NCBI RefSeq assembly: GCF_025370875.1
Contig: NZ_JAMXFD010000001.1
Location: 38,182 to 102,181 of the forward strand
Source of the DNA: Laspinema palackyanum D2c
GTDB taxonomy: Bacteria > Cyanobacteriota > Cyanobacteriia > Cyanobacteriales > Laspinemataceae
Reading direction: 5' to 3'
DNA: 64,000 nucleotides
Below the pieces are notes generated by a model. It searched no databases, was not told the origin of the DNA, and was given only the letters and a program-made list of their open reading frames with translations. This document shows, piece after piece, positions 1 to 64,000 of the stretch. The stretch's first letter is position 1. Each line of letters starts with the position of its first letter. A program made the position numbers and the translations under genes.

Positions 1-178
1 ATTGAGCAGAAACTTTGAAAAAAACCCGGTTTCTAACCTTTGCACGAGGGACAAGAAACCGGGTTTTTGCCTGAACTCAATGCAATTGAGCAGAAACTTT
101 GAAAAAAACCCGGTTTCTAACCTTTGCACGAGGGACAAGAAACCGGGTTTTTGCCTGAACTTAAGGCAATTTATCCCA
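1..178. repeat. 84-bp tandem repeat with hairpin units
   Basis: Two adjacent copies of an 84-bp unit begin at 1 and 85 and are identical until their last bases. Each unit contains the inverted repeat AAACCCGGTTTCT / AGAAACCGGGTTT around a loop of about 16 bases. Because 84 is divisible by 3, an open frame runs through both copies, but it has no independent coding support. Related hairpins occur near 29.7, 33.2 and 34.6 kb, so this is a dispersed REP or MITE-like family. The first copy may continue left of the window. Confidence 0.85.
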
Positions 179-198
179 GTTTAAACCGTCGGTGTTTA

Positions 199-864
199 CT
201 AAAGATTAACAATCTGTTGAGCGAACCATTGAGCTGCTGTGCCATTGGTTTCGTGAGTTAAGCGTTCTAGGGTTTTGGATAATAAGGCGATCGGTAATCC
301 CTCAAGGGCTAAGGAAAAGTTCACTTGTTCATACTTGCCATTCTCCTGTAAGCAAAAGGCAATCACCCGTTTTCCTTGAATATCGATCGCCCAATATTCA
401 GGAATTTTTAAAGCAGCATAAAGCTGTTTTTTTTCATCCAGATCCGTTGCCAAGGTTGTATCCGAAACTTCCCCAACTAAATCTGGAACTCGCCAGATAT
501 CCAAATTAATCCGCCGTCGTTCACCCGCTTGCCATTGGGGAGAACCGGACCCAATATAGACCAGGCGATCGGGTGCGGCCCCTTGCTGTTGGGGTTTTTC
601 CAAAACACAGCCCCCTAAATCATCCCAAATTTGCCCGCGCGCAGAAAACCAAAGGAAAAATAGCATGGCAAACAGGTTATTGACTCGGGCATGATCAATG
701 CCTTCATTCCCCATATCAATCCACAAATATCCTTGATGATAAAAAGCTCGCCCGCCCTCGAAATCTTCCGCGTCACAATAGGCTAAATAGTCCTCCCAGG
801 TGGCGGGCTGCCATTTGGGGAGATCAGGGTTTAAACGGGATGAACTTAAAGTTGCAGGATTCAT
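199..864 (-). CDS. Uma2-family (DUF820) putative endonuclease
   Basis: This 221-residue protein is typical in length for the Uma2 family, which is greatly expanded in cyanobacteria and has a PD-(D/E)XK nuclease fold. The core signature is visible: a PDLVGEVSD segment (Asp, then Glu) followed by DEKKQLYAALKIPEYW, giving the Asp-Glu-Lys arrangement and the conserved Tyr/Trp of the family. The cellular role of Uma2 proteins is not established; association with mobile DNA has been suggested. The gene stands alone between the left-edge hairpin repeats and a glycosyltransferase terminator. The family assignment is firm, the biological function unknown. Confidence 0.88.
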   Translation of the reverse strand: MNPATLSSSRLNPDLPKWQPATWEDYLAYCDAEDFEGGRAFYHQGYLWIDMGNEGIDHARVNNLFAMLFFLWFSARGQIWDDLGGCVLEKPQQQGAAPDRLVYIGSGSPQWQAGERRRINLDIWRVPDLVGEVSDTTLATDLDEKKQLYAALKIPEYWAIDIQGKRVIAFCLQENGKYEQVNFSLALEGLPIALLSKTLERLTHETNGTAAQWFAQQIVNL

Positions 865-910
865 GTATATCGGAGGGGTTATCCAGACTTTCTCTTAATT
901 TTACTGCCAT

Positions 911-936
911 AAAAATAGCCCGCAAGGGCGGGCGAA
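911..936 (-). terminator. Rho-independent terminator after the GT4 gene
   Basis: On the minus strand a GCCCGC-CTTG-GCGGGC type stem is followed by TATTTTTAT. It lies about 40 bases past the stop of the glycosyltransferase, in the right orientation to end its transcript. Confidence 0.7.
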
Positions 937-973
937 GGTTGGGGTCGTGCCACACCAGAACTGGGAGGTTATC

Positions 974-2182
974 TTACGCCCACTGAGTCACCGGCATTGG
1001 GCGCTCTTGTAAAATCTCCTCATACATGAGTTCTAACTGGGAAATATTGCGACTCAAGGTATAGCGATCGAGGACGCGCTGACGGGCTTTTCGACCCAAG
1101 TGGGTGATGAATTCCGGCTGATCCTTAAATACCGGGAGGAGGGTTTTGAGCTGAGTGGTCACGCCTTGGGCCGACAACACCACCCCAGCCCCCTCCGCAA
1201 GCACTTCTCCATCGGCACCGACATCCGTGGCAATACAAGCCAAACCACAGGCCATTGCTTCTAAAAGGGAGAGGGAAAGTCCTTCCACCAAGGAGGGCAA
1301 AATAAACACATCCGCCCCTTGCAAAATTTCAATGCGGCGCTGTTCATCCGCCACATATCCCAACCAGATGACATTGTGTTCTGCCCCTGCATAAGCTTGT
1401 AACGAGGGAGCCAAGGGACCATCCCCAACGATCGCCAACTTGCAACTGGGACCGAGATCCGCTTGCTTCCACGCCTTGAGAAGCGCTTCTACATTTTTTT
1501 CCATCGCGATCCGACCCTGGTAGACAAACAGGCGATCGGCCTTCAGTTCCTGCTTAATCTGAGAATATCCGGGGGAATACTTCTGGACATCCACCCCATT
1601 GGGAATCACCGCCACTTGCCGACTGGGTACTCCGAGTTTGCCCAGTAACTCTCGCTGAAGCTGGGAAAAAACGATGGTTTTATCGTAGTTCGGCAGAAAG
1701 GGCGCGTACAGTTGATAGGTCAGATGTTGCAGATGCTGCCGTCCCGATCGCAACGAGCGTTGGTGAGCAAATGGCGGATGAAACGTTGCCACCAAGGGCA
1801 AATTTAACTCTTCACAAATCTCCGGCAGGACAAAATCCAGGGGGGACAGGGTAAGGGAAGCATGAACCAAATCCGGTCTGAGGTCCCGTAATGCCTGAGT
1901 TAACACCTTCCGCGATTTGGGCGTGGGAATGGTGTAAATGGTGGACTTATAAAGACAAGGTAACGAGACTTCACAGGCAGCAACCGGCCAGCCATTCCCG
2001 GCTTTAAGGGCCAGTTCCGACTCCAATTGAGGCAGGTTTTCCGCCTCTTCTACCGCTTCTTGTTGAGCGAAATGGAAAAAGCTGACCTGATGTCCTCGAT
2101 CTAAAAGCGCATTGGTAACTTCACGAGAGTAAGTAACATTGCCACAGAAAGGGGTTTTCTTTCCAAGCCAAGCGATATGCAT
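974..2182 (-). CDS. Glycosyltransferase family 4 (GT-B fold)
   Basis: This is a 402-residue GT-B enzyme that probably transfers a sugar from a nucleotide donor to a lipid, polysaccharide or other acceptor. The N-terminal Rossmann half begins MHIAWLGKKTPFCGNVTYS, with the glycine-containing acceptor loop. The C-terminal half holds YQGRIAMEKN (Arg and Lys that contact donor phosphate) and the E-x7-E motif in VEGLSLSLLEAMACG, characteristic of retaining GT4 enzymes. No signal peptide or membrane segment is seen, so it is likely a cytosolic or peripheral enzyme. It is monocistronic with its own terminator. Acceptor and donor cannot be read from sequence. A second, different GT lies at 46.6 kb. 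Confidence 0.88.
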   Translation of the reverse strand: MHIAWLGKKTPFCGNVTYSREVTNALLDRGHQVSFFHFAQQEAVEEAENLPQLESELALKAGNGWPVAACEVSLPCLYKSTIYTIPTPKSRKVLTQALRDLRPDLVHASLTLSPLDFVLPEICEELNLPLVATFHPPFAHQRSLRSGRQHLQHLTYQLYAPFLPNYDKTIVFSQLQRELLGKLGVPSRQVAVIPNGVDVQKYSPGYSQIKQELKADRLFVYQGRIAMEKNVEALLKAWKQADLGPSCKLAIVGDGPLAPSLQAYAGAEHNVIWLGYVADEQRRIEILQGADVFILPSLVEGLSLSLLEAMACGLACIATDVGADGEVLAEGAGVVLSAQGVTTQLKTLLPVFKDQPEFITHLGRKARQRVLDRYTLSRNISQLELMYEEILQERPMPVTQWA

Positions 2183-2298
2183 TTGGGTCTGGGGATTAAC
2201 GATTAGTGTTAAAGTTAGCAGCTAATGGTGAGAAAGCCGATCGCCCTAGGGGAATGAACCCGAGACTCTCCCTAACCTTTAGTCCATCCCTAACCGCT

Positions 2299-3915
2299 TT
2301 ACTCCGGGCGTGGGTTAGAGGGATGGGGTTCTGTTTCGGAAATATACCAGCTTAGGACGCCTCCGGCTATGGCGATCGCCCCCAAACTTAACAGCACCAC
2401 TGTTAACCCAAACATGGCTTCCGCCACTCCCGCCAGGGCCAGAGGTAGGGTTAAAGCAATATTAATCGCATTATTCTGTAAGCCAAACACCTTACCCCGC
2501 ATTTCTTCTGGGGTTTCTGCCTGAATGGTGGTTTGCATGGGCACTCCGACAAAGGAGGCAAATATCCCCAATACGGTAATCAACCCTAATGCCGCCCAAA
2601 GTTGGGAACCGAACAGGGAGAGGCCCCCCAAAGACAGGGCCATGCCAATGGAACCAAACAAACTTAAGCGGCGATGGGAAATATGCTGTCCAAAATGGCC
2701 CAGGAGGGCGGCACCGGCCCCCATTCCGGCCCCTGCTGCGGCAAGTAAGAACCCAAACTGGTCCGTGCGAAGGTTGGGAATCACCTCAGCGAGGCGGACC
2801 GCTAACACCGCTAGGGCCGCAAAGATGGAAAATAAAATAACAAGCTGAATTAGGGCACTCTTGATGCGCTGATGATTGCTCAGATACTGCCACCCATCGC
2901 GGATATCTTCAAAAACATGGGGATATTCGGTATCCGGGGGATTGGGTTTTTCTCCAGTTTTCATCATTAATAACAGCAACCCAGCCATGCAGTAACTGCC
3001 GCCCACCACCAATTCTTTGCCGATGCCGACCCCATCACCGATATGAGCAAAGGTGCGATCGGCGATCGCCAACAGAGGCTCACCTACTGCAAATCCCACG
3101 ATGACTGAAGCCATCATCGTGGTGGTATAGAGGGAATTCGCCGGAAGCAACAGCCGTCGTTCTAAAATTAGGGGAATGACCGCTTGTTCTGCCGGGGCAA
3201 AAAATTGGGTGAGGGTGGAGACAACAAAAGTCACCATCAGCATTAAAGCGAATCCCAAGGGTAATGTTCCCAAATGGAATCCTTCGGATAAAAGCAACAG
3301 CAACGGCAGGGATAAAACGAAGATTCCCCGCACTAAATTCGTGGATACTAATATGCCTTTTTTGGACCAGCGGTCTGTTAAAGCACCGGCGAGGGAACCT
3401 AACAGAACTGCGGGAATCGTAAAGGCGACCATAATCGCGGAAACCCAACCGCTAATGCTTTGGCCCTCGGCTTGAAAGCGGCTGGCAACGAGGCCAATCA
3501 TCAGCACTAAATAGACTTTATCTGCTAACTGAGAGAAGACCTGACCACTCCATAGGACTAGAAAATTGCGGTTTTTTAAGACCGGCATAAACCCACGTTC
3601 TGGTTCTGGCGGTGAGGGGGGTTGAACATTTTGTTCCATTGAGCCAGAACCATTTTTAGACAGAGTATGTTCAGATTCTGGCTGTGGCGACGTTCCAGTG
3701 GGACGAGGTTTGCCTGGGGAATTAGGCGATCGCCCATTGCTATGACCCGGTTGGCGGTTGTTGCGGTCAATTTCCTCTAGTTTTTCCGCCTGAACCGGAC
3801 GGCGATATTGGGTTTGATGATGACTTCCTCCTCGTTGGTTTTGATGTTTTTGAGAAGAATTTGAGGGATTCCAGTGGGGAACCTGTGTTTCTAAATTGGA
3901 ATCAGATAATGGCAT
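2299..3915 (-). CDS. MFS transporter with long disordered N-terminus
   Basis: This major facilitator superfamily permease has 538 residues. Roughly residues 1-110 are polar and rich in Gln, Asn, Pro and Ser, with no predicted fold. The membrane part starts near the segment NRNFLVLWSGQVFSQLADKVY, typical of the first helix of the MFS drug-exporter/lysophospholipid-transporter-like group. About 12 hydrophobic helices follow, and the inter-helix motif ALTDRWSKKGIL (a G/A-x3-D-R-x-x-R/K type loop) lies between helices 2 and 3. The substrate is unknown. The cytoplasmic N-terminal extension is unusual; a shorter internal start at the Met in the GSGSMEQNVQ segment (about residue 93) is possible. Its neighbours (GT4, recO) give no hint of substrate. 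Confidence 0.85.
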   Translation of the reverse strand: MPLSDSNLETQVPHWNPSNSSQKHQNQRGGSHHQTQYRRPVQAEKLEEIDRNNRQPGHSNGRSPNSPGKPRPTGTSPQPESEHTLSKNGSGSMEQNVQPPSPPEPERGFMPVLKNRNFLVLWSGQVFSQLADKVYLVLMIGLVASRFQAEGQSISGWVSAIMVAFTIPAVLLGSLAGALTDRWSKKGILVSTNLVRGIFVLSLPLLLLLSEGFHLGTLPLGFALMLMVTFVVSTLTQFFAPAEQAVIPLILERRLLLPANSLYTTTMMASVIVGFAVGEPLLAIADRTFAHIGDGVGIGKELVVGGSYCMAGLLLLMMKTGEKPNPPDTEYPHVFEDIRDGWQYLSNHQRIKSALIQLVILFSIFAALAVLAVRLAEVIPNLRTDQFGFLLAAAGAGMGAGAALLGHFGQHISHRRLSLFGSIGMALSLGGLSLFGSQLWAALGLITVLGIFASFVGVPMQTTIQAETPEEMRGKVFGLQNNAINIALTLPLALAGVAEAMFGLTVVLLSLGAIAIAGGVLSWYISETEPHPSNPRPE

Positions 3916-3994
3916 TATGGGTAAGGTTAAAATCGGCTATTTTGAATTAATCTCAGGGAGAAATGTTTATGATTTTGTGGGATTAATGGGAAAG

Positions 3995-4918
3995 TTAAAA
4001 ACTCGCCCTTGAAGCATGGATATAGGTATCCATTAAGGTAGCAGACCGGATCGATTGACCGTAATGATACTGGGCATAATGCCGTAACAGATGTTCAATC
4101 GAGACCCACACTTGATCAACCGATGGCCGCTCACCCATCATGCCTTGTATCTGTAAATTTAGGTGAGTTTCTTGAGGGAGTTCGGCAGCAGTCAGTTGTT
4201 GGAGAATCGCTAACTCAACGGCATTTAATTGGCGATCGACCTTTCGGGGGAGAGTCAAAGCCTGAACCGAGGGAGATGAGCGATTACTAGGGTCTGGTTT
4301 AGGTCCAGCACCGGAATTTTCAGGACGATTTTCGTTGGCTAAACTCACGGTTCCCCCGGCACTGGTACTAAAGCCAACTCGCCAGTTTAAAGACTGAAAA
4401 TCGGGAGTCAGAGGGCGTTGAGTCAGGCAACAGGCATGAACTTGGGGAGCAATTCCCCCTAAAGCCAGTAAGTGATAAATCCCCTGGGTAAGTAAGGGAA
4501 GAACTTGAGTGGTACTGGGCCGATCGCCTACCATGCTCAACGCCTCAATTCGACTTAAATGTTCACTGAGTAAACTAAATAATTCTTCTTGGGGTTGGTC
4601 ACTCAGGGCTTGGCAGAGTGCTAATTCCGCCAAATATTGTCCAGCAGTCAGTTTGCCCAAATCTTTGCTCAATCCGGGATAGGATTCGAGGGTTTCAGCT
4701 TGGTTGATGCGATCGAGCGATCGCCCCTGAGTGAGCACCAACTCGTTCACCACAAACAATCCTGCTCGTCCCCCTAACTTAGACTTAGGTTTGCGAACTC
4801 CCGGTGCCACTGCTCGAATCAAACCACATTCCCGGGTCAAAATTGTTAAAATCCGGTCGGATTCACCCAAGGGGATGCTTTTGAGATTGATACCTGTGGC
4901 TTTGTACGTTCGACTCAT
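3995..4918 (-). CDS. recO: DNA repair protein RecO
   Basis: RecO (307 residues) acts in the RecFOR pathway: it binds SSB-coated single-stranded DNA and loads RecA at gaps. The N-terminal OB fold (about residues 1-80) starts MSRTYKATGINLKSIPLGE with the family pattern ESDRILTILTRECGLIRAVAPG. The helical C-terminal half follows. The zinc-binding region of many RecO proteins is reduced here to a CC pair in HACCLTQRPL. There is a low-complexity insert (about residues 195-225) rich in Asn, Pro and Ser, making the protein somewhat longer than the usual 240-280. It lies 49 bases downstream of deoC on the same strand, so they are probably co-transcribed. Confidence 0.93.
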   Translation of the reverse strand: MSRTYKATGINLKSIPLGESDRILTILTRECGLIRAVAPGVRKPKSKLGGRAGLFVVNELVLTQGRSLDRINQAETLESYPGLSKDLGKLTAGQYLAELALCQALSDQPQEELFSLLSEHLSRIEALSMVGDRPSTTQVLPLLTQGIYHLLALGGIAPQVHACCLTQRPLTPDFQSLNWRVGFSTSAGGTVSLANENRPENSGAGPKPDPSNRSSPSVQALTLPRKVDRQLNAVELAILQQLTAAELPQETHLNLQIQGMMGERPSVDQVWVSIEHLLRHYAQYHYGQSIRSATLMDTYIHASRASF

Positions 4919-4967
4919 GGTGTTAGCTTTGTTGTTAGAGGGACCTCAGTTGAGCAGTTGCGATCGG

Positions 4968-5660
4968 TCATCGGTCCTCGTTTGACTCGGCATCCCCTGG
5001 GGAAGTTAAACCCAAAAAATGAGGACCCCAAGAAGTCCCTAAGCGAGTCGCACCGGCAATGATTAAATCAATCGCTTGGTCTACGGTACGAATTCCTCCC
5101 GATGCCTTAACTCCCACCTGTCCTCGACCGATTTTCTTCAGCAGTTCCACGTCAGCAACAGTAGCGCCACCGGCAAATCCGGTACAGGTTTTTAAATAGG
5201 CAACCCCGGCATCCATGCAAATCTCCGCCGCTACTCGCTTCTCTTCATCACTCAGCAGGTTCGTTTCCAGAATCGCTTTCACGGGTCGATCCGTCTTGTC
5301 ACAAATCGCCGCAATCTCATCATGGACGTCGTTATTTTTCCCCGCTTTGAGCCAGCCAATATTGATCACCACATCCAGTTCCGTGGCTCCATTGTCTACG
5401 GCTTCTTGGGCTTCATACAGCTTGGTCGCTGAGGTGCTGCCTCCGGTAGGAAAGCCAATCACAGTGCAAACTTTGGGACTCTTGCCGTGAAGGTAGTTGG
5501 TCGCTTGACGAACGTAAGCGGGATACACGCAAACCGAGGCAAATTTGAATCGGTCTGCTTCTTCACACCACTGCTCTACCTGTTTTGGGGTAGCAGTGGG
5601 ATTGAGTAGGGAATGATCGATAAGCGGAGCAATATCAATATCTCCCTGATTGGCAGCCAT
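4968..5660 (-). CDS. deoC: Deoxyribose-phosphate aldolase
   Basis: DeoC cleaves 2-deoxyribose 5-phosphate to glyceraldehyde 3-phosphate and acetaldehyde in deoxynucleoside catabolism. The 230-residue TIM-barrel protein shows the family signature: ELDVVINIG (Asp96), the Schiff-base lysine in [10 protein letters not shown] (Lys157), and the second lysine in GVKASGGIR (Lys185), which tunes its pKa. The start ATG is followed by [19 protein letters not shown], matching the family's N-terminal D-H-T/S-L motif. It is the first gene of an apparent deoC-recO pair. A nucleoside transporter at 29.8-31.2 kb could supply substrate, though it is not linked. Confidence 0.95.
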
Positions 5661-5771
5661 TACGGTTTCTCCCTGCGATGTCTGTAACTATTGTAAACTT
5701 TTATCAGAATTTTCATGAAACTTAAACATTTCGAGGCGAGAATCATGATAAATCCGGGTCTCCTCGGCATC

Positions 5772-6042
5772 GCTGGGGGTTAAAACCCCCAGCTAATAGC
5801 TAAAGTCGGTTAAAACCGACTAACAACATCACGGGATAAGACTTTCAGTCGTCTTTAGACGACTTGAGCTGTTAGGGTTTGAGCCCCCCCCGGTTTCTGG
5901 TCCCCACCCCAAGCACCGCTGGGGGTTAAAACCCCCAGCTAATAGCTAAAGTCGGTTAAAACCGACTAAAAACACCACGGTATAAGACTTTCAGTCGTCT
6001 TTAGACGACTTGAGCTGTTAGGCGGGGGTTTGAACCCCCGCC
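5772..6042. repeat. Tandem pair of composite palindromic repeats (AGTCGG family)
   Basis: Two copies of the same composite element begin at 5772 and 5918, 146 bases apart. Each opens with the palindrome GCTGGGGGTTAAAACCCCCAGC, then an AAGTCGGTTAAAACCGACT hairpin, a spacer with GGATAAGACTTTCAGTCGTC, and a closing GACGACTTGAGCTGTTAG segment. The second copy ends in GGCGGGGGTTTGAACCCCCGCC; in the first copy that end is degenerate. Related elements sit at 11951, 14367 and 60.7 kb. This block, with the 6053-6090 repeat, fills the intergenic space between deoC and the first amidase. Confidence 0.9.
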
Positions 6043-6052
6043 TCGTGGAGTA

Positions 6053-6090
6053 GCCCGCGCAGGCGGGCTTCGTCCGTATAGCCCCACCCT
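6053..6090. repeat. Dispersed repeat, GCCCGC..GGCTATACGGAC family
   Basis: The segment contains the hairpin GCCCGCGCAGGCGGGC followed by TTCGTCCGTATAGCC. Read in reverse it aligns with 22616-22653 over about 38 bases with few mismatches, showing two copies of one dispersed repeat in opposite orientation. Confidence 0.75.
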
Positions 6091-6109
6091 TTAGGGTGCG
6101 GGTTAAAAT

Positions 6110-7954
6110 TTAACGATTGGTGCGAACATAATTTAAGATGCCCCGGGCGATCGCCTCGGCCATGCGGGTTCGTTGTGCCGCATCGGACAAAATCCGGGCA
6201 TCGTCTGCACCTGTAACAAATCCGACTTCCACCAACACCGCAGGCATACTGGTATGGCGCAACACATAGAACCGCGCCTGTTTGACTCCCCTGTTGGGCA
6301 TGGAAGAGAAATCCTGGATCATACTATTTTGAATCGCCTGGGCCAAATTCCGGCCACTGGCATAATAATAAGTCTCTAATCCATTGACTTCTGGACGGGA
6401 CATACTAATTGCATTGGCATGAATGCTGACAAATAAATTGGCATTCACCCGATTGGCTAATTGGACCCGTGGTGCTAGGTCAATGGTGCGATCGTCCTGC
6501 CTGGTCATAATTGCGGTAATTCCCTCTCGTTCCAGAATTTCGGAAACTTGATGGGAGATATCCAGAACTACCTCTTTCTCTTGCAATCCGCCAATGCCGA
6601 CGGCACCAGGATCGCTACCCCCATGTCCAGCATCGATAACTACAGCAATTCGTCCGGCAGGGATGGGAGGAATGTCTGACTGGAGCTGATTTTCCGGGGA
6701 TACGGAAGGGGGAGAGTCGGGATTGCTGATGGGAATCACCTGAGCGTTGGGATCCGTGGTGACAATCTCGGTAGTTTCTAACTGGATGGCGAGACGATCG
6801 CCGGATTGTTGCTCAACCCCAGAGACTCGCACTCCAGCAGCAGGTTGGACCAAAACCACGACGGTTTCCGGGTCTTCCTGAGTGGGACGGACCCATAACA
6901 CCGAGGAACCCTGTTCTGGCTGTAAGCGGTTGACATCATTTCCCAGGTGGGAGGAGTATAGGGTCAACCGATAGGCGAGGGTTCTTTGGTCCCATTCGGT
7001 GTTGTAATTCAGGGGGCGATCGGCCTTGAGAACGACTTGATTGCCAACCAGTTCGATGCCTTGAATGGTGGCTAACCCTGATGTAGCTTGAGCCGTGACT
7101 TGGGGGGGCTTTTCCCCTTCGGGCCAGACCAGGACCTGCCCTTGCTCGCTGACTTGTGCCTGCCACTTTTTATCCGGTTCGGTTAAGGTCAAAATCGCCC
7201 GAGTCAAGGGGGGTGCAGTGGATGCTTGCACCAATTGCAGTTGATTGACCCCGAGGCGATCGACATTCCTAACCCGTCGTTCTAGGTCCGGAGAGAGGGT
7301 CACCCCCGGGAGGTCTACGTTTACCCAGGTCCCATTACTGCCTTGGTTAAGTTCTACCGTTGGGGTAGCACCATTGGTGTGAAAAATAAAGCCTTCATCT
7401 TTAATCTCCACCTCTTGTAAAAAGGTGTTTCCCCCGGTTGCAGCTAGGGGGGAGGGAGAATCCGACCGACCACCAGATGAACCCTGGGCTCCTGAAGATC
7501 CGGTGGTGTGGGGGTCTGGTATTTGGACGGTCCATTGGTTGGAGGAATTGCCCTTGACTTCGACTTGTTGGGGGTCGAGGGTATAACCAGCGGCCAATTC
7601 CACCACAATTCGGCTGGTTTGATTGTTAAATTGGCCCACGCGAATTTCGCGAATCGTTCCCCCTACCGCCTGAGTCACACTCTGACGCCCTAGGGTTGTA
7701 CCGGGTAGGTCTATCACTAATCGCGTTGGATTTGACAACAGTTGAGCGGTGGGTTGCACCCCGCCTGTGGTTGTAAACGAGAGTTGGTTGCGATCGGACT
7801 CAAACCGCCAAGTTTCTAGTTGAGCCGCTTCCACAGGAGGAGCGGCTAACAGAAATGCACTGATCAGACTTGGCAGTATCCAGTTTTGGAGTTTAGCTTT
7901 TCTCAATGGGCTGATTTGACGATAGGGGAAATCGATGGATTGGGTCACTTTCAT
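6110..7954 (-). CDS. amiC: AMIN-domain N-acetylmuramoyl-L-alanine amidase (AmiC type 1)
   Basis: This is a periplasmic zinc amidase that cuts the bond between N-acetylmuramic acid and L-alanine; AmiC enzymes act in septum splitting and, in filamentous cyanobacteria, in septal nanopore formation. From the chosen ATG a signal-like segment (ILPSLISAFLLAAPPVEAAQ) leads to an AMIN domain (about residues 45-150), two further beta-rich AMIN-like segments, and a C-terminal Amidase_3 domain (last 180 residues). Zinc and catalytic residues are present: His in DAGHGG, Glu in LQEKEVVLD, His in SIHANA and Glu in LVEVGF. This start aligns with the paralogue upstream; a longer reading would begin at 8020. 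Its start lies about 230 bases from the paralogue's stop. Confidence 0.93.
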   Translation of the reverse strand: MKVTQSIDFPYRQISPLRKAKLQNWILPSLISAFLLAAPPVEAAQLETWRFESDRNQLSFTTTGGVQPTAQLLSNPTRLVIDLPGTTLGRQSVTQAVGGTIREIRVGQFNNQTSRIVVELAAGYTLDPQQVEVKGNSSNQWTVQIPDPHTTGSSGAQGSSGGRSDSPSPLAATGGNTFLQEVEIKDEGFIFHTNGATPTVELNQGSNGTWVNVDLPGVTLSPDLERRVRNVDRLGVNQLQLVQASTAPPLTRAILTLTEPDKKWQAQVSEQGQVLVWPEGEKPPQVTAQATSGLATIQGIELVGNQVVLKADRPLNYNTEWDQRTLAYRLTLYSSHLGNDVNRLQPEQGSSVLWVRPTQEDPETVVVLVQPAAGVRVSGVEQQSGDRLAIQLETTEIVTTDPNAQVIPISNPDSPPSVSPENQLQSDIPPIPAGRIAVVIDAGHGGSDPGAVGIGGLQEKEVVLDISHQVSEILEREGITAIMTRQDDRTIDLAPRVQLANRVNANLFVSIHANAISMSRPEVNGLETYYYASGRNLAQAIQNSMIQDFSSMPNRGVKQARFYVLRHTSMPAVLVEVGFVTGADDARILSDAAQRTRMAEAIARGILNYVRTNR

Positions 7955-8185
7955 ACTCTGCTTGCCAACTCTACGCATGATTTGAGGCTCCCTCGCTGTC
8001 CTTGAAAGCATTGCACCCATAAATGTTTCTTGAGCAGGTTTGCTGCGGGGAGCCGACTTAATTTGTCATGACATTTGTCGCTATCTTAACAAAAGTTAAG
8101 AATGTCCGAAGTATAGCATAGGCTGTTACAAACTATGAAAGCCCTGATTTATTTTTTCAGCCCCTGGATTTACCCCTTTTGCAGT

Positions 8186-10060
8186 TTAACGACCCTCTCG
8201 AATATACTGTAAGATTCCTTGGGCGATCGCCTCGGCCATGCGGGTTCGCTCGGTTGGATTGGCCAGCATTCGCGCATCATCGCGCCCTGTAACAAAGCCG
8301 GTTTCGACTAAAACTGCGGGCATATTGGTATGGCGCAACACATAAAATCGGGCGCGTCGGACGCCGCGATCGCGCATATTACTAAAAGAACGCAACATAC
8401 TCCGGTGAATGGTCTGAGCTAACCGCTGCCCGCTACTGAAATAATAAGTCTCTAACCCATTCACATCGGGCCGGGACATACTAATTGCATTGGCATGAAT
8501 GCTGACAAATAAATTAGCATTGACGCGATTTGCCAACTGGGTTCTGGGGGCTAAATCAATGGTGCGATCGTCTTGGCGTGTCATCACAACGGTTACCCCA
8601 TTTCGCTCCAAAATTTCCGCGACTTGTCGGGAAATATCTAAGACAACTTCTTTCTCTCGCAATCCGCCAATGCCCACGGCACCAGGGTCTCGGCCTCCAT
8701 GTCCGGCATCAATCACCACGACTCGGCGGCTGGTTGTTGGCACTCGGGGAGTCGAAGGGGCCGGAGTTGAGGTGGGAGGGGCCGGAGTTTGAGTGGTTGG
8801 CGGTGGAACGGCGATCGGCAGACTCCTCTCTCCGACAGCAACGGTTGGAGGGGTCTGGGCGGGGGTTTCGGGAATGCTGTTGGGTTGCAACTGTACCCGA
8901 AGTTGATTCCCCGAGGGGTGACTGAGGCCCCCCACCTGAATTCCGGCGGCGGGTTGCACGAGGACGACAACGGTTTCTGGGTCCTCCTCAATGGTCCGCA
9001 CCCATAACAGGGAGGATTGGGATGGGGTTCTCAATTCCCGAGGGGGTTGGGCCAGTTGGGATGAAAATAGGGTGATTTTATAGGCAAGGGTCTGGATATC
9101 CCATTCGGTTTTGTACCCTACGGGGCGATCGCTATTCACGACAACGGAGGTCCCATCATTCGCGAGTTCCACGGACTGAATGGTCGCTAAGGAGGGGAGA
9201 CTGGAGGAACTGGGGGGGGTCTGTCCTTGGGGCCAAATCACGATTTCCCCTAGGTCGGTGACTTGTGCTTGCCAGTTGCGACGGGTGTCGTTTAAGTTCA
9301 ACAAGACTCGGGATAAGAGGGGGGAATCGGAGACTTGAATCGCTTCTAAGCGGTTGACGCCGAGGCGATCGACTCTCCTCACCCGTTCGGTGATTTGTGG
9401 GGAGAGTTTCACCCCGGGAAGGTCCAGGGTCACCCAGGTGCGATCGGTACTCCATCGCAGGTCAATTTCAGGAGTGGGTCCCGAGGTTCTTAAAATAAAC
9501 CCTTCATCCAGGACCTCTATGCCTTGGAGGAGGGTGCTGTTGACGGTAACCGCTGGAGGCGGGGGGACCGGGGTTTGAGTGGGTGAAATGGCGACTTCCG
9601 GTTGTGGAGTGGGGAGTTGCACGGTCCACTGACTCGGAGAACTGCCTCGAAATTGGACTTGATCCGGGTTGAGGGTATAGCCTGGGGCGAGTTCTACCAC
9701 AATTCGACTGGTTTGGCGTTCAAACTGTCCCACTCGAATTTCCCGAATGGTTCCCCCGACCCGTTCTCGCACCGTAGTCTGGCCTAATGTGGTCCCGGGT
9801 AGGTCGATAATTAACCGGGTGGGATTAGACAGCAGTTGTGCCTTGGGTTGCACGTTTCCGGTGGTTCTAAAGTTGAGTTGGTTGCGATCGCGCTCAAACC
9901 GCCAGGAGTCTAATCTGGCAGCGACGGCAGGGGATGCGGCAAAAATCGAGGCGGCGATCGCTAAAACCACTAGCATAAACCGCAATTTTCCGGTTCTGCT
10001 CGAACGGTTTGGACTCGAAATCAAATCTAATCGTTGGGTCACCTTAGTAATCTCTAGCAA
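8186..10060 (-). CDS. amiC: AMIN-domain N-acetylmuramoyl-L-alanine amidase (AmiC type 2)
   Basis: This paralogue of the next gene has the same order: signal segment (FMLVVLAIAASIFAASPAVAA), AMIN domain starting RLDSWRFERDRNQLNFRTTG, two further beta-rich repeats, a Pro/Thr-rich linker (about residues 395-445) and Amidase_3. Active-site residues are intact (DAGHGGRDPGA, LREKEVVLD, SIHANA, LVETGF). The linker is much richer in proline than in the sister protein. The start is uncertain: TTG at 10060, or GTG at 10042, which aligns with the sister's MKVTQ. Tandem amiC pairs are known in Nostoc, where they act at septa; the arrangement here suggests the same role. A 712-base gene-free region lies upstream. 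Confidence 0.92.
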   Translation of the reverse strand: MLEITKVTQRLDLISSPNRSSRTGKLRFMLVVLAIAASIFAASPAVAARLDSWRFERDRNQLNFRTTGNVQPKAQLLSNPTRLIIDLPGTTLGQTTVRERVGGTIREIRVGQFERQTSRIVVELAPGYTLNPDQVQFRGSSPSQWTVQLPTPQPEVAISPTQTPVPPPPAVTVNSTLLQGIEVLDEGFILRTSGPTPEIDLRWSTDRTWVTLDLPGVKLSPQITERVRRVDRLGVNRLEAIQVSDSPLLSRVLLNLNDTRRNWQAQVTDLGEIVIWPQGQTPPSSSSLPSLATIQSVELANDGTSVVVNSDRPVGYKTEWDIQTLAYKITLFSSQLAQPPRELRTPSQSSLLWVRTIEEDPETVVVLVQPAAGIQVGGLSHPSGNQLRVQLQPNSIPETPAQTPPTVAVGERSLPIAVPPPTTQTPAPPTSTPAPSTPRVPTTSRRVVVIDAGHGGRDPGAVGIGGLREKEVVLDISRQVAEILERNGVTVVMTRQDDRTIDLAPRTQLANRVNANLFVSIHANAISMSRPDVNGLETYYFSSGQRLAQTIHRSMLRSFSNMRDRGVRRARFYVLRHTNMPAVLVETGFVTGRDDARMLANPTERTRMAEAIAQGILQYIREGR

Positions 10061-10772
10061 ACGACTGTACGCAGGTTTCTGATGCCCCCAGTCGCCTCCC
10101 GGGAAAGAATCAATTTTGTAACTTTTTGAATCTTTAGCTGGGTAGGCAGTTGGTATAGAATGCAGTGGATATCCCCGATGTTTCCGAAACTGATGCCTTA
10201 GAAACGAGAGGATTCCTTTTTAGGCTCTTTTAGCTAGGAAAATTGATTTTAGGGAGAATAAATCAGTCACATTGTTACAAAAGTTTAAAAAACAAATACT
10301 CTGTACAATCTTCTATTTTGCGGGTATCAGGGTTAATAAATAAGGCTAAAAACCCAAATCATGGTTCCAATTATTAGACCCAAAATTGAGGGAAAAACAC
10401 GGGCTATTAAAAATTTACCCAACAATTTTAAGTGCAATTACAGAGCAATTTTGGATAATGGGATCCATAAAATACCGGCAAAACAGAATAGTTTAGGACT
10501 GTACGATTGTGGAAAACCCTGATCAGGATTAGAAAATAGATGGGTTAAAAATAGACCGATCGCTGTTGAAAGCGCGGATCACCGGGGTGTTCCATGATAC
10601 TCAATCAGTTTGGGTGCGATCGGCTTCTGCCTTCGAGGGTTAAAAAATTTAAAATCCTACAAGACGGCGGTGTAAAATACCGAAAATTCTTCCACAAAAG
10701 AACACAAGAGAATCATTTCTTTTTTATATTAGGGAAGAATAACCCCTGAAAGTTTACCCGGAGAAAGAACCC
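10061..10772. other. Gene-free region upstream of the amidases
   Basis: This 712-base, AT-rich stretch separates the minus-strand amidase pair from the plus-strand Nudix gene. I see no credible open frame, no member of the hairpin repeat families and no tRNA. It must hold the divergent promoters. One HIP1-like site (near 10558) and the run of T-, A-rich sequence from 10220 to 10480 are the only features of note. Confidence 0.6.
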
Positions 10773-11207
10773 ATGAGTCATCACCCAGTTCAGGTAGCCC
10801 TCGCAATCCTGCATCAAGAGGGTCAGTTTCTCTTGCAACTGCGAGACAATATACCCGGTATCGTTTATCCAGGATATTGGGGTTTATTTGGAGGACATCT
10901 CGAACCCGGAGAACTCCCTCTCGAAACCTTGCGGCGAGAATTACAGGAAGAAATTACTTATGAAGCCAAACAAGTATCCGAGTTCGGTTGTTTTGAAACC
11001 CCAGAAGTCGTCCGTCATGTCTTTAATGTTCCCTTGACTGTGGATATTGGGGAGTTAGTGCTTCATGAAGGATGGGATATGGGATTTTGGACCCCGGAGG
11101 ATATTCGTCGCGGGAGTCGCTATTCGGAAAAAGCCGGTGAAGTCCGTCCTCTCGGAGAACCTCATCAACAAATATTTTTAAAGTTTATGGCGGAGGGATT
11201 ATTGTAA
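10773..11207 (+). CDS. Nudix hydrolase
   Basis: A 144-residue Nudix protein, expected to hydrolyse a nucleoside diphosphate linked to another moiety, with Mg2+. The Nudix box lies at about residues 42-64: GHLEPGELPLETLRRELQEE fits G-x5-E-x7-R-E-U-x-E-E. The Gly expected after EE-x is replaced by Thr (EEITY). The N-terminal strand PVQVALAILHQEGQFLLQLR is typical of MutT-like members. The substrate cannot be told. A GGAG sequence lies about 10 bases before the ATG. It may be co-transcribed with the reductase that starts 55 bases downstream. Confidence 0.9.
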   Translation: MSHHPVQVALAILHQEGQFLLQLRDNIPGIVYPGYWGLFGGHLEPGELPLETLRRELQEEITYEAKQVSEFGCFETPEVVRHVFNVPLTVDIGELVLHEGWDMGFWTPEDIRRGSRYSEKAGEVRPLGEPHQQIFLKFMAEGLL

Positions 11208-11262
11208 GCGTATGCGGGTCAGTTAAACTAGATTGACCCCTTGATTATTGATTCCGAGAAAC

Positions 11263-11976
11263 ATGAGCGATCGCCCGACAACCACCGTAATTCTAGCCAT
11301 GAGTGCCGATGGCAAAATCTCCGACTCCCTGCGATCGCCCCTCCTCTTCGGGTCTCCCGCCGATAAAAACCATTTAGAACAACAAGTCGCCGCCGCCGAT
11401 GCCGTCATCACCGGTGCCGGAACCTTCCGCGTCAAAGACACCGCCATGAGAGTCGTGAATCCGGACCGAATTAGCCAGCGCGAACAAGCCGGAAAACCCC
11501 CCCAACCCGTGCAAATCGTCGCCTCTGCCACCGGCAACCTCCCGCGCCACATCCCCCTATTCCAACAACCCGTTCCCCGCTGGTTACTCACCACCCGCGC
11601 CGGTGCCGAACCCTGGTACAACGATTCCGGCTTCGATAAAATTCTAGTCAGCGAAACCCCCTCCGGTAGCGTAGACTGGCACGATGCCTTCCAACAAATC
11701 GCCACCCTAGGCATTAAAAAATTAGCCATCCTCGGAGGAGGAAACCTAGTCGCCTCCCTACTCGCAGAGGACCTAATCGATGAACTTTGGCTCACCCTCT
11801 GCCCCCTCCTCATCGGTGGCACCAACGCACCCACCCCCGTAGACGGCAGCGGATTTACCACACAAACCGCACCCCGCCTAGAACTCTTAGAGGTCAAAAC
11901 CATCGACGCAGAGGTATTCTTACACTACCGCCTGCGCAGACAATCAGAACCGGCGGGGGATAAATCCCCCGCCTAA
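11263..11976 (+). CDS. RibD C-terminal-domain reductase
   Basis: This stand-alone RibD_C / dihydrofolate-reductase-fold protein (about 237 residues from the chosen ATG) probably uses NADPH to reduce a riboflavin-pathway intermediate or a related substrate. Family marks are TTTVILAMSADGKIS at the start, DAVITGAGTFRVKD, a glycine-rich LAILGGGNLVASLLAEDLIDELWLT segment (cut here into its two motifs LGGGNLVASLL and DELWLTLCPLLIGG) and the terminal strands. No deaminase domain is present. A TTG five codons upstream is a weaker start. The last seven codons (AGDKSPA) and the stop are encoded by the palindromic repeat that begins at 11951, so the C-terminus was remodelled by repeat insertion. Confidence 0.87.
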   Translation: MSDRPTTTVILAMSADGKISDSLRSPLLFGSPADKNHLEQQVAAADAVITGAGTFRVKDTAMRVVNPDRISQREQAGKPPQPVQIVASATGNLPRHIPLFQQPVPRWLLTTRAGAEPWYNDSGFDKILVSETPSGSVDWHDAFQQIATLGIKKLAILGGGNLVASLLAEDLIDELWLTLCPLLIGGTNAPTPVDGSGFTTQTAPRLELLEVKTIDAEVFLHYRLRRQSEPAGDKSPA

Positions 11977-12079
11977 CAGCTCAAGTCGGTTGAAACCGAC
12001 TGAAAGTCTTATGGGATAGTGCTTTTAGTCGGTTTTTAACCGACTTGAGCTATGAGCCGGGGGATTTATCCCCCGGCGG
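11951..12079. repeat. Composite palindromic repeat (AGTCGG family)
   Basis: A full copy bounded by GGCGGGGGATAAATCCCCCGCC on the left and CCGGGGGATTTATCCCCCGG on the right. Between them are AAGTCGGTTGAAACCGACT, a GAAAGTCTTATGGGATAGTGC spacer and AGTCGGTTTTTAACCGACTT. The left end lies inside the 3' end of the RibD-type gene and supplies its stop codon. Confidence 0.9.
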
Positions 12080-12150
12080 TTGTTGCTCCCACAGCATCCC
12101 AAGAATCGATTACCCTAGGAAAGTGAACGCTCTACCCTCAACGGTTGGTA

Positions 12151-13347
12151 ATGGTGGAACAGCTCAAGCCTCAAATTTCTGTTGCCTGGATCGACAACAT
12201 CGCCGAAGTCCCCCAGACGGCGTGGGATGCTCTCGCCATCCCCCTGCAAACCCCCTTTTTTGAATGGAACTGGTTGCACAATATGGAAGCCTCCGGCAGT
12301 GCAACCGCCAAAACGGGATGGTTGCCGAATCATTTAACCCTGTGGCGACATGGAGAACTGATTGGTGCCGCGCCGATGTATCTGAAAGGACATTCGCGGG
12401 GAGAATTCGTCTTTGATCACCAATGGGCAGATTTAGCCTATCGCCTCGGTGTGGAATATTATCCCAAACTGTTGGGGATGAGTCCAGTGACGCCGGTAAC
12501 GGGATATCGGTTTTTGATTGCACCGGGAGAAGATGAGGAAGAAATTACCAGGATGATGATTCATGCGATCGATGAATTTTGCAGTCGCCACAATATTTCC
12601 TCCTGTAATTTCCTCTATGTCGATCCAGACTGGCGATCGCTGATGGAACGACTCGGTTATACTCCCTGGCTGCATCACAGTTATATTTGGCAGAATACCG
12701 GATTTAATACCTTTGATGATTACTTAGCCGTCTTCAATGCCAATCAGCGCCGCAACATCAAACGGGAACGCAAAGCCGTCGCTACAGCAGGGATTGAAGT
12801 TAAGGCATTACATGGGGATGATATCCCGCATACCTTGTTACTGCGGATGTATCAATTTTATAGTGACCATTGCGATCGCTTTGGTTGGTGGGGGAGCAAA
12901 TATTTAACCAAGCAATTTTTTGAGCAACTGTATCACAACTTTCGCGATCGCGTCTTATTAATTGCTGCCTATCCCGAAGGAAACGATATTCGCCATCCCA
13001 TCGCTATGTCCTTTTGCCTCACCAAAGGGGAACAACTTTATGGACGATATTGGGGATGTAATTACGATATTGACTCCCTCCATTTCGAGGCTTGCTATTA
13101 CAAACCCATCGAATGGGGAATCGAACATGGCATTCAATCCTTCGACCCCGGTGCCGGAGGACAACACAAAAAACGCCGAGGGTTTCCAGCAACCCCCAAT
13201 CACAGTTTACATCGATTTTACAATCAGCGCTTGGGTCAAATTCTGCGCCCTTATCTGAAAGAAGTCAATGTGATGGAAGCCCAGCAAATTGATGCCATTA
13301 ATGAGGGGTTACCGTTCAAGGAAACCCTGCCAGAGTTGAAGATGTAA
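12151..13347 (+). CDS. FemAB/GNAT-like N-acyltransferase (COG3146 type)
   Basis: About 398 residues, matching the predicted N-acyltransferase family PF04339 (FemAB-like, double GNAT fold). Recognisable segments are TPFFEWNWLHNMEASGSA near the N-terminus, LPNHLTLWRHGELIGAAPMY, and in the C-terminal half NQRRNIKRERKAV and FDPGAGGQHKKRRGF. The function is unproven; the fold suggests transfer of an acyl or aminoacyl group, possibly in envelope or peptidoglycan metabolism. The ATG at 12151 is preferred to a TTG two codons earlier. The gene lies just downstream of a palindromic repeat, so it likely has its own promoter. Confidence 0.87.
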   Translation: MVEQLKPQISVAWIDNIAEVPQTAWDALAIPLQTPFFEWNWLHNMEASGSATAKTGWLPNHLTLWRHGELIGAAPMYLKGHSRGEFVFDHQWADLAYRLGVEYYPKLLGMSPVTPVTGYRFLIAPGEDEEEITRMMIHAIDEFCSRHNISSCNFLYVDPDWRSLMERLGYTPWLHHSYIWQNTGFNTFDDYLAVFNANQRRNIKRERKAVATAGIEVKALHGDDIPHTLLLRMYQFYSDHCDRFGWWGSKYLTKQFFEQLYHNFRDRVLLIAAYPEGNDIRHPIAMSFCLTKGEQLYGRYWGCNYDIDSLHFEACYYKPIEWGIEHGIQSFDPGAGGQHKKRRGFPATPNHSLHRFYNQRLGQILRPYLKEVNVMEAQQIDAINEGLPFKETLPELKM

Positions 13348-13397
13348 GATGGAGTCGCTCGGTTTAAACCGGGCGCTCTCTCTAGGAAAAGTCGTTT

Positions 13398-14219
13398 TTA
13401 CTGCTGCTTTAATTTTTGGACTTCCTCAAGGCTCAAGCCAGTGGTTTGCGCGATCGCCTCTTCATCTAATAAGTTCAGCAACCCTTTGGCAATTTCTCGC
13501 TCCCTGTTATTCACTGCTTTTAAAATCGCGTTTCGCTGGTCGTGGATAAAAATTTCTCGCTGTTCTAATTCCTCTAATTCTTCCCGGTTAAGATTGGCTT
13601 GATTGGCGATCTCAAAGGCTTGTTCAATTTCTGGGACGGCGCTCATTGTTTCTGGCACGGTTTGTAAATTCCGGCCACTTTTCATAAAATAGAGCCACTT
13701 ATCCGTGAGAGTCTCTAACTGTTCCAGTTCTTTCGTGAATTTGGGTAACTCCACAAAGACTAATTCTAAATCATAACTCAAATAATCTACCAGATAATCT
13801 TTCTCTTTCAAAACAAAGTGGGAAATTACTTTATCAAAGTCTGCAAACATTTGAAAATCGACAATAGTCAAGGCAATCACGGGATTTAATAAATTGTAAT
13901 CTTCTCCTACATCCAGTTGAATGGAATAAGATTTAGCGGCGTTATAGAGGATCCGCTTTTCAAAGCCCGCTACATTCAGCACTTGCATTTCGACGATCGC
14001 TGTTTTGTTGCCGGTAATTTTTGCTTTAATATCTAGGTAAGTTTCTTTGACCCCTCGGATGCGGGGAGCCAAATATGGGTTCAGGATTTCTAAATCTTCT
14101 ATAATGGGCTGGCCTTCATAGAGCATTGCATTTAAAAAACTGATTAAAATATCTTTGCTCTGTTCAGACCCAAATATTTTTTTAAAGGCGATATCGGTTT
14201 TGGGATTAATAAATCTCAT
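13398..14219 (-). CDS. Rpn/PD-(D/E)XK nuclease-family putative transposase
   Basis: A 273-residue member of the recombination-promoting nuclease (Rpn, PDDEXK transposase-like) family. Its opening, MRFINPKTDIAFKKIFG followed by FLNAML, is diagnostic. Nuclease-type residues are visible in TYLDIKAKI (Asp) and TAIVEMQV (Glu-x-Gln), then KRILYNAAKSYSIQL. The C-terminal 70 residues are charged and helical (EELEELEQREIF), ending in a helix-turn-helix-like AIAQTTGLSLEEVQKLKQQ. Rpn proteins in E. coli have endonuclease activity and raise RecA-independent recombination. No terminal inverted repeats of an insertion sequence flank it. It is intact and not obviously mobile. Confidence 0.9.
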   Translation of the reverse strand: MRFINPKTDIAFKKIFGSEQSKDILISFLNAMLYEGQPIIEDLEILNPYLAPRIRGVKETYLDIKAKITGNKTAIVEMQVLNVAGFEKRILYNAAKSYSIQLDVGEDYNLLNPVIALTIVDFQMFADFDKVISHFVLKEKDYLVDYLSYDLELVFVELPKFTKELEQLETLTDKWLYFMKSGRNLQTVPETMSAVPEIEQAFEIANQANLNREELEELEQREIFIHDQRNAILKAVNNREREIAKGLLNLLDEEAIAQTTGLSLEEVQKLKQQ

Positions 14220-14307
14220 CGAGTTGCCTCCTGAATTAGCCTATGATTTTACCCATATTATGGAAACACTAGAAAAAGCGATCGCTATCCTAATTATACT
14301 CAAAAAA

Positions 14308-14354
14308 TCACCAACTGTAGGGGCGATTCGCTTTCTCGCCCCTACAGTTGGTGA
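14308..14354. repeat. 19-bp perfect inverted repeat (ACTGTAGGGGCGA)
   Basis: The arms TCACCAACTGTAGGGGCGA and TCGCCCCTACAGTTGGTGA pair perfectly around a 9-base loop. This belongs to the GGCGATTCGCGAATCGCC-type elements also seen at 23.9, 48.1 and 58.6 kb, here with the central CGAATC lost. Confidence 0.85.
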
Positions 14355-14366
14355 AAACCCACCTAA

Positions 14367-14442
14367 AAACGTTGCACCATAAGGCTTTCAGTCGGTTTCA
14401 ACCGACTTTAGCTATTAGGCGGGGGATTGATCCCCCGCCGGG
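14367..14442. repeat. Partial composite repeat (AGTCGG family)
   Basis: This is the right-hand half of the element: GCACCATAAGGCTTTCAGTCGG, then AACCGACTTTAGCTATTAG, closing with GGCGGGGGATTGATCCCCCGCC. It sits directly beyond the alanine racemase stop codon and next to the 14308 hairpin, so two repeat families have accumulated in one gap. Confidence 0.82.
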
Positions 14443-14471
14443 TGTTGCCACTTACCCCCGCCAGGAGTTGC

Positions 14472-15665
14472 TTACGACGTGGCGGCTTGTTCCCAACATT
14501 CCAAGGTTTGACCCACAGCGATGCGGGGTAAGCGATGTTTAAAGCCGCACAAAATCTCCCAGGAAATGGTTCCTAATTTATCCGCCCAATCATCGGCGGT
14601 GATTGAGTAGTTGCCATCTCGTCCAAGTAAGGTGACGACTTCTCCGAGTTCTAAGTCAGGGATGTTGCTCACATCTAACATCATCTGATCCATTGTAATT
14701 GACCCAATCTGTCTCACCTGTTTTCCCCGGATGAGGACTTGCATTTGGTTGGAGAGGTTGCGGGGTACGCCGTCGGCATAGCCAATTCCGATCGCAGCGA
14801 TTCTCATGTCGCAGTCGGCAATAAACCGATGGCCGTAACTGACGCCGGTTCCGGCTGCGATCGCCTTAATGTGAGTCACCCTCGCCTTAACCTGTAGTGC
14901 CGGTTGTAATGTCAGGCGCGATCGCAGATGTGGTGCAGGATATAATCCATATATCCCTAATCCCACTCGCACCATATCATAATGCAACTGGCGATCGCTT
15001 AAGGTGGCCGCAGAATTGGCAAAGTGCAAGCGCGGTAATGCGATTCCGGTCTCCTGAACTTGCCGAATCACACATTGGAACCGCTGATGTTGCAGTTGCA
15101 TCACCGTGGGGTCTTCACTATCCGCTGTGGCTAAATGGGAATAAATGCTAGACAATTCCAAATGAGGCAGGCGATCGACTAATTTCACAAACTCTGCCGC
15201 CTCTTGCCACGGTGCGCCCAACCGTGACATCCCGGTATCAATTTTAACATGAACCGGCACGGAATAGGAATGCTCACTCAGGGTTTCAGAAAACACGAAC
15301 GCTTGTTTCGGGGTGCAAAGGGTCGGTTCCAACCGCCAACGCACCATTGCGCGCAGTTGGTCCGGGGTGTAGGTTGCCCCTAAAACTTGCACGGGGGCGG
15401 TAATTCCTGCTTCCCGGAGTTCGATGCCTTCGGGAATGGTGGCGACTCCCAACCATTTTGCCCCTGCCTGTAATACCGTCTGGGCAACGGTGACGGCCCC
15501 ATGTCCATAAGCATCCGCTTTAATCACCGCCATGAGGTCGGTTTTTGGGGATAACAGACGCTGGATTTCGCGGACATTCTGGGCGATCGCCCCGATATCC
15601 ACCTCCACCCAAGCGCGATCGCATCGCATTGATGAAATACTCTGACTTTCCTCCCAACTCAGCAT
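14472..15665 (-). CDS. alr: Alanine racemase
   Basis: Alr converts L-alanine to D-alanine with pyridoxal phosphate, supplying peptidoglycan synthesis in the cytosol. The protein has 397 residues. The PLP lysine is in MAVIKADAYGHGA (Lys49), and the second catalytic base, a tyrosine, is in TGVSYGHRF. The family segments KIDTGMSRLG and GSITMDQMMLDV are also present. The first 13 residues (MLSWEESQSISSM) are extra relative to many homologues, and the inner Met13 could be the start. The gene ends close to a repeat cluster. It fits with the other cell-wall genes in the window but is not in an operon with them. Confidence 0.96.
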   Translation of the reverse strand: MLSWEESQSISSMRCDRAWVEVDIGAIAQNVREIQRLLSPKTDLMAVIKADAYGHGAVTVAQTVLQAGAKWLGVATIPEGIELREAGITAPVQVLGATYTPDQLRAMVRWRLEPTLCTPKQAFVFSETLSEHSYSVPVHVKIDTGMSRLGAPWQEAAEFVKLVDRLPHLELSSIYSHLATADSEDPTVMQLQHQRFQCVIRQVQETGIALPRLHFANSAATLSDRQLHYDMVRVGLGIYGLYPAPHLRSRLTLQPALQVKARVTHIKAIAAGTGVSYGHRFIADCDMRIAAIGIGYADGVPRNLSNQMQVLIRGKQVRQIGSITMDQMMLDVSNIPDLELGEVVTLLGRDGNYSITADDWADKLGTISWEILCGFKHRLPRIAVGQTLECWEQAATS

Positions 15666-15944
15666 TTTTACGCACTCCTCAAGTCACTCACACCACAATT
15701 GAACTATAAATCAAACACTGACTCCGGAGATTTGCGAAAACTTCAACCGAATTTAGATTTGCGATCGAGTATTTAGAATAAAAACAGGGCTAAATATCCA
15801 TCGGGCAATCTGACATCGGGTGATTTTTGGCAAAATCCGCAGAATGAAAAATTAAGACTTGAAGAACTCCGTTCTGCTTGCTCAATTTTTCCCAGTCCTC
15901 AACTGACCACTTCCCAGTCTCAACCCTCAATTCCAGAAGAGAAG

Positions 15945-18254
15945 GTGTCCAAACCCATGCCTCAACCGCCTAAATCCCTGAAACTCCCCTTCGCATCCTT
16001 GGGACTGCGGGGGCAAATCCTGCCCATCGTTGGGGCAACCCTAATCGGTTTATTGGGGGTCATCTATCTCTCTTCCTCTACCCTGTTGCTGGCTGGATTT
16101 GCCAAATTTGAGCAGCAGGATACCGTCCGCAATGTCAAACGGGCGATGGATGTCTTATCCGATGAAATCGACAAATTGAGCTTTACCGCGAACGATTGGG
16201 CCGCCTGGGATGACACCTACGCCTTCATTGAAGATGAGAACTCGGACTATATCCAAACCAACCTCAACGATGCCACGATCGCCCGTTTGCGGTTGGATAT
16301 GATGCTGTACATCCATCGCAGTGGGCGGATTGTTTTTGGGCAAAAATTCAACCCGGAAACGGGAGAACGAGCACCAGTGGAGGAAAATACTGAGGCGATC
16401 GCCTCTTTAAGTCAGTACCTGACCCCGAACAGTCTCCTCGTTAATCATCTCGAAACTACCAGTCTGGTTGAAGGCATCCTGCAACTTCCTGAAGGCCCCA
16501 TGTTGATTGTTTCCCGCCCCATTCTCACCGGAGAAGCGGAAGGACCCATTCGCGGGACCCTGATTATGGGACGCTACCTCAGTGTTGAGGAAATCAAGCG
16601 TCTCGGGGAACTCACCCAATTATCCATCGCAATACAAAACTGGGGGTCTCCCGAACTGCCCCCTGATTTCCAAGCCATTCGGCAGAGTATCCTCGAAGAC
16701 ACGCATCGAGAACCGGCGTTAGTCCTGGCGGACCAAACTCCGATTTTTGTGGAAGCATGGAATTCCCAAACCATTGACGGTTATACTTTAGTCAAAGATA
16801 TTTACAACAATCCCGCCTTGTTGTTGCGGGTGGAACTCCCGCGTGAGATTTACCAACAAGGGCAACGAACGGCTAACTTTATCCTGTGGGTGGTGCTCGT
16901 TGTCGGGGTGGCATTTTTAGTGCTCACTTTGTTGCTGTTGGAAAAGGTGGTGTTATCGCGACTCTCCCAGTTGAGTCAGGATGTTAATCACATTGGTAGC
17001 GATCGCAATTTGGCGGTTCGTCTCCCGGTGAAGGGGGTGGATGAACTCTCCCAACTGGCTACCCGCATTAATGAAATGTTGGATGCTTTAGACTATTCTC
17101 AACAAGTGCGCCATGAAAGCGAACAGCGATATCGGGCCGTCATTGAGCAAACCTCCGAAAGTATCTTTTTGATTGAACCGACTACCCAACGGATTATTGA
17201 ATCTAATACCGCTTTTCAAAGGTTACTGGGTTATAATAGTGAGGAAAGTCTCTCCCTGACTTTGGGAGATTTTATTGATCATGAATCCGAGAGTATAGCC
17301 TACAACATTGAGCGAACCCTCTCGTTACAATCTTGTCATTTGGGAGAACGGCGTTATCGTCGCAAAGATGGTTCCATCGTCGAGGTAGAAGTCAGCGCCA
17401 ACAAGATTTATTATGGGAAGCAAACTGCACTTTCTGCCGTGGTTCGCGATATTACGGAACGCAAGCGAGTGGAACGAGAACTCTACCAAGCCAAGGTGAC
17501 GGCAGAATTGGCAAACCAGTCTAAAAGCCAGTTTCTCGCCAATATGAGCCATGAATTGCGGACTCCTTTAAATGCAATTATTGGTTATAGTGAAATCTTG
17601 CAGGAAGAAGGAGACGACCTAGAATCCGATGAGATCAATGCTGACTTAGCCAAGATTGAATCCGCTGGCAGACACTTGTTAGGACTGATTAACGATATCC
17701 TGGACCTGTCTAAAATTGAGGCCGGAAAAATGGAGTTATATTTAGAACCCTTTCAAGTTCCCGTTACCCTTCAGGAGATTATCTTCACCGTGCAACCCTT
17801 GGTGCAGAAAAATGGGAATCAATTACAAGTGGACTGTCAACCTGAGGTTGGGGAAATGTATGCCGATGTGACCAAAATACGACAAATTTTATTCAATCTG
17901 TTAGGGAATGCTTGTAAGTTTACCAATCAGGGGACGATTTTTCTCCGGGTTGTTCAGAAAGCCGGGGAAATGATTGTCTTTGAAGTGAGAGATACCGGAA
18001 TTGGGATGACCCCCGAACAGATGGATAAGCTCTTTCAACCCTTCACCCAGGCGGATACTTCCACTACGCGCAAATATGGGGGGACGGGATTGGGATTGAC
18101 GATCGCCAAGCAATTTTGTCAAATGATGGGGGGTGATATTACAGTTGAGAGTGAACTCGGCAAGGGTTCAACTTTCACCATCCACCTTCCTCTCCAAGTC
18201 AATCTCTCGAATTCCGAGTTAGTCCCTGAATCCATTTCAAGCAAACGAGTTTAA
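15945..18254 (+). CDS. Membrane sensor histidine kinase (CHASE4-HAMP-PAS-HisKA-HATPase)
   Basis: This 769-residue kinase senses an extracytoplasmic signal. After a first membrane helix (about 24-52), the outer region carries the CHASE4 hallmark [14 protein letters not shown]. The second helix (about 309-332) leads into HAMP, then a PAS domain (about 395-505) with a PAC-type end ([15 protein letters not shown]). HisKA has the phosphoacceptor His536 in [20 protein letters not shown]. HATPase_c has the N box ([10 protein letters not shown]), VRDTGIGM and [13 protein letters not shown]. No receiver domain or adjacent response regulator is seen, so the partner is unknown. The start is either this GTG or the ATG four codons on; a purine-rich AGAAGAGAAGG lies just upstream. 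Confidence 0.93.
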
Positions 18255-18569
18255 GGGAAGGGGAATAGGTTGCTACAGCCACCTAACCCGACAAATAGAG
18301 CGCCACATCAAGTCTCGCATCGATCGCCCGGTTTTGTTACCCTAAGTTTGTAGGTAAACCTTCTGAGTCAGTGGAATATCTGGGATTGGGCCCTGCATCT
18401 TGGGATTTGGGTTACGGGTTGGAGGAGAATGGGAACACTACAGGGGTGGCCCTCACTCCAAACTCCCCTACACCATCCTTTGGGAAAGGGTGCGATCGCC
18501 CCCTTGTTGCTGTTATATCGGGTGCTATCTGGATCCTCCTAAATTGTTCTGAACACAACGGATAAATCG
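18255..18569. other. Intergenic region without recognised feature
   Basis: This 315-base gap lies between the histidine kinase and the cyclase. A 64-codon open frame crosses it, but it has no ribosome binding site, no family resemblance and low-complexity codon content, so I do not call it. The gap contains one GCGATCGC site and probably the cyclase promoter. Confidence 0.5.
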
Positions 18570-20075
18570 ATGCTCAATGGATTCACCTCTATTTTCAATC
18601 TACTCAACGCTCGTTTATCGCGTCGCATTGCTTTATGGGTATTTATTAGCATTGTTGTGGTAGAAGCCCTGATTTTACTCCCCTCCGCGTATCGTCGTGA
18701 GCGAGAACTGATTCAGCATTTAGAAGATGTTGGAGTTGCTACTATTTCTCCTCTATTGAGGTTATGTGGTTCGCCTATAACTGCGCCCAAAATAAAAGAA
18801 GTCGCCCAGCATTTAATGCTAGAATCTCGGGTGGCGGGCGGTCACGTTTATACCCAGGAGGGAGAGGCGATCGGCTACTTTGGCGAACCCCCGGAGTTAA
18901 ACTTTAATCAGGTCATGAGCGCTCCTGCTGTGCGCCTCCGCAGTCGGGATGGCAACCGCTATGAAATGGCCATGTGGACTGAAGCCGATGGCAATCCTTA
19001 TCTGGTCATCGTTCGCCTTGATTCTTCTCAAATTAAAGAGGAAATAAAAGCCTTTATTGTCCGAATTTTTGGCTTAGTCATTCTGATTTGTATTTTTGTC
19101 ACCCTCGCCACTTTAGCCGCCCTCGCACCTGCGGTAATTGCTCCTATTTTGAAACTTAGAAAAGCTCTAATTGCCGTAGGAGAATCACCGGGAGCAGTTC
19201 CGGGAGATTTGGACTGTCTGGCACTGGCCAAGAATCGTCGAGATGAATTAGGGGATGTGTTGATTGATTTTAACCGAATGAATCACCAAATTAATCGATA
19301 TTTCCAGGAAATACAAGACAGTAAAAAAGAACTAGAAAATCTAGTAGCCGAGGTTGAAATTGCCCGAGACCAATCGGAAAAACTCCTGTTAAATATTTTA
19401 CCCCATACCATTGCTCAACAACTAAAACAGGGGGTTTATCCCATTGCTGAAAGTTTTCCCAATGCTACGGTTTTGTTTGCTGACCTGGTGGGGTTTACTC
19501 AGCTTTCCACGGAAGTACCTGCGGTAGAATTGGTGGAGTTACTCAATAAAATATTTTCAATCTTTGACCGACTCGCGGAACGGTATGGGGTGGAAAAAAT
19601 TAAGACGATTGGGGATGCTTATATGGTGGTGGGAGGGCTTCCGCAACCGCATCCCGATTGTGCGAAGGCGATCGCTCAAATGGCCCTAGATATGCAGCGA
19701 GAGGTGCGCCAACTTGCCGCAGAAACGGGAATCCCCCTCACCATCCGCATCGGCATCAATAATGGTCCCGTCGTCGCTGGGGTGATTGGCATCAAAAAAT
19801 TTATTTACGATTTGTGGGGGGATGCGGTCAATACCGCTTCCCGTATGGAATCTCATGGGATTCCCGGACAAATTCAAGTCTCTGAGGTGACCTATTTCCT
19901 CCTGCGCGATCGCTTCCAATTCGAGTCTCGCGGCGCAATCAACGTCAAGGGGAAGGGAATGATGAAAACCTATCTCCTCCTAGGGTTGAAGGAGGAACCC
20001 ACTGAGGAGATCAGGGTTACCGCCTCATCCTCAACGGGATCAGCCGACCCTGCCTCGGTTTCTCATGGCCCTTAA
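18570..20075 (+). CDS. Membrane-bound class III adenylate cyclase
   Basis: A 501-residue protein that should make cAMP from ATP. It has two membrane helices (IALWVFISIVVVEALILL near residues 20-37 and VILICIFVTLATLAALAP near 170-187) around a short outer sensor region, then a HAMP-like linker and a coiled coil (DSKKELENLVAEVEIARDQSEK). The cyclase domain carries the metal-binding Asp305 in LFADLVGF, the ATP-selecting lysine in EKIKTIGDAYMVVGG, and DLWGDAVNTASRMES with the second specificity Asp and the transition-state Asn/Arg. These residues favour ATP over GTP. It is adjacent to but separated by 315 bases from the histidine kinase. cAMP in cyanobacteria affects motility, which fits with pilT2 in the window. 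Confidence 0.93.
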   Translation: MLNGFTSIFNLLNARLSRRIALWVFISIVVVEALILLPSAYRRERELIQHLEDVGVATISPLLRLCGSPITAPKIKEVAQHLMLESRVAGGHVYTQEGEAIGYFGEPPELNFNQVMSAPAVRLRSRDGNRYEMAMWTEADGNPYLVIVRLDSSQIKEEIKAFIVRIFGLVILICIFVTLATLAALAPAVIAPILKLRKALIAVGESPGAVPGDLDCLALAKNRRDELGDVLIDFNRMNHQINRYFQEIQDSKKELENLVAEVEIARDQSEKLLLNILPHTIAQQLKQGVYPIAESFPNATVLFADLVGFTQLSTEVPAVELVELLNKIFSIFDRLAERYGVEKIKTIGDAYMVVGGLPQPHPDCAKAIAQMALDMQREVRQLAAETGIPLTIRIGINNGPVVAGVIGIKKFIYDLWGDAVNTASRMESHGIPGQIQVSEVTYFLLRDRFQFESRGAINVKGKGMMKTYLLLGLKEEPTEEIRVTASSSTGSADPASVSHGP

Positions 20076-20161
20076 GTTCCCCAAAAAATATTGAGGAATT
20101 TTACACAGTTTGTTCAAGCTGTGCTAACATCTGTAAAAATCTTCTTTTTAATAGAGACGCA

Positions 20162-20659
20162 ATGGGCAAGGTTCTAGTCCTTAACGCCTCCTACGAACCG
20201 CTCAATATCACGAGCTGGAGGAGGGCCATCGTGCTATTGCTGAAGGGGAAAGCCGAGCAGGTCGAACACAACGGGAAATTTATCTATTCCGATGTTCCCC
20301 TGCCTACGGTGATTCGGCTTCGGCATTACGTCCGCATTCCGTATCATGAAATTCCTTTGACCCGGAGAAACATCCTACACCGTGATGGCCATACTTGTCA
20401 ATACTGTGGTTATTCCGGGGATGAATTGACTTTAGATCATGTGATTCCGCGCTCGCGTGGGGGTCCCGACAGTTGGGAAAATCTCGTCTCCGCCTGCGTC
20501 CGCTGCAATGTCAAAAAAGGAAACCGAACTCCGGAGGAAAGTAAAATGCCTTTAACCAGAATACCCCGCCGACCCTACAGCAGCCTTTATTTTGAGGTGA
20601 GTAAGCATCTCAAAAGCGGGCTACATCAAGAGTGGCAAAAATATGTGATTGGTGCTTAA
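20162..20659 (+). CDS. HNH endonuclease-domain protein
   Basis: A 165-residue protein of a very widely conserved cyanobacterial family. An N-terminal segment (GKVLVLNASYEPLNITSWRR) precedes a zinc-HNH domain: CQYCG, then LTLDHVIPRSRGG, then ENLVSACVRCNVKKGNRTPE. The CxxC pairs bind structural zinc and the DH and N residues form the beta-beta-alpha metal site. HNH proteins cut DNA or RNA; the physiological substrate of this family is not known to me. It is single-copy in this window and ends at a strong terminator, so it is a self-contained unit. Confidence 0.9.
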   Translation: MGKVLVLNASYEPLNITSWRRAIVLLLKGKAEQVEHNGKFIYSDVPLPTVIRLRHYVRIPYHEIPLTRRNILHRDGHTCQYCGYSGDELTLDHVIPRSRGGPDSWENLVSACVRCNVKKGNRTPEESKMPLTRIPRRPYSSLYFEVSKHLKSGLHQEWQKYVIGA

Positions 20660-20660
20660 A

Positions 20661-20695
20661 ACCCCTTGTAGTTGGTTCAACTACGAGGGGTTTTT
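20661..20695 (+). terminator. Rho-independent terminator after the HNH gene
   Basis: The stem ACCCCTTGTAGTTG / CAACTACGAGGGGT with a GTT-type loop is followed by a T run. It starts immediately after the stop codon. Confidence 0.88.
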
Positions 20696-20826
20696 GCCAA
20701 GAGTTCCTGACTTATGCGATCGCAAGCGGACACTTGAAGCGCTATCGTAGAGTTATTCTATAAACGCAGGCAATAACCTCAATCCGGTTAGTCGTCTGCG
20801 ATTAGCTGTGAAGTGGGTGCACCGAA

Positions 20827-22050
20827 TTGAGGGAAAAATTAGTGGAGGAATCGAACACCGAACTGGGTCCAATAGGCGTTCGGGATGGAGCATTACCGAT
20901 CGTTTCTGGGGATAGTAAGCAATGGCTAGATCCTCTAAGCGCAACGAAAGCCGAAGCACTGCGGCAGGTTTTGCAGCAGCATAACGGCGATCGGCACTTG
21001 GTGGTTCTCCAAGATTTCCCGGACCCCGATGCCATGTCTTGTGCTTGGGCTTACAAATTGATTGCCGCCCAGTATGAGATTGAATGTGATATTGTCTACG
21101 CCGGAGCACTCAGTCACCAGGAAAATATTGCCTTGGTGAAACTCACCGGATTGCCAGTGCAGCGCTTGCCCTTAGAAATCGCCAAATCCAAGGATTGGTC
21201 TATCTACAACGGCTGCGTATTGATTGACAATCAGGGAACGACCTCTCAGCTCTTTTCCCTGTTAAAAACGGCAAATATTCCCTTGATTGTGGCGATCGAC
21301 CATCATACGATTCAGGATGAATTAAGCGCCGAATTTCTGGATATTCGCCCTCATATTCGAGCTACTGCCACCATTTTTACTCAATATTTGATGGCAGAAT
21401 TGCTCCGCCTAGATATCAATGTCAGCGATCATGTTAAATGTGCAACTGCCTTAATGCATGGGTTGCGATCGGACACGAATCAACTGCGACAAGCCCGGGA
21501 AGATGATTTCATGGCAGCGGCTTATTTAAGCCGATTTTATGATAGCCAGTTGATTAGTTCAGTCTTGCAAGCCTCTCGGTCTAAACGGGTGATGGATGTC
21601 ATCGAGCGATCGCTTAAAAATAGAATCGTTCAAAATAATTTCTGCATTGCTGGCGTCGGATACTTGCGTTACGATGACCGGGATGCCATCCCCCAAGCCG
21701 CAGATTTTCTCGTCAGCGAAGAAAACGTTCATACCGCAGTGGTCTATGGCATCGTTCACGACGAAGACGAAGATATCGAATTAGTCACAGGTTCTTTAAG
21801 AACCACTAAATTGACCTTAGATCCGGATGAATTTATCAAGGAAGCCTTTGGGAAAGATGCTCAAGGGCGCTTCTTTGGCGGAGGGCGATCGCAAGCCGGG
21901 GGATTTGAAATTCCAATGGGATTCCTCTCCGGCAGCAACGACAGCAAAGATTTTGCCCGCATGAAATGGGAAGTCTTTGACCTACAAATCAAACAAAAAC
22001 TACTAAAATTAGTCAGCCCCAAAGATGATTTAATTCATAGTACGAATTAA
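20827..22050 (+). CDS. DHH-family phosphoesterase (NrnA-like nanoRNase / PAP phosphatase)
   Basis: A 407-residue DHH/DHHA1 protein. NrnA enzymes degrade 2-5 nucleotide RNAs and dephosphorylate 3'-phosphoadenosine 5'-phosphate. Key motifs are LQDFPDPDAMSCAWAY (DxD motif), CVLIDNQG, the DHH motif in AIDHHTIQDE, and the C-terminal DHHA1 glycine-rich FFGGGRSQAGGFEIP. The start is a TTG at 20827; residues 1-36 (before EALRQVLQQHNGDRHLVV) are not conserved in my recollection of the family, so a downstream start is possible. Cytosolic. Two-manganese catalysis is expected from the family. Confidence 0.9.
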   Translation: MREKLVEESNTELGPIGVRDGALPIVSGDSKQWLDPLSATKAEALRQVLQQHNGDRHLVVLQDFPDPDAMSCAWAYKLIAAQYEIECDIVYAGALSHQENIALVKLTGLPVQRLPLEIAKSKDWSIYNGCVLIDNQGTTSQLFSLLKTANIPLIVAIDHHTIQDELSAEFLDIRPHIRATATIFTQYLMAELLRLDINVSDHVKCATALMHGLRSDTNQLRQAREDDFMAAAYLSRFYDSQLISSVLQASRSKRVMDVIERSLKNRIVQNNFCIAGVGYLRYDDRDAIPQAADFLVSEENVHTAVVYGIVHDEDEDIELVTGSLRTTKLTLDPDEFIKEAFGKDAQGRFFGGGRSQAGGFEIPMGFLSGSNDSKDFARMKWEVFDLQIKQKLLKLVSPKDDLIHSTN

Positions 22051-22084
22051 CATGATTGGTATTAGATAGCCAACCCCGCATCCC

Positions 22085-22579
22085 ATGACCAAACCCATCA
22101 TCGGCATCATGGGTCCTGGTGCTAATGCGACAGAACCAGACCTAGAAAACGCCTATCAACTTGGAAAACTCATCGCCGAACAGGGATGGATTTTATTAAC
22201 TGGAGGGAGAAAAGCCGGAGTTATGAATGCCGCCAGTCAAGGGGCAAAATCCGCCAACGGATTCACCCTCGGCATCCTCCCCGGGGAAGATAAAACCGGC
22301 CTATCTGACGCCATTGATATTGCCATCCTCACCGGCATCGGTAGCGCCCGAAATAATATTAATGTCCTAACCAGCGATGTCGTCATTGCTTGCGGAATGG
22401 GTAGCGGGACCGCTTCAGAAATTGCTTTAGCATTGAAGGCAGAGAAGACAGTTATCTTATTAAATGATAGCCGAGAGAGTCATCAATTTTTTAGCAGTTT
22501 ATCGCCGCGTCGGGTGATGATTGTGCAGAGTCCCGAGGAGGCTATATCCCGAGTTAGGGAGATTGTATCGACTCGATAA
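22085..22579 (+). CDS. SLOG/TIGR00725-like nucleotide-binding protein
   Basis: A 164-residue Rossmann-like protein of the LOG/SLOG superfamily (TIGR00725 type). It begins with IIGIMGPGANATE, contains WILLTGGRKAGVMNAAS and a degenerate version of the PGGxGTxxE motif (ACGMGSGTASEIALAL). The conserved Glu is kept, but the first glycines of the motif are altered. Members may bind or hydrolyse nucleotide derivatives; canonical LOG enzymes release cytokinin-type bases, but this subgroup is functionally uncharacterised. It follows the DHH gene by 34 bases and is likely in the same transcript. Confidence 0.82.
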   Translation: MTKPIIGIMGPGANATEPDLENAYQLGKLIAEQGWILLTGGRKAGVMNAASQGAKSANGFTLGILPGEDKTGLSDAIDIAILTGIGSARNNINVLTSDVVIACGMGSGTASEIALALKAEKTVILLNDSRESHQFFSSLSPRRVMIVQSPEEAISRVREIVSTR

Positions 22580-22615
22580 AGAGGCGCTCAAATTTAATAA
22601 AAATCCGCACACTAA

Positions 22616-22653
22616 AAGGTAGGGCTACACGGACAAAGCCTGCCTACGCAGGC
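22616..22653. repeat. Dispersed repeat, GGGCTACACGGAC..GCCTGC family
   Basis: The segment GGGCTACACGGACAAAGCC followed by TGCCTACGCAGGC is the inverted counterpart of 6053-6090. Confidence 0.72.
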
Positions 22654-22701
22654 TAATACAGAAAACCAAATTTTGAAACCCGGATTGGGTGTAAAAAAAG
22701 C

Positions 22702-22929
22702 CTAACTGGGAAAATTTTGAGAAGGGCGATCGCCTGCTTCAATCCGCCGCTGAATAGCCTCTTCAGAAATTCGGATAGTTTCTTCAGTTAAAGGTGCAGG
22801 ATACCAGGTTGCCTCCGCATCAGGACTCCGGCGATTCACTAAAGCATCTAAAGCATCTAAATCATCTCGATGAGCTAATAGATAGGCTTTTAATTCCTCT
22901 CGGGACATCAGGTCAAATTTCGGATTCAT
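22702..22929 (-). CDS. Small protein, DUF6887-like
   Basis: A 75-residue protein starting MNPKFDLMSREELKAYLLAHR. The opening and the LDALVNRRSP segment match what I remember of the cyanobacterial DUF6887 family. A strong GGAGG lies 7 bases before this ATG, which is why I prefer it over an upstream TTG at 22962. It overlaps by 17 bases the small gene upstream (22913-23074), with the ribosome binding site inside that gene's last codons, so the two are translationally linked. The function is unknown. The compact overlapping pair resembles a toxin-antitoxin layout, but no toxin fold is visible. Confidence 0.78.
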   Translation of the reverse strand: MNPKFDLMSREELKAYLLAHRDDLDALDALVNRRSPDAEATWYPAPLTEETIRISEEAIQRRIEAGDRPSQNFPS

Positions 22930-23074
22930 AAATAAACCTCCATTCTCCACTGGACGTAACAATCACTTCTAAATCATCCCCGGCCAAAATGTAAACATAT
23001 CCCTTTTGCGGGTTATACCGAAATAATGCGAGAGAAAATTCATGCCTTATGAATCCTAAATCATCATCGGTCAT
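22913..23074 (-). CDS. Short protein, DUF6888-like
   Basis: A 53-codon frame. It encodes ALFRYNPQKGYVYILAGDDL followed by EVIVTSSGEWRFIYESEI, which matches my recollection of the DUF6888 family that accompanies DUF6887 genes. The conserved LAGDDLEVIV and WRFI parts are complete. The N-terminus differs from the usual one: the first in-frame ATG gives MTDDDLGFIRHEFSL, while the open frame extends back about 24 codons to a stop near 23147 without a good start. It could be a 5'-truncated or rearranged copy. It overlaps the following gene. Confidence 0.65.
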   Translation of the reverse strand: MTDDDLGFIRHEFSLALFRYNPQKGYVYILAGDDLEVIVTSSGEWRFIYESEI

Positions 23075-23161
23075 TCCCGGGCAGGGGCCTAATGTACTAA
23101 AAATCTGGCTCCAATCTGCCCAAGACAGTTTATAAATTAATCAAACAGGTCAATTTCATGA

Positions 23162-23845
23162 TTAAATCTTACCCTGCTTTTTAAGCTCAGACAAGGCATT
23201 TTCAGCCGCTTGCTTTTCAGCCTCTTTCTTGCCGCAAGCTTTGCCTTTTCCATAGGGTTCATCATTCACAGACACTATAGATTGATATTCCGGTGCATGA
23301 TCGGGACCTCCGATCCGTTTTGTGGTGTATTTGGGTAATATTGAGCCAAAAGTTGTTTGGACATACTCTTGCAGCCTATTTTTGGAATCAATGTTAGAGC
23401 GAAGTTCAACGATTGTGGGAGATACCGAATCAAATAACTCCTCGATAATGGGACGGAGTACCTCCATTTTGCGATCGCAGTCTAAATAATAGGCTCCAAC
23501 CACCGCTTCAAAGGTACTACTCAATAAATTAGGACTCTGATAACCCCCATTCCGAATCATACCCTGACCCAGACGCATCCGAAAGGTTAACCCCACGTCA
23601 GTGGCAAATTTGGCAAGTTGTTTTTCATCCACCAAAGCCGATCGCCGTCGAGTCATTTCATCTTCTGCCATTTCCGGATGCCGACAGTAGAGATATTCAC
23701 CACTAATAAAAGTCAGGAGAGCATCCCCTAAAAACTCTAGGCGTTCATTATGCAATTCGCCAGAGTTTTCATTTGCATAAGAACGATGAGTCAATGCCTG
23801 TAGCAATAGCTTTTCATTTTTAAATTTCAATAATTTATGGTCCAT
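23162..23845 (-). CDS. rnc: Ribonuclease III
   Basis: RNase III cuts double-stranded RNA in rRNA maturation and mRNA turnover. This 227-residue protein has the catalytic domain signature HNERLEFLGDALLTF (with the active-site Glu and Asp), a second acidic site in STFEAVVGAYYLD, and a C-terminal double-stranded RNA-binding domain (NRLQEYVQ to KKEAEKQAAENALSEL). The length is standard. Cyanobacteria often have several RNase III homologues; this is a full-length one. It is downstream of a repeat-filled gap and probably monocistronic. Confidence 0.95.
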   Translation of the reverse strand: MDHKLLKFKNEKLLLQALTHRSYANENSGELHNERLEFLGDALLTFISGEYLYCRHPEMAEDEMTRRRSALVDEKQLAKFATDVGLTFRMRLGQGMIRNGGYQSPNLLSSTFEAVVGAYYLDCDRKMEVLRPIIEELFDSVSPTIVELRSNIDSKNRLQEYVQTTFGSILPKYTTKRIGGPDHAPEYQSIVSVNDEPYGKGKACGKKEAEKQAAENALSELKKQGKI

Positions 23846-23907
23846 TGGGTCTGAGTCTCCTAATTATTTTTCAGGCTCAAGTATAGCATTTTCATGGATT
23901 TTACAAC

Positions 23908-23999
23908 AGGACTTAAGCATATTTTGAACACCCAACCTAAATGTAGAGGCGATTCGCGAATCGCCTCTACATTTAGGGGTAATGCGTAACTTCTATAGA
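23908..23999. repeat. MITE-like element with 40-bp perfect palindrome
   Basis: The centre, 23937-23976, is a perfect 40-base palindrome: CTAAATGTAGAGGCGATTCG and its complement. Flanking it are imperfect outer inverted ends, AGGACTTAAGCA on the left and TGCGTAACTTCT on the right. The same nested plan is seen at 48064-48165. No coding capacity. Confidence 0.82.
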
Positions 24000-24002
24000 A
24001 AA

Positions 24003-24032
24003 CAAAAAGGCGAATTAATGTTCGCCTTTTAT
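24003..24032 (-). terminator. Rho-independent terminator after the NYN gene
   Basis: On the minus strand AGGCGAA-CATTAA-TTCGCCT is followed by TTTTGTTTT, about 35 bases beyond the NYN stop codon. Confidence 0.8.
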
Positions 24033-24062
24033 ACTTTTATAGTTTAATTACATCAATCCTAC

Positions 24063-24569
24063 CTACTTAATTAAAGCAAGTATCTGTTGTGGGTCAAAGC
24101 AGGGGCTTCCAAATTCTTTCTCAATCCAATCTAAATAGTAGAAATTATCCACTATATTTTTAAGCTCCGGCTTGGTACTTTCATCGGAACGAATTATCAA
24201 AATCACTTGTATGTTCCGCTCTTTTAGCTGGAGGACCAAGGGAATAAAATCCTTGTCTCCTGAAACCAAAAAGACTGTAGATATTTCGGGGTTATGGCGA
24301 ACATCTTGGAGGCAGTCCTCAATCAATTTTTTGTCGGCATTATTTTTCTTGCCTTTGCCAGCAGGAGCATTAGGACAGTTAAAGCCTAAATTGTAGAAAA
24401 TATTTTCTATTTTAGGAGATTCGCGCCGCCAATGTGCGCAGACATTTTTCAAGGTAATTCGCCCAAATTTCTGAGCGAAACAGTATAGAGATAGAACTTG
24501 AGATTGAGCTTGCTCTAGGGAAGGGTGGACATTCTGTAAATCCCAATAGATACCAACTTGATTCGACAT
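24063..24569 (-). CDS. NYN-domain (LabA/DUF88) putative ribonuclease
   Basis: A 168-residue PIN-like NYN domain protein. The acidic site is visible: GIYWDLQNVHPS (Asp10, Asn13), NNADKKLIEDCLQD, and VFLVSGDKDFIPLVLQLKER with paired Asp residues. These are the conserved metal ligands of NYN/LabA proteins, which are thought to cleave RNA; LabA itself affects circadian output in Synechococcus. No second domain is present. No HIP1 site is seen in the gene. A terminator follows. Assignment to the NYN family is secure; the RNA target is unknown. Confidence 0.9.
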   Translation of the reverse strand: MSNQVGIYWDLQNVHPSLEQAQSQVLSLYCFAQKFGRITLKNVCAHWRRESPKIENIFYNLGFNCPNAPAGKGKKNNADKKLIEDCLQDVRHNPEISTVFLVSGDKDFIPLVLQLKERNIQVILIIRSDESTKPELKNIVDNFYYLDWIEKEFGSPCFDPQQILALIK

Positions 24570-25110
24570 TTTCTAGCTCCTTCATATTTGATGACTTCAT
24601 GAACTGAGCCAGCTTCAGCGGATAGATCGGTACAGTAAAACTCCAGATACATTCTGGAACTGTTAGATCTATTCCGGTTGTCGTCTTAAAATCACAGTAC
24701 CCTCATTCCCTAAATCATCACAGAGTTATTACATTGAGCTGGCTAAATTTGATACCAGACCAAGGCAATAACTTTATGAAGTCCAGGTACAGGGGTGCTG
24801 CTCATAAGACGAGAACCCAAGCGTAGTGCTTGCGTTGTTCTCTGAGCTGCTTAATTTTCATTAATGCACAGGCTTTTGGTTTTGTCAAGGGCAATCAAAA
24901 AATTTATTGCTCTACCCCTAACCCCTGGTAAAGTCCATACTCCATCAAAACCTTAAATTTTCTCTGGTTGGCAACCTGTTATCGATATCACTCTTTTCTC
25001 ATCGCAATATCCCCATCCTTTTTTCCAATAGCCCACGCAAGGGGCTTTGAACGGTATAGATGCACCCTTTCCTCACGAAACGCTATGCGAACAGGGTGCA
25101 TCTATACCCT
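24570..25110. other. Gene-free region with a 16-bp inverted repeat
   Basis: These 541 bases separate the NYN and wecB genes. At 25053-25108, arms GGTATAGATGCACCCT and AGGGTGCATCTATACC flank a 24-base loop just beyond the wecB stop, and this could act as a terminator or be a repeat. I see no credible gene and no HIP1 site here. Confidence 0.6.
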
Positions 25111-26226
25111 TCATTTCTGGAACTTCTTCCGCACAATTTCTACGATTTTTTCTGAGGCATGACCATCCCCAAAGGGATTGACTGCGGTTGCCATTTTTTG
25201 ATAGGAATTATTGTCTTTTAACAAGGCACTTGCTGCTGTGAAAATCTCTAGGGAATCGGTGCCGACTAATTTGGCTGTGCCTGCTTCGATCGCCTCTGGA
25301 CGTTCTGTGGTTTCTCTTAACACCAAAACGGGTTTCCCTAATGCCGGTGCTTCCTCTTGCAATCCGCCGGAATCGGTTAGTAACAAATAGCACCGTTGCA
25401 TGGCCCCGACTAATTCGGCATAGTCTAACGGTTCCGTTAAAAAGACCCGGGGATGATTGCCTAACATTTCTTGTAACGGTTCGCGGACGGTGGGATTTTT
25501 ATGGAGGGGTAACAGTAAGGCGGTATCAGGAAATTCATCCAAGGTTTTGAGAAATCCTTGGGCAATTCCTGTTAGGGGTTCTCCCCAATTTTCGCGGCGG
25601 TGAACGGTGGCGAGGAGGACGCGATACTGTTGCCAATCTAGTCCGGGGATGGGGCAGTCGGGATGGCGGGAGGCGACGGAGAGTAAGGCATCAATGACGG
25701 TGTTTCCGGTGAGGTGAATCTCTCCGGTGACGCCCGATCGCTCTAAATTTTCTACCGCTTTTGTAGTAGGAGCAAAATGCAGTTGCGCCAGTTGGGAAAT
25801 TAACCGGCGATTGGCTTCTTCGGGATAGGGATTGAATAGCTCATCCGTCCTTAAACCGGCTTCAACGTGACCGATCGCAACTTTTTGGTAAAACGCAGCT
25901 AAAGCGCCAGCAAAGGCCGTGGTGGTATCCCCTTGGACGATGAGCAAATTTGGGTTAGTCTCTTGCAAGAACCCTTCAAGTCCCTGTAAACTCCCACAGG
26001 TAATATCCGTCAAGGTTTGCTGATGTTTCATGATACCCAGGTCGCAGTCGGCTTGCAAGTCGAACAGATGCATGACTTGCTCCACCATTTCCCGATGTTG
26101 GCCGGTTAAAATAACTTGGGTGGTGAAATCGGGCGATCGCCGGAATGCCTGGATCACCGGGGCCAGTTTAATCGCTTCAGGACGGGTTCCCAGGGCAATC
26201 AAAATTTTCAGGGGAGAGTTTAGCAT
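25111..26226 (-). CDS. wecB: UDP-N-acetylglucosamine 2-epimerase (non-hydrolysing)
   Basis: WecB interconverts UDP-GlcNAc and UDP-ManNAc for surface polysaccharide synthesis. From the chosen ATG the protein has 371 residues and starts MLNSPLKILIALGTRPEAIK with the family's GTRPE motif. Further signatures are VQGDTTTAFAGALAA, VGHVEAGLRT-like IGHVEAGLRTDE, VHRRENWGEPL and the C-terminal LTDSGGLQEEAPALGKP. All are expected for substrate and UDP binding. A longer TTG start at 26265 adds 13 weakly supported residues. It divides transcription from pilT2, which runs the other way. Confidence 0.95.
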   Translation of the reverse strand: MLNSPLKILIALGTRPEAIKLAPVIQAFRRSPDFTTQVILTGQHREMVEQVMHLFDLQADCDLGIMKHQQTLTDITCGSLQGLEGFLQETNPNLLIVQGDTTTAFAGALAAFYQKVAIGHVEAGLRTDELFNPYPEEANRRLISQLAQLHFAPTTKAVENLERSGVTGEIHLTGNTVIDALLSVASRHPDCPIPGLDWQQYRVLLATVHRRENWGEPLTGIAQGFLKTLDEFPDTALLLPLHKNPTVREPLQEMLGNHPRVFLTEPLDYAELVGAMQRCYLLLTDSGGLQEEAPALGKPVLVLRETTERPEAIEAGTAKLVGTDSLEIFTAASALLKDNNSYQKMATAVNPFGDGHASEKIVEIVRKKFQK

Positions 26227-26449
26227 TGGGCGCTTTATCGGCAGGTGAACAACAGGCGGAACCAACCCATTCTGTTAAAAGATGTCAAGTTTTGGGAAAA
26301 CTTTGACAAAGAGAGGGCTGAGTTAGATCTATCTTAGAATACATCCACTCGTTGATTGCTAGACTTACTCGACTGCCCGGATTCCCCCCTTCCCTAGACT
26401 GAACCAACTCCCTAAAATTTTAATCCCTGTTCGTTAAAGAGAGAGAGTC

Positions 26450-27736
26450 ATGACACAATCTCAGCGTCCACCTGTTCCACCTCCGCCACCCCCGCCACCG
26501 GGTCGGCCCCCGGCAGCCCGCGCCCCTGGAGGTCCCCCCCCGCTACCACCGCCGCCGCCACCACCGGGGCGGCCACCGGGTCCCCCACCGGGTCCCCCGG
26601 CGGGCGTAGCCCCTGCCGCACAACCGGCAACCCCTGCGGCACCCGCAGCCCCCAAAGGTCCGGGCCCTAGTCCTGGACATCCCACCTTGCGGGACCTCGT
26701 GGTGCAGGCGAATGAAGAGGGAATTTCCGATATTCATCTTGGGGTGAATGAACTGCCGCGCTTCCGTAAACGGGGGGATATTGCTGAAGCTGGGTATCCC
26801 GTCACCGATCTCAATACCTTTATGAGTTGGTTGCGGGAATGTATGAGCACGGAAGAAATTCAGCAGTTTCAGGAAAACTTAGACTTTGACGGGGCGTTTG
26901 ATTTTGGGTTTGTGCGGGTCCGGATCAGTGCATTTGACTCCTTAGCGGGTCCCGCAATGGTGTTGCGACTGATTGCGGCCAAAATCCTGACGATGGAACA
27001 GCTAAACTTGCCTGAAGTGTTTAAAAAAGTCTGCCATTATCACAAGGGTTTGGTGTTGGTGACGGGACCGACGGGTTCGGGTAAGTCTACCACAATGGCG
27101 GCGATGATTGACTACATGAATAAGAATTTCGCCTATCACATGATCACCATTGAGGACCCGGTGGAATTCGTTCATGAAAGTAAGAAATCCCTGATTAAAC
27201 ACCGGGAAGTCGGTCGGCATACCCTGAAGTTTTTTAATGCGCTCAAAGGGGCATTGCGGCAAGACCCGGACATGATGTTGGTGGGAGAAATTCGGGATAA
27301 AGAGACGGTCTCTATTGCTATGAAAGCAGCCTCGACGGGTCACTTAGTCATGGGAACGCTGCATACGAATAGTGCAGTCAAAACCCTGACTCGGATTTTG
27401 GATATGTTCTCAGCGGAAGAACAGATTTCAATTCGGGTTTCGCTGTCAGAAATTCTAGTTTCGATTATTGCCCAGTTGTTGTGTAAAACCACCGATGGAA
27501 AACGAGCTGCGTTCCACGATATTCTGATTAATACGGATGTCATCAAGGAATATATGCTCAAAGAACAGTATGAGGATATTCAACAAATCATGCTGAAAGA
27601 TACTTATGAAGGCATGACGACAATGAACCGATCGCTCTATGAACTGTATCAAGAAGGGCGAATTACGGAAGAAATTGCCTTGGAACAGTCGCCCACCCCG
27701 AACGAAATGGCTCAAATGCTCCGAGGTCGGATTTAA
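26450..27736 (+). CDS. pilT2: Type IV pilus retraction ATPase, PilT2-like
   Basis: A 428-residue hexameric secretion ATPase. Residues 1-80 are a Pro/Gly/Ala-rich tail (runs of 6-8 prolines) absent from classical PilT of about 350-370 residues. The core has Walker A GPTGSGKS (206-213), the Asp box ITIEDPVEFVHE, Walker B MMLVGEIRDKETV and the His box GHLVMGTLHTNSA. In Synechocystis a PilT homologue of this type (PilT2) is not the main retraction motor but affects direction of phototaxis. The long proline tail and conserved core favour that assignment; it remains inference. It sits upstream of a KaiB-fold gene. Confidence 0.9.
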   Translation: MTQSQRPPVPPPPPPPPGRPPAARAPGGPPPLPPPPPPPGRPPGPPPGPPAGVAPAAQPATPAAPAAPKGPGPSPGHPTLRDLVVQANEEGISDIHLGVNELPRFRKRGDIAEAGYPVTDLNTFMSWLRECMSTEEIQQFQENLDFDGAFDFGFVRVRISAFDSLAGPAMVLRLIAAKILTMEQLNLPEVFKKVCHYHKGLVLVTGPTGSGKSTTMAAMIDYMNKNFAYHMITIEDPVEFVHESKKSLIKHREVGRHTLKFFNALKGALRQDPDMMLVGEIRDKETVSIAMKAASTGHLVMGTLHTNSAVKTLTRILDMFSAEEQISIRVSLSEILVSIIAQLLCKTTDGKRAAFHDILINTDVIKEYMLKEQYEDIQQIMLKDTYEGMTTMNRSLYELYQEGRITEEIALEQSPTPNEMAQMLRGRI

Positions 27737-27769
27737 CTGTTCGCTCAGGTTTTTGTAGTGGCGTGATCG

Positions 27770-27811
27770 GTTATGAAGGGTCAGGGTTCCAAGCTACCGC
27801 CCCTTCATAAC
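27770..27811. other. Inverted repeat between pilT2 and the KaiB-fold gene
   Basis: The arms GTTATGAAGGG and CCCTTCATAAC are separated by 20 bases. There is no T run, so this is not a classical terminator; it could be a processing or attenuation hairpin in a shared transcript. Confidence 0.5.
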
Positions 27812-27893
27812 TGAACGCTCATCAAAGGGTTCCGTCCGGTACAGTTTCCTATAGCGCCTAGTACCCGTTTCTCATACTCCCAGCGATCGCGAT

Positions 27894-28670
27894 TTGTTGA
27901 AAAACCCATCCTCTTCTCTTCCTCCCTTATTTAAGGGAATTGCTCTGTTTACTCCCGGTGGAGACCTGATTTACTGTATCGACCCGAGCAAAAAAAATCG
28001 GTGGCATCTGAATTTATGTGCGGTCCTGCAAGAATGGTTGGGGCTCATCGAACCCCCCCATTTCCTGGTTCCTTGTTATACCGCAACGGTGGACCGCTGG
28101 CTTGATCCCTATACTGGACAAGTCCAAACTTCCGCGATCGCCTCTCCTGCCGTCCTGCGCTATCAAGCCTTACTGAATGCTATCTTTGAAATGGAGGACT
28201 TGACTTGGGCGATCGCGCCTTGGTCCGAAGAGTTATGTCATCCAATGGTGTTAGGCACCTATCGTCAGCAGTTTCCCCAACTCTGGGAAAATCATGAGCT
28301 GATTGTCCGCTTGGAGTCTAGCGCAGACGAGGGCAGCGTTCACCCCCCGAATTTATCCCCGAAGTTGAGGTTTACTTTGTCCGAACAAACCCCGACTCAA
28401 GGATATGTGCTCCGGTTATTTGTTTCGGGTCATACAGGAGCAACGGAGAGAACCCTGAAGACCTTGCACCAGCTTTTGGAAGAGTCTTTAGGCTATCCCT
28501 ATACCTTGAAAGTAATTGATGTTTCTAAACATCCAGAACAGGCAGAACAGGCTCATGTTTCCGCTACGCCTACCCTGGTCAAAATGTGGCCGTTGCCCGT
28601 GCGCCGCATTGTCGGAAATTTAGAAGATCAAGATAAAATTCTAAATCTACTGGGCTGTCTGAAATCTTAA
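27894..28670 (+). CDS. KaiB-fold protein with unknown N-terminal domain
   Basis: A 258-residue protein. The last 89 residues (from GYVLRLFVSGHTGATERTLK) resemble the KaiB / SasA sensor thioredoxin-like fold, with the hallmark SATPTLVKMWPLPVRRIVG and a following LEDQDKILNLLG helix. Residues 1-165 show no family I recognise, although FKGIALFTPGGDLIYCIDP suggests an alpha/beta start. It has no kinase domain, so it is not SasA. Start codons TTG at 27894 or 27897 are both possible, with no strong ribosome site. Its placement 158 bases behind pilT2 on the same strand suggests a link between clock-type signalling and pilus motility, which is inference. Confidence 0.75.
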   Translation: MLKNPSSSLPPLFKGIALFTPGGDLIYCIDPSKKNRWHLNLCAVLQEWLGLIEPPHFLVPCYTATVDRWLDPYTGQVQTSAIASPAVLRYQALLNAIFEMEDLTWAIAPWSEELCHPMVLGTYRQQFPQLWENHELIVRLESSADEGSVHPPNLSPKLRFTLSEQTPTQGYVLRLFVSGHTGATERTLKTLHQLLEESLGYPYTLKVIDVSKHPEQAEQAHVSATPTLVKMWPLPVRRIVGNLEDQDKILNLLGCLKS

Positions 28671-28741
28671 GTAATTGTAGGCCCTTCGACAAGCTCAGGT
28701 GGGCATTACCTCCTGAGCTTGTCGAAGGGCCTACAATTACT
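28670..28741. repeat. 72-nt perfect inverted repeat (CCTGAGCTTGTCGAAGGGC)
   Basis: Two 30-base arms pair perfectly: AGTAATTGTAGGCCCTTCGA continuing to CAAGCTCAGG, against CCTGAGCTTGTCGAAGGGCC continuing to TACAATTACT. The loop is 12 bases. It begins at the last base of the KaiB-fold stop codon. The core CTGAGCTTGTCGAAG is a repeat I recall from many unrelated bacterial genomes. Confidence 0.92.
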
Positions 28742-28760
28742 TCATCCCAGGTGAGTTATT

Positions 28761-28786
28761 AAAAAGGGCGCACAGGGTGCGCCCCC
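28761..28786 (-). terminator. Rho-independent terminator of the secreted unknown
   Basis: On the minus strand GGGCGCAC-CCT-GTGCGCCC is followed by TTTTTAAT, just past the stop codon. Confidence 0.85.
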
Positions 28787-28794
28787 TTGTTTTG

Positions 28795-29613
28795 CTAAGG
28801 GTTGGGAGAAGATTCGGGGGTGAGGGGTTCGAGGGTCTCGAATAATAAGGCGATCGCCGGTTCGAGTTTCGATGCAGCCACATCCGTTGCAGAAATCAGC
28901 AACAAATAGACACTGCGATCGCGCTGACGGACCAAAATTGTCCCCTGCATCGGCGTCTTATTATTAAAAATCCCCGTCCAAGGGACAAGCACCTCTCCCG
29001 AGGCGATCGGTCTAAACTCAGCGGGACTAAATCCTTCCCCGCGCTTAAATTCCTCAATGGCAATTTCTGCCAACTCCTCATTACTCAAGGGGCGTGCCGT
29101 CGCCAGGGGTTGAACAATCACCGTATAGGCTAAATTTCCATCAGGAGATTCGATTAATGGAATCCCCGCTGAAGACCCAATTTTATAGGGTTCCAGACGT
29201 CCTCTTTCCGCTTCAGCTTCTTCATTTTCAGCCGGTAAATATTCCGCCAGCAGTCCCACAGTAAACCGTCCCCCGGGGTCTTTATAGGGTTCTTCACTCA
29301 ACTGGACAGGACTCGCCTCTCGTTCTTCCGCAGAGAGACTCGGGGCGGGAGTAGCAGTGGGGGAAGATTGGCGAGATGGGGAAGCGGGGGAAGATTGGGG
29401 AGATGGGGTGTTTCCAGACCCTCTTTGGGCGACTTGAATCACCCTAGGAGGAGCCTCTGCTGCGCGAGCATTCAACTGGAAATTCGAGAGACCCACCTGG
29501 GGGTGCAGGGGAATTGCCCGATCGTCGGCCATCATCAGGGTCAGGGCCGTTAACAGACCCAAACCGAGCAGCCAAAGCCGGTTGCGTTTCATTTTCAGCG
29601 TCCTCATTTTCAT
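28795..29613 (-). CDS. Secreted or lipid-anchored protein of unknown function
   Basis: About 272 residues from the chosen ATG. An N-terminal hydrophobic segment (RLWLLGLGLLTALTLMMADD) looks like a signal peptide, followed by a Pro/Ser/Thr-rich linker (about residues 65-105) and a globular C-terminal part (from about VQLSEEPYKDPGGRFTVGLL). That last part resembles the compact alpha/beta PsbP-like fold in pattern (PEYKD-type start, TVIVQPL strand, VYLLLISA strand), but the match is weak. I do not recognise a family. It should be periplasmic or luminal. A longer reading from 29694 is possible. It ends at a strong terminator. Confidence 0.72.
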   Translation of the reverse strand: MKMRTLKMKRNRLWLLGLGLLTALTLMMADDRAIPLHPQVGLSNFQLNARAAEAPPRVIQVAQRGSGNTPSPQSSPASPSRQSSPTATPAPSLSAEEREASPVQLSEEPYKDPGGRFTVGLLAEYLPAENEEAEAERGRLEPYKIGSSAGIPLIESPDGNLAYTVIVQPLATARPLSNEELAEIAIEEFKRGEGFSPAEFRPIASGEVLVPWTGIFNNKTPMQGTILVRQRDRSVYLLLISATDVAASKLEPAIALLFETLEPLTPESSPNP

Positions 29614-29675
29614 ACGGGGAGTGATTGATCCAGGAAATAGGCGATCGCCCAGGGTATCGGTACAGGATTGGGAAG

Positions 29676-29750
29676 ACAAACCGGGTTTATGCAAGAAAAT
29701 ATGAGCTAATCACTCACAAAGTAACGGCAATGAAACCCGGTTTCTTGTCC
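29676..29750. repeat. AAACCCGGTTTC hairpin-family repeat
   Basis: The segments CAAACCGGGTTTATGC and GCAATGAAACCCGGTTTCTTG form an inverted pair about 45 bases apart. They are the same motif as the window-edge tandem repeat. Confidence 0.7.
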
Positions 29751-29776
29751 CCTTGATTTAATACAGTACCGACCCT

Positions 29777-31213
29777 CTAGCGGCCTAAGACAGCGGCGTT
29801 ACCGATATCAAATAACCCCGCCATACAGCCGGTCATTAACGTGGCTAAAGTACCGGCCCAAAGCGCTTTAAAGCCCAGAGAAGCCACTTCATTGCGACGT
29901 TCAGGGATTAACCCGGATAATCCGCCGACAAAAATGCCGTAGGAGGCGAAATGGGTAAACCCACAGAGCACATAGCTGACGATTAACAGGGCGCGAGTGC
30001 TGATTTCCCCAGTCTGGGCGAACACCCCCAGGGCTTGATAGGGGGGGATATTCGTTTCAAACAGCCTGCGGCCAATCAACAGGGAACAGGTCCACAATTC
30101 CTGCCAATCTAGGGAGACCCCCGTTAAAAAGGTCAGGGGTAAAAATAACATTCCCAGGAGATTGGCTAGAGGATTAGCAAAGAACTGGGTCACCAAAGAA
30201 GTGTCACCCGCTGGAGAGGCTCCAAGGACGAGGGAGGAGATCCCACTAAAGACCGCATTAATGAGGGCAACCATTCCCAGAATGGCAATAATTGCAGCCG
30301 CAATTCCCACGGCCATTTTCACCCCATCCAAGGCCCCGCCAATTAAACTATCCATTGGGTTGGGACGTTTAGACGAGTCAGAGGTTTTGTCGTCGGGAAT
30401 GTGCCCGAGGGTTTTCGGTTCGCCGGTTTCGGGGATTAACAGTTTAGAAATCACGAAACAAGCGGGAATGGTCATAATCGAAGCGGAGACCAAGTGACCG
30501 GCAATGGAGGGAAAAGTCGGGCGCAATAGACCGGCATACAGGGCTAAAACCGAAGAGGCGATCGAGCCAAAGCAACTGGTCAAAATCGCGCAAAGTTCGC
30601 TGCGGGTCATGTCTAATAAAAAGGGTTTGATGGCGATCGCCGATTCAATCCCCACAAAAATATTAGCCGCCCCTGCCACCGCTTCAGCACCACTGATTCT
30701 CATGGTTTTCTGGAAAATGACCGCAAACCACTTGACCACCGGCTGAATAATATTCAGGCGATATAGTAAACTGACCAATCCCGAGAAGAAAATCACCTGG
30801 GGCAAGGCGCGAAAGGCCAGAACATAAGCAAAACCGGGATTGAGGTTATCGGTACCGAGGCGATCGCCCGCCACCGCAACGTAAGGATTGCCCACAGTTC
30901 GGGCAATCCACCGACCCGCTAGCCCTGGACCTGCGGCAAAATTGGGGTCAGCCACCAACATCGAAGCTGGTCCCCCAAACAGGAATTGCGCCCCAGCTTC
31001 TGACGCATCTAGGACCACGTTGAGCAAGTCACTCAGTCCTTCAACGAGATTGCTCCCCAAGCCAAACACGATTAATCCCACAACCATTTGTAGGCCAATT
31101 CCCCAAAAAATGACCTTCCAGGGAATAATGCGACGATCTTCGGAACCCAGCCATGCAATAAAGCATAGCCCCACGATTCCGAGTAATGAGAGTAAATTTA
31201 ATATCGGGTTCAT
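29777..31213 (-). CDS. Concentrative nucleoside transporter (CNT/NupC family)
   Basis: This 478-residue inner-membrane symporter takes up nucleosides with H+ or Na+. From the chosen ATG it begins MNPILNLLSLLGIVGLCFIA, and about 10-11 hydrophobic helices follow. CNT hallmarks are PQVIFFSGLVSLLYRL, VAGAANIFVGIESAIAIKPF (the nucleoside-binding GA-N-F-G-E region) and LCGFTHFASYGIFVGGLSG near the end. An upstream start at 31297 would add an unlikely hydrophilic leader. Imported deoxynucleosides could feed DeoC after phosphorolysis. Salvage rather than de novo supply fits well with the family. Confidence 0.93.
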   Translation of the reverse strand: MNPILNLLSLLGIVGLCFIAWLGSEDRRIIPWKVIFWGIGLQMVVGLIVFGLGSNLVEGLSDLLNVVLDASEAGAQFLFGGPASMLVADPNFAAGPGLAGRWIARTVGNPYVAVAGDRLGTDNLNPGFAYVLAFRALPQVIFFSGLVSLLYRLNIIQPVVKWFAVIFQKTMRISGAEAVAGAANIFVGIESAIAIKPFLLDMTRSELCAILTSCFGSIASSVLALYAGLLRPTFPSIAGHLVSASIMTIPACFVISKLLIPETGEPKTLGHIPDDKTSDSSKRPNPMDSLIGGALDGVKMAVGIAAAIIAILGMVALINAVFSGISSLVLGASPAGDTSLVTQFFANPLANLLGMLFLPLTFLTGVSLDWQELWTCSLLIGRRLFETNIPPYQALGVFAQTGEISTRALLIVSYVLCGFTHFASYGIFVGGLSGLIPERRNEVASLGFKALWAGTLATLMTGCMAGLFDIGNAAVLGR

Positions 31214-31636
31214 TTTCGATTGACGTCTCCCGCACGATGAACGGTGTGGTGATCGACTGTAAGCCAACTGGACTGGTTTAACACTCCCCCATTCCAACCA
31301 TTTGGAACCAGAGGAGGTGGGTGCGTTTTGTCCACTTCTCTTGAGGGGTAGCCAACTGGGTTTGAACCTTTAAGAAAAAAGTTGACTCAAACCTATAACC
31401 GTTGACTCTTTATATCAAACGCGAAAGTGAATTTCCATTTAGACGTCCCGGGCCAAATTCTAACGTTATCGCGGCATTCCTGTCTAGTTCTACGGTCAAA
31501 ATTTTTAGAAAATTCTTTCTGTGTCCGGATAAAAAATAAAATCCCCGTTCGGGGAGGTTATTTAGGGGCTTTCTTGACTTGGCCTCAGACCGAGTGTCCT
31601 TCTTTTTGAAGCGGTCTGAGCCTTATGTTAGAGTCG
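31214..31636. other. Intergenic region between transporter and thioredoxin-NHL genes
   Basis: This 423-base gap holds the transporter promoter and the 3' hairpins of the thioredoxin-NHL gene. One imperfect hairpin (CAGACCG / CGGTCTG, 31588-31618) lies close to that stop, and a clearer terminator is at 31530-31556. No gene is seen. Confidence 0.55.
31530..31556 (-). terminator. Rho-independent terminator of the thioredoxin-NHL gene
   Basis: On the minus strand CCTCCCCGAACGGGGATTTT is followed by ATTTTTT, a short GC stem with a U-rich tail about 80 bases past the stop. Confidence 0.7.
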
Positions 31637-33175
31637 TTAGTTTTTCGCTGAATTCTCGGGTACACAAAACCCCGGTGCACATAATCCAGGAAACTCCAGA
31701 GTGGTTACGGTTAAAGTATCTAATGCTACCTGTCGGATGCGATGATTATTGGTATCGGCAATATAAAGGATACCTGTAACAATACTCAAACCCCCCGGTT
31801 CAAAAAAGCGAGTGGCGGTATTTTTACCGTCTAATAATCCCGGGGTTCCATCTCCTAGAACCGTTTTGCACTCTCCCGTTTTGGGTTGGACGGTTTTAAT
31901 TTTATGATTGTAGGTATCTGCAACCCACAGCAGGCCCTCGGCATACTCAATGCCGAGACAATGTTGCAAGAGGGCCTCTTCTGCGGTCCCATCGCGATCG
32001 CCAAATCCAAACAAATCCCCACTGCCGCAGAGGGTTCGCACCCGGGGTTCATCCCCTAACCCGATTCCGCGAATGGAACTAATTTCACTATCGGCAACAA
32101 ACAGTTCCTCATCATCGGTGGTAATGCCGCTAGGTTGAGCAAATGCCGCCTCATCAAGTTCTCCATCAATGCCAGCTTCTGCACCGATGCCACTGTAGGT
32201 CCCCACGGTCCCATCCATCAAATCCAACGCCCAAATTTGGTGGGACCCGGCCATTGCAATTAATAACAGTTCCCCGCCAATTAGTTCTAAATCCCAGGGA
32301 GAATTTAAAGGCGTCTCTAACCCGTGACCCCCTTGGGGGCCTAGGGTGCGATTTTGTTCTCCTGTTCCGGCGAGGGTTTGCACCTGTTGCGTAGTGAAAT
32401 CGATTTGCCGGATGGCATGGTTTTCCGTATCCGCCACATAAAGACACTGACAGTCGGCATCCCAACTCATGCCTTGGGGTCCAAAAAATTGGACTTCAGA
32501 AAAAGACCCATCGGTTAATCCAGGGGTGCCGTTGCCGATGATGGATTGTACAGTGCCTTCTAGGGTAGTGACAATGATGCGATGATGTCCGGAGTCAGCA
32601 ATAAATAGGCGACTGCTGGCGGCATCGGCGAGGACTTTCCCCGGAAAGGCTAAGGGGGTAATTAAGGGATTTTTCTGTTTTTCTAGGACAGGTTTGATAG
32701 GGGGGATTGAGACTGAGCCTTGAGCTTGCTGCTGGGCGATTAATTGGCCGATCGCCTCATCCAATTCCCCCCGTTTCCCTTCTCCCGAAACCATTCCCAC
32801 CACATATCCCAGGGGATCAATTAAAATTAAAGTCGGCCATGCGCGCACGGCATACTGTTGCCAAATTTCAAACTCCTGATCCACAATGACCGGATGTTCG
32901 ATATCATATCGAAGAATTGCTTGCCGGATGTTCTCTGTTTCCTTTTCGTTCTCAAATTTAGCCGAATGAACGCCGATAACCGTGAGATGGTCGGGATATT
33001 TTTGCTCTAAGTATTTTAAATCGGGTAAAATATGCAGGCAATTAATACAGCAATAGGTCCAGAAGTCAAGCAGAACAATTCTGCCTTTTAATTGACCGAG
33101 GGATAAGGGTCGATCGCAATTTAACCAAGGTTGATGGGAAGGAAATTCTGGCGCTCTCACCCGAGGAAGGTTCAT
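31637..33175 (-). CDS. Thioredoxin-like protein with NHL beta-propeller (NHLRC2-like)
   Basis: 512 residues. Residues about 20-160 form a TlpA/thioredoxin-like domain with VLLDFWTYCCINCLHILPDL, an unusual CCINC redox centre, and the cis-Pro region RAWPTLILIDP. From about residue 170 on there are repeated NHL blades (LFIADSGHHRIIV, YVADTENHAIRQID, LWVADTYNHKIKTV, LYIADTNNHRIRQV) forming a six-bladed propeller. The same arrangement and CCINC motif occur in animal NHLRC2. No signal peptide is seen, so it is likely cytosolic. Its substrate and partner are unknown. Confidence 0.9.
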   Translation of the reverse strand: MNLPRVRAPEFPSHQPWLNCDRPLSLGQLKGRIVLLDFWTYCCINCLHILPDLKYLEQKYPDHLTVIGVHSAKFENEKETENIRQAILRYDIEHPVIVDQEFEIWQQYAVRAWPTLILIDPLGYVVGMVSGEGKRGELDEAIGQLIAQQQAQGSVSIPPIKPVLEKQKNPLITPLAFPGKVLADAASSRLFIADSGHHRIIVTTLEGTVQSIIGNGTPGLTDGSFSEVQFFGPQGMSWDADCQCLYVADTENHAIRQIDFTTQQVQTLAGTGEQNRTLGPQGGHGLETPLNSPWDLELIGGELLLIAMAGSHQIWALDLMDGTVGTYSGIGAEAGIDGELDEAAFAQPSGITTDDEELFVADSEISSIRGIGLGDEPRVRTLCGSGDLFGFGDRDGTAEEALLQHCLGIEYAEGLLWVADTYNHKIKTVQPKTGECKTVLGDGTPGLLDGKNTATRFFEPGGLSIVTGILYIADTNNHRIRQVALDTLTVTTLEFPGLCAPGFCVPENSAKN

Positions 33176-33233
33176 AAGATTGACTTCAATAAATTTACTA
33201 CATTATTTTAAGTGATATGGCAAAAATTGTCGT

Positions 33234-33309
33234 AGAAACCCGGTTTCTGTTCCTTTTATAGGGGGGGGTGAGAAACCCGATTTCTTTTTTAAATTTAGGC
33301 CATGAAACA
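33234..33309. repeat. AAACCCGGTTTC hairpin-family repeat (left of TPR gene)
   Basis: GTAGAAACCCGGTTTCTG and GAGAAACCCGATTTCTTTT enclose a G-rich loop, followed by AAATTTAGGCCATGAAACAA. It is homologous along its whole length to the copy at 34567-34656 on the other side of the TPR-like gene. Confidence 0.85.
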
Positions 33310-33390
33310 ACAAGGGTCACAGAAACGAGGTGATGGAGTAAGATGCCAGACCGATCGCGATCGCATGATTGAAAATACTCCCACTCACAT

Positions 33391-34428
33391 TCAATCCAAC
33401 TCCTCCGCAAGCGCCTCTGCTCGGGCTTTTCGAGCAGATTTCAGAGTTTCTTCCGCCTCCAAGAGAATGGCACTCGCTTCCGCATCCCGATTAGCTAACT
33501 TGAGTGCGGCACCCACATGATTCAACGCTTCCCCGCGATAACCATCAACAGGGATGGAGTAGGCTAATGCAGTGGCCTCAGATAACTGTCCAGAACGAGC
33601 CTGCGCTGCCACAATTTCACAGAGCGCCTTTTCCGTCCAACCCGGATAGCGCATGGCGTGAGCAGCTTCTATAGCATCAGAAAAATGTCCAAGTTTTATG
33701 AGTGCCTTGGCCAGGTGGTTGAGACTATTCTCTCGGTCTACCTCATCACCCAGAGAATAGGCGATCGCTTTTGTTTCAGTCAACACCGCATCCGCTTCCC
33801 TGGGTCGGTTTACTTGCTCCAGAGTTGTCATCACATCAAGTAGAGAATAAACTGACAGAAACCACAAAGAACGAGCCGCAGAGGTGGCTTCGGCGAAGAT
33901 AGCGCTGGCTTCATCTGGGCGATCGCTACTCTCCAATGCTACTGCCAACTCTAAAAACGCACGGACTCGCTGACTACCCTTGGTCATCGAACGAATCACA
34001 TTTGCCGCTTCCTCAAAGTTTCCCGCTTGAGTCAAGGCAGTTGCCAAACTCCTCAGCGCCTTGATGCGCTCTTGTTCCCCCGCCAAAGAAGCCGCAACAG
34101 AGGCAGCTTCGGTAAACTGTCCTGTTTGCGCCAGCGCTGCCACTAGCTCACTTAGAACGTTTTCTCGACTGTAAGCAGGCCAAAGGGACTGAGCAATTTG
34201 GGGGATTTCGGCAAACAGAGCCTGTGCTTCTTCATGACGGTTGGCTCGGTGGAATGCTGTTGCTAATTCGCACAAGGCAATGGCTCGACTGGACATTTTA
34301 CGAATAGCGCGAGTCGCTGTAGTTGCCTCGGCAAAAACGGCACTCGCTTCACTCTCACGATTGGCGATCGCCAACTCTACGGCCTGTTCCCTTAATTCTT
34401 GCGATCGTCTAGTCTCTACAAAGTCCAT
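33391..34428 (-). CDS. TPR-like alpha-solenoid protein
   Basis: A 345-residue, all-helical, Ala- and Glu-rich protein built from about eight to nine degenerate repeats of roughly 34-40 residues. A recurring pattern is ALxxLAxALxxxGxxxEAxxV, for example ALRSLATALTQAGNFEEAAN, LNHLAKALIKLGHFSDAIEA and ALCEIVAAQARSGQLSEATA. Such solenoids mediate protein contacts. No catalytic domain, signal peptide or membrane helix is seen. It is bracketed by two homologous hairpin repeats, so it may have been carried or be exchangeable as a cassette. The partner is unknown. Confidence 0.82.
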   Translation of the reverse strand: MDFVETRRSQELREQAVELAIANRESEASAVFAEATTATRAIRKMSSRAIALCELATAFHRANRHEEAQALFAEIPQIAQSLWPAYSRENVLSELVAALAQTGQFTEAASVAASLAGEQERIKALRSLATALTQAGNFEEAANVIRSMTKGSQRVRAFLELAVALESSDRPDEASAIFAEATSAARSLWFLSVYSLLDVMTTLEQVNRPREADAVLTETKAIAYSLGDEVDRENSLNHLAKALIKLGHFSDAIEAAHAMRYPGWTEKALCEIVAAQARSGQLSEATALAYSIPVDGYRGEALNHVGAALKLANRDAEASAILLEAEETLKSARKARAEALAEELD

Positions 34429-34566
34429 ACCAGAGGCTACCTTTATGACCGATTGAGAATGCTGAAATGTCTATTTAAGCTTAATTATAACTATACAATA
34501 TCACGACTTAATCTGAACCTAATATCAAATGGGTAGCCAAGATTAATGAAATGGGTATTAGGCGAT

Positions 34567-34690
34567 GAAACAAAAATTGTTGTAAAAACCCGGTTTCAGC
34601 TCCTCTTGTAGGGGTTGAGAAACCGGGTTTTTGTCCTAAATTTAGGCAATGAAACAACCCTTATCGCCGAAACCCGGTTTCTGTTACTCT
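34567..34690. repeat. AAACCCGGTTTC hairpin-family repeat (right of TPR gene)
   Basis: One complete unit (AAAAACCCGGTTTCAGC to GAGAAACCGGGTTTTTG) and a second half-unit (CGAAACCCGGTTTCTG) follow each other. The conserved tail AAATTTAGGCAATGAAACAA is shared with the copy left of the gene. Confidence 0.87.
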
Positions 34691-34707
34691 CTTAGGAGGG
34701 TGAGACT

Positions 34708-36468
34708 TTAGCGAGTTGTTGCGTACCAGTCCACAATCCCATCAGCCAGAGTTTTGGCTAACTTTTTCTGTTCCCGTTCATCGACAATCCACTCAAACTC
34801 AGTGGGATTGATCATAAACCCAAGTTCGAGTAAAATGGAGGGAGCAACCGTGGGACGAGTTAAGGCTAAATTATTCCAAAACACGCCATAGGACGGACGG
34901 TTTAATTTCTGCACTAAATAGTTATGCAAAAATACGGATAAATCATGAGCTTGGGGATGATACCAAAACATCCCAATTCCAGCGGTATTGATAGCATCGC
35001 CGAAGTCGGGTAAGGCATTATAATGGACGCTGAGGGCAAGGTGAGGTTCGTTTTGTTCGATTTGTTCAACGCGATCGTGCGGCCATAAATCTTCATCTCC
35101 TTCTCGGGTCATTAACACCGTCGCGCCGCGCTGTTGGAGTTCATCTCGCAGAAGTTTGGAGACAATCAGGGTGACATCTTTTTCGGGATACCCTGTGGGT
35201 CCGCGAGCACCGAGGTCCTCGCTACTGCCATGTCCTGCATCGAGGAGAATTCTCATCCCAGCTAGGGGTTGATTGCGGCTGCCGGTGACGGTGGGGGGAT
35301 GACGTAGGGAGAGAATCAGGGTTGTGCCTTCATAGCGCAATTTGTATCCCCATTGATGGGAGGGTTTAAAGTGGAAGGTATATTCCACTTGATCCGTACC
35401 GGAGGGTTGCCAATCCATGCGTTCGACTAAGGGATCATCGTTGAAGGCGATGGTATCAGTTTGAGCGGTAGTATTGTGCAATGTGAGTACCATATTGCGA
35501 TCGCCCTGGGTAACGGTAACGGGTACAGCGGTTTGCAGGGGAAATAGCACTTCGGTCCATCCGGGAACCTGCCGCGATCGCACCCCGCGAATGGCCGATC
35601 GCGGGGGAATCCCAGCAGACAAAATTTGGGCTTCCTCCGCTTTAATCCAGGCCCCGTAATCTAACCGAATCCATTCGCCCTCCCGTCCCGTGATGGCAGC
35701 GCGAGTCCCCTTGGGTAACGGTGTGAGACGAGAATGATTGGTGCTGGGGCCGGTGCGGGCCGTCGCTGCCTCGGCAGTCACTTCAGCTACTGTAATTTGA
35801 CTGGGGGAAACAATCTCAATCTTACCCGCTGCCATTTGGGTTTTGGTTTGTCCATTCATGGACAATTGATAACGCGGTTGACCCCAATTTGCAGGATCTT
35901 GAGGTGCAGTAGTACAGCCTTCAAAATTACCCGCTTCCCGGGAAATATTCGGCTCTGTTGTTCCAGTTAATACTGCTAAATTAGAAGGCAGAGAAACTGA
36001 TTCCCGATTCAGCATCAACGGAATCGTGCGATCGCCAACTTGCACAGAAACCGTCGCATTTGGCGGCGCAATTGCCCCAAAACAAATCAACTCTCCCGGC
36101 ATTCGGGCAATATCAACCGTCGGCGTTAGAGAACTCTCCACAAAAGCCATTCCTTCGGGAACCGGCGGCGAACTAGACTCTCGGGTGATCTTGATTTGAA
36201 GTTGTTGGTCTTGATGGGTTAAGGTAAAAATATTTTCCCCTAATTCCAAGGGAAAACTCGGAGCAAAATGTCCAGCAGGACTGCGTTCAATTCGTTGCCC
36301 ATTAACTAAAACTTCCGCATCCGGTGCAGCCGTACCAATTAAGAAAATGCGGTCAGAAGTGGTTTTGTGTTCCGGGGGGGGATAGGCAACAAACAGGCGT
36401 TTTTGGGCAGCAGCAGGAGTGGTGAGCATAATAGATGCAATCGCCGTAGATAGAAAAAGGTTTCGCAT
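34708..36468 (-). CDS. N-acetylmuramoyl-L-alanine amidase with SH3-like domain
   Basis: 586 residues from the chosen ATG, which opens a clean signal peptide (MRNLFLSTAIASIMLTTPAAAQ). The N-terminal 200 residues are beta-rich and contain bacterial Ig-like PPEHKTTSDRIFLIGTA. A bacterial SH3 domain follows at about 235-290 (ARTGPSTNHSRLTPLPKGTR). The C-terminal Amidase_3 domain has zinc ligands His in LDAGHGSSEDLG, Glu in YPEKDVTLI, His in ALSVHYNALP, and the catalytic Glu in ILLELGFMI. It differs from the AmiC pair in lacking AMIN domains. It is next to a DUF1460 protein, a second putative wall enzyme, on the same strand. Confidence 0.92.
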   Translation of the reverse strand: MRNLFLSTAIASIMLTTPAAAQKRLFVAYPPPEHKTTSDRIFLIGTAAPDAEVLVNGQRIERSPAGHFAPSFPLELGENIFTLTHQDQQLQIKITRESSSPPVPEGMAFVESSLTPTVDIARMPGELICFGAIAPPNATVSVQVGDRTIPLMLNRESVSLPSNLAVLTGTTEPNISREAGNFEGCTTAPQDPANWGQPRYQLSMNGQTKTQMAAGKIEIVSPSQITVAEVTAEAATARTGPSTNHSRLTPLPKGTRAAITGREGEWIRLDYGAWIKAEEAQILSAGIPPRSAIRGVRSRQVPGWTEVLFPLQTAVPVTVTQGDRNMVLTLHNTTAQTDTIAFNDDPLVERMDWQPSGTDQVEYTFHFKPSHQWGYKLRYEGTTLILSLRHPPTVTGSRNQPLAGMRILLDAGHGSSEDLGARGPTGYPEKDVTLIVSKLLRDELQQRGATVLMTREGDEDLWPHDRVEQIEQNEPHLALSVHYNALPDFGDAINTAGIGMFWYHPQAHDLSVFLHNYLVQKLNRPSYGVFWNNLALTRPTVAPSILLELGFMINPTEFEWIVDEREQKKLAKTLADGIVDWYATTR

Positions 36469-36556
36469 GGGGGTAAAAGTCAAAATTAGCTCGAATTCGG
36501 CAAGCATTAAAGGGGAAATTGAGCGAATTTATCCGGTCAACTACTCCTTTAATGCT

Positions 36557-37636
36557 TTAAAAAGAAGGTAAAGTATCTGGACGTTCAGGCCGGGTATCTA
36601 GGGGACGGGCCACAATAATGCCAATTTGACCCTCCACCGCTTGGACGTAAGATTGTAAATCAGGGGAAACCGTGACTTGTCCACTGGGAGAAGCATGAAT
36701 AAATCCCATTTTGCCATCTTGGGATTGATAAACCAATCCGGTATGGCTGACATCGAGTCCTTCGATATCCGTAGCGGTGGCGATGATGTCTCCCGGTTGC
36801 AGGCGATCGTAGAGGGTAGAAATTTTGTCTTGTGGAATATAGGTCAGAGGAACATTCTTGAGCTTGGCTTCCACTTGACGGATGCAGTTGTAATTCCCAT
36901 CATCGGCGAGTTGGGGATAGCTTTGACGATGCTCTGTCATAAAATTCAAGGTTTTATTCAGAGGAATTCCCCCGAGGGATTGGGTGATATTTTCGACGAG
37001 ACCGCGTTTGCTATTATCATAAATCCAGTCGGAGAAATAGTGGAGACGGCTACAGTAATCCGTGAGTTTACCATCACGATAGCGTTGTTGTTCAACCCGA
37101 TCGCTAAACCCTTGGTAGGTGTAATCCCGCACTGCAATTCCTCGGGCGATCGCCAGGACAGTTTCTATAAATAATACACAGTCAAACCCGGCGAGGGAAA
37201 TTACCAGGGTTTCATCTGGAGATTTATCTAATAAACCGGCAACGTAAGGGGTACCGATAAATTGTTCCGCCACGAGGGAGATAATCTCACTTAGGGGGCG
37301 ACGGCTCAAATTTTTAGACATGGCCCCTTGCATGACCTGTCCAAACTTGAGGTCCTCGGATGCAGACTCAACCCCCTGGGGTTCAAAATCAACCCAGTCC
37401 TGGGGTTCAAGATCCACAGGGTCCTCAGCATTCGGATCAATCAGAGGCAATTCCCGAGGTTCAGAAGTGTCCTGGGCGATCGGGGCCCCAGCAACCTCGG
37501 GAATGAAAGTAAAGAGGGTTTTAGGCGCGGTCCCCCCGGATACAGTCCCCCCTAGGGTCCCGAATACGGGGAACACCGTCAGAGATCCACATATTGCCAG
37601 GGGTAATAGTTTCGGTCGATTGCTAGACTTTTTCAT
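36557..37636 (-). CDS. DUF1460 (NlpC/P60-like) putative amidase/peptidase
   Basis: About 359 residues from the chosen ATG (MKKSSNRPKLLPLAICGSL, a signal peptide). After a Pro/Glu-rich linker the DUF1460 domain begins near ISLVAEQFIGTPYVAGLLD. It has the presumed nucleophile Cys in SLAGFDCVLFIETVLAIA and the His in GLDVSHTGLVYQ, the Cys-His pair of the papain-like NlpC/P60 superfamily. DUF1460 proteins from Bacteroidetes hydrolyse the muramyl-alanine bond in wall fragments. It lies 89 bases upstream of the SH3 amidase and both may act on the same polymer. A longer frame from 37801 is less likely. Confidence 0.88.
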   Translation of the reverse strand: MKKSSNRPKLLPLAICGSLTVFPVFGTLGGTVSGGTAPKTLFTFIPEVAGAPIAQDTSEPRELPLIDPNAEDPVDLEPQDWVDFEPQGVESASEDLKFGQVMQGAMSKNLSRRPLSEIISLVAEQFIGTPYVAGLLDKSPDETLVISLAGFDCVLFIETVLAIARGIAVRDYTYQGFSDRVEQQRYRDGKLTDYCSRLHYFSDWIYDNSKRGLVENITQSLGGIPLNKTLNFMTEHRQSYPQLADDGNYNCIRQVEAKLKNVPLTYIPQDKISTLYDRLQPGDIIATATDIEGLDVSHTGLVYQSQDGKMGFIHASPSGQVTVSPDLQSYVQAVEGQIGIIVARPLDTRPERPDTLPSF

Positions 37637-39710
<2,074 letters not shown>

Positions 39711-39759
39711 CCGATGACAGGGCTGTAAATGCGATTGAATTGCCGAGAGAGGAGGTTTT

Positions 39760-40185
39760 GTGACGTATTGGGTCAAATTTATTTATGACAGAGAGACATA
39801 CGTCGTGGATTTAGCGCGGATCGGTGCTTTTTGTCGATCGCCAAACGGAAAAATTGCCTTTTGGTTACCGCAAAGTCGCACTCCTGTTGTTATTCATCCT
39901 CAGAGTAATACCGAGGCTTATCAAACCGTGGTCAATTTTATCAACAAAACCCGACAATACTCTCTCGGCTCTCATTGGGTGAAAATTCATTATGAGCGGG
40001 AAGAATACGATATCGATTTGAATCGAATTAGTTCCTTTTGTTGCGCGCCGGGTAATGGAAAAATCTCCTTTTTCTTACCCGATAGTGGGATGAGAATTAT
40101 CATCCATCCTCAAAGCAATCCCGATGATTATCAGAAGGTCATTGACTACATTGAACAGACCACGGGTCATGATTTAACCGGATAG
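39760..40185 (+). CDS. Unknown protein of two tandem homologous domains
   Basis: A 141-residue protein made of an internal duplication. Residues 1-66 (YWVKFIYDRETYVVDLARIG, then FCRSPNGKIAFWLPQS and VVIHPQSNTEAYQTVVNFI) repeat at 74-137 (HWVKIHYEREEYDIDLNRIS, FCCAPGNGKISFFLPDS, IIIHPQSNPDDYQKVIDYI). Each unit should fold into a small beta-rich domain with a terminal helix. I do not recognise a family. A GTG start is supported by a GGAGG 4 bases upstream. It follows pyrG closely and ends at a hairpin terminator. Confidence 0.8.
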   Translation: MTYWVKFIYDRETYVVDLARIGAFCRSPNGKIAFWLPQSRTPVVIHPQSNTEAYQTVVNFINKTRQYSLGSHWVKIHYEREEYDIDLNRISSFCCAPGNGKISFFLPDSGMRIIIHPQSNPDDYQKVIDYIEQTTGHDLTG

Positions 40186-40231
40186 GCGGATTCATATTTA
40201 TTTCTCCTCGATCGCCTTGGGTCATTCTGAT

Positions 40232-40259
40232 GGGCGGGCAAGACTTGCCCCCCCTTTTT
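40232..40259 (+). terminator. Terminator after the two-domain unknown
   Basis: GGGCAAG-ACTTGCCC forms a short stem followed by CCCCTTTTT. Confidence 0.72.
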
Positions 40260-40345
40260 CTCCATTAAATCTTTGAACTTCTAAATCTTTGAAGTTCTGC
40301 AATCGCATCGTTGACTATCGAGCCCTTTTCTTGCTTAGTTATTTT

Positions 40346-41518
40346 TTATATTTTCCGGCCTATCAGGTAATTCGCACAAGCGAGTTCATCATTAACTTTG
40401 GGGCTAAGTTCGGTGACGAAATCGCAATCGTTATACTCGCGATGATGTCCCAAAAGTTCGCCTACTTTCATGTTTTTAAATTTTTCGGCAACGGGTTGGG
40501 GCAAACCCCGCAAATAAGCATTGAGAAACCAGGTTAAGCAGGCAATTGGGAGGGCTTTCGGATATACGTCACATTTCACAATTTCTACCCGGTCGGCAAA
40601 CAAGTTTTTCAGTCCGTTACTGGTCATATTATAGTAATGATCGGGATAGCCATGAAACGGTTGCAGAAATGGGGCGATCGCGTAGATAGTTCCTCCCGGT
40701 TTCACCACTCTCAGGATTTCTCTCGCGCAGTCAAATGGATGTCTGACGTGTTCTAACACTAAAAACGAAAATACTGCGTCAAAACTTTCCGATTTAAAAG
40801 GTAAATTTTCTCCAATACCTACTACATCTGTTGTCGGATATTCGACAATCTCAAAATTAACGACATTTTCATAGTATTTGTTTTTTAAGCCACAACCATT
40901 ATCGAGAATCAATCCATCAGCAAATTGCGAAATATATTCAGTAGCTACTGGATCGTATCCAAACGCAGAGACATTTTCCGTGCTTTTAATTTTCCCTTTT
41001 TCAATTAATTCTGAATTTAAAAAATTGTAACAACTGTCATTGAAACTAAATTCATTCTGGCAGTTGTCACAGTGCAAGCGGCGTTCTACAGCAGTCAGAA
41101 CGGCACTGCCACAGATCGGACATTGCAAAACTTGCTTAATTTTGTTTAATTTTTGAGCTTTTGCCTTTCTCAATGTAGCGATTGCTTCTTCAGAAATCGA
41201 TAAATTTATGGGAAATTGACAAGTTTCTCCAGCCAGAGAAAATGAAATAAAATAAGATTCTTGAGTCGGTAATTCAAGAATCGATAAAAGCTGGTGAAAT
41301 CCCACCGCCGATTGATGGGGGTAAATGGCTTCGACATCGGGACGGCTGACTGAGTTGAGTTGGCGAGAATAGTTCCCGGAGGTTGTCCGGAGGTTCAGAT
41401 CGGCGATCGCCTGACCCCCCTCGCAGATAATCCAACCGCTCACTACCACGGAAGGGGTAACGATGCGATCGGTTTGTGGAGAATCAATACAATAGTTAAA
41501 CCGCTGAGAAATGGACAT
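40346..41518 (-). CDS. SAM-dependent methyltransferase with N-terminal accessory domain
   Basis: 390 residues in three parts. Residues 1-125 are an N-terminal domain (TPSVVVSGWIICEGGQAIAD, VSRPDVEAIYPHQSAVGFH) of the kind I recall attached to glycosyl- and methyltransferases of surface glycan clusters. A zinc ribbon follows (LQCPICGSAVL ... CDNCQNEF). Then a class I methyltransferase core has GLILDNGCGLKNKYY and, after DVVGIGENLPFKSESFDAVF, LEHVRHPFDCAREILRVVKP. The substrate is unknown, possibly a sugar. The gene sits alone between pyrG and a ROK kinase. The start ATG has no strong ribosome site. Confidence 0.85.
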   Translation of the reverse strand: MSISQRFNYCIDSPQTDRIVTPSVVVSGWIICEGGQAIADLNLRTTSGNYSRQLNSVSRPDVEAIYPHQSAVGFHQLLSILELPTQESYFISFSLAGETCQFPINLSISEEAIATLRKAKAQKLNKIKQVLQCPICGSAVLTAVERRLHCDNCQNEFSFNDSCYNFLNSELIEKGKIKSTENVSAFGYDPVATEYISQFADGLILDNGCGLKNKYYENVVNFEIVEYPTTDVVGIGENLPFKSESFDAVFSFLVLEHVRHPFDCAREILRVVKPGGTIYAIAPFLQPFHGYPDHYYNMTSNGLKNLFADRVEIVKCDVYPKALPIACLTWFLNAYLRGLPQPVAEKFKNMKVGELLGHHREYNDCDFVTELSPKVNDELACANYLIGRKI

Positions 41519-41666
41519 ATTTGTAGGTTTAGATATCGATTTTGAGGATAAAAATTAAAGCGATAAGCCAGTTTATCTCATACAGTGGGAAAAAGAGAAC
41601 CGAGCGGCGATCGCAACATCCCCTTCCCAGGCAAAATAAAATGGGAATCGATTAGAGATATTTTCC

Positions 41667-41975
41667 ATGACACCCGATCGTCAACAGTTGCAGCAAGAAC
41701 TCAACAATCTGAAAGACCGCTTGCCAGGGTTGAGCAGTCGCCTGTCGCAAGCGGCAGTAGAACTCAAAGAAGCGGGGGTGCTGATGGACAAACGGCTGAT
41801 GGAATTGCTAATTGCCTATCGGCGGAATTTTACCACGTTGCGATCGCCAGTCGCTGAATTGGCAAAAAACTTTTTGGTGCCGGGAGTGGTGGCACCATCT
41901 CAAGTGTCTTCCCTGCACGATATCGATGGAGCACTGCCCACCCTACAATTGCTTGAGCTTTCGTCACCCGATTAA
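41667..41975 (+). CDS. Small conserved-looking hypothetical protein
   Basis: A 102-residue, largely helical protein (QQLQQELNNLKDRLPGLSSRLS, then LKEAGVLMDKRLMELLIAYRR) with no recognised domain or membrane segment. It converges with the ROK kinase gene, 18 bases apart. Good start context is absent and coding support rests on length, codon pattern and the absence of a better frame. I do not know its function. Confidence 0.6.
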   Translation: MTPDRQQLQQELNNLKDRLPGLSSRLSQAAVELKEAGVLMDKRLMELLIAYRRNFTTLRSPVAELAKNFLVPGVVAPSQVSSLHDIDGALPTLQLLELSSPD

Positions 41976-41993
41976 TCCTCAAAACTTGACTTT

Positions 41994-42902
41994 TTAAAGG
42001 CTATCCTCGATGGTTTGCCATGCTAATTTAGCTGCTCCAACCATACCGGCTTTGTTACCTAATTCAGCGACTAAAACCTGCAAATTGGGCCGACAAACCG
42101 GCAGGACCCGGCGTTCAATTTCGGCGATCGCCGCTGGAATAAAAAATTCCGCACTCGCACTAATTCCACCACCAATGATGATCGCCTCTGGGGTCAGCAC
42201 ATAAATTAAACTGGCTAATCCCGCCCCCAAATGATGTCCATATCCTTCCCAAAACTCCAACGCCTGCCGATTGCCCGATCGCGCGGCATGACCAATTTCT
42301 TCTGGGGTGGTCCGAGTCGCCCGTTGAATCGCTTGCACTGAAGCATACTGCTCTAACGAGCCTTTATTGCCACTATTACACTCAGGACCATATAAATTAA
42401 TCGTAATTAATCCTAACTCCCCTGCCGCCCCAGTATGGCCGGTAAACAACTTCCCATCAAGGATAATTGCACCGCCAACCCCAGTCCCTAGGGTGAGCAA
42501 AATTAGATTGCGAAACTGACGCCCGGACCCTAACCAAGCTTCTCCCAATCCGGCGCAATTGGCATCATTGGCGAGAATTACAGGTTTGCCGGTTTTTTGG
42601 GATAACCATGAACCCAGGGGGACATCCTGCCACCCATCCAAATTAATCGCTACTTTGGCAATTTGACCCGTGGCATCCACAGGACCCGGTGTCCCCACCC
42701 CAATTGCCCGACATTGATTATCCGGGTCCACTTGGGCGATCGCATCCACAAGCACTCGTAATACTGCCTCTGGTGTCGCCGGTTTCGGGGTATCTACAGA
42801 CCAAGATTCATTACAGGTCCCCTCTAACTCAAATCGTCCTAATTTAATCGCCGTCCCGCCTAAATCAATTCCGATGACGAAGGGGTTATTTTCAGTTGTC
42901 AT
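41994..42902 (-). CDS. ROK-family sugar kinase (glucokinase-like)
   Basis: A 302-residue ASKHA-fold kinase that should phosphorylate glucose or another hexose with ATP. Motifs are VIGIDLGGTAIKLGRF (phosphate 1), VILANDANCAGLGEAWLG, LILLTLGTGVGGAII (phosphate 2) and the GAAGELGLITINLYGPECNSG region. In most ROK proteins the last of these continues as CxCGxxGCxE for zinc; here it is CNSGNKGSLEQY, with only one cysteine left. The C-terminal IIIGGGISASAEFF is the adenosine site. No transcription-factor domain is present. The substrate is not provable from sequence. Confidence 0.9.
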   Translation of the reverse strand: MTTENNPFVIGIDLGGTAIKLGRFELEGTCNESWSVDTPKPATPEAVLRVLVDAIAQVDPDNQCRAIGVGTPGPVDATGQIAKVAINLDGWQDVPLGSWLSQKTGKPVILANDANCAGLGEAWLGSGRQFRNLILLTLGTGVGGAIILDGKLFTGHTGAAGELGLITINLYGPECNSGNKGSLEQYASVQAIQRATRTTPEEIGHAARSGNRQALEFWEGYGHHLGAGLASLIYVLTPEAIIIGGGISASAEFFIPAAIAEIERRVLPVCRPNLQVLVAELGNKAGMVGAAKLAWQTIEDSL

Positions 42903-42954
42903 TTGTTATTTGTCCTGGGTCTTATGTCCTTGTTCTTGTTAACCCGAAATTGGG

Positions 42955-43836
42955 CTATTCCTTCCGCATTTTCGGATTAACAAATTCGTTTAATCCTTCT
43001 CCCAAAAGGGACAATCCCACCACCATTAAAGTCATGGTGCAGCCGGGGAAAAAGGCGGTCCACCAAATGCCAGTGGGTAAGGCATCCAGGGCTTGACGGA
43101 GGTCGTTTCCCCATTCGGGGACTTGTTCGGGAAGTCCTAATCCCAGGAAGCCTAATCCGCCGAGGATTAAGATGGCATCAGCAGCATTGAGGGTAAAGAG
43201 GACTGGGACGCTTTGAATCACGTTTAAAAATAGGTAGCGGGAGAGGACGCGCCAGGTGGAGGCCCCCATTGCCTGGGCCGCTTCGATAAACAGTTCGGTT
43301 TTGACGCTGACGGTGTGATTGCGGACGACGCGATAATACTGGGGAACGTAGGCAATACTCAGGGCGATCGCAGCATTAAAAATGCCTCTACCGACGACAA
43401 AGGCTAAGGTAATCGACAGCAATAATCCCGGCAAGGTGTAGATTGTGTCCATCAAAAATAACAGGGTCCGGTCTAATTTGCCGCCTAAATAGCCACTGAC
43501 TAACCCCAGGGGAACCCCGATCGCCATACTCAAGGCAGTCGCTAAAATCACGACTTGCCATGCGACGCGAGACCCCATCAAGGTCCGGCTCAAGACATCA
43601 TATCCCAGGCGATTGGTCCCAAACCAATGGTCCCAGGAGGGCGCGTCATGGATGGGATGACTGAGAAATTCTGTGGGGTCCGTTAGCCATCCCCAGGAGA
43701 TTAACAGGGGAGAGAACAAGGCAATTAACACGAACATCAAGGTAATCCCTAATCCCACTCCCATCATTTGCATGGATAAGTTGGGACCGTGGGACGATCG
43801 CATGAATCGAGGCAGTCGAAGTTTCTGGGTAGTCAT
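42955..43836 (-). CDS. ABC transporter permease, DppC/OppC type
   Basis: 293 residues from the chosen ATG. It is the inner-membrane permease of a peptide- or nickel-type ABC importer with about six helices. The family EAA loop is seen in ELFIEAAQAMGASTWRVLSRYLFLN, and the opening GLGITLMFVLIALFSPLLI is the first helix. No partner permease, ATPase or binding protein lies next to it, so the rest of the transporter must be elsewhere. A longer start at 43905 would overlap the upstream repeat. The substrate is unknown. Confidence 0.9.
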   Translation of the reverse strand: MTTQKLRLPRFMRSSHGPNLSMQMMGVGLGITLMFVLIALFSPLLISWGWLTDPTEFLSHPIHDAPSWDHWFGTNRLGYDVLSRTLMGSRVAWQVVILATALSMAIGVPLGLVSGYLGGKLDRTLLFLMDTIYTLPGLLLSITLAFVVGRGIFNAAIALSIAYVPQYYRVVRNHTVSVKTELFIEAAQAMGASTWRVLSRYLFLNVIQSVPVLFTLNAADAILILGGLGFLGLGLPEQVPEWGNDLRQALDALPTGIWWTAFFPGCTMTLMVVGLSLLGEGLNEFVNPKMRKE

Positions 43837-43888
43837 GAAGGGGAGTGGAGGGGTAGTGTTGGGTGTAAAAACCCTTATGGTGATTTGC

Positions 43889-43997
43889 CTTACAAGTAAC
43901 GCCACCTCCGGTTCCCTCCCCTTAGCAAGGGGAGGGTTAGGGTGGGGTCAAAACAAGTAACGCCACCTCCGGTTCCCTCCCCTTAGCAAGGGGAGGG
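43889..43997. repeat. Two copies of a CCCTCCCCTTAGCAAGGGGAGGG repeat
   Basis: The segment CAAGTAACGCCACCTCCGGT plus CCCTCCCCTTAGCAAGGGGAGGG occurs twice in tandem (about 43889 and 43949). The GC-rich stem is a palindrome. A related copy lies at 58511-58553. It sits upstream of the permease gene. Confidence 0.85.
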
Positions 43998-44013
43998 GAC
44001 TGGAATGGGTAGG

Positions 44014-46479
44014 TTAAAACTCAAACCGCTGGCGATCGCTGGACCAACGCTGCAAGCTGTACCCATTGCTTCCTTCTACCACTAAGACGGGGAGTCCGCC
44101 AGTGGGTAGATCGGCAATGCCGGCGATCGCTTGGCTGTCTGCGGTAGAGAGTTCACTGTAAATCAGTGCCCCTTGGTCATCAAAAATTAAAGTGCGGGTC
44201 CGGTAGGCGGCATGGGAGAATCCGGGGGAGGGCACTAAGGCATCACTCCGCAAGGTGATCACGGCTTCGGGCCAGTTGTTGCCGGTGAGCTCCGTGGATT
44301 GGACGAACCATCCGCCCAATTGGGTGAGCATTTGTTCCTGGGAAGGAACTGGGCCCTGGGGGACCTGGCCCGTGGTTTGCAACTCCTGCCACAAGGAAGG
44401 CAGTAGCATTTCCACCCATTCCGGATCATCCCGTTGCAATTGTTTGAGGGTTTGAGGTGTGGGCGATCGCCATTGTAAGGCAGCCTCGGTCAAACTCAAG
44501 GGTTTGGACACGCCTGACCCAATTTCTGGGGTGGGAATCGCATCGCTTGTGGTCAGTAGGAGTAAGTTCCCCCCGACTAACCGCAATCCCTTGACGGTCC
44601 CCACGGTGGTTTTTTGCTCTCCATTCGGCATCCAAACGCCGATTTGAATCTGGGGGTCGTTGTGCAATCCCAACTCTTTCCACAGATGATTTCCCAGGGC
44701 GGATTTGGGGAGAGTAATATCTTTAAAGGGGGCCTGTCGCCAGCGACGGGAGTCATTAAACCCACTGACTTGCACTTGATACCAAACTTGTCCGGATTGC
44801 AGTTCTAAGGCTGGGCTGCCTTGGGGGCGAAGCCAGTCCTGGGGATTGACTTGGGACAGCATGGAAGCGGTCCCAATGATTTGACTTTTATGGGTTTTGA
44901 GTTTTTCGGAGTAGGTACTGGCATTAGCCCGGGCATCGAGCAAATTATAAATGCGATCGCGCAGTTGGGCCGTGTTTTGCCCTTGTTCTTCAAACCAGGC
45001 AACGGCTTCGCTGTCATTGTAGCGGGCGGCTAAAACCAATGCCCCCCAGGCTTTGGCATCGGCTTGGCCCGGGTTAACTTGAACGGCGGTTTCGATGCGA
45101 TTCCATAAGGCAAATTTCTCATCGGTGAGCAAGCTTGCCATTTCATCCCCGAGTTTTAGCTGTAACTCATACACCTCTAAGGCTTTTTTCCAGTTGCCAT
45201 CCATCAAGGCGGTGAGGATTTGCTGGGGGGGTTCCATGCCGGTGGCGTTGGCTTGGGTTTGGGTGATTTGGGCATGATACCGCAGCACATCCAGTTGGGC
45301 TTGGGCGGATTGGGGCCAGCTTGAACCGGAACTGTCCTGTTTGAGGGAGGCCATTAATTCCCAGGCGGCAGACCATAAGCCACTTCTGGCCAGCAAAAGG
45401 GCATCTCGGTAGGCGCGGGAATTGAGGAAGGGTTCCACGAGGGAGATTTCCTCTAGGCGGATGGGATTCAGGAAAAATTGGATGGGTTTGATTTGATAGA
45501 TTTGGAACTGGGGTTCCATGCCGAGGGTGCGATTGATCACCAGTTCGGGATCCCCTCCTCCACTGATGTCCTGCCATTCGGGGAGATGACCTTCGGGACT
45601 GACCCATTCGGTCATTTCGCTGAGGTGAAAGGTTTCGGGGTTGTAATGGATGATTTTTCCATAAGCGATTTTGCGCTTGCCGAAGGTGCGATCGCTGTGT
45701 AAGTTAAACCAATTTCCCAGTTCTGGGGCCTGTTCAAAGGGGTCCAACCGGGTCAGGGGTTGCGGGCCCGCGCTGAGGGTGGCGGCTTCGCTGTCGGTTA
45801 AGGTGGGAACGAGGCCAGATGGGTCGGGTCCGGTGATTTCTAGCTTGTTGAGGAGTTGATAGTAAGGCTGGGGATCACTGGGATTGTTGGGATTGAAGAC
45901 CGGACGATAGACCCGGAGTTCGGCTACGGCTTGACAAGGGGTGGCGGTGGCTTCTGGAGTCCCTGAACAGGGGATTTCCACCATCACCGGCATCAGCAGT
46001 TGCTGTTGGGCTTTGGAGGGGGTTGGGTTTGAGTCTTGGGGTGGAGAATCCAGGGGGAGGGTGGCGGCCGGAATCAGTCCGGCTTCTCGAATTTGGTCGG
46101 TGATCTCCTGGAGGGTTTGGGGGGCTTCTTTGTTGGCGATCGGGACTTGGGAGGCGGCAGGTAACCAGGATTGGACCCAGTTGATGGAGGCGGGATCAAC
46201 AATCAGGCGAACGCTCAACCATGCGCCGCAAAAGAATAAAGTGGTACTGCCGGTGATGGCGGCGATCGCACTCAATCCATTGCCCGGTTGGGGATCTAGG
46301 GGGCGAGCCCCTCGCGATCGGCTGACTTGCGGCGTTTTCCGAGGCGGCGACACCCGATCGCCGCCATCGCGTCGCGTTCGCGATTTCGCAGCAGGCGATG
46401 CAGGCACGGGTTTGCGCGGTGGCCGCCGGTTCGCGGTGGCCGGACTCACGGGTGCTCGCTTGCGAATAGGGTTGTTCAT
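44014..46479 (-). CDS. Large single-pass membrane protein of unknown function
   Basis: 821 residues from the ATG at 46479. The first 70 are basic, Arg/Pro-rich and cytoplasmic in character (KRAPVSPATANRRPPRKPVP). One membrane helix follows (IAAITGSTTLFFCGAWLSVR), then a 700-residue outer or luminal part. A central helical region (about 365-520: DALLLARSGLWSAAWELMAS, IQTQ-type repeats) resembles TPR-like solenoids, and the C-terminus is beta-rich. I recognise no catalytic domain. The HIP1-rich sequence shows it is resident. It faces the second glycosyltransferase across about 80 bases. Cell envelope or thylakoid placement is inference. Confidence 0.72.
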   Translation of the reverse strand: MNNPIRKRAPVSPATANRRPPRKPVPASPAAKSRTRRDGGDRVSPPRKTPQVSRSRGARPLDPQPGNGLSAIAAITGSTTLFFCGAWLSVRLIVDPASINWVQSWLPAASQVPIANKEAPQTLQEITDQIREAGLIPAATLPLDSPPQDSNPTPSKAQQQLLMPVMVEIPCSGTPEATATPCQAVAELRVYRPVFNPNNPSDPQPYYQLLNKLEITGPDPSGLVPTLTDSEAATLSAGPQPLTRLDPFEQAPELGNWFNLHSDRTFGKRKIAYGKIIHYNPETFHLSEMTEWVSPEGHLPEWQDISGGGDPELVINRTLGMEPQFQIYQIKPIQFFLNPIRLEEISLVEPFLNSRAYRDALLLARSGLWSAAWELMASLKQDSSGSSWPQSAQAQLDVLRYHAQITQTQANATGMEPPQQILTALMDGNWKKALEVYELQLKLGDEMASLLTDEKFALWNRIETAVQVNPGQADAKAWGALVLAARYNDSEAVAWFEEQGQNTAQLRDRIYNLLDARANASTYSEKLKTHKSQIIGTASMLSQVNPQDWLRPQGSPALELQSGQVWYQVQVSGFNDSRRWRQAPFKDITLPKSALGNHLWKELGLHNDPQIQIGVWMPNGEQKTTVGTVKGLRLVGGNLLLLTTSDAIPTPEIGSGVSKPLSLTEAALQWRSPTPQTLKQLQRDDPEWVEMLLPSLWQELQTTGQVPQGPVPSQEQMLTQLGGWFVQSTELTGNNWPEAVITLRSDALVPSPGFSHAAYRTRTLIFDDQGALIYSELSTADSQAIAGIADLPTGGLPVLVVEGSNGYSLQRWSSDRQRFEF

Positions 46480-46558
46480 CCGAGATCTCAAAGGTAAGGG
46501 GGATAGGTTTCTAGGACGCTGGCTCGACCCAATCTGAATTGAAGGTGTTGCTATCCTA

Positions 46559-47806
46559 TCAGGATTTGCCTGCGGATAACTCGGTTAATAAGCTGGAGTA
46601 GCGATCGCCAGCCACTTCCCAGGTATAATCCCGTTCTACCAGTCGTCGGGCATTCACGGATAATTGGTCTCGCAGACGTCGATCTTCAAATAAACGCCCG
46701 ATTTCAGTTACATATTCGTTGACTTCATTGGCGCGTAATGCGCGTAAGGGGATGTTGGGTCCATCCACGCTTAACCCTTCTAATCCGCGATCGCTGGCAA
46801 CCACGGGGGTTCCTGCGGCCATTGCTTCTAGGGTTTTATTTTTAATTCCATATCCGGTTCGCATGGGAATCACGCAGACGGTCGCTTGGTGCAAATATTC
46901 GGCGATCGACGGGACCTGACCTGTGACGGTCACTCCGGGTTGGTTTGCCAGTTCTTGGACTTCGGCCACGGGTCGGGAGCCCACGAGGGCCAGGGTAGCA
47001 TCAGGATACCGCAGGCGGATTAAGGGAAAGACTTCTAAGGCTAAAAATCTGACGGCATCAATATTGGCTAAAATGTCCATCGCCCCCACAAAGACGAGGC
47101 GATGTCCCCCTGGATCGACTTCGCGAACGGGAAACATCTCTAAATCTACGCCATTGGGGATGACGGAAATTTTGGCATTAGGATTTAAGTCTTTGATTTG
47201 CTGTTGGTCGTCTGTTGTGGTGACGACAACCCCGGAGAATTTAGAACAGTAGCGTTGTTCATACTTTTGCAAGAGGGGGAGTTGCAGGCGATCGCGTAGG
47301 GGATTTTCTGAGGTGTTGGTTTCCAGGAGTTGCCGACAGGTTCCATACACTGAACTATGAATATCTACCACACTGGCGATCGCTTCTGCCCACTCGGGAC
47401 GTACATAAATCTCGTTCACACTATGCTCGCAGGTAATGGCAAATTCTGAATTCTGACCTTTAGCCATCACTGATTCCACATAATGATCCACCCAATGCTG
47501 CATTTTTGGCGAGTACCGGGACAGGACGTTTGGCGGTGTTCCTTGACTCAGAAATTTGGCAAAGCGCTTCACTTTTCCTAAACTGCCTTGTCCTGCACTT
47601 GCACCCGGAGGGGGGAAAATCGCCACATCTTGCACCCAATCCCGCAACCGTTCCACTTCCGCATCGGTGACATCGGGCGATCGCTGGGTCACTAAGATGA
47701 CATGATGGTGCTGACTCAGATATTTCATTAAGTTAAAGGTCCTCACATGGGTTCCCCCCAGTGTGGGTGGATAAGGAAAGGTGCAAGATATCATTAAAAT
47801 TTTCAT
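46559..47806 (-). CDS. Glycosyltransferase family 4-like (GT-B fold)
   Basis: A 415-residue GT-B transferase. It starts MKILMISCTFPYPPTLGGTH with the acceptor-loop glycines, contains FVGAMDILANIDAVRFLALE, and ends with the donor-site TGYGIKNKTLEAMAAGTPVV followed by ASDRGLEGL. These make it a PelF/WbuB-like or sugar-to-polymer transferase. It is distinct from the GT at 1-2.2 kb. No membrane helix is seen. Acceptor and donor are not determinable from the window, but WecB and GDP-mannose dehydratase in the same window indicate active surface-glycan synthesis. Confidence 0.88.
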   Translation of the reverse strand: MKILMISCTFPYPPTLGGTHVRTFNLMKYLSQHHHVILVTQRSPDVTDAEVERLRDWVQDVAIFPPPGASAGQGSLGKVKRFAKFLSQGTPPNVLSRYSPKMQHWVDHYVESVMAKGQNSEFAITCEHSVNEIYVRPEWAEAIASVVDIHSSVYGTCRQLLETNTSENPLRDRLQLPLLQKYEQRYCSKFSGVVVTTTDDQQQIKDLNPNAKISVIPNGVDLEMFPVREVDPGGHRLVFVGAMDILANIDAVRFLALEVFPLIRLRYPDATLALVGSRPVAEVQELANQPGVTVTGQVPSIAEYLHQATVCVIPMRTGYGIKNKTLEAMAAGTPVVASDRGLEGLSVDGPNIPLRALRANEVNEYVTEIGRLFEDRRLRDQLSVNARRLVERDYTWEVAGDRYSSLLTELSAGKS

Positions 47807-48256
47807 ACAATCATCAACCCTTAATCCGGTAAACTACTATAATAATCAAAAGATAACATGGGTGATTCCCAATCCTCCTTTTATCAGCTTTCTTCTCTAA
47901 TTCGGCCCTCAATGCGGGTCAGGGAACTGCATCCGCACAAGCCGATGGGTTGGCTTGTGCGAGTCTACATCATTCCGGTTGAAAAACTTCCCCAATAACC
48001 CTGAATATTCTCCCTAAAAAGACTGTTCCAGAATTATCCCACGGATTGAGCCTCCCGATGCTACAGGAGTTACGCAGATTTTAAAAATCCCCCCTAAATA
48101 TAGAGGCGATTCGCGAATCACCTCTATATTGTAGGTTCTGCCCTCCCCAATTGCGTAAGTCCTGGCAAAGCAAGAGACCTCTTGCAAACAAGAGGATTTT
48201 GCAATAATTCTAATTTAGTTTTATTTTCTACAATTTGGAGCAACTTTAAGTGCTGA
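47807..48256. other. Gene-free region with hairpins, possible small RNA
   Basis: This 450-base gap lies between a glycosyltransferase and an SDR gene. CGCACAAGCC / GGCTTGTGCG (47934-47961) forms a 10-bp stem with an 8-base loop, preceded by CCCTCAATGCGGGTCAGGG, another potential stem. The pair could be a structured small RNA or a 5' leader. A MITE-like element occupies 48064-48165. No gene is seen. Confidence 0.5.
48064..48165. repeat. MITE-like element with nested palindrome
   Basis: Outer inverted ends (CAGGAGTTACGCA and TGCGTAAGTCCTG, one mismatch in the paired part) enclose the near-perfect palindrome AATATAGAGGCGATTCGCGA ending ATCACCTCTATATT. It shares plan and sequence with 23908-23999. 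Confidence 0.82.
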
Positions 48257-49048
48257 TTACGCCGTGAATCCCCCATCAATCACTAATTCTGCTCCCGTTA
48301 CAAATTGGGATTCATCTGATGCTAAATACAGAATAGCTAAAGCAATTTCTTCGGGTTCTGCAAACCTTTTTAAAGGGGTATCTTCAGCTAATTTCTCCCA
48401 TAATTCCGCTTCTCCTCCCGCTTGTTCTTTAAAGCTTTCCCACCCTTCCATACTCGACCAAAGGGGTGTCCTGACGCCACCGGGTAGCACGGTATTCACC
48501 CGAATCCGAGGTTCAGTTTGAGCGGCTTCTAATGCCGCACATTTGGAAAACAAGCGCACTCCAGCCTTGCTGGTAGAATAGGCTGAGGCACCGGGGGCCG
48601 CTTTAAATCCAGAGGCCGAAGAAACATTAATAATGCTGCCACCCTTACCCTGCTTCATGGCGATTATCCCATATTTTGTTCCCAAAAATACCCCATCTAA
48701 ATTCACCGCCATCACTTGCCGCCATTGGGCTAAGTTCATGTCAGTAATAGACTGGGCCACGGATATCCCAGCATTATTGACTAAAACATCGAGTTGATCC
48801 CATTCTGCTAATACCAAATCTAAGCCCTGTTGCCACTGATTTTCATCGGTAACATCCAGTTGAAACGACAGGGTTGGATATCCCTGTTGGCGCAGTTCGG
48901 ACGCGGTTTGGGCGGCTTTTTCTCCATCAATATCAGTAACAGCAACCCTTGCACCTTCTTGTCCCAAAATCATGGCGGTGGCCCGCCCAATTCCCGAACC
49001 TCCACCCGTAACCCAAGCCACTTTTCCCTCAACTCTACTTTTTGTCAT
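48257..49048 (-). CDS. SDR-family oxidoreductase
   Basis: A 263-residue classical short-chain dehydrogenase. The cofactor motif TGGGSGIG is at residues 14-21, with an acidic Asp39 (VTDIDG) after the second strand that favours NAD+ over NADP+. The catalytic Asn-Ser-Tyr-Lys set is present: VNNAG, SSAS (Ser143), Tyr157 and Lys161 in AYSTSKAG. The closing ITGAELVIDGG-type GAELVIDGGFTA is typical of glucose- and hydroxysteroid-like SDRs. The substrate is unknown. It is monocistronic in appearance. Confidence 0.92.
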   Translation of the reverse strand: MTKSRVEGKVAWVTGGGSGIGRATAMILGQEGARVAVTDIDGEKAAQTASELRQQGYPTLSFQLDVTDENQWQQGLDLVLAEWDQLDVLVNNAGISVAQSITDMNLAQWRQVMAVNLDGVFLGTKYGIIAMKQGKGGSIINVSSASGFKAAPGASAYSTSKAGVRLFSKCAALEAAQTEPRIRVNTVLPGGVRTPLWSSMEGWESFKEQAGGEAELWEKLAEDTPLKRFAEPEEIALAILYLASDESQFVTGAELVIDGGFTA

Positions 49049-49166
49049 TTGTTGTTGGTCATTTGTTGTTGGTGAACAGAGGAATGATGGATTAGGGGAA
49101 AAGAAACGACTGAAGTCGTTACTACAAACATTTCCCCATTTCGATGGGGGTTTACCCCATTTCTCA

Positions 49167-50039
49167 TCAACTTTTACCCTTCCCTTCCGGCAACATCGGA
49201 CGATTTTGATAGGGCATTGGAATATACTGAACCGTGGGACGGGCTGCTTTAGCTTGGGGATATAAATCCATTAAGTCATAGATAGAATGAGGTAAACCAA
49301 CGGTTATGGGTAAACCCATTTCCGTTGCTTCTTCTACGGTAATGGGATAATCATGAGTGACTTGACCTGTGGTTAGTTTTTCAATGATGGTATCAATATC
49401 TTCGGGGTTGATTTTTTGGACGGGAATATTGTCTTCTAAGAGGGTGCGAACAAACCGCTGGACTTGGGCGATCGCCTTGCGGGCAATATCCGCCATAATT
49501 ATGGTTTGGTCGTCAATTTCTGAATGGGGCTTGTCTTCTAAAACTTTGAGAATACTGGCCGCTGGAGAGGTTCCTAACTGCGGGTCAACGGGACCGAGAA
49601 CGGCATTTTCATCCATGACAATTTCATCGGATGCTAGGGCCAGCATCGTCCCTCCACTCATGGCATAATGGGGAACAAAAACAGTAACTTTTCCCTGATG
49701 ACGAATTAAGGCCCGGGCAATTTGTTCGGTGGCTAAAACCAGTCCGCCTGGAGTATGTAAGATTAAATCAATGGGAACATTGGGGGGAGTCAGGCGAATC
49801 GCCCTGAGAATTTGTTCTGAGTCTTCAATACTGATATAGCGGGACAAAGGAATCCCTAGTAAACTAATGGATTCTTGGCGGTGAATTAAAAGAATGACGC
49901 GGCTATTTCGTTGTCGTTCAAATTCGGATATCGCTTGATAGCGACGGGTTTCAATTTGACGTTTTTGCCACAGAGGTTGCAAGGAGGCGAGTAAGAAAAA
50001 AATCCAAATAAAATCTAGGAAATTAAAGTCCATATTCAT
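49167..50039 (-). CDS. Clp-fold membrane serine protease (SDH family, DUF114)
   Basis: 290 residues. It starts with one membrane helix (FNFLDFIWIFFLLASLQPLW) and then a ClpP/crotonase-fold protease domain. LILHTPGGLVLATEQIARAL and VPHYAMSGGTMLALASDEI provide the oxyanion loop and the presumed nucleophile Ser128; the following IVMDENAVLGPVDPQLG is the family hallmark. This matches the SDH (serine-aspartate-histidine) proteinase family PF01972, related to archaeal membrane-bound proteases. The role could be processing or quality control of membrane proteins. Alternative start at Met3 changes little. Confidence 0.88.
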   Translation of the reverse strand: MNMDFNFLDFIWIFFLLASLQPLWQKRQIETRRYQAISEFERQRNSRVILLIHRQESISLLGIPLSRYISIEDSEQILRAIRLTPPNVPIDLILHTPGGLVLATEQIARALIRHQGKVTVFVPHYAMSGGTMLALASDEIVMDENAVLGPVDPQLGTSPAASILKVLEDKPHSEIDDQTIIMADIARKAIAQVQRFVRTLLEDNIPVQKINPEDIDTIIEKLTTGQVTHDYPITVEEATEMGLPITVGLPHSIYDLMDLYPQAKAARPTVQYIPMPYQNRPMLPEGKGKS

Positions 50040-50086
50040 GAAGGAAACCCTTAAAACAAGCGGCTATTACTGGTATTTTAGTGTAA

Positions 50087-50344
50087 ATGCTGAAAAATTG
50101 GACCCGAAGGGGCGATCGCCGACTTTGGGTCGGGTTTGAAATTATCGCCGGTTTCGATGGGATGATTGAACGGGTAAGGGTTCCAGGCGGCCATATCCCC
50201 TGGGAGGCGATCGCCAAGGCAATTCTGGGAGTTCTCTGGGTCTCCCTGCAATTTAAACTGGTATTAGACGTTTTGTCCTTTATTGTCGTTGCCAATCCAG
50301 TTAGGGGGAGCACATGGAAGTGCAGGAGCTCAAGTTTCTGCTAG
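50087..50344 (+). CDS. Possible small membrane-associated protein
   Basis: An 85-codon frame with a hydrophobic centre (AIAKAILGVLWVSLQFKLVL). It overlaps the start of the winged-helix gene by 31 bases. There is no recognisable family, and the first third is basic. It may be a real short membrane protein linked to the following operon, or a fortuitous frame. Support is weak. Confidence 0.3.
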   Translation: MLKNWTRRGDRRLWVGFEIIAGFDGMIERVRVPGGHIPWEAIAKAILGVLWVSLQFKLVLDVLSFIVVANPVRGSTWKCRSSSFC

Positions 50345-51168
50345 ATTTATTAGGGTTTCCCGATTATCGGGCAGCCATCACCCAGATTAAACCGAATCCG
50401 AAAACCAAGGCGGCAGAACGCGATGGCATCTGTCGGACACTCGCCGATCGCGAGTTAGTCGGATATGCTGAGGAGATTTTGACCTTTGCGATTTCTCCGG
50501 CAGGAAAGTCGCTGCTGCAACTCGACCCCGCCCGATTGCCGATCGCTGAGACGGAAGTAGCCATTCTAACGGCTTGTGCTGAGTCTACCATCACTCCGGC
50601 ACAAACCAACCTAGAGGCAGCAACCCGGCAATCTGTTATTCAAGGGTTAGCAGAAAAGGGATTAATTAAGGCGGAAAAAACCCAAATTACCGAGGTTTGG
50701 TTGACCCCCCGAGGACAGGAATATCTCCGGGAAGAGTACAATCCCAGTGGAACGTTACCTGTCGTTAGTTTGGATATGCTGACGAATTATTTGCGCTTCT
50801 TGCGGAAATCGTTGCGATCGCCAGAAGAGTCTGTTTCCCCCCATTCATCCCCCGCAACCATCCCTCCGTCATCATCGGAGATGATTCCACCTAAACCCTT
50901 ATCCGATGATGAGATTGTGCGTCTCATTCAGCAGTTAGATCGGGAATTAGCAACGGATAACTATTTGCCGATTTTTCATCTCCGGCAGAAGTTGCAACCG
51001 CCCTTGTCCCGAGAAGAGTTTGACCGCACACTCTATCGCTTACAACGGAACGATCGCATTGAGTTAAGTTCTTTACAAGAGGCCATTTCTTACAGTCCGG
51101 ACCAAATTGAGTTGGGGATTCCCCAAGATATCGGCGGTCCTTTGTTTTTTATTATTGTAACTCAATAA
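50314..51168 (+). CDS. Multi-winged-helix DNA-binding-type protein
   Basis: A 284-residue protein with at least two, probably three, winged-helix units. The first two share the wing pattern FAISPAGKSLL and VWLTPRGQEYL, each after an LVEKGLI-type recognition region (IQGLAEKGLIKAEK). The third (about 205-270) has RQKLQPPLSREEFDRTLYRL then RIELSSLQE. A Ser/Pro-rich linker separates them. Such proteins often read DNA or act as regulators. It is 51 bases from the first AAA+ ATPase and is likely its co-transcribed partner. No exact family is recognised. A GGGGAG lies a few bases before the ATG. Confidence 0.7.
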   Translation: MEVQELKFLLDLLGFPDYRAAITQIKPNPKTKAAERDGICRTLADRELVGYAEEILTFAISPAGKSLLQLDPARLPIAETEVAILTACAESTITPAQTNLEAATRQSVIQGLAEKGLIKAEKTQITEVWLTPRGQEYLREEYNPSGTLPVVSLDMLTNYLRFLRKSLRSPEESVSPHSSPATIPPSSSEMIPPKPLSDDEIVRLIQQLDRELATDNYLPIFHLRQKLQPPLSREEFDRTLYRLQRNDRIELSSLQEAISYSPDQIELGIPQDIGGPLFFIIVTQ

Positions 51169-51219
51169 CCCGAAAACAAACCCATTTTTCATCCTTCATT
51201 TTTCTGTTGAGGAACTCTT

Positions 51220-53310
51220 ATGGCAACACTCGAACAAATCATTCAGCGTGAACCGAATCCTTTTGATGCGGAAACCTTTTGGTCAGGTAATTTTTGGCAG
51301 GAAAAACAAAATCCGGCGTTTACCGTTGATTCTATTCACCAAGAGGCCATTTCCCAAATCGAAACCTTACTCAATCAGGTGGCCGAGGACCATCGCACTC
51401 GCACTGTTTTATTAGAAGGGGAAACCGGGTCGGGAAAATCTTATCTTTTAGGCAGAATCAAGCGGATTCTCAACCGGAAAGCCTTTTTTGTTTATATCGA
51501 ACCCTTTACCGCCAGTGATTATATTTGGCGGCATATTCTCCGGTACACCGTGGATAGTTTACTGGAAGTTCCCGAGGGAGAAGAAGATTCCCAATTGATG
51601 TTGTGGTTAAAAGGGTTATCGGAGTTTGAACATCGCAGTATCATGGATATGATTCGCGGCGATCGCCAGGTGTTTATCCGGAATCTTAGGGATAACTATC
51701 CCACGGGAATCTATAATGCTAATGAGTTTTTTGGCGTCCTCTATGACTTGACCAATCCCAAATTTTCGAGTCTCGCCTGCGAATGGTTACGCGGCGATGA
51801 TTTAGATGAAGAAAGTCTCAAAATCCTCCGCGTGCAACATTCCATCGATAGCGAAGATGCGGCCCAAAAAATCCTCGCCAACTTTGGCAGAATTTCCGCT
51901 GAAACTCTCCCGATTGTTCTCTGTTTTGACCAATTAGATAATATCGCCAGGTTGCCCGATGGATTGATTGATTTACCCAGTTTATTTGGGGTCAACTCCG
52001 TGATTCACACCCAAAAATTAAAAAACTTTCTGGTGATGATTAGCATCATTACCGATACTTGGAAACAAAATGCCTTTCGCATCCAAGCAACAGATAGGGA
52101 CCGCCTTGATGCGGTTGTTCTACTCAAACAAATTAGTCTCTATCAAGGGGAGGCACTTTGGGCGAGTCGTTTGTCCATTTTGCATCGTCAATCTGCCACC
52201 CAACCCCCTTCTAATTTGTATCCCCTCAACCGAGAAAAGTTAGAGGATAAGTTTCCTGGGGGTAAAACTCGTCCCAGAAATGTTTTGATGTTGGGACGCC
52301 AGTTATTTCAGGATCACAAGTTAGAATTAATGCGCGATCGCGTCGAGTATATTGATGTAGAATATACCCAGGTGATGGATCGGGAAACCTCCCATTCCCC
52401 TGAACCAGCGATCGATGTTTCAGAAGCGCCCAGTTTACCCCCAACTTCTGAAACTAAAGCCGATTTGCTGGCAGCTTTCAAGTTGTTATGGTTGCGGAAA
52501 TTTACGCAAACTCAGGAGAGGATTTCCCGAATCCGACAGTTTTCTTCCCCGGAATTAATAGCTATGTTAGGGGAAGCATTAGAAGCATTATCCATCCAAG
52601 AGGTGAAGCTACGCTTCCTGGATAGTCGCACTTATAGCAGTTATTCCCTCAGCTATCAATTCCCGGGAACTTCGGAAACCGTTGGGGTGGCATGGAGTGA
52701 AGATGCCAATTTGACGAAGTTTTGCAATTTTATGAAAGTCTGCCAAGAGGCGATCGCGGCGAAACAATGCCACAGATTGCACCTGATCCGCGAAGAAAGT
52801 ATCGGCAATCCTAATAATACCGGATACCGAATTTATAGCGATATTTACCGCACTTCTCGTCATCAGCATCTCAAACCAGACTTACTGTCGGTTCATTATT
52901 TAGTCACCTATCACAGTTTAGTCAATGATGCCTGTGGCGGAGATTTAATTGTCGGCAATGCTACCCCAAATTTAAGCGAATTGCAAACCCTGATTCGAGA
53001 ATCCAAAATTTTGCAATACTGTCCCCTGTTGCAACAATTAGAGTTAGTCCCCAGTCTCCCGATTGGCGAAGCAACTCGGGAATTGTGGCAACCTGTGGAG
53101 GATTTTCTGTTAAATCGGGCCATCAGTCAACAATGTATGGCCCGCCAACGGTTATCTCAAGAAGCGATTTTGCAATTTTCCCATATTAACGAATCTGAAG
53201 TTCATCATTTAATTGAACATCTTTGCGAAAATCATCCGGAAGTTGCCATCCTGAATCCTGATGCAAAACTGGAAGATCAGTTAGTCTATTTGGTCAACAC
53301 GCAGCGATAA
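51220..53310 (+). CDS. AAA+ ATPase, first of a paralogous pair
   Basis: A 696-residue cytosolic ATPase. A short N-terminal cap (NPFDAETFWSGNFWQEKQNP) precedes an AAA+ or STAND-type domain: Walker A GETGSGKS (67-74), Walker B VLCFDQLDN (233-241), and a lid region around 300-380. Residues about 410-560 (SSPELIAMLGEALEALSIQE, then SYSLSYQFPGTSETVGVAWS) form an alpha/beta domain I cannot name, and the end carries a winged-helix-like segment (LSQEAILQFSHINESEVHHL). The architecture recalls Orc/Cdc6-like or anti-phage ATPases, without a match. It is paired with the next gene (same spacing of all motifs). Confidence 0.75.
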   Translation: MATLEQIIQREPNPFDAETFWSGNFWQEKQNPAFTVDSIHQEAISQIETLLNQVAEDHRTRTVLLEGETGSGKSYLLGRIKRILNRKAFFVYIEPFTASDYIWRHILRYTVDSLLEVPEGEEDSQLMLWLKGLSEFEHRSIMDMIRGDRQVFIRNLRDNYPTGIYNANEFFGVLYDLTNPKFSSLACEWLRGDDLDEESLKILRVQHSIDSEDAAQKILANFGRISAETLPIVLCFDQLDNIARLPDGLIDLPSLFGVNSVIHTQKLKNFLVMISIITDTWKQNAFRIQATDRDRLDAVVLLKQISLYQGEALWASRLSILHRQSATQPPSNLYPLNREKLEDKFPGGKTRPRNVLMLGRQLFQDHKLELMRDRVEYIDVEYTQVMDRETSHSPEPAIDVSEAPSLPPTSETKADLLAAFKLLWLRKFTQTQERISRIRQFSSPELIAMLGEALEALSIQEVKLRFLDSRTYSSYSLSYQFPGTSETVGVAWSEDANLTKFCNFMKVCQEAIAAKQCHRLHLIREESIGNPNNTGYRIYSDIYRTSRHQHLKPDLLSVHYLVTYHSLVNDACGGDLIVGNATPNLSELQTLIRESKILQYCPLLQQLELVPSLPIGEATRELWQPVEDFLLNRAISQQCMARQRLSQEAILQFSHINESEVHHLIEHLCENHPEVAILNPDAKLEDQLVYLVNTQR

Positions 53311-53400
53311 CTCCAATTGCGATCGCCTGGAGACTGCGATCGCCTCTGGACGAAATTGCAACCCTATTACACCCTGTATTCTCTCACTGAGGAGTCCGCC

Positions 53401-55452
53401 GTGGCATCTATTGACCGCATTATTCAAGAATCCGTTAACCCCTTCGATTCCACCACCTTTAGACCGGGCAATTTTTGGCAAGAAGACCAAAACTCAGCCT
53501 TTACCGTCGATTCCATTCATCAAGAAGTCTTAACTGAAATTACCTCCGTCGTCAATCACGTCACACAAGACCATCGAACCCGGACAATTCTCCTCTCCGG
53601 AGATTCCGGATCGGGAAAAAGTTATCTCTTAGGACGGATTAAAAGTACCCTCAATTCCAAAGCATTTTTTGCCTATATCGGACCTTGGCCGGAAAGCGAA
53701 TTTATTTGGCGGCATACCCTTCGTAATACCGTCGATAGTTTAATGTATGTTCCCCAGGGTCAAACCGAATCCCAATTATTACTTTGGTTAAAAGAATTAG
53801 CCGCCTTTCAAGATAAAAGCCTGATGAAACGGGTATTCGGGGAACGGCAACTGTTTATTCATAAATTAAAAGGAACCTATCCCGCTGGAATCTATAACGC
53901 CAATGAGTTTTTTGGCGTTCTCTATGACTTAACCAATCCCAAATTATATCCCCTCGCTTGTGAATGGCTAAAAGGGGATGATTTGGACGAAGCCAGTTTA
54001 AAACTATTGCGGGTCAAACGGTCCATTGATTCCGAAAATGCTGCCCAGCAAATCTTATCTAATTTTGGTAAAATTGCCTCAGCAACTCAGCCGATAGTTT
54101 TATGCTTTGATAACTTAGATAATATTGACCGAGGAATCGATGGATTAATTAATTTACAGGCATTATTTAACGTTAATTCGATTATTCATAACCAAAAACT
54201 CAAAAATTTTGTTATTATTATTAGTATCATCACCAACACATGGCAGCAAAACTATAAACGGATACAACCGGCGGATTTAGCCCGAATTGATACAAAAATC
54301 CGCCTGAGTGCGATCGACCTCAATCAAGCTGCCGGATTGTTGGCGATGCGATTGTATCCCTTACACCAACTCTCCCAAACTCCACCCCCATCCCCCATCT
54401 ATCCCATAACCGAACAAGATTTAGAAGCGAAATTTCCCGGAGGGAAAACCTTGCCTCGGTTTACACTCCTCCTGGGAAGACAACTGTTTCAAGAGGCGAA
54501 GCAGCAGGAGGGAACAAGAACCGAAACTGTCATCTCACCTTCCCCCAACGAAGTAACTGCCGCCTTTCACCTGGTTTGGGTGAAAGAATTTAATAAAACG
54601 CAGGATAAAATCACCCGCCTGCGCCAATTTTCCGCCCCGGAACTGATGCAAATGGTCCGAGAAGCCCTAGAAGCATTAAATGTGAGTGGCATTCAACAAA
54701 AACTCTTACCCAGTCCCACCTACGCCAGTTATTCCCTCAGCTATCACCTCCCGGCGCAACTGGGAAGAATTGGGATTGTCTGGACAGAAGACCCCAATCT
54801 AGTCAGCTTTTATCATATCATGAAAGCCTGTGAAAAAGCCCTGACCATGCAACGCTGCAAAACCCTCTATTTAATTCGCGCTGAACGCTTAGGAACGCGC
54901 AAAAACCTGGGAAATAAACTCTACTCAGAAATTTTTACCGGACATCCCCATCGCCACATTTTACCGGACATGGTATCAATCCATTATTTAGTAACGTATC
55001 ACAGTTTAGTCAATGCCGCTTGTGCCGGTGAATTAGTCGTGGGAAGTCTCACCCCGAATTTAAAAGAATTACAAGAAATGATTCGCCATGCCCAAATTTT
55101 AGAGGACTGTCCAGTATTACAAACCTTGGGCGTGTTTACCGGATATACCCGCATCATCGGAGTCAGCGATAATAAACCGAAACAACTCGGACCCGCAGGC
55201 GATCGCAGCAAAGCCTTAAAGCAGGCAAAAGAGTATTTACTCGCCTTAGTCCGCACCCAACAAATCATGGGCCGAACCGTGTTGATTCAGAATACCTTAG
55301 ACCAATTTACCGATGTACAAGAGTATCAAGTTAAAGAGTTACTCTTTCAGCTTTGCACCGAAAACAAGCTATTTATTTTAGATGAAACTGTCCCAGAATC
55401 CGCCCAGTTAGTTTGTGTGTTAGAAGCCTTTGGCAAGAAGGCTAAAAACTAG
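53401..55452 (+). CDS. AAA+ ATPase, second of a paralogous pair
   Basis: A 683-residue paralogue of the previous gene. The GTG start (MASIDRIIQESVNPF) aligns with the sister's MATLEQIIQREPNPF and has a GAGGAG six bases upstream; a longer frame from 53317 is less likely. Walker A GDSGSGKS falls at the same residues (67-74), Walker B is VLCFDNLDN, and the shared segments NANEFFGVLYDLTNPK and LACEWLKGDDLDE are nearly identical. The C-terminal part contains the same unnamed alpha/beta domain and terminal winged helix. The N-terminal halves are far better conserved than the linkers. Two related but distinct ATPases suggest a hetero-oligomer. Confidence 0.75.
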   Translation: MASIDRIIQESVNPFDSTTFRPGNFWQEDQNSAFTVDSIHQEVLTEITSVVNHVTQDHRTRTILLSGDSGSGKSYLLGRIKSTLNSKAFFAYIGPWPESEFIWRHTLRNTVDSLMYVPQGQTESQLLLWLKELAAFQDKSLMKRVFGERQLFIHKLKGTYPAGIYNANEFFGVLYDLTNPKLYPLACEWLKGDDLDEASLKLLRVKRSIDSENAAQQILSNFGKIASATQPIVLCFDNLDNIDRGIDGLINLQALFNVNSIIHNQKLKNFVIIISIITNTWQQNYKRIQPADLARIDTKIRLSAIDLNQAAGLLAMRLYPLHQLSQTPPPSPIYPITEQDLEAKFPGGKTLPRFTLLLGRQLFQEAKQQEGTRTETVISPSPNEVTAAFHLVWVKEFNKTQDKITRLRQFSAPELMQMVREALEALNVSGIQQKLLPSPTYASYSLSYHLPAQLGRIGIVWTEDPNLVSFYHIMKACEKALTMQRCKTLYLIRAERLGTRKNLGNKLYSEIFTGHPHRHILPDMVSIHYLVTYHSLVNAACAGELVVGSLTPNLKELQEMIRHAQILEDCPVLQTLGVFTGYTRIIGVSDNKPKQLGPAGDRSKALKQAKEYLLALVRTQQIMGRTVLIQNTLDQFTDVQEYQVKELLFQLCTENKLFILDETVPESAQLVCVLEAFGKKAKN

Positions 55453-55455
55453 ACA

Positions 55456-55481
55456 GAGTGGCAGGTTTGAAACTGCCACTC
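55456..55481. terminator. Bidirectional hairpin between convergent operons
   Basis: GAGTGGCAG / CTGCCACTC with an 8-base loop separates the second ATPase gene from the convergent ParB-like gene. Short T/A runs on both sides allow use in either direction. Confidence 0.65.
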
Positions 55482-55509
55482 TTCTAAAATTCACAGAGTC
55501 AGGGTATCT

Positions 55510-56304
55510 TTACCTTTGCCAACCATCAATCAGTTTAGCAATTGTTTTACCACCTAAGCCCTTAATTCGGGTAACCAAATTTTCAAAATTGATAAAGGGT
55601 TCAAAGGGTTTCTTCTTTCGCTCCTTGACTATATTCTCAATGATAGTTTTACTGACCCCAGTCTTTCCTAACAGTGAACGCAGTTGGGCTTCAGGCAACT
55701 CTAAGTTATTCAGAGATTCTAATAAGGGGGCAGGTTTGGGATTTTGATTTTCAATATCTTTTAACCGTTCCTCTAACTTTTGACTTAATGCCTCTTCCAT
55801 TCTCTGGAGATTCTGAGAATATTCAGCCTTTAATTCATTGAGTCGGGTTTCCAGCCGAACTTCAATATTAATGAATCTGGCTTCTACATCTGATTGAATT
55901 GGTGTCTGAATGGGTAAATCTTTAACACCTTGAGGATTAGGTTCAATGGGTGCTTGAGTGGGTGAATCTTTAACCCCTTGATTGCTCCTTGGCTGTGCGA
56001 AACTCTTTAATAAATCCGTTTGCTTGAGGATAATCTCTTCATTTTTTGGTGCAAAAACAAAGGCATAAACCATTTCCCCTTTACGAGGATTTTTTTCTCT
56101 AGCTCTAACCGCAGCATAGTATTCTAAATGCCCATCAACTACGGTATAGCTTTCGACTCCCATCCTTTTTAAAACTAAAGGTCTTAGAAGTCCATCACAT
56201 TCTAACATTATATCCGAAAGGCTATCTAATGCTGTTTCCGGGAAAGTTGATCGAGACACCGGCGAATTGATACTTTTAACATCTACCAGGGAAAAAGAAA
56301 TCAT
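55510..56304 (-). CDS. ParB-like protein with helix-hairpin-helix end
   Basis: 264 residues. Residues 1-95 resemble a ParB/sulfiredoxin-type N-terminal domain (DSLSDIMLECDGLLRPLVLK, then YTVVDGHLEYYAAVRAREK). The middle is a coiled-coil region (RLNELKAEYSQNLQRMEEAL). The last 75 residues (LRSLLGKTGVSKTIIENIVK, then FINFENLVTRIKGLGGKTIA) form two helix-hairpin-helix units that usually bind DNA non-specifically. A canonical ParB HTH is absent. It overlaps the ParA gene by an ATGA, showing translational coupling. No HIP1 site is present. Likely the DNA-binding partner of the ParA fusion. Confidence 0.8.
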   Translation of the reverse strand: MISFSLVDVKSINSPVSRSTFPETALDSLSDIMLECDGLLRPLVLKRMGVESYTVVDGHLEYYAAVRAREKNPRKGEMVYAFVFAPKNEEIILKQTDLLKSFAQPRSNQGVKDSPTQAPIEPNPQGVKDLPIQTPIQSDVEARFINIEVRLETRLNELKAEYSQNLQRMEEALSQKLEERLKDIENQNPKPAPLLESLNNLELPEAQLRSLLGKTGVSKTIIENIVKERKKKPFEPFINFENLVTRIKGLGGKTIAKLIDGWQR

Positions 56305-57770
56305 TTTTTCATTCCTATTTTAGCTACAACTTCTAAGGCTAATGCTTCAAATTCACCCGATGATAAAGAATCCGGTGCATATTCTAATATGGATTTAGGT
56401 TCAGGTATGTCTTGGTCTCCGATTGGAACCGTATGATTAGTACATTGAGAAAGAATTGTTCGTTCATAAATAATTGTTTCCATTAGATTGAGGTGATACG
56501 TTGCAGAAATAACACTTTTTTGTTTAGGAAAAGTATATTGCAAAAATTTGGGGTTGGGTGAAATTTTAGAAGGTAAGACTCCCAAAATCTTAAGCGGTTC
56601 TTTTCCAATCATGTCTCGAAACTCATTCACTTGACTGATAAACTGGATGACACTGGGTAACCCTTGGTTAGCAAAAGGTTTCAAATCAGATGGAATAATC
56701 AGATGGTCCGCAGCAATCAACGCGACTTCTGCATATAAGTCCCGGGAGGGAGGAGTATCTATAATTACGATATCATATTCTTTTTCAACTTGGTTTAACT
56801 TAGTGACTAGCCGACCTTTAGTTGCTCCGATTTGATTCAATTTATATTGCCCTTCAATGAGGTTAATATGAGAAGGAATTACATCAATTTCGGGGGTGTT
56901 AAAATTATCAGATTGTCGAGTAACATTTGATACAGAATAAAAGTCTCCTGTTTCTAAAATATGATAAACATTTTTATCTTTTAAATTGTCATCTTCTTCA
57001 AATAAAAACTTCATTAATCCTGTGGCAAAAGTTGAATTAGATTGAGCATCTATATCAATTAACAGGACCTTTTTTCCCTTTTTTCGGAGGGCGGCAGCTA
57101 AGTTGACTGCAACCGTGGTTTTTCCGACGCCGCCTTTGTTATGATAAACAGCAATTACTTTCACCGTAGAATTCCTCTTAGTATTAGAAGTGGGTTCAAC
57201 AACGGGTTCGGGGTCACTGGGAGTGGGCGGAAATAAATCCTCTGGAAACGGGATTTCTTCCGATGCTTGTTCAGGAATTGACTGGTCCCTAATAGGAGGG
57301 AGATTAGAGTCTGTCGCCGGTGAATCCAAGGTTTGTTTATGTTGACTGCTCTCTTTCCCAATCAAGGCATTAATTTCTTCAATTTTTGCCTCGACTTCTT
57401 GTCCCAAACACTGAAAGACTAGATGGATGTCCTCCCCCACTCGTTCATAAATCCGCATTTCCTTACCATTCGTGAGGACCCCATATTTAACCTGTAGTTT
57501 TGTTAAATAGCGTTTAAACTTTCTCAGGTGTCGGTCTAGGTTTTGTTTGGGACTTTTGGCCTCCATCACGACACTCAGGGGAGAATTGGCATCAAGGACG
57601 AAGGGAACGGCTTGGATGGCGAAGGCTAAGAAATCTAACCGGATGCTACTAAAAGCAACTTCTTGATGCCAACTGTCCGGGGTGTACCCTAATGCTGGCA
57701 ACAAGTAACTGACGATTAGTTTACTCTCAACTTCGCTCTCGTTTCGGCAAAGGTCTGGATGGAAACTCAA
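56301..57770 (-). CDS. ParA-type ATPase fused to HsdR-N-like PD-(D/E)XK domain
   Basis: 489 residues. Residues 1-140 look like the N-terminal nuclease domain of type I restriction R subunits: an early Glu (ESEVES), Asp46 in SIRLDFLAF and Glu70-Ala-Lys72 in VVMEAKSPKQ, a complete D...ExK site. After an acidic Pro-rich linker a ParA/MinD ATPase begins, with the deviant Walker A NKGGVGKTT (about 211-219), LLIDIDAQSNS, and DIVIIDTPPSRD. ParA proteins segregate DNA by patterning over the nucleoid; the nuclease-like fusion is unusual. The start is TTG. It overlaps its ParB-like partner by four bases and has no HIP1 site. Confidence 0.85.
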   Translation of the reverse strand: MSFHPDLCRNESEVESKLIVSYLLPALGYTPDSWHQEVAFSSIRLDFLAFAIQAVPFVLDANSPLSVVMEAKSPKQNLDRHLRKFKRYLTKLQVKYGVLTNGKEMRIYERVGEDIHLVFQCLGQEVEAKIEEINALIGKESSQHKQTLDSPATDSNLPPIRDQSIPEQASEEIPFPEDLFPPTPSDPEPVVEPTSNTKRNSTVKVIAVYHNKGGVGKTTVAVNLAAALRKKGKKVLLIDIDAQSNSTFATGLMKFLFEEDDNLKDKNVYHILETGDFYSVSNVTRQSDNFNTPEIDVIPSHINLIEGQYKLNQIGATKGRLVTKLNQVEKEYDIVIIDTPPSRDLYAEVALIAADHLIIPSDLKPFANQGLPSVIQFISQVNEFRDMIGKEPLKILGVLPSKISPNPKFLQYTFPKQKSVISATYHLNLMETIIYERTILSQCTNHTVPIGDQDIPEPKSILEYAPDSLSSGEFEALALEVVAKIGMKK

Positions 57771-57946
57771 GGTTTTTACCCGGATTATCCGGTGCCTTAC
57801 GGAATCGTTTTAGATCTTACCTGATCTGAGGTAAAACCCGAACAATATCTTAATATTTTTTAACAAAAAAAGCCGATCGCCACTGAATCGAGAGGGTGCG
57901 TTACTTTAGATTGTCGCGCACCCGATGATCAGGGATGTAACTGTTT

Positions 57947-58387
57947 TCAATTTGCCGATCGCTCTTTAGAACCCGAAAAACTCTCTTTCAACTTGGCGAT
58001 CGCACCTTGGATAAAATTCGGCTGTTTTTCTGGAGGACGCACTGCTAACTCGATAGGATCTTCGGCATATTCTTTCCCTTTTAAGCGATACCCATATTCC
58101 AGATTCTGTTGATTTTTTCGCAGAATAGGAAACAAGCGAAATCCGCCTTCTCGCAACTCTTCCTCTGTATCAAAAATCGCTTGATTAATCTTACTGGTTC
58201 GATTCACCATCAATGAACCCACGGGAAACCAGTTCTTTTTGCCTTGTATCCGCATAAAAATATGAAATTCGGGCATATCCCCTTCTTTCATTTTCTCATA
58301 CTTCTGTGCTGCCTCTTCCCGCTTTGCTGTGCCTTTGCCGCTTTTCTTGCGCGGTTGCACTTTCCCAAATCCCTGTTGTGTCGTCAC
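57947..58387 (-). CDS. HHL1-like protein
   Basis: A 146-residue protein similar to plant HYPERSENSITIVE TO HIGH LIGHT 1 and its cyanobacterial homologues. Recognised parts are the basic N-terminus (VQPRKKSGKGTAKREEAAQK), the domain core HIFMRIQGKKNWFPVGSLMV and FRLFPILRKNQQNLEYGYRL, and the following YAEDPIELAV. HHL1 binds photosystem II assembly/repair factors in chloroplasts; a similar role at thylakoids is inferred here. A GTG start is followed by MTTQQGFGK. No membrane helix is seen. HIP1 sites return here. Confidence 0.8.
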   Translation of the reverse strand: MTTQQGFGKVQPRKKSGKGTAKREEAAQKYEKMKEGDMPEFHIFMRIQGKKNWFPVGSLMVNRTSKINQAIFDTEEELREGGFRLFPILRKNQQNLEYGYRLKGKEYAEDPIELAVRPPEKQPNFIQGAIAKLKESFSGSKERSAN

Positions 58388-58510
58388 TTTGGCTTCCTCC
58401 TGGGTGGTATTTACAAAAGTTTACAGTATTTCTCAGAATTCTGCAATCCTTTTTGTCGTTTGTCCTTGGTTGTTCGTCCTTGGTCCTTCTGGGTTGCTTG
58501 CAGAGGGGGA

Positions 58511-58600
58511 CCCCACCCTAACCCTCCCCTTGCCAAGGGGAGGGGACCGGAGATGCCGTCAATTGCTAAATATAGGGTTGATTCGCGAATCAACCCTACA
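58511..58600. repeat. Two adjacent palindromic repeats
   Basis: CCCTCCCCTTGCCAAGGGGAGGG (58520-58542) matches the repeats upstream of the permease. Thirty bases further, TAGGGTTGATTCGCGAATCAACCCTA (58573-58598) is a palindrome of the GATTCGCGAATC family. Together they fill the gap between the HHL1-like and RNase D genes. Confidence 0.8.
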
Positions 58601-58620
58601 GTTTGGAGGCGTCAGGGGGG

Positions 58621-59556
58621 CTACAATTGCTCATCCTCGGGTGGAATGATTTTTAACTGCAAGGTTTCGGAAGTTTCAACGGACATGGGGAGGCGATCGC
58701 TGACGGCATCTAACTGAGTCCGCATTTCCTTCGTCAGAGTGAGAACACAATCAAAATCAATCTGTTCCTCTTGCACGAGTTTCGCCAATTCTGAAAACGG
58801 TGTTTTATACGTCGATCGCTCATAACTGGAGAATTTAACTCGATGCATTTGCTTGATCCGTTGAGCTTGCATTGCCGATTTGAGGCGCTTTTCCACATAA
58901 CTCAATTCCGACTCCAGTAACGCCGCTTCCTGCTTTAATCTTGTATATTCTGCCGCTAGAACCTGCACGTTATCCGTTGCTGGATCTCGCTGAGTCATGC
59001 CTTCAATTTCCATCAGACGGCGATGCACATAAGCTAAATAAATCGGGTCGAGGGTGGCATATCGAACTTGGCTCTCACTTAGCGATCGCCTTCCCCAGTC
59101 ACTTTGTTGCTCTGAACTATCTGGACGAGGTAACCCGCACAATTCACAAGCTAAAGTTTTGAGTTGAAAATTGGAGGTTTCTAACATAAACAACGGCAAA
59201 CTTTTCGCCAAAAGTAACGTACAAGTTACATTTCTGGCTTGGGCTTTTCCTAAAAACCTCAAATCATAACTGGCATTGTGAAACACTTTTTCAATGGCAG
59301 GGTTAGCCATGATAGTGTTGATAAACTCGGCAGTTAATTGGGGGCGATTAAGAACATCTAAGAGATAAACCCGGTTCATTAACAGTTCTAGGGAGTTGGG
59401 GAATTCTCCTGGGAAGTCTGGCAAAATCTGAATCAGAGAAAGTCGGGGGTTTTTGGTTCGATAATCCGCCACTTCTGTATCCACCCAAAGGCGTTCAACT
59501 TGGGTACAGGTGGCGATCGCATCTTTAATATCCGTGGGATCCGTTAAATAGGGCAT
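58621..59556 (-). CDS. rnd: Ribonuclease D-like 3'-5' exonuclease
   Basis: A 311-residue DEDDy exonuclease for maturation or turnover of small RNAs. The acidic site is Asp26-x-Glu28 in LWVDTEVADY, the second Asp in VFHNASYDLRFLGK, and the YxxxD motif in RYATLDPIYLAYVH. The C-terminal 110 residues are helical and coiled-coil (EAALLESELSYVEKRLKSAM), not a clear HRDC domain as in E. coli RNase D. It lies alone, convergent to nothing, with its end at the repeat gap. Confidence 0.9.
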   Translation of the reverse strand: MPYLTDPTDIKDAIATCTQVERLWVDTEVADYRTKNPRLSLIQILPDFPGEFPNSLELLMNRVYLLDVLNRPQLTAEFINTIMANPAIEKVFHNASYDLRFLGKAQARNVTCTLLLAKSLPLFMLETSNFQLKTLACELCGLPRPDSSEQQSDWGRRSLSESQVRYATLDPIYLAYVHRRLMEIEGMTQRDPATDNVQVLAAEYTRLKQEAALLESELSYVEKRLKSAMQAQRIKQMHRVKFSSYERSTYKTPFSELAKLVQEEQIDFDCVLTLTKEMRTQLDAVSDRLPMSVETSETLQLKIIPPEDEQL

Positions 59557-59736
59557 CGTCCTAACTCGGGGTGATTATTCTTGATCGAGGTTAAATCTCT
59601 AGGGTACTGGGAATTTAACCCCGAGTGAAGGGCAACCCGTCCTAGAAAGAGTGCCGAAGGGAATCTAAGTTATCTTTGAAAGAGTCCAAACTCTGAAAAT
59701 GCTAAACAATCGACAGCGAACTCATTAAACTCATAT

Positions 59737-60696
59737 ATGAAAAAAGCGCTAATTTGTGGAATTTCCGGTCAAGATGGAGCCTATCTAGCCCAATTACTCC
59801 TTTCCAAGGGCTATACGGTTTGTGGTACCTCTCGCGACGCGCAAATGTCATCCTTTCGCAATCTGACCCGCTTAGGCATTCGCGAACAAGTCAAGTTAGA
59901 ATCCATGTCCCTAAATGACTTTCGCAGTGTGTTACAAATTTTGACAAAAATTGAACCCGATGAGGTGTACAATCTCGCGGGACAAAGTTCTGTGGGGCTA
60001 TCCTTCGATCAACCTGTGGAAACGTTAGAAAGTATTGCCACCGGGACGCTGAACTTGTTGGAAGCGATTCGGTTTACGGGAAAAACCATTAAATTTTATA
60101 ATGCGGGGTCCAGTGAATGTTTTGGCGATACGGGCGATCGCGCGGCGGATGAAACCACCCCATTTCGGCCCCGCAGTCCCTACGCTGTCGCCAAAGCTAC
60201 CGCCTTTTGGGAAGTCGCCAACTATCGGGAAGCTTACGGATTATTTGCCTGTTCTGGAATTTTGTATAATCATGAGTCTCCCCTGAGACCCGAACGGTTT
60301 GTCACGCAAAAAATTATTGCTGCTGCCTGTCGGATTGCCGGGGGGAGTCGCGAAAAAGTAAACCTCGGGAATATTTCCGTACAACGGGACTGGGGTTACG
60401 CGCCGGAATATGTAGAGGCGATGTATTTGATGTTACAGCACCCGGACCCGGATGATTATGTGATTGCCACCGGGGAAACCCATCGGTTGGAGGATTTTGT
60501 GGCGATCGCCTTTTCTAGTGTGGGACTGGATTGGCAGGAGTGGGTCAATATTGACACCAGTTTATATCGACCCACCGATATTGCCGTGGGTCGAGGCAAT
60601 CCAGGCAAGGCGAAAGCCAAGCTGGGATGGGAGGCGACGTCGAAAATGCCCGAGGTGGTTAGACAGATGGTAGAGGCCAAAAGGCAAGGGATTTAA
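59737..60696 (+). CDS. gmd: GDP-mannose 4,6-dehydratase
   Basis: Gmd converts GDP-mannose to GDP-4-keto-6-deoxymannose, the precursor of GDP-fucose, -rhamnose and related sugars for surface glycans. The 319-residue extended SDR has the NAD(P)-binding ALICGISGQDGAYLAQLL, the YxxxK pair Tyr149-Lys153 in SPYAVAKATAF, and the family segments YNLAGQSSVGLSFDQPVET and LRPERFVTQKI. It is somewhat shorter than the 350-370 residue E. coli enzyme, lacking part of the C-terminus. No reductase partner is adjacent. Confidence 0.92.
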   Translation: MKKALICGISGQDGAYLAQLLLSKGYTVCGTSRDAQMSSFRNLTRLGIREQVKLESMSLNDFRSVLQILTKIEPDEVYNLAGQSSVGLSFDQPVETLESIATGTLNLLEAIRFTGKTIKFYNAGSSECFGDTGDRAADETTPFRPRSPYAVAKATAFWEVANYREAYGLFACSGILYNHESPLRPERFVTQKIIAAACRIAGGSREKVNLGNISVQRDWGYAPEYVEAMYLMLQHPDPDDYVIATGETHRLEDFVAIAFSSVGLDWQEWVNIDTSLYRPTDIAVGRGNPGKAKAKLGWEATSKMPEVVRQMVEAKRQGI

Positions 60697-60700
60697 GCAA

Positions 60701-60910
60701 CACCGGGCGGGCAACAACCGGCGGGGGCAGCAGCAACAACCGGCGGGGGATTTATCCCCCGCCGGTGTTGCGAGGGGTGCAAAATGTCCGTTGAAACCGA
60801 CTGAAAGCCTTATCCCGTAGTATTTTTAGTCGGTTTTAACCGACTTTAGCTATTAGGCGGGGGTTTTAACCCCCGCCGGTTCCCCCCGCCGGTTCCGCCG
60901 GTTGTTGCTT
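60701..60910. repeat. Composite palindromic repeat (AGTCGG family)
   Basis: The element begins with several short GGCGGG/CAACAACCGG units, then CCGGCGGGGGATTTATCCCC, GTTGAAACCGACTGAAAGCC and AGTCGGTTTTAACCGACTTT, closing with GGCGGGGGTTTTAACCCCCG. It fills most of the gap before the SSADH gene. The remaining 190 bases hold no visible gene and must include the promoter. Confidence 0.88.
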
Positions 60911-61102
60911 TCAAATGTCAGGGTTTTGTAACAGGTGGATACTCAATTGGCGACTTTTACTCCCCCTGAGATTGAAGACAAAAATCGACGTGAAATTTAA
61001 CATTTCAGACCCAGAAAGTTTGACAAAATAACAGTGCCACCAATCTAGCCTCAACACCTTGTTGTCTAGGCAAGAATCATTATGTAAATTGGAGATGAGC
61101 TC

Positions 61103-62470
61103 GTGGCTATTGCCAGTATCAACCCGGTGACGGGAGAAACGATACAAACCTTTACAGCCCTAACCGATGCGGAAGTCCAGGCTAAACTGGAAAAAGCGCA
61201 ACAGGCTTTTGAAAAATATCGGCGGATTCCTCTTGCCCAACGGGCGGTATGGATGAATGCCGCAGCGGATATTTTGGAAAAAAATAAAGAGCACTATGGG
61301 AAAATCATGACCCTGGAAATGGGCAAAACCCTCGCTTCGGCGATCGCAGAGGCGGAAAAAAGTGCCTTGGGTTGTCGGTATTATGCAGAGAATGCCGCCC
61401 AATTCCTGGCAGATGTTCCCGGACAAACCGACGCCAGTAACAGCTTTGTGCGCTACCAACCCCTGGGCCCGGTTTTAGCGGTGATGCCCTGGAACTTTCC
61501 ATTTTGGCAAGTATTTCGCTTTGCGGCCCCGGCCCTGATGGCGGGAAATGTGGGTCTACTCAAACACGCCTCCAATGTGCCGCAATGCGCCCTTGCCATT
61601 GAAGAGATTTTTACCGAAGCGGGATTTCCCGAGGGTGTCTTCCAAACTTTGTTAATAGGTGCTGACAAAGTAGGGAACGTGATCGCTGATGATCGCGTCC
61701 AAGCAGCGGCTTTGACCGGATCCGAGTTTGCCGGTTCCAGTTTAGCGGAAAAAGCCGGGAAATATATCAAGAAAACTGTCCTAGAATTAGGAGGGAGTGA
61801 TCCGTTTATTGTAATGAAGAGCGCGGATCTAGAAGTTGCCGCAGCAACGGCGACCAAAGCGCGGATGATTAATAATGGGCAGTCTTGTATCGCAGCAAAA
61901 CGCTTCATTGTCGAAGAAGCGATCGCGGATGAATTTGAGCAACGCTTGATTGAGCATTTCAAAGCATTACGGGTAGGAGACCCAATGGATCCGGCCACGG
62001 ATATCGGACCCCTGGCCACTCGCTCAATCCTAGAGGAATTACACCAACAAGTGTTAGCTTGTGTGGAAAATGGAGCAAAAGCGGCGACTGGGGGCATTCC
62101 TTTAATTGATCGTCCCGGAAACTTCTATCCGCCAACGCTAATCACCGATATTCCCCTCGGAATACCGGCAGAACGGGAAGAATTTTTTGGACCCGTGGCC
62201 TTGTTATTTCGGGTGGCCAATATAGATGAAGCGATCGCCCGGGCGAACGATATTCCCTTTGGTTTGGGTGCTTCTGCTTGGACGAACGAACCCCAAGAGC
62301 GCGATCGCTTTATCGAAGAACTCGAAGCCGGTGCCGTCTTTATTAATGGCTTAGTCAAATCCGACCCGCGCCTGCCCTTTGGTGGCATCAAACGGTCCGG
62401 ATATGGACGCGAATTAAGCATTCAAGGCATTCACGAATTCGTGAACATCAAAAGCGTTTGGGTCAAATAA
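61103..62470 (+). CDS. gabD: Succinate-semialdehyde dehydrogenase
   Basis: A 455-residue aldehyde dehydrogenase that should oxidise succinic semialdehyde to succinate with NAD(P)+. The catalytic Cys262 lies in NNGQSCIAAKRF and the general base Glu228 in VLELGGSDPF. Cofactor and core motifs include MPWNFPFWQVFRFAAPAL and FGGIKRSGYGREL at the end. The length (455) and the LELGGSDPFIV motif fit the gabD-like group used by cyanobacteria. The GTG start has a GGAG 8 bases upstream. It is followed by the 2-oxoglutarate decarboxylase-like gene, the known partner of this route, so the two should be co-transcribed. Confidence 0.94.
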   Translation: MAIASINPVTGETIQTFTALTDAEVQAKLEKAQQAFEKYRRIPLAQRAVWMNAAADILEKNKEHYGKIMTLEMGKTLASAIAEAEKSALGCRYYAENAAQFLADVPGQTDASNSFVRYQPLGPVLAVMPWNFPFWQVFRFAAPALMAGNVGLLKHASNVPQCALAIEEIFTEAGFPEGVFQTLLIGADKVGNVIADDRVQAAALTGSEFAGSSLAEKAGKYIKKTVLELGGSDPFIVMKSADLEVAAATATKARMINNGQSCIAAKRFIVEEAIADEFEQRLIEHFKALRVGDPMDPATDIGPLATRSILEELHQQVLACVENGAKAATGGIPLIDRPGNFYPPTLITDIPLGIPAEREEFFGPVALLFRVANIDEAIARANDIPFGLGASAWTNEPQERDRFIEELEAGAVFINGLVKSDPRLPFGGIKRSGYGRELSIQGIHEFVNIKSVWVK

Positions 62471-62594
62471 ACCCTAACCTTACCCTGACCGATTGTCAGA
62501 GGTTCCTAACTTACCGAACCCCTGGGCAATCTCCGCAGGTTCTCACTTTTACCACCGTCATCAACCCCACATTTCTCTGAGGTAACACAAGATT

Positions 62595-64000
62595 ATGGGT
62601 GAACTTAACACCGCCGAACTCTTAGTTCATTGTCTGGAAAATGAAGGCGTCCAATACATTTTTGGACTCCCCGGAGAAGAAAACCTCGCCGTTTTAAAAG
62701 CGCTGAGTAACTCTTCAATTCAATTTATTACCACCCGTCACGAACAAGGCGCGGCATTCATGGCCGATGTTTACGGACGGTTGACCGGAAAAGCCGGAGT
62801 CTGCCTCTCCACCTTGGGTCCCGGTGCCACCAACTTGATGACAGGGGTCGCCGATGCCAACTTAGATGGTGCTCCTCTTGTCGCCATTACTGGACAAGTC
62901 GGAACTGATCGGATGCATATTGAATCCCATCAATATTTAGACTTGGTGGCAATGTTTGAACCCGTCACCAAATGGAACGCACAAATTGTCCGTCCCAGCA
63001 TCACCCCGGAAATTGTTCGCAAAGCTTTTAAACGGGCACAAACGGAAAAACCTGGGGCGGTTCATATCGATTTACCGGAAAATATTGCCGCCATGCCGGT
63101 TGTCGGTGAACCCTTGAGAAAAGATAAGCAAGAAAAAAGCTATGCCTCTTATCAAGGATTAAATGAAGCAGCAGCAGCGATTTCTCGGGCGAATAATCCC
63201 CTCATTTTAGTCGGAAATGGCGCAATTCGCGCTCATGCCGGGTCTGTGTTAACGGAATTTGCCACTCGCCTGCATATTCCGGTGACCAATACCTTTATGG
63301 GGAAAGGCGTCATTCCCTATACTCATCCCCTTGCCTTGTGGACAACCGGATTGCAACAGCGTGATTATATTACCTGTGCGTTTGAGCAAACGGATCTGGT
63401 GATTGCCGTGGGCTATGATTTGATTGAGTATTCCCCGAAAAAATGGAATCCAGACGGAAAAATTCCAATCATTCATATTAATGCAACTCCTTCGGAAATT
63501 GATAGTAGTTATATCCCAATTGTGGAAGTGGTGGGGGATATTTCTGACTCGTTGATGGAAATTTTGCATCGCGCCGATCGCCAGAGTAAACCCACCCCTC
63601 ACGCCTGCGAACTTCGCGCCGATATTCGCGCCGATTATGAACAGTATGCTACGGATGATGGATTTCCCATCAAACCGCAAAAACTGATTTATGACTTGCG
63701 CCAGGTGATGGGACCGGATGATATTGTCATCTCTGATGTGGGTGCCCATAAGATGTGGATTGCCCGCCACTATCATTGCGATCGGCCCAATACCTGTTTA
63801 ATTTCCAATGGATTTGCTGCAATGGGAATTGCGATTCCTGGCGCATTAGCGGCTAAATTAGTCTATCCCGATCGCAAAATTGTAGCCGTAACCGGCGATG
63901 GCGGATTCATGATGAACTGCCAAGAATTAGAAACCGCCCTGCGCGTCGGAACCCCCTTCGTAACCATCATCTTTAACGATGGCGGATACGGACTGATTGA
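62595..64000 (+). CDS. ThDP enzyme, 2-oxoglutarate decarboxylase-like (partial, 3' cut)
   Basis: At least 468 residues of a thiamine-diphosphate enzyme annotated by similarity as acetolactate synthase large subunit. Next to succinate-semialdehyde dehydrogenase it corresponds to the 2-oxoglutarate decarboxylase of the cyanobacterial TCA bypass (first shown in Synechococcus sp. PCC 7002). The active-site Glu50 lies in TTRHEQGAAFMADVYGR, the substrate-binding segment in LSTLGPGATNLMTGVADANL, and the ThDP/Mg site in VTGDGGFMMNCQELETALR with NDGGYG. The frame is open at the window end. A plain acetolactate synthase cannot be excluded, but the neighbour argues for the decarboxylase. Confidence 0.9.
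   Translation, partial: MGELNTAELLVHCLENEGVQYIFGLPGEENLAVLKALSNSSIQFITTRHEQGAAFMADVYGRLTGKAGVCLSTLGPGATNLMTGVADANLDGAPLVAITGQVGTDRMHIESHQYLDLVAMFEPVTKWNAQIVRPSITPEIVRKAFKRAQTEKPGAVHIDLPENIAAMPVVGEPLRKDKQEKSYASYQGLNEAAAAISRANNPLILVGNGAIRAHAGSVLTEFATRLHIPVTNTFMGKGVIPYTHPLALWTTGLQQRDYITCAFEQTDLVIAVGYDLIEYSPKKWNPDGKIPIIHINATPSEIDSSYIPIVEVVGDISDSLMEILHRADRQSKPTPHACELRADIRADYEQYATDDGFPIKPQKLIYDLRQVMGPDDIVISDVGAHKMWIARHYHCDRPNTCLISNGFAAMGIAIPGALAAKLVYPDRKIVAVTGDGGFMMNCQELETALRVGTPFVTIIFNDGGYGLI

What the first reader, a model, noticed from the sequence alone, without database searches (positions are those of the whole stretch)
50314..55452. Winged-helix protein plus twin AAA+ ATPases: candidate undescribed system
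One strand carries a multi-winged-helix protein and two paralogous AAA+ proteins that keep all motifs at identical residues but differ elsewhere. Gaps of 51 and 90 bases suggest one transcript. Both ATPases end in an alpha/beta domain and a winged helix I do not recognise. Duplicated ATPases with a DNA-binding-type partner fit a defence, replication-control or DNA-remodelling machine. The sequence facts are seen; the system-level idea is inference.
Basis: partly seen in the sequence, partly recalled or inferred. Interest (0 to 1): 0.72.

Follow-up and report, generated by a model that had tools for sequence, protein, structure and literature searches.

The report
Twin ORC-like ATPases with winged-helix partner
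A cyanobacterium carries a conserved three-gene unit of one DNA-binding protein and two sister ATPases built like the machine that marks replication origins; its relatives usually sit beside a DNA pump fused to nucleases, in a kind of predicted anti-invader system already in print, but this twin form persists without that pump.

Summary
The sequence facts hold: WH (50314-51168), ATPase A (51220-53310), ATPase B (53401-55452), one strand, gaps 51 and 90. Predicted folds: ORC/Cdc6-like AAA+ with an inserted alpha/beta domain and C-terminal winged helix; WH has three winged helices. WH lies directly upstream of an ATPase in 43 of 46 sampled cyanobacterial genomes with the ATPase. An intact FtsK/SpoIIIE-type translocase, often fused to a PD-(D/E)XK nuclease and a 3'-5' exonuclease, is present in 36 of 46, usually as the next gene. 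That matches the Orc/CDC6 'HerA/FtsK capture' neighbourhoods already described in silico (PMC10853773), so 'undescribed' is only partly right. What differs here: a tandem ATPase pair in two clades, fixed for Gln (A) or Asn (B) after the Walker B Asp, under strong purifying selection although 10 of about 25 twin genomes, this one included, lack an intact translocase. In sister strains a second WH-ATPase-FtsK module is present or absent at one intergenic site. Best reading: the DNA-recognition and loading half of an anti-invader machine, kept as an FtsK-independent heteromeric variant. Function is inferred, not shown.

The parts
50314..51168 (+). WH: 284-aa protein with three winged-helix-like units; predicted DNA-recognition subunit
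   Evidence: ORF; AF2 mean pLDDT 83.3; MarR-type wHTH matches up to Z 11.3 over 72 residues; directly upstream of the ATPase in 43 of 46 genomes (positions)
51220..53310 (+). ATPase A: ORC/Cdc6-like AAA+ (about aa 1-386), inserted alpha/beta domain (about aa 410-610), C-terminal winged helix (aa 617-691); Walker A GETGSGKS, Walker B FDQLDN
   Evidence: ORF; AAA_16 34.3 bits; AF2 mean pLDDT 85.5; ORC/Cdc6 chains head the structural matches
53401..55452 (+). ATPase B: paralogue of A; Walker A GDSGSGKS, Walker B FDNLDN; GTG start inferred from alignment with A
   Evidence: ORF from TTG 53317; 54% identity to A; separate clade
57868..57971 (.). Site where sister strains carry a second WH-ATPase-FtsK module (about 5.9 kb in L051); only 104 bp here, so the module is absent
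   Evidence: L051 homology to the window ends at 57867 and resumes at 57972 beyond the FtsK gene; L055 and L056 align straight through
55510..56304 (-). ParB-like protein (sub-threshold ParB_N and helix-hairpin-helix matches), convergent neighbour; possible partner, not shown
56301..57770 (-). ParA-type ATPase with N-terminal HSDR_N_2 (PD-(D/E)XK-like) domain keeping D46, E70 and K72; neighbour and possible alternative nuclease, not shown

Best explanation
WH-A-B is the DNA-recognition and loading half of an Orc/CDC6-type 'HerA/FtsK capture' anti-invader machine, kept in these cyanobacteria as a stable, FtsK-independent heteromeric variant. WH (three winged helices) binds DNA and helps load A and B, which assemble ORC-like around or along duplex DNA; ATP binding acts as a switch, hydrolysis being probably slow because the residue after the Walker B Asp is Gln (A) or Asn (B). 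In relatives, and in strains with the second module, an FtsK translocase fused to nucleases joins the loader and pumps DNA to the cutting site. In this genome that motor is gone, so the complex acts alone (marking or blocking foreign DNA) or with a nuclease in trans. Shown: gene linkage, domain folds by prediction, separate A and B clades, purifying selection, presence or absence of the FtsK module at one site. Inferred: complex formation, DNA loading, slow hydrolysis, anti-invader role, partner in trans.
For: WH directly upstream of the ATPase in 43 of 46 genomes with a bona fide ATPase. FtsK partner intact in 36 of those 46, adjacent in 33. The partner in L081 carries FtsK_SpoIIIE (140.8 bits), FtsK_alpha, PDDEXK_1 and DNA_pol_A_exo1; its best PADLOC hit is SspH, 221.6 bits. 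ATPase fold: ORC/Cdc6 chains at Z 15.8 (7jgr_G, 316 aligned, rmsd 14.3, reaching the C-terminal winged helix) and 14.9 (1w5t_A, 249 aligned, rmsd 3.9). The 22 twin A copies are one clade (support 1.0) with Gln in 22 of 22; the 20 twin B copies have Asn in 20 of 20 and their clade (0.992) also holds two single copies, L088 and L089. dN/dS in the Laspinema group, FtsK-less strains included: A 0.05-0.095, B 0.04-0.07, WH 0.13-0.18. The FtsK module is present or absent at one site and looks exchanged between strains in one pair: dS 0.10 for FtsK against 0.35 for A in L051-L052. Published class with the same parts.
Against: No experiment. No nuclease or translocase in the operon here; this genome keeps only a C-terminal FtsK relic on another contig. 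The twin unit is stable and under strong constraint, and few neighbours look like defence genes, which fits a cellular role as well. In L051-L054 FtsK dS (0.32) is close to that of A (0.36), so descent there looks vertical. The iREase identity of residues 410-610 is not established. TnsC chains lie within 1-2 Z of the ORC chains, and STAND-type chains not far below, so the exact AAA+ subclade rests on the whole architecture.
Confidence: 0.55

Rival explanations
1. A cellular chromosome-maintenance complex: an ORC-like loader with a winged-helix partner that works in replication control or segregation; the FtsK fusion in relatives is a segregation or repair motor.
For: Very low dN/dS; same surroundings in the Laspinema group and a shared spot beside a glycosyltransferase and ParB/ParA genes in several genomes of unnamed family f6; Pfam families shown for neighbours are mainly metabolic, TPR and envelope ones (25 of 92 families shown); FtsK_alpha is fused, which PMC10853773 gives as a mark of cellular FtsK and certain DndH.
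Against: Patchy: 49 of 386 genomes; repeated loss or truncation of FtsK, exonuclease, WH or ATPase; nuclease fusions; best PADLOC hit of the motor is SspH; one copy on a conjugative plasmid.
Confidence: 0.25
2. The twin unit now works with the neighbouring ParB and ParA-nuclease pair, which replaced FtsK-nuclease as the effector.
For: Among 45 ATPase-bearing sampled genomes all 6 with an intact ParA-nuclease of the window's type lack intact FtsK, against 3 of the other 39 (positions; Fisher p 1.0e-5 with the interrupted FtsK of G305 counted as intact, 2.6e-5 if not). In several genomes holding both loci one is broken: FtsK reduced to a tail in G024 and G042 and to the exonuclease in G199 and G251, ParA split in G300, putative catalytic Asp lost in L051 and L054. 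D46, E70 and K72 are kept in the others aligned.
Against: Both intact in the L052 genome and, with another ParA subfamily, in L093; the L080 genome has FtsK and a ParA in two pieces at contig ends. Many genomes have ParA-nuclease without any ATPase. Shared position and ancestry could make the exclusion; the test is not corrected for either. The ATPase of G072 lacks a Walker A match, and those of G072, G231 and G306 give higher dN/dS (0.31-0.46) at saturating distances.
Confidence: 0.12
3. A leftover: the core of a former FtsK system, slowly decaying after loss of the motor.
For: FtsK relic in this genome, FtsK pseudogene with stops in the L062 genome, fragments in G024 and G042, a decayed locus in G385.
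Against: A and B are intact at dN/dS 0.04-0.095 in strains without FtsK; L055, L056, L057, L059, L062 and L066 keep both full ORFs without an intact FtsK.
Confidence: 0.08

Closest known systems
Orc/CDC6-coupled 'HerA/FtsK capture' neighbourhoods (Rakesh, Aravind and Krishnan 2024, PMC10853773)
   Same: Orc/CDC6 AAA+ with a domain inserted before a C-terminal wHTH; partner gene with 2-4 wHTH; in our relatives FtsK with FtsK-alpha, PD-(D/E)XK nuclease and 3'-5' exonuclease fused
   Different: Here two tandem ATPases with intact Walker A and no FtsK or REase in the operon; Walker B reads D-Q or D-N. The paper's two-Orc variant has a disrupted second Walker B and a KAP partner. The word cyanobacteri- does not occur in its main text; its figures and supplement were not seen.
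SspBCD / SspFGH phosphorothioate defence
   Same: By PMC10853773, SspC is an Orc/CDC6 AAA+ and SspB has a triple-wHTH module; the FtsK motor of our relatives scores best to SspH
   Different: No sulfur-transfer gene seen among the neighbours scanned
DndFGH
   Same: Triple wHTH subunit (DndG) and an FtsK/HerA motor (DndH) in the published description
   Different: By that description DndG is 450-500 aa, DndF has a P-loop kinase domain and DndH is about 1700 aa with a constant multidomain core; WH here is about 280 aa and the relatives' FtsK gene mostly 650-880 aa, longer in some (up to 1121 aa in G131)
Archaeal Orc1/Cdc6 and eukaryotic ORC
   Same: AAA+ and winged-helix fold
   Different: Extra inserted domain; no evidence of a replication role

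Membership tests
Orc/CDC6 HerA/FtsK capture system | Orc/CDC6-clade AAA+ ATPase | tested here: met
   ORC/Cdc6 chains head the structural matches, Z up to 15.8; TnsC chains at about 14 are close behind; Foldseek best E 5e-5 to ORC
Orc/CDC6 HerA/FtsK capture system | C-terminal wHTH after the AAA+ module | tested here: met
   Model residues 617-691; several ORC alignments extend to residues 693-696
Orc/CDC6 HerA/FtsK capture system | Inactive REase inserted between AAA+ and wHTH | tested here: inconclusive
   An alpha/beta domain is inserted there with helix-strands-helix-strand order and no conserved D...ExK, but no Pfam or PDB sequence match beyond chance level and no fold search of the domain alone
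Orc/CDC6 HerA/FtsK capture system | Partner with 2-4 wHTH domains (subset of operons) | tested here: met
   Three wHTH-like units, the third by secondary structure only; linkage in 43 of 46. Specific kinship to DndG or SspB not tested
Orc/CDC6 HerA/FtsK capture system | HerA/FtsK translocase | tested here: not met
   No relative of the partner in the operon or the genome apart from a relic; intact in 36 of 46 sampled genomes with the ATPase
Orc/CDC6 HerA/FtsK capture system | Active REase in the operon | tested here: not met
   None in WH, A or B by Pfam; in relatives PDDEXK_1 in 3 of 5 FtsK partners scanned. The convergent ParA-HSDR_N gene lies outside the operon
DndFGH | DndG (DptG) present | tested here: inconclusive
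   TIGR03236 matched 0 of 194 genomes, G000 included, but rang in no control genome
BREX | BrxC/BrxD-type ATPase | tested here: not met
   BrxC_BrxD 13 bits against a cut-off of 22.2 for A, not listed for B
Ssp system | SspB-SspC-SspD modification genes together | tested here: not met
   No SspD-like gene among the neighbours scanned; dndB-, dndC- and dndD-like genes lie on another contig

The most novel reading that the evidence does not exclude
WH-A-B is a stand-alone bacterial ORC-like heteromer that evolved from an FtsK capture system and now acts without a pump, either silencing or marking foreign DNA alone or driving the neighbouring ParA-nuclease/ParB pair, so that motor and loader of these machines are interchangeable modules.
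Probability: 0.2. Interest if true: 0.7.

Novelty: new variant of a known kind. Interest (0 to 1): 0.45.

Why it matters
The Orc/CDC6-FtsK capture systems are predictions; no laboratory test of one appeared in the listings of the paper searches made here. These cyanobacteria give a natural dissection: the loader half kept under strong selection with and without the motor, in closely related strains that differ by one module at one site. That makes the separate roles of loader and motor directly testable.

Tried and rejected
Sequence search of A against solved structures gave only one chance-level hit; profile searches of A, WH and the middle domain gave only weak hits. With the patterns used, no relatives in viral contigs, none in phage records, one cyanobacterial conjugative plasmid. 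Middle domain against Pfam: 20 members scanned, no family in more than one. Strict exclusion of FtsK and ParA-nuclease was considered and rejected after counterexamples. The D46G change in L051 and L054 looked like support for exclusion, but the L052 genome has FtsK and an intact Asp, and the two may share one event. An 'ATPase plus ParA/ParB' three-gene system in G072, G231 and G306 was weakened by the missing Walker A match in G072. Defence-island context: weak; I picked 70 of 211 neighbour proteins (150 of them printed) and left recurrent neighbours such as glycosyltransferase, ParA and ParB mostly out. No SspB, DndG or FokI rows were among those shown for WH, but MarR-type chains fill that list, so this excludes nothing.

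Counts adjusted: of 49 genomes, G042 and G193 (weak, 24-28% identity) and G385 (fragment of a decayed locus) were left out, giving 46. For the ParA comparison G382 was also left out, because I could not tell whether it was among the 373 genomes, giving 45. ParA genes below E 1e-60 were not counted there. In the twin count G207 and G394 look like the same genome by contig numbers and positions, so 26 handles are given as about 25 genomes. L069 and L118 are identical rows in the tree of 76 (75 distinct sequences).
Full report
1. Observation. B aligns with A from a GTG at 53401, which gives the 90-base gap; the first gap is 51 bases. A and B are 54% identical. Walker motifs lie at the same positions, but the residues differ: GETGSGK and FDQLDN in A, GDSGSGK and FDNLDN in B. 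Open frames of this length with relatives at 41-97% identity in many genomes are not chance.

2. What the proteins are. Pfam gives AAA_16 above its cut-off for A and B; WH has no family above cut-off. The model of A (mean pLDDT 85.5, pTM 0.55, 43 sequences) has an AAA+ module, a mixed alpha/beta domain at about 410-610 and a C-terminal winged helix at 617-691. Among 997 chains aligned, ORC and Cdc6 chains head the list: 7jgr_G Z 15.8 with 316 aligned at rmsd 14.3 (probably two domains placed differently), 1w5t_A Z 14.9 with 249 aligned at rmsd 3.9. TnsC chains reach about Z 14 and STAND-type chains about 13, so the subclade rests on the whole architecture, not on Z alone. WH models as three winged-helix-like units (mean pLDDT 83.3, pTM 0.52); MarR-type domains match residues within 1-145 at Z up to 11.3 over about 70 residues, and the third unit is read from secondary structure only. 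The middle domain of A has helix, strands, helix, strand order and no conserved D...ExK; S476, W492 and R524 are invariant in 76 sequences. That fits an inactive restriction-nuclease fold but was not tested by a fold search of that domain, and sequence profiles found nothing.

3. Linkage. The ATPase was found in 49 of 386 sampled genomes of the phylum and WH in 45 of 373. Leaving out two weak homologues (G042, G193) and the decayed locus of G385, 46 genomes have a bona fide ATPase; in 43 WH lies directly upstream on the same strand, at most about 260 bases away (my reading of positions). G072, G231 and G306 have no WH; G062, G170 and G215 have WH (partial in the last two) without an ATPase match. 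Another 44 named loci came from genome contigs and show the same pairing in most; loci with no WH just upstream although the contig reaches further include L077, L079, L086, L088 and L094, and in L060 and L087 the WH genes follow B. With the patterns used no relative was found in viral contigs, none in phages; one lies on a conjugative plasmid of Pseudanabaena as WH (32% identical), ATPase and FtsK in a row.

4. The missing partner. In many relatives the operon goes on to a third gene, mostly 650-880 residues, longer in some. Its domains are FtsK_SpoIIIE and FtsK_alpha in 5 of 5 scanned, PDDEXK_1 in 3 of 5 and an N-terminal DNA_pol_A_exo1 in 3 of 5; its best PADLOC hit is SspH in 3 of 3. Among the 46 ATPase genomes an intact copy is adjacent in 33, elsewhere in 3 (G051, G101, G233), interrupted in 1 (G305) and absent or broken in 9: G000, G072, G109, G118, G119, G199, G231, G306, G320 (G119 and G109 have only distant FtsK-like genes at about 31%). 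This window's genome (G000) has only a frameshifted C-terminal relic on another contig.

5. The twin. Twin loci are known from about 25 genomes here. FtsK is absent or broken in 10: G000, G118, G389-G393, G395 and the assemblies behind L053 and L067. Four of the ten are MAGs (L053, L057, L059, L067; titles), where absence is less sure. In a FastTree of 76 ATPases the 22 twin A copies form one clade (support 1.0); the 20 twin B copies form a clade (0.992) that also holds L088 and L089, single B-like copies with Asn. Seventeen positions are fixed differently in A and B, among them 238: Gln in 22 of 22 A, Asn in 20 of 20 B; in the other 34 it is Gln 21, Asn 11, His 1, Glu 1. The usual Walker B Glu (recalled from general knowledge of AAA+ proteins) is thus missing nearly family-wide, not only in the twin. 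Pairwise dN/dS in the Laspinema group: A 0.05-0.095, B 0.04-0.07, WH 0.13-0.18, including pairs in which neither genome has FtsK (window with L055 or L056).

6. A module that comes and goes. L051 and L054, close relatives of the window, carry a second WH-ATPase-FtsK module beyond ParB/ParA; the L052 genome has the FtsK gene beside the same downstream gene. In the window the two flanks are 104 bp apart (57868-57971) against about 5.9 kb in L051 (positions); L055 and L056 align straight through the site. FtsK dS is 0.10 between L051 and L052 while A's is 0.35, which suggests exchange between lineages; for L051-L054 the values are 0.32 and 0.36, compatible with descent, and for L052-L054 0.30 and 0.35.

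7. The ParB/ParA neighbour. The convergent pair at 55510-57770 includes a ParA with an HSDR_N_2 N-terminus keeping D46, E70 and K72. The same pair lies near the module or its fragments in several sampled genomes of unnamed family f6. In the 45-genome sample, intact ParA-nuclease of this type (6 genomes) and intact FtsK do not co-occur (p 1.0e-5, or 2.6e-5 with G305 counted as broken; not corrected for ancestry or shared position). Against this, the L052 and L093 genomes have both, and the L080 genome has FtsK plus a ParA in pieces at contig ends. I keep this as a lead.

8. Known or new. PMC10853773 was read in its outline and abstract, sections 19, 21, 22 and 26, and passages. Its section 22 describes Orc/CDC6 ATPases with an inactive REase before the C-terminal wHTH, coupled to HerA/FtsK, an active REase and a 2-4 wHTH protein, some with a fused 3'-5' exonuclease. 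Our relatives fit this. Its figures and supplement were not seen, so these cyanobacterial loci may be in them. PMC12839542 and PMC8092258 were seen as passages only. The tandem pair with two intact Walker A motifs and no translocase was not in the parts read. I file the window's unit as a variant, not a full member: two usual features, FtsK and active REase, were tested and not met.

9. Function. The anti-invader role rests on resemblance to that predicted class, on nuclease and motor fusions in relatives, and on gain and loss of the FtsK module. Neighbours give little: among 70 chosen proteins the PADLOC matches (58 families, Septu- and AriAB-type models among them) fell on at most 2 proteins per family. 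Stability and strong constraint keep a chromosome-maintenance role open.

Noticed in passing
window 55510-57770; L051, L054, L055, L056, L166: The ParA-nuclease gene is far more variable between close strains (68-85% identity to the window) than WH, A and B (about 91-98%); in L051 and L054 the putative catalytic Asp46 is Gly.
   Followed up: partly
L115:9931-10219 (G000 contig C10): Frameshifted relic of the C-terminal end of the FtsK partner, with no WH or ATPase remnant found in the 20 kb examined.
   Followed up: yes
L175:6745-13127 (G000 contig C10): Genes matching DndD/PbeC, DndC and DndB (phosphorothioate modification) in the same genome; no DptG match was found, but that search had no positive control.
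   Followed up: partly
L115 about 529-2702: Short repeated peptide frames suggest a direct-repeat array, perhaps CRISPR.
   Followed up: no
window 58621-59556: Stand-alone 3'-5' exonuclease gene, 47% identical to the exonuclease domain fused to FtsK in L081; many sampled genomes have such a separate gene.
   Followed up: partly
L140-L143, L146-L149; G385 C1: In several genomes of unnamed family f6 one spot near a glycosyltransferase and ParB/ParA holds the full operon, only the ATPase, only an exonuclease piece or only an FtsK tail; G385 has a decayed locus with stops in FtsK.
   Followed up: partly
L156:4925-12873 (G131): A second nuclease-like ORF precedes WH, and the FtsK partner is unusually long (1121 aa).
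   Followed up: no
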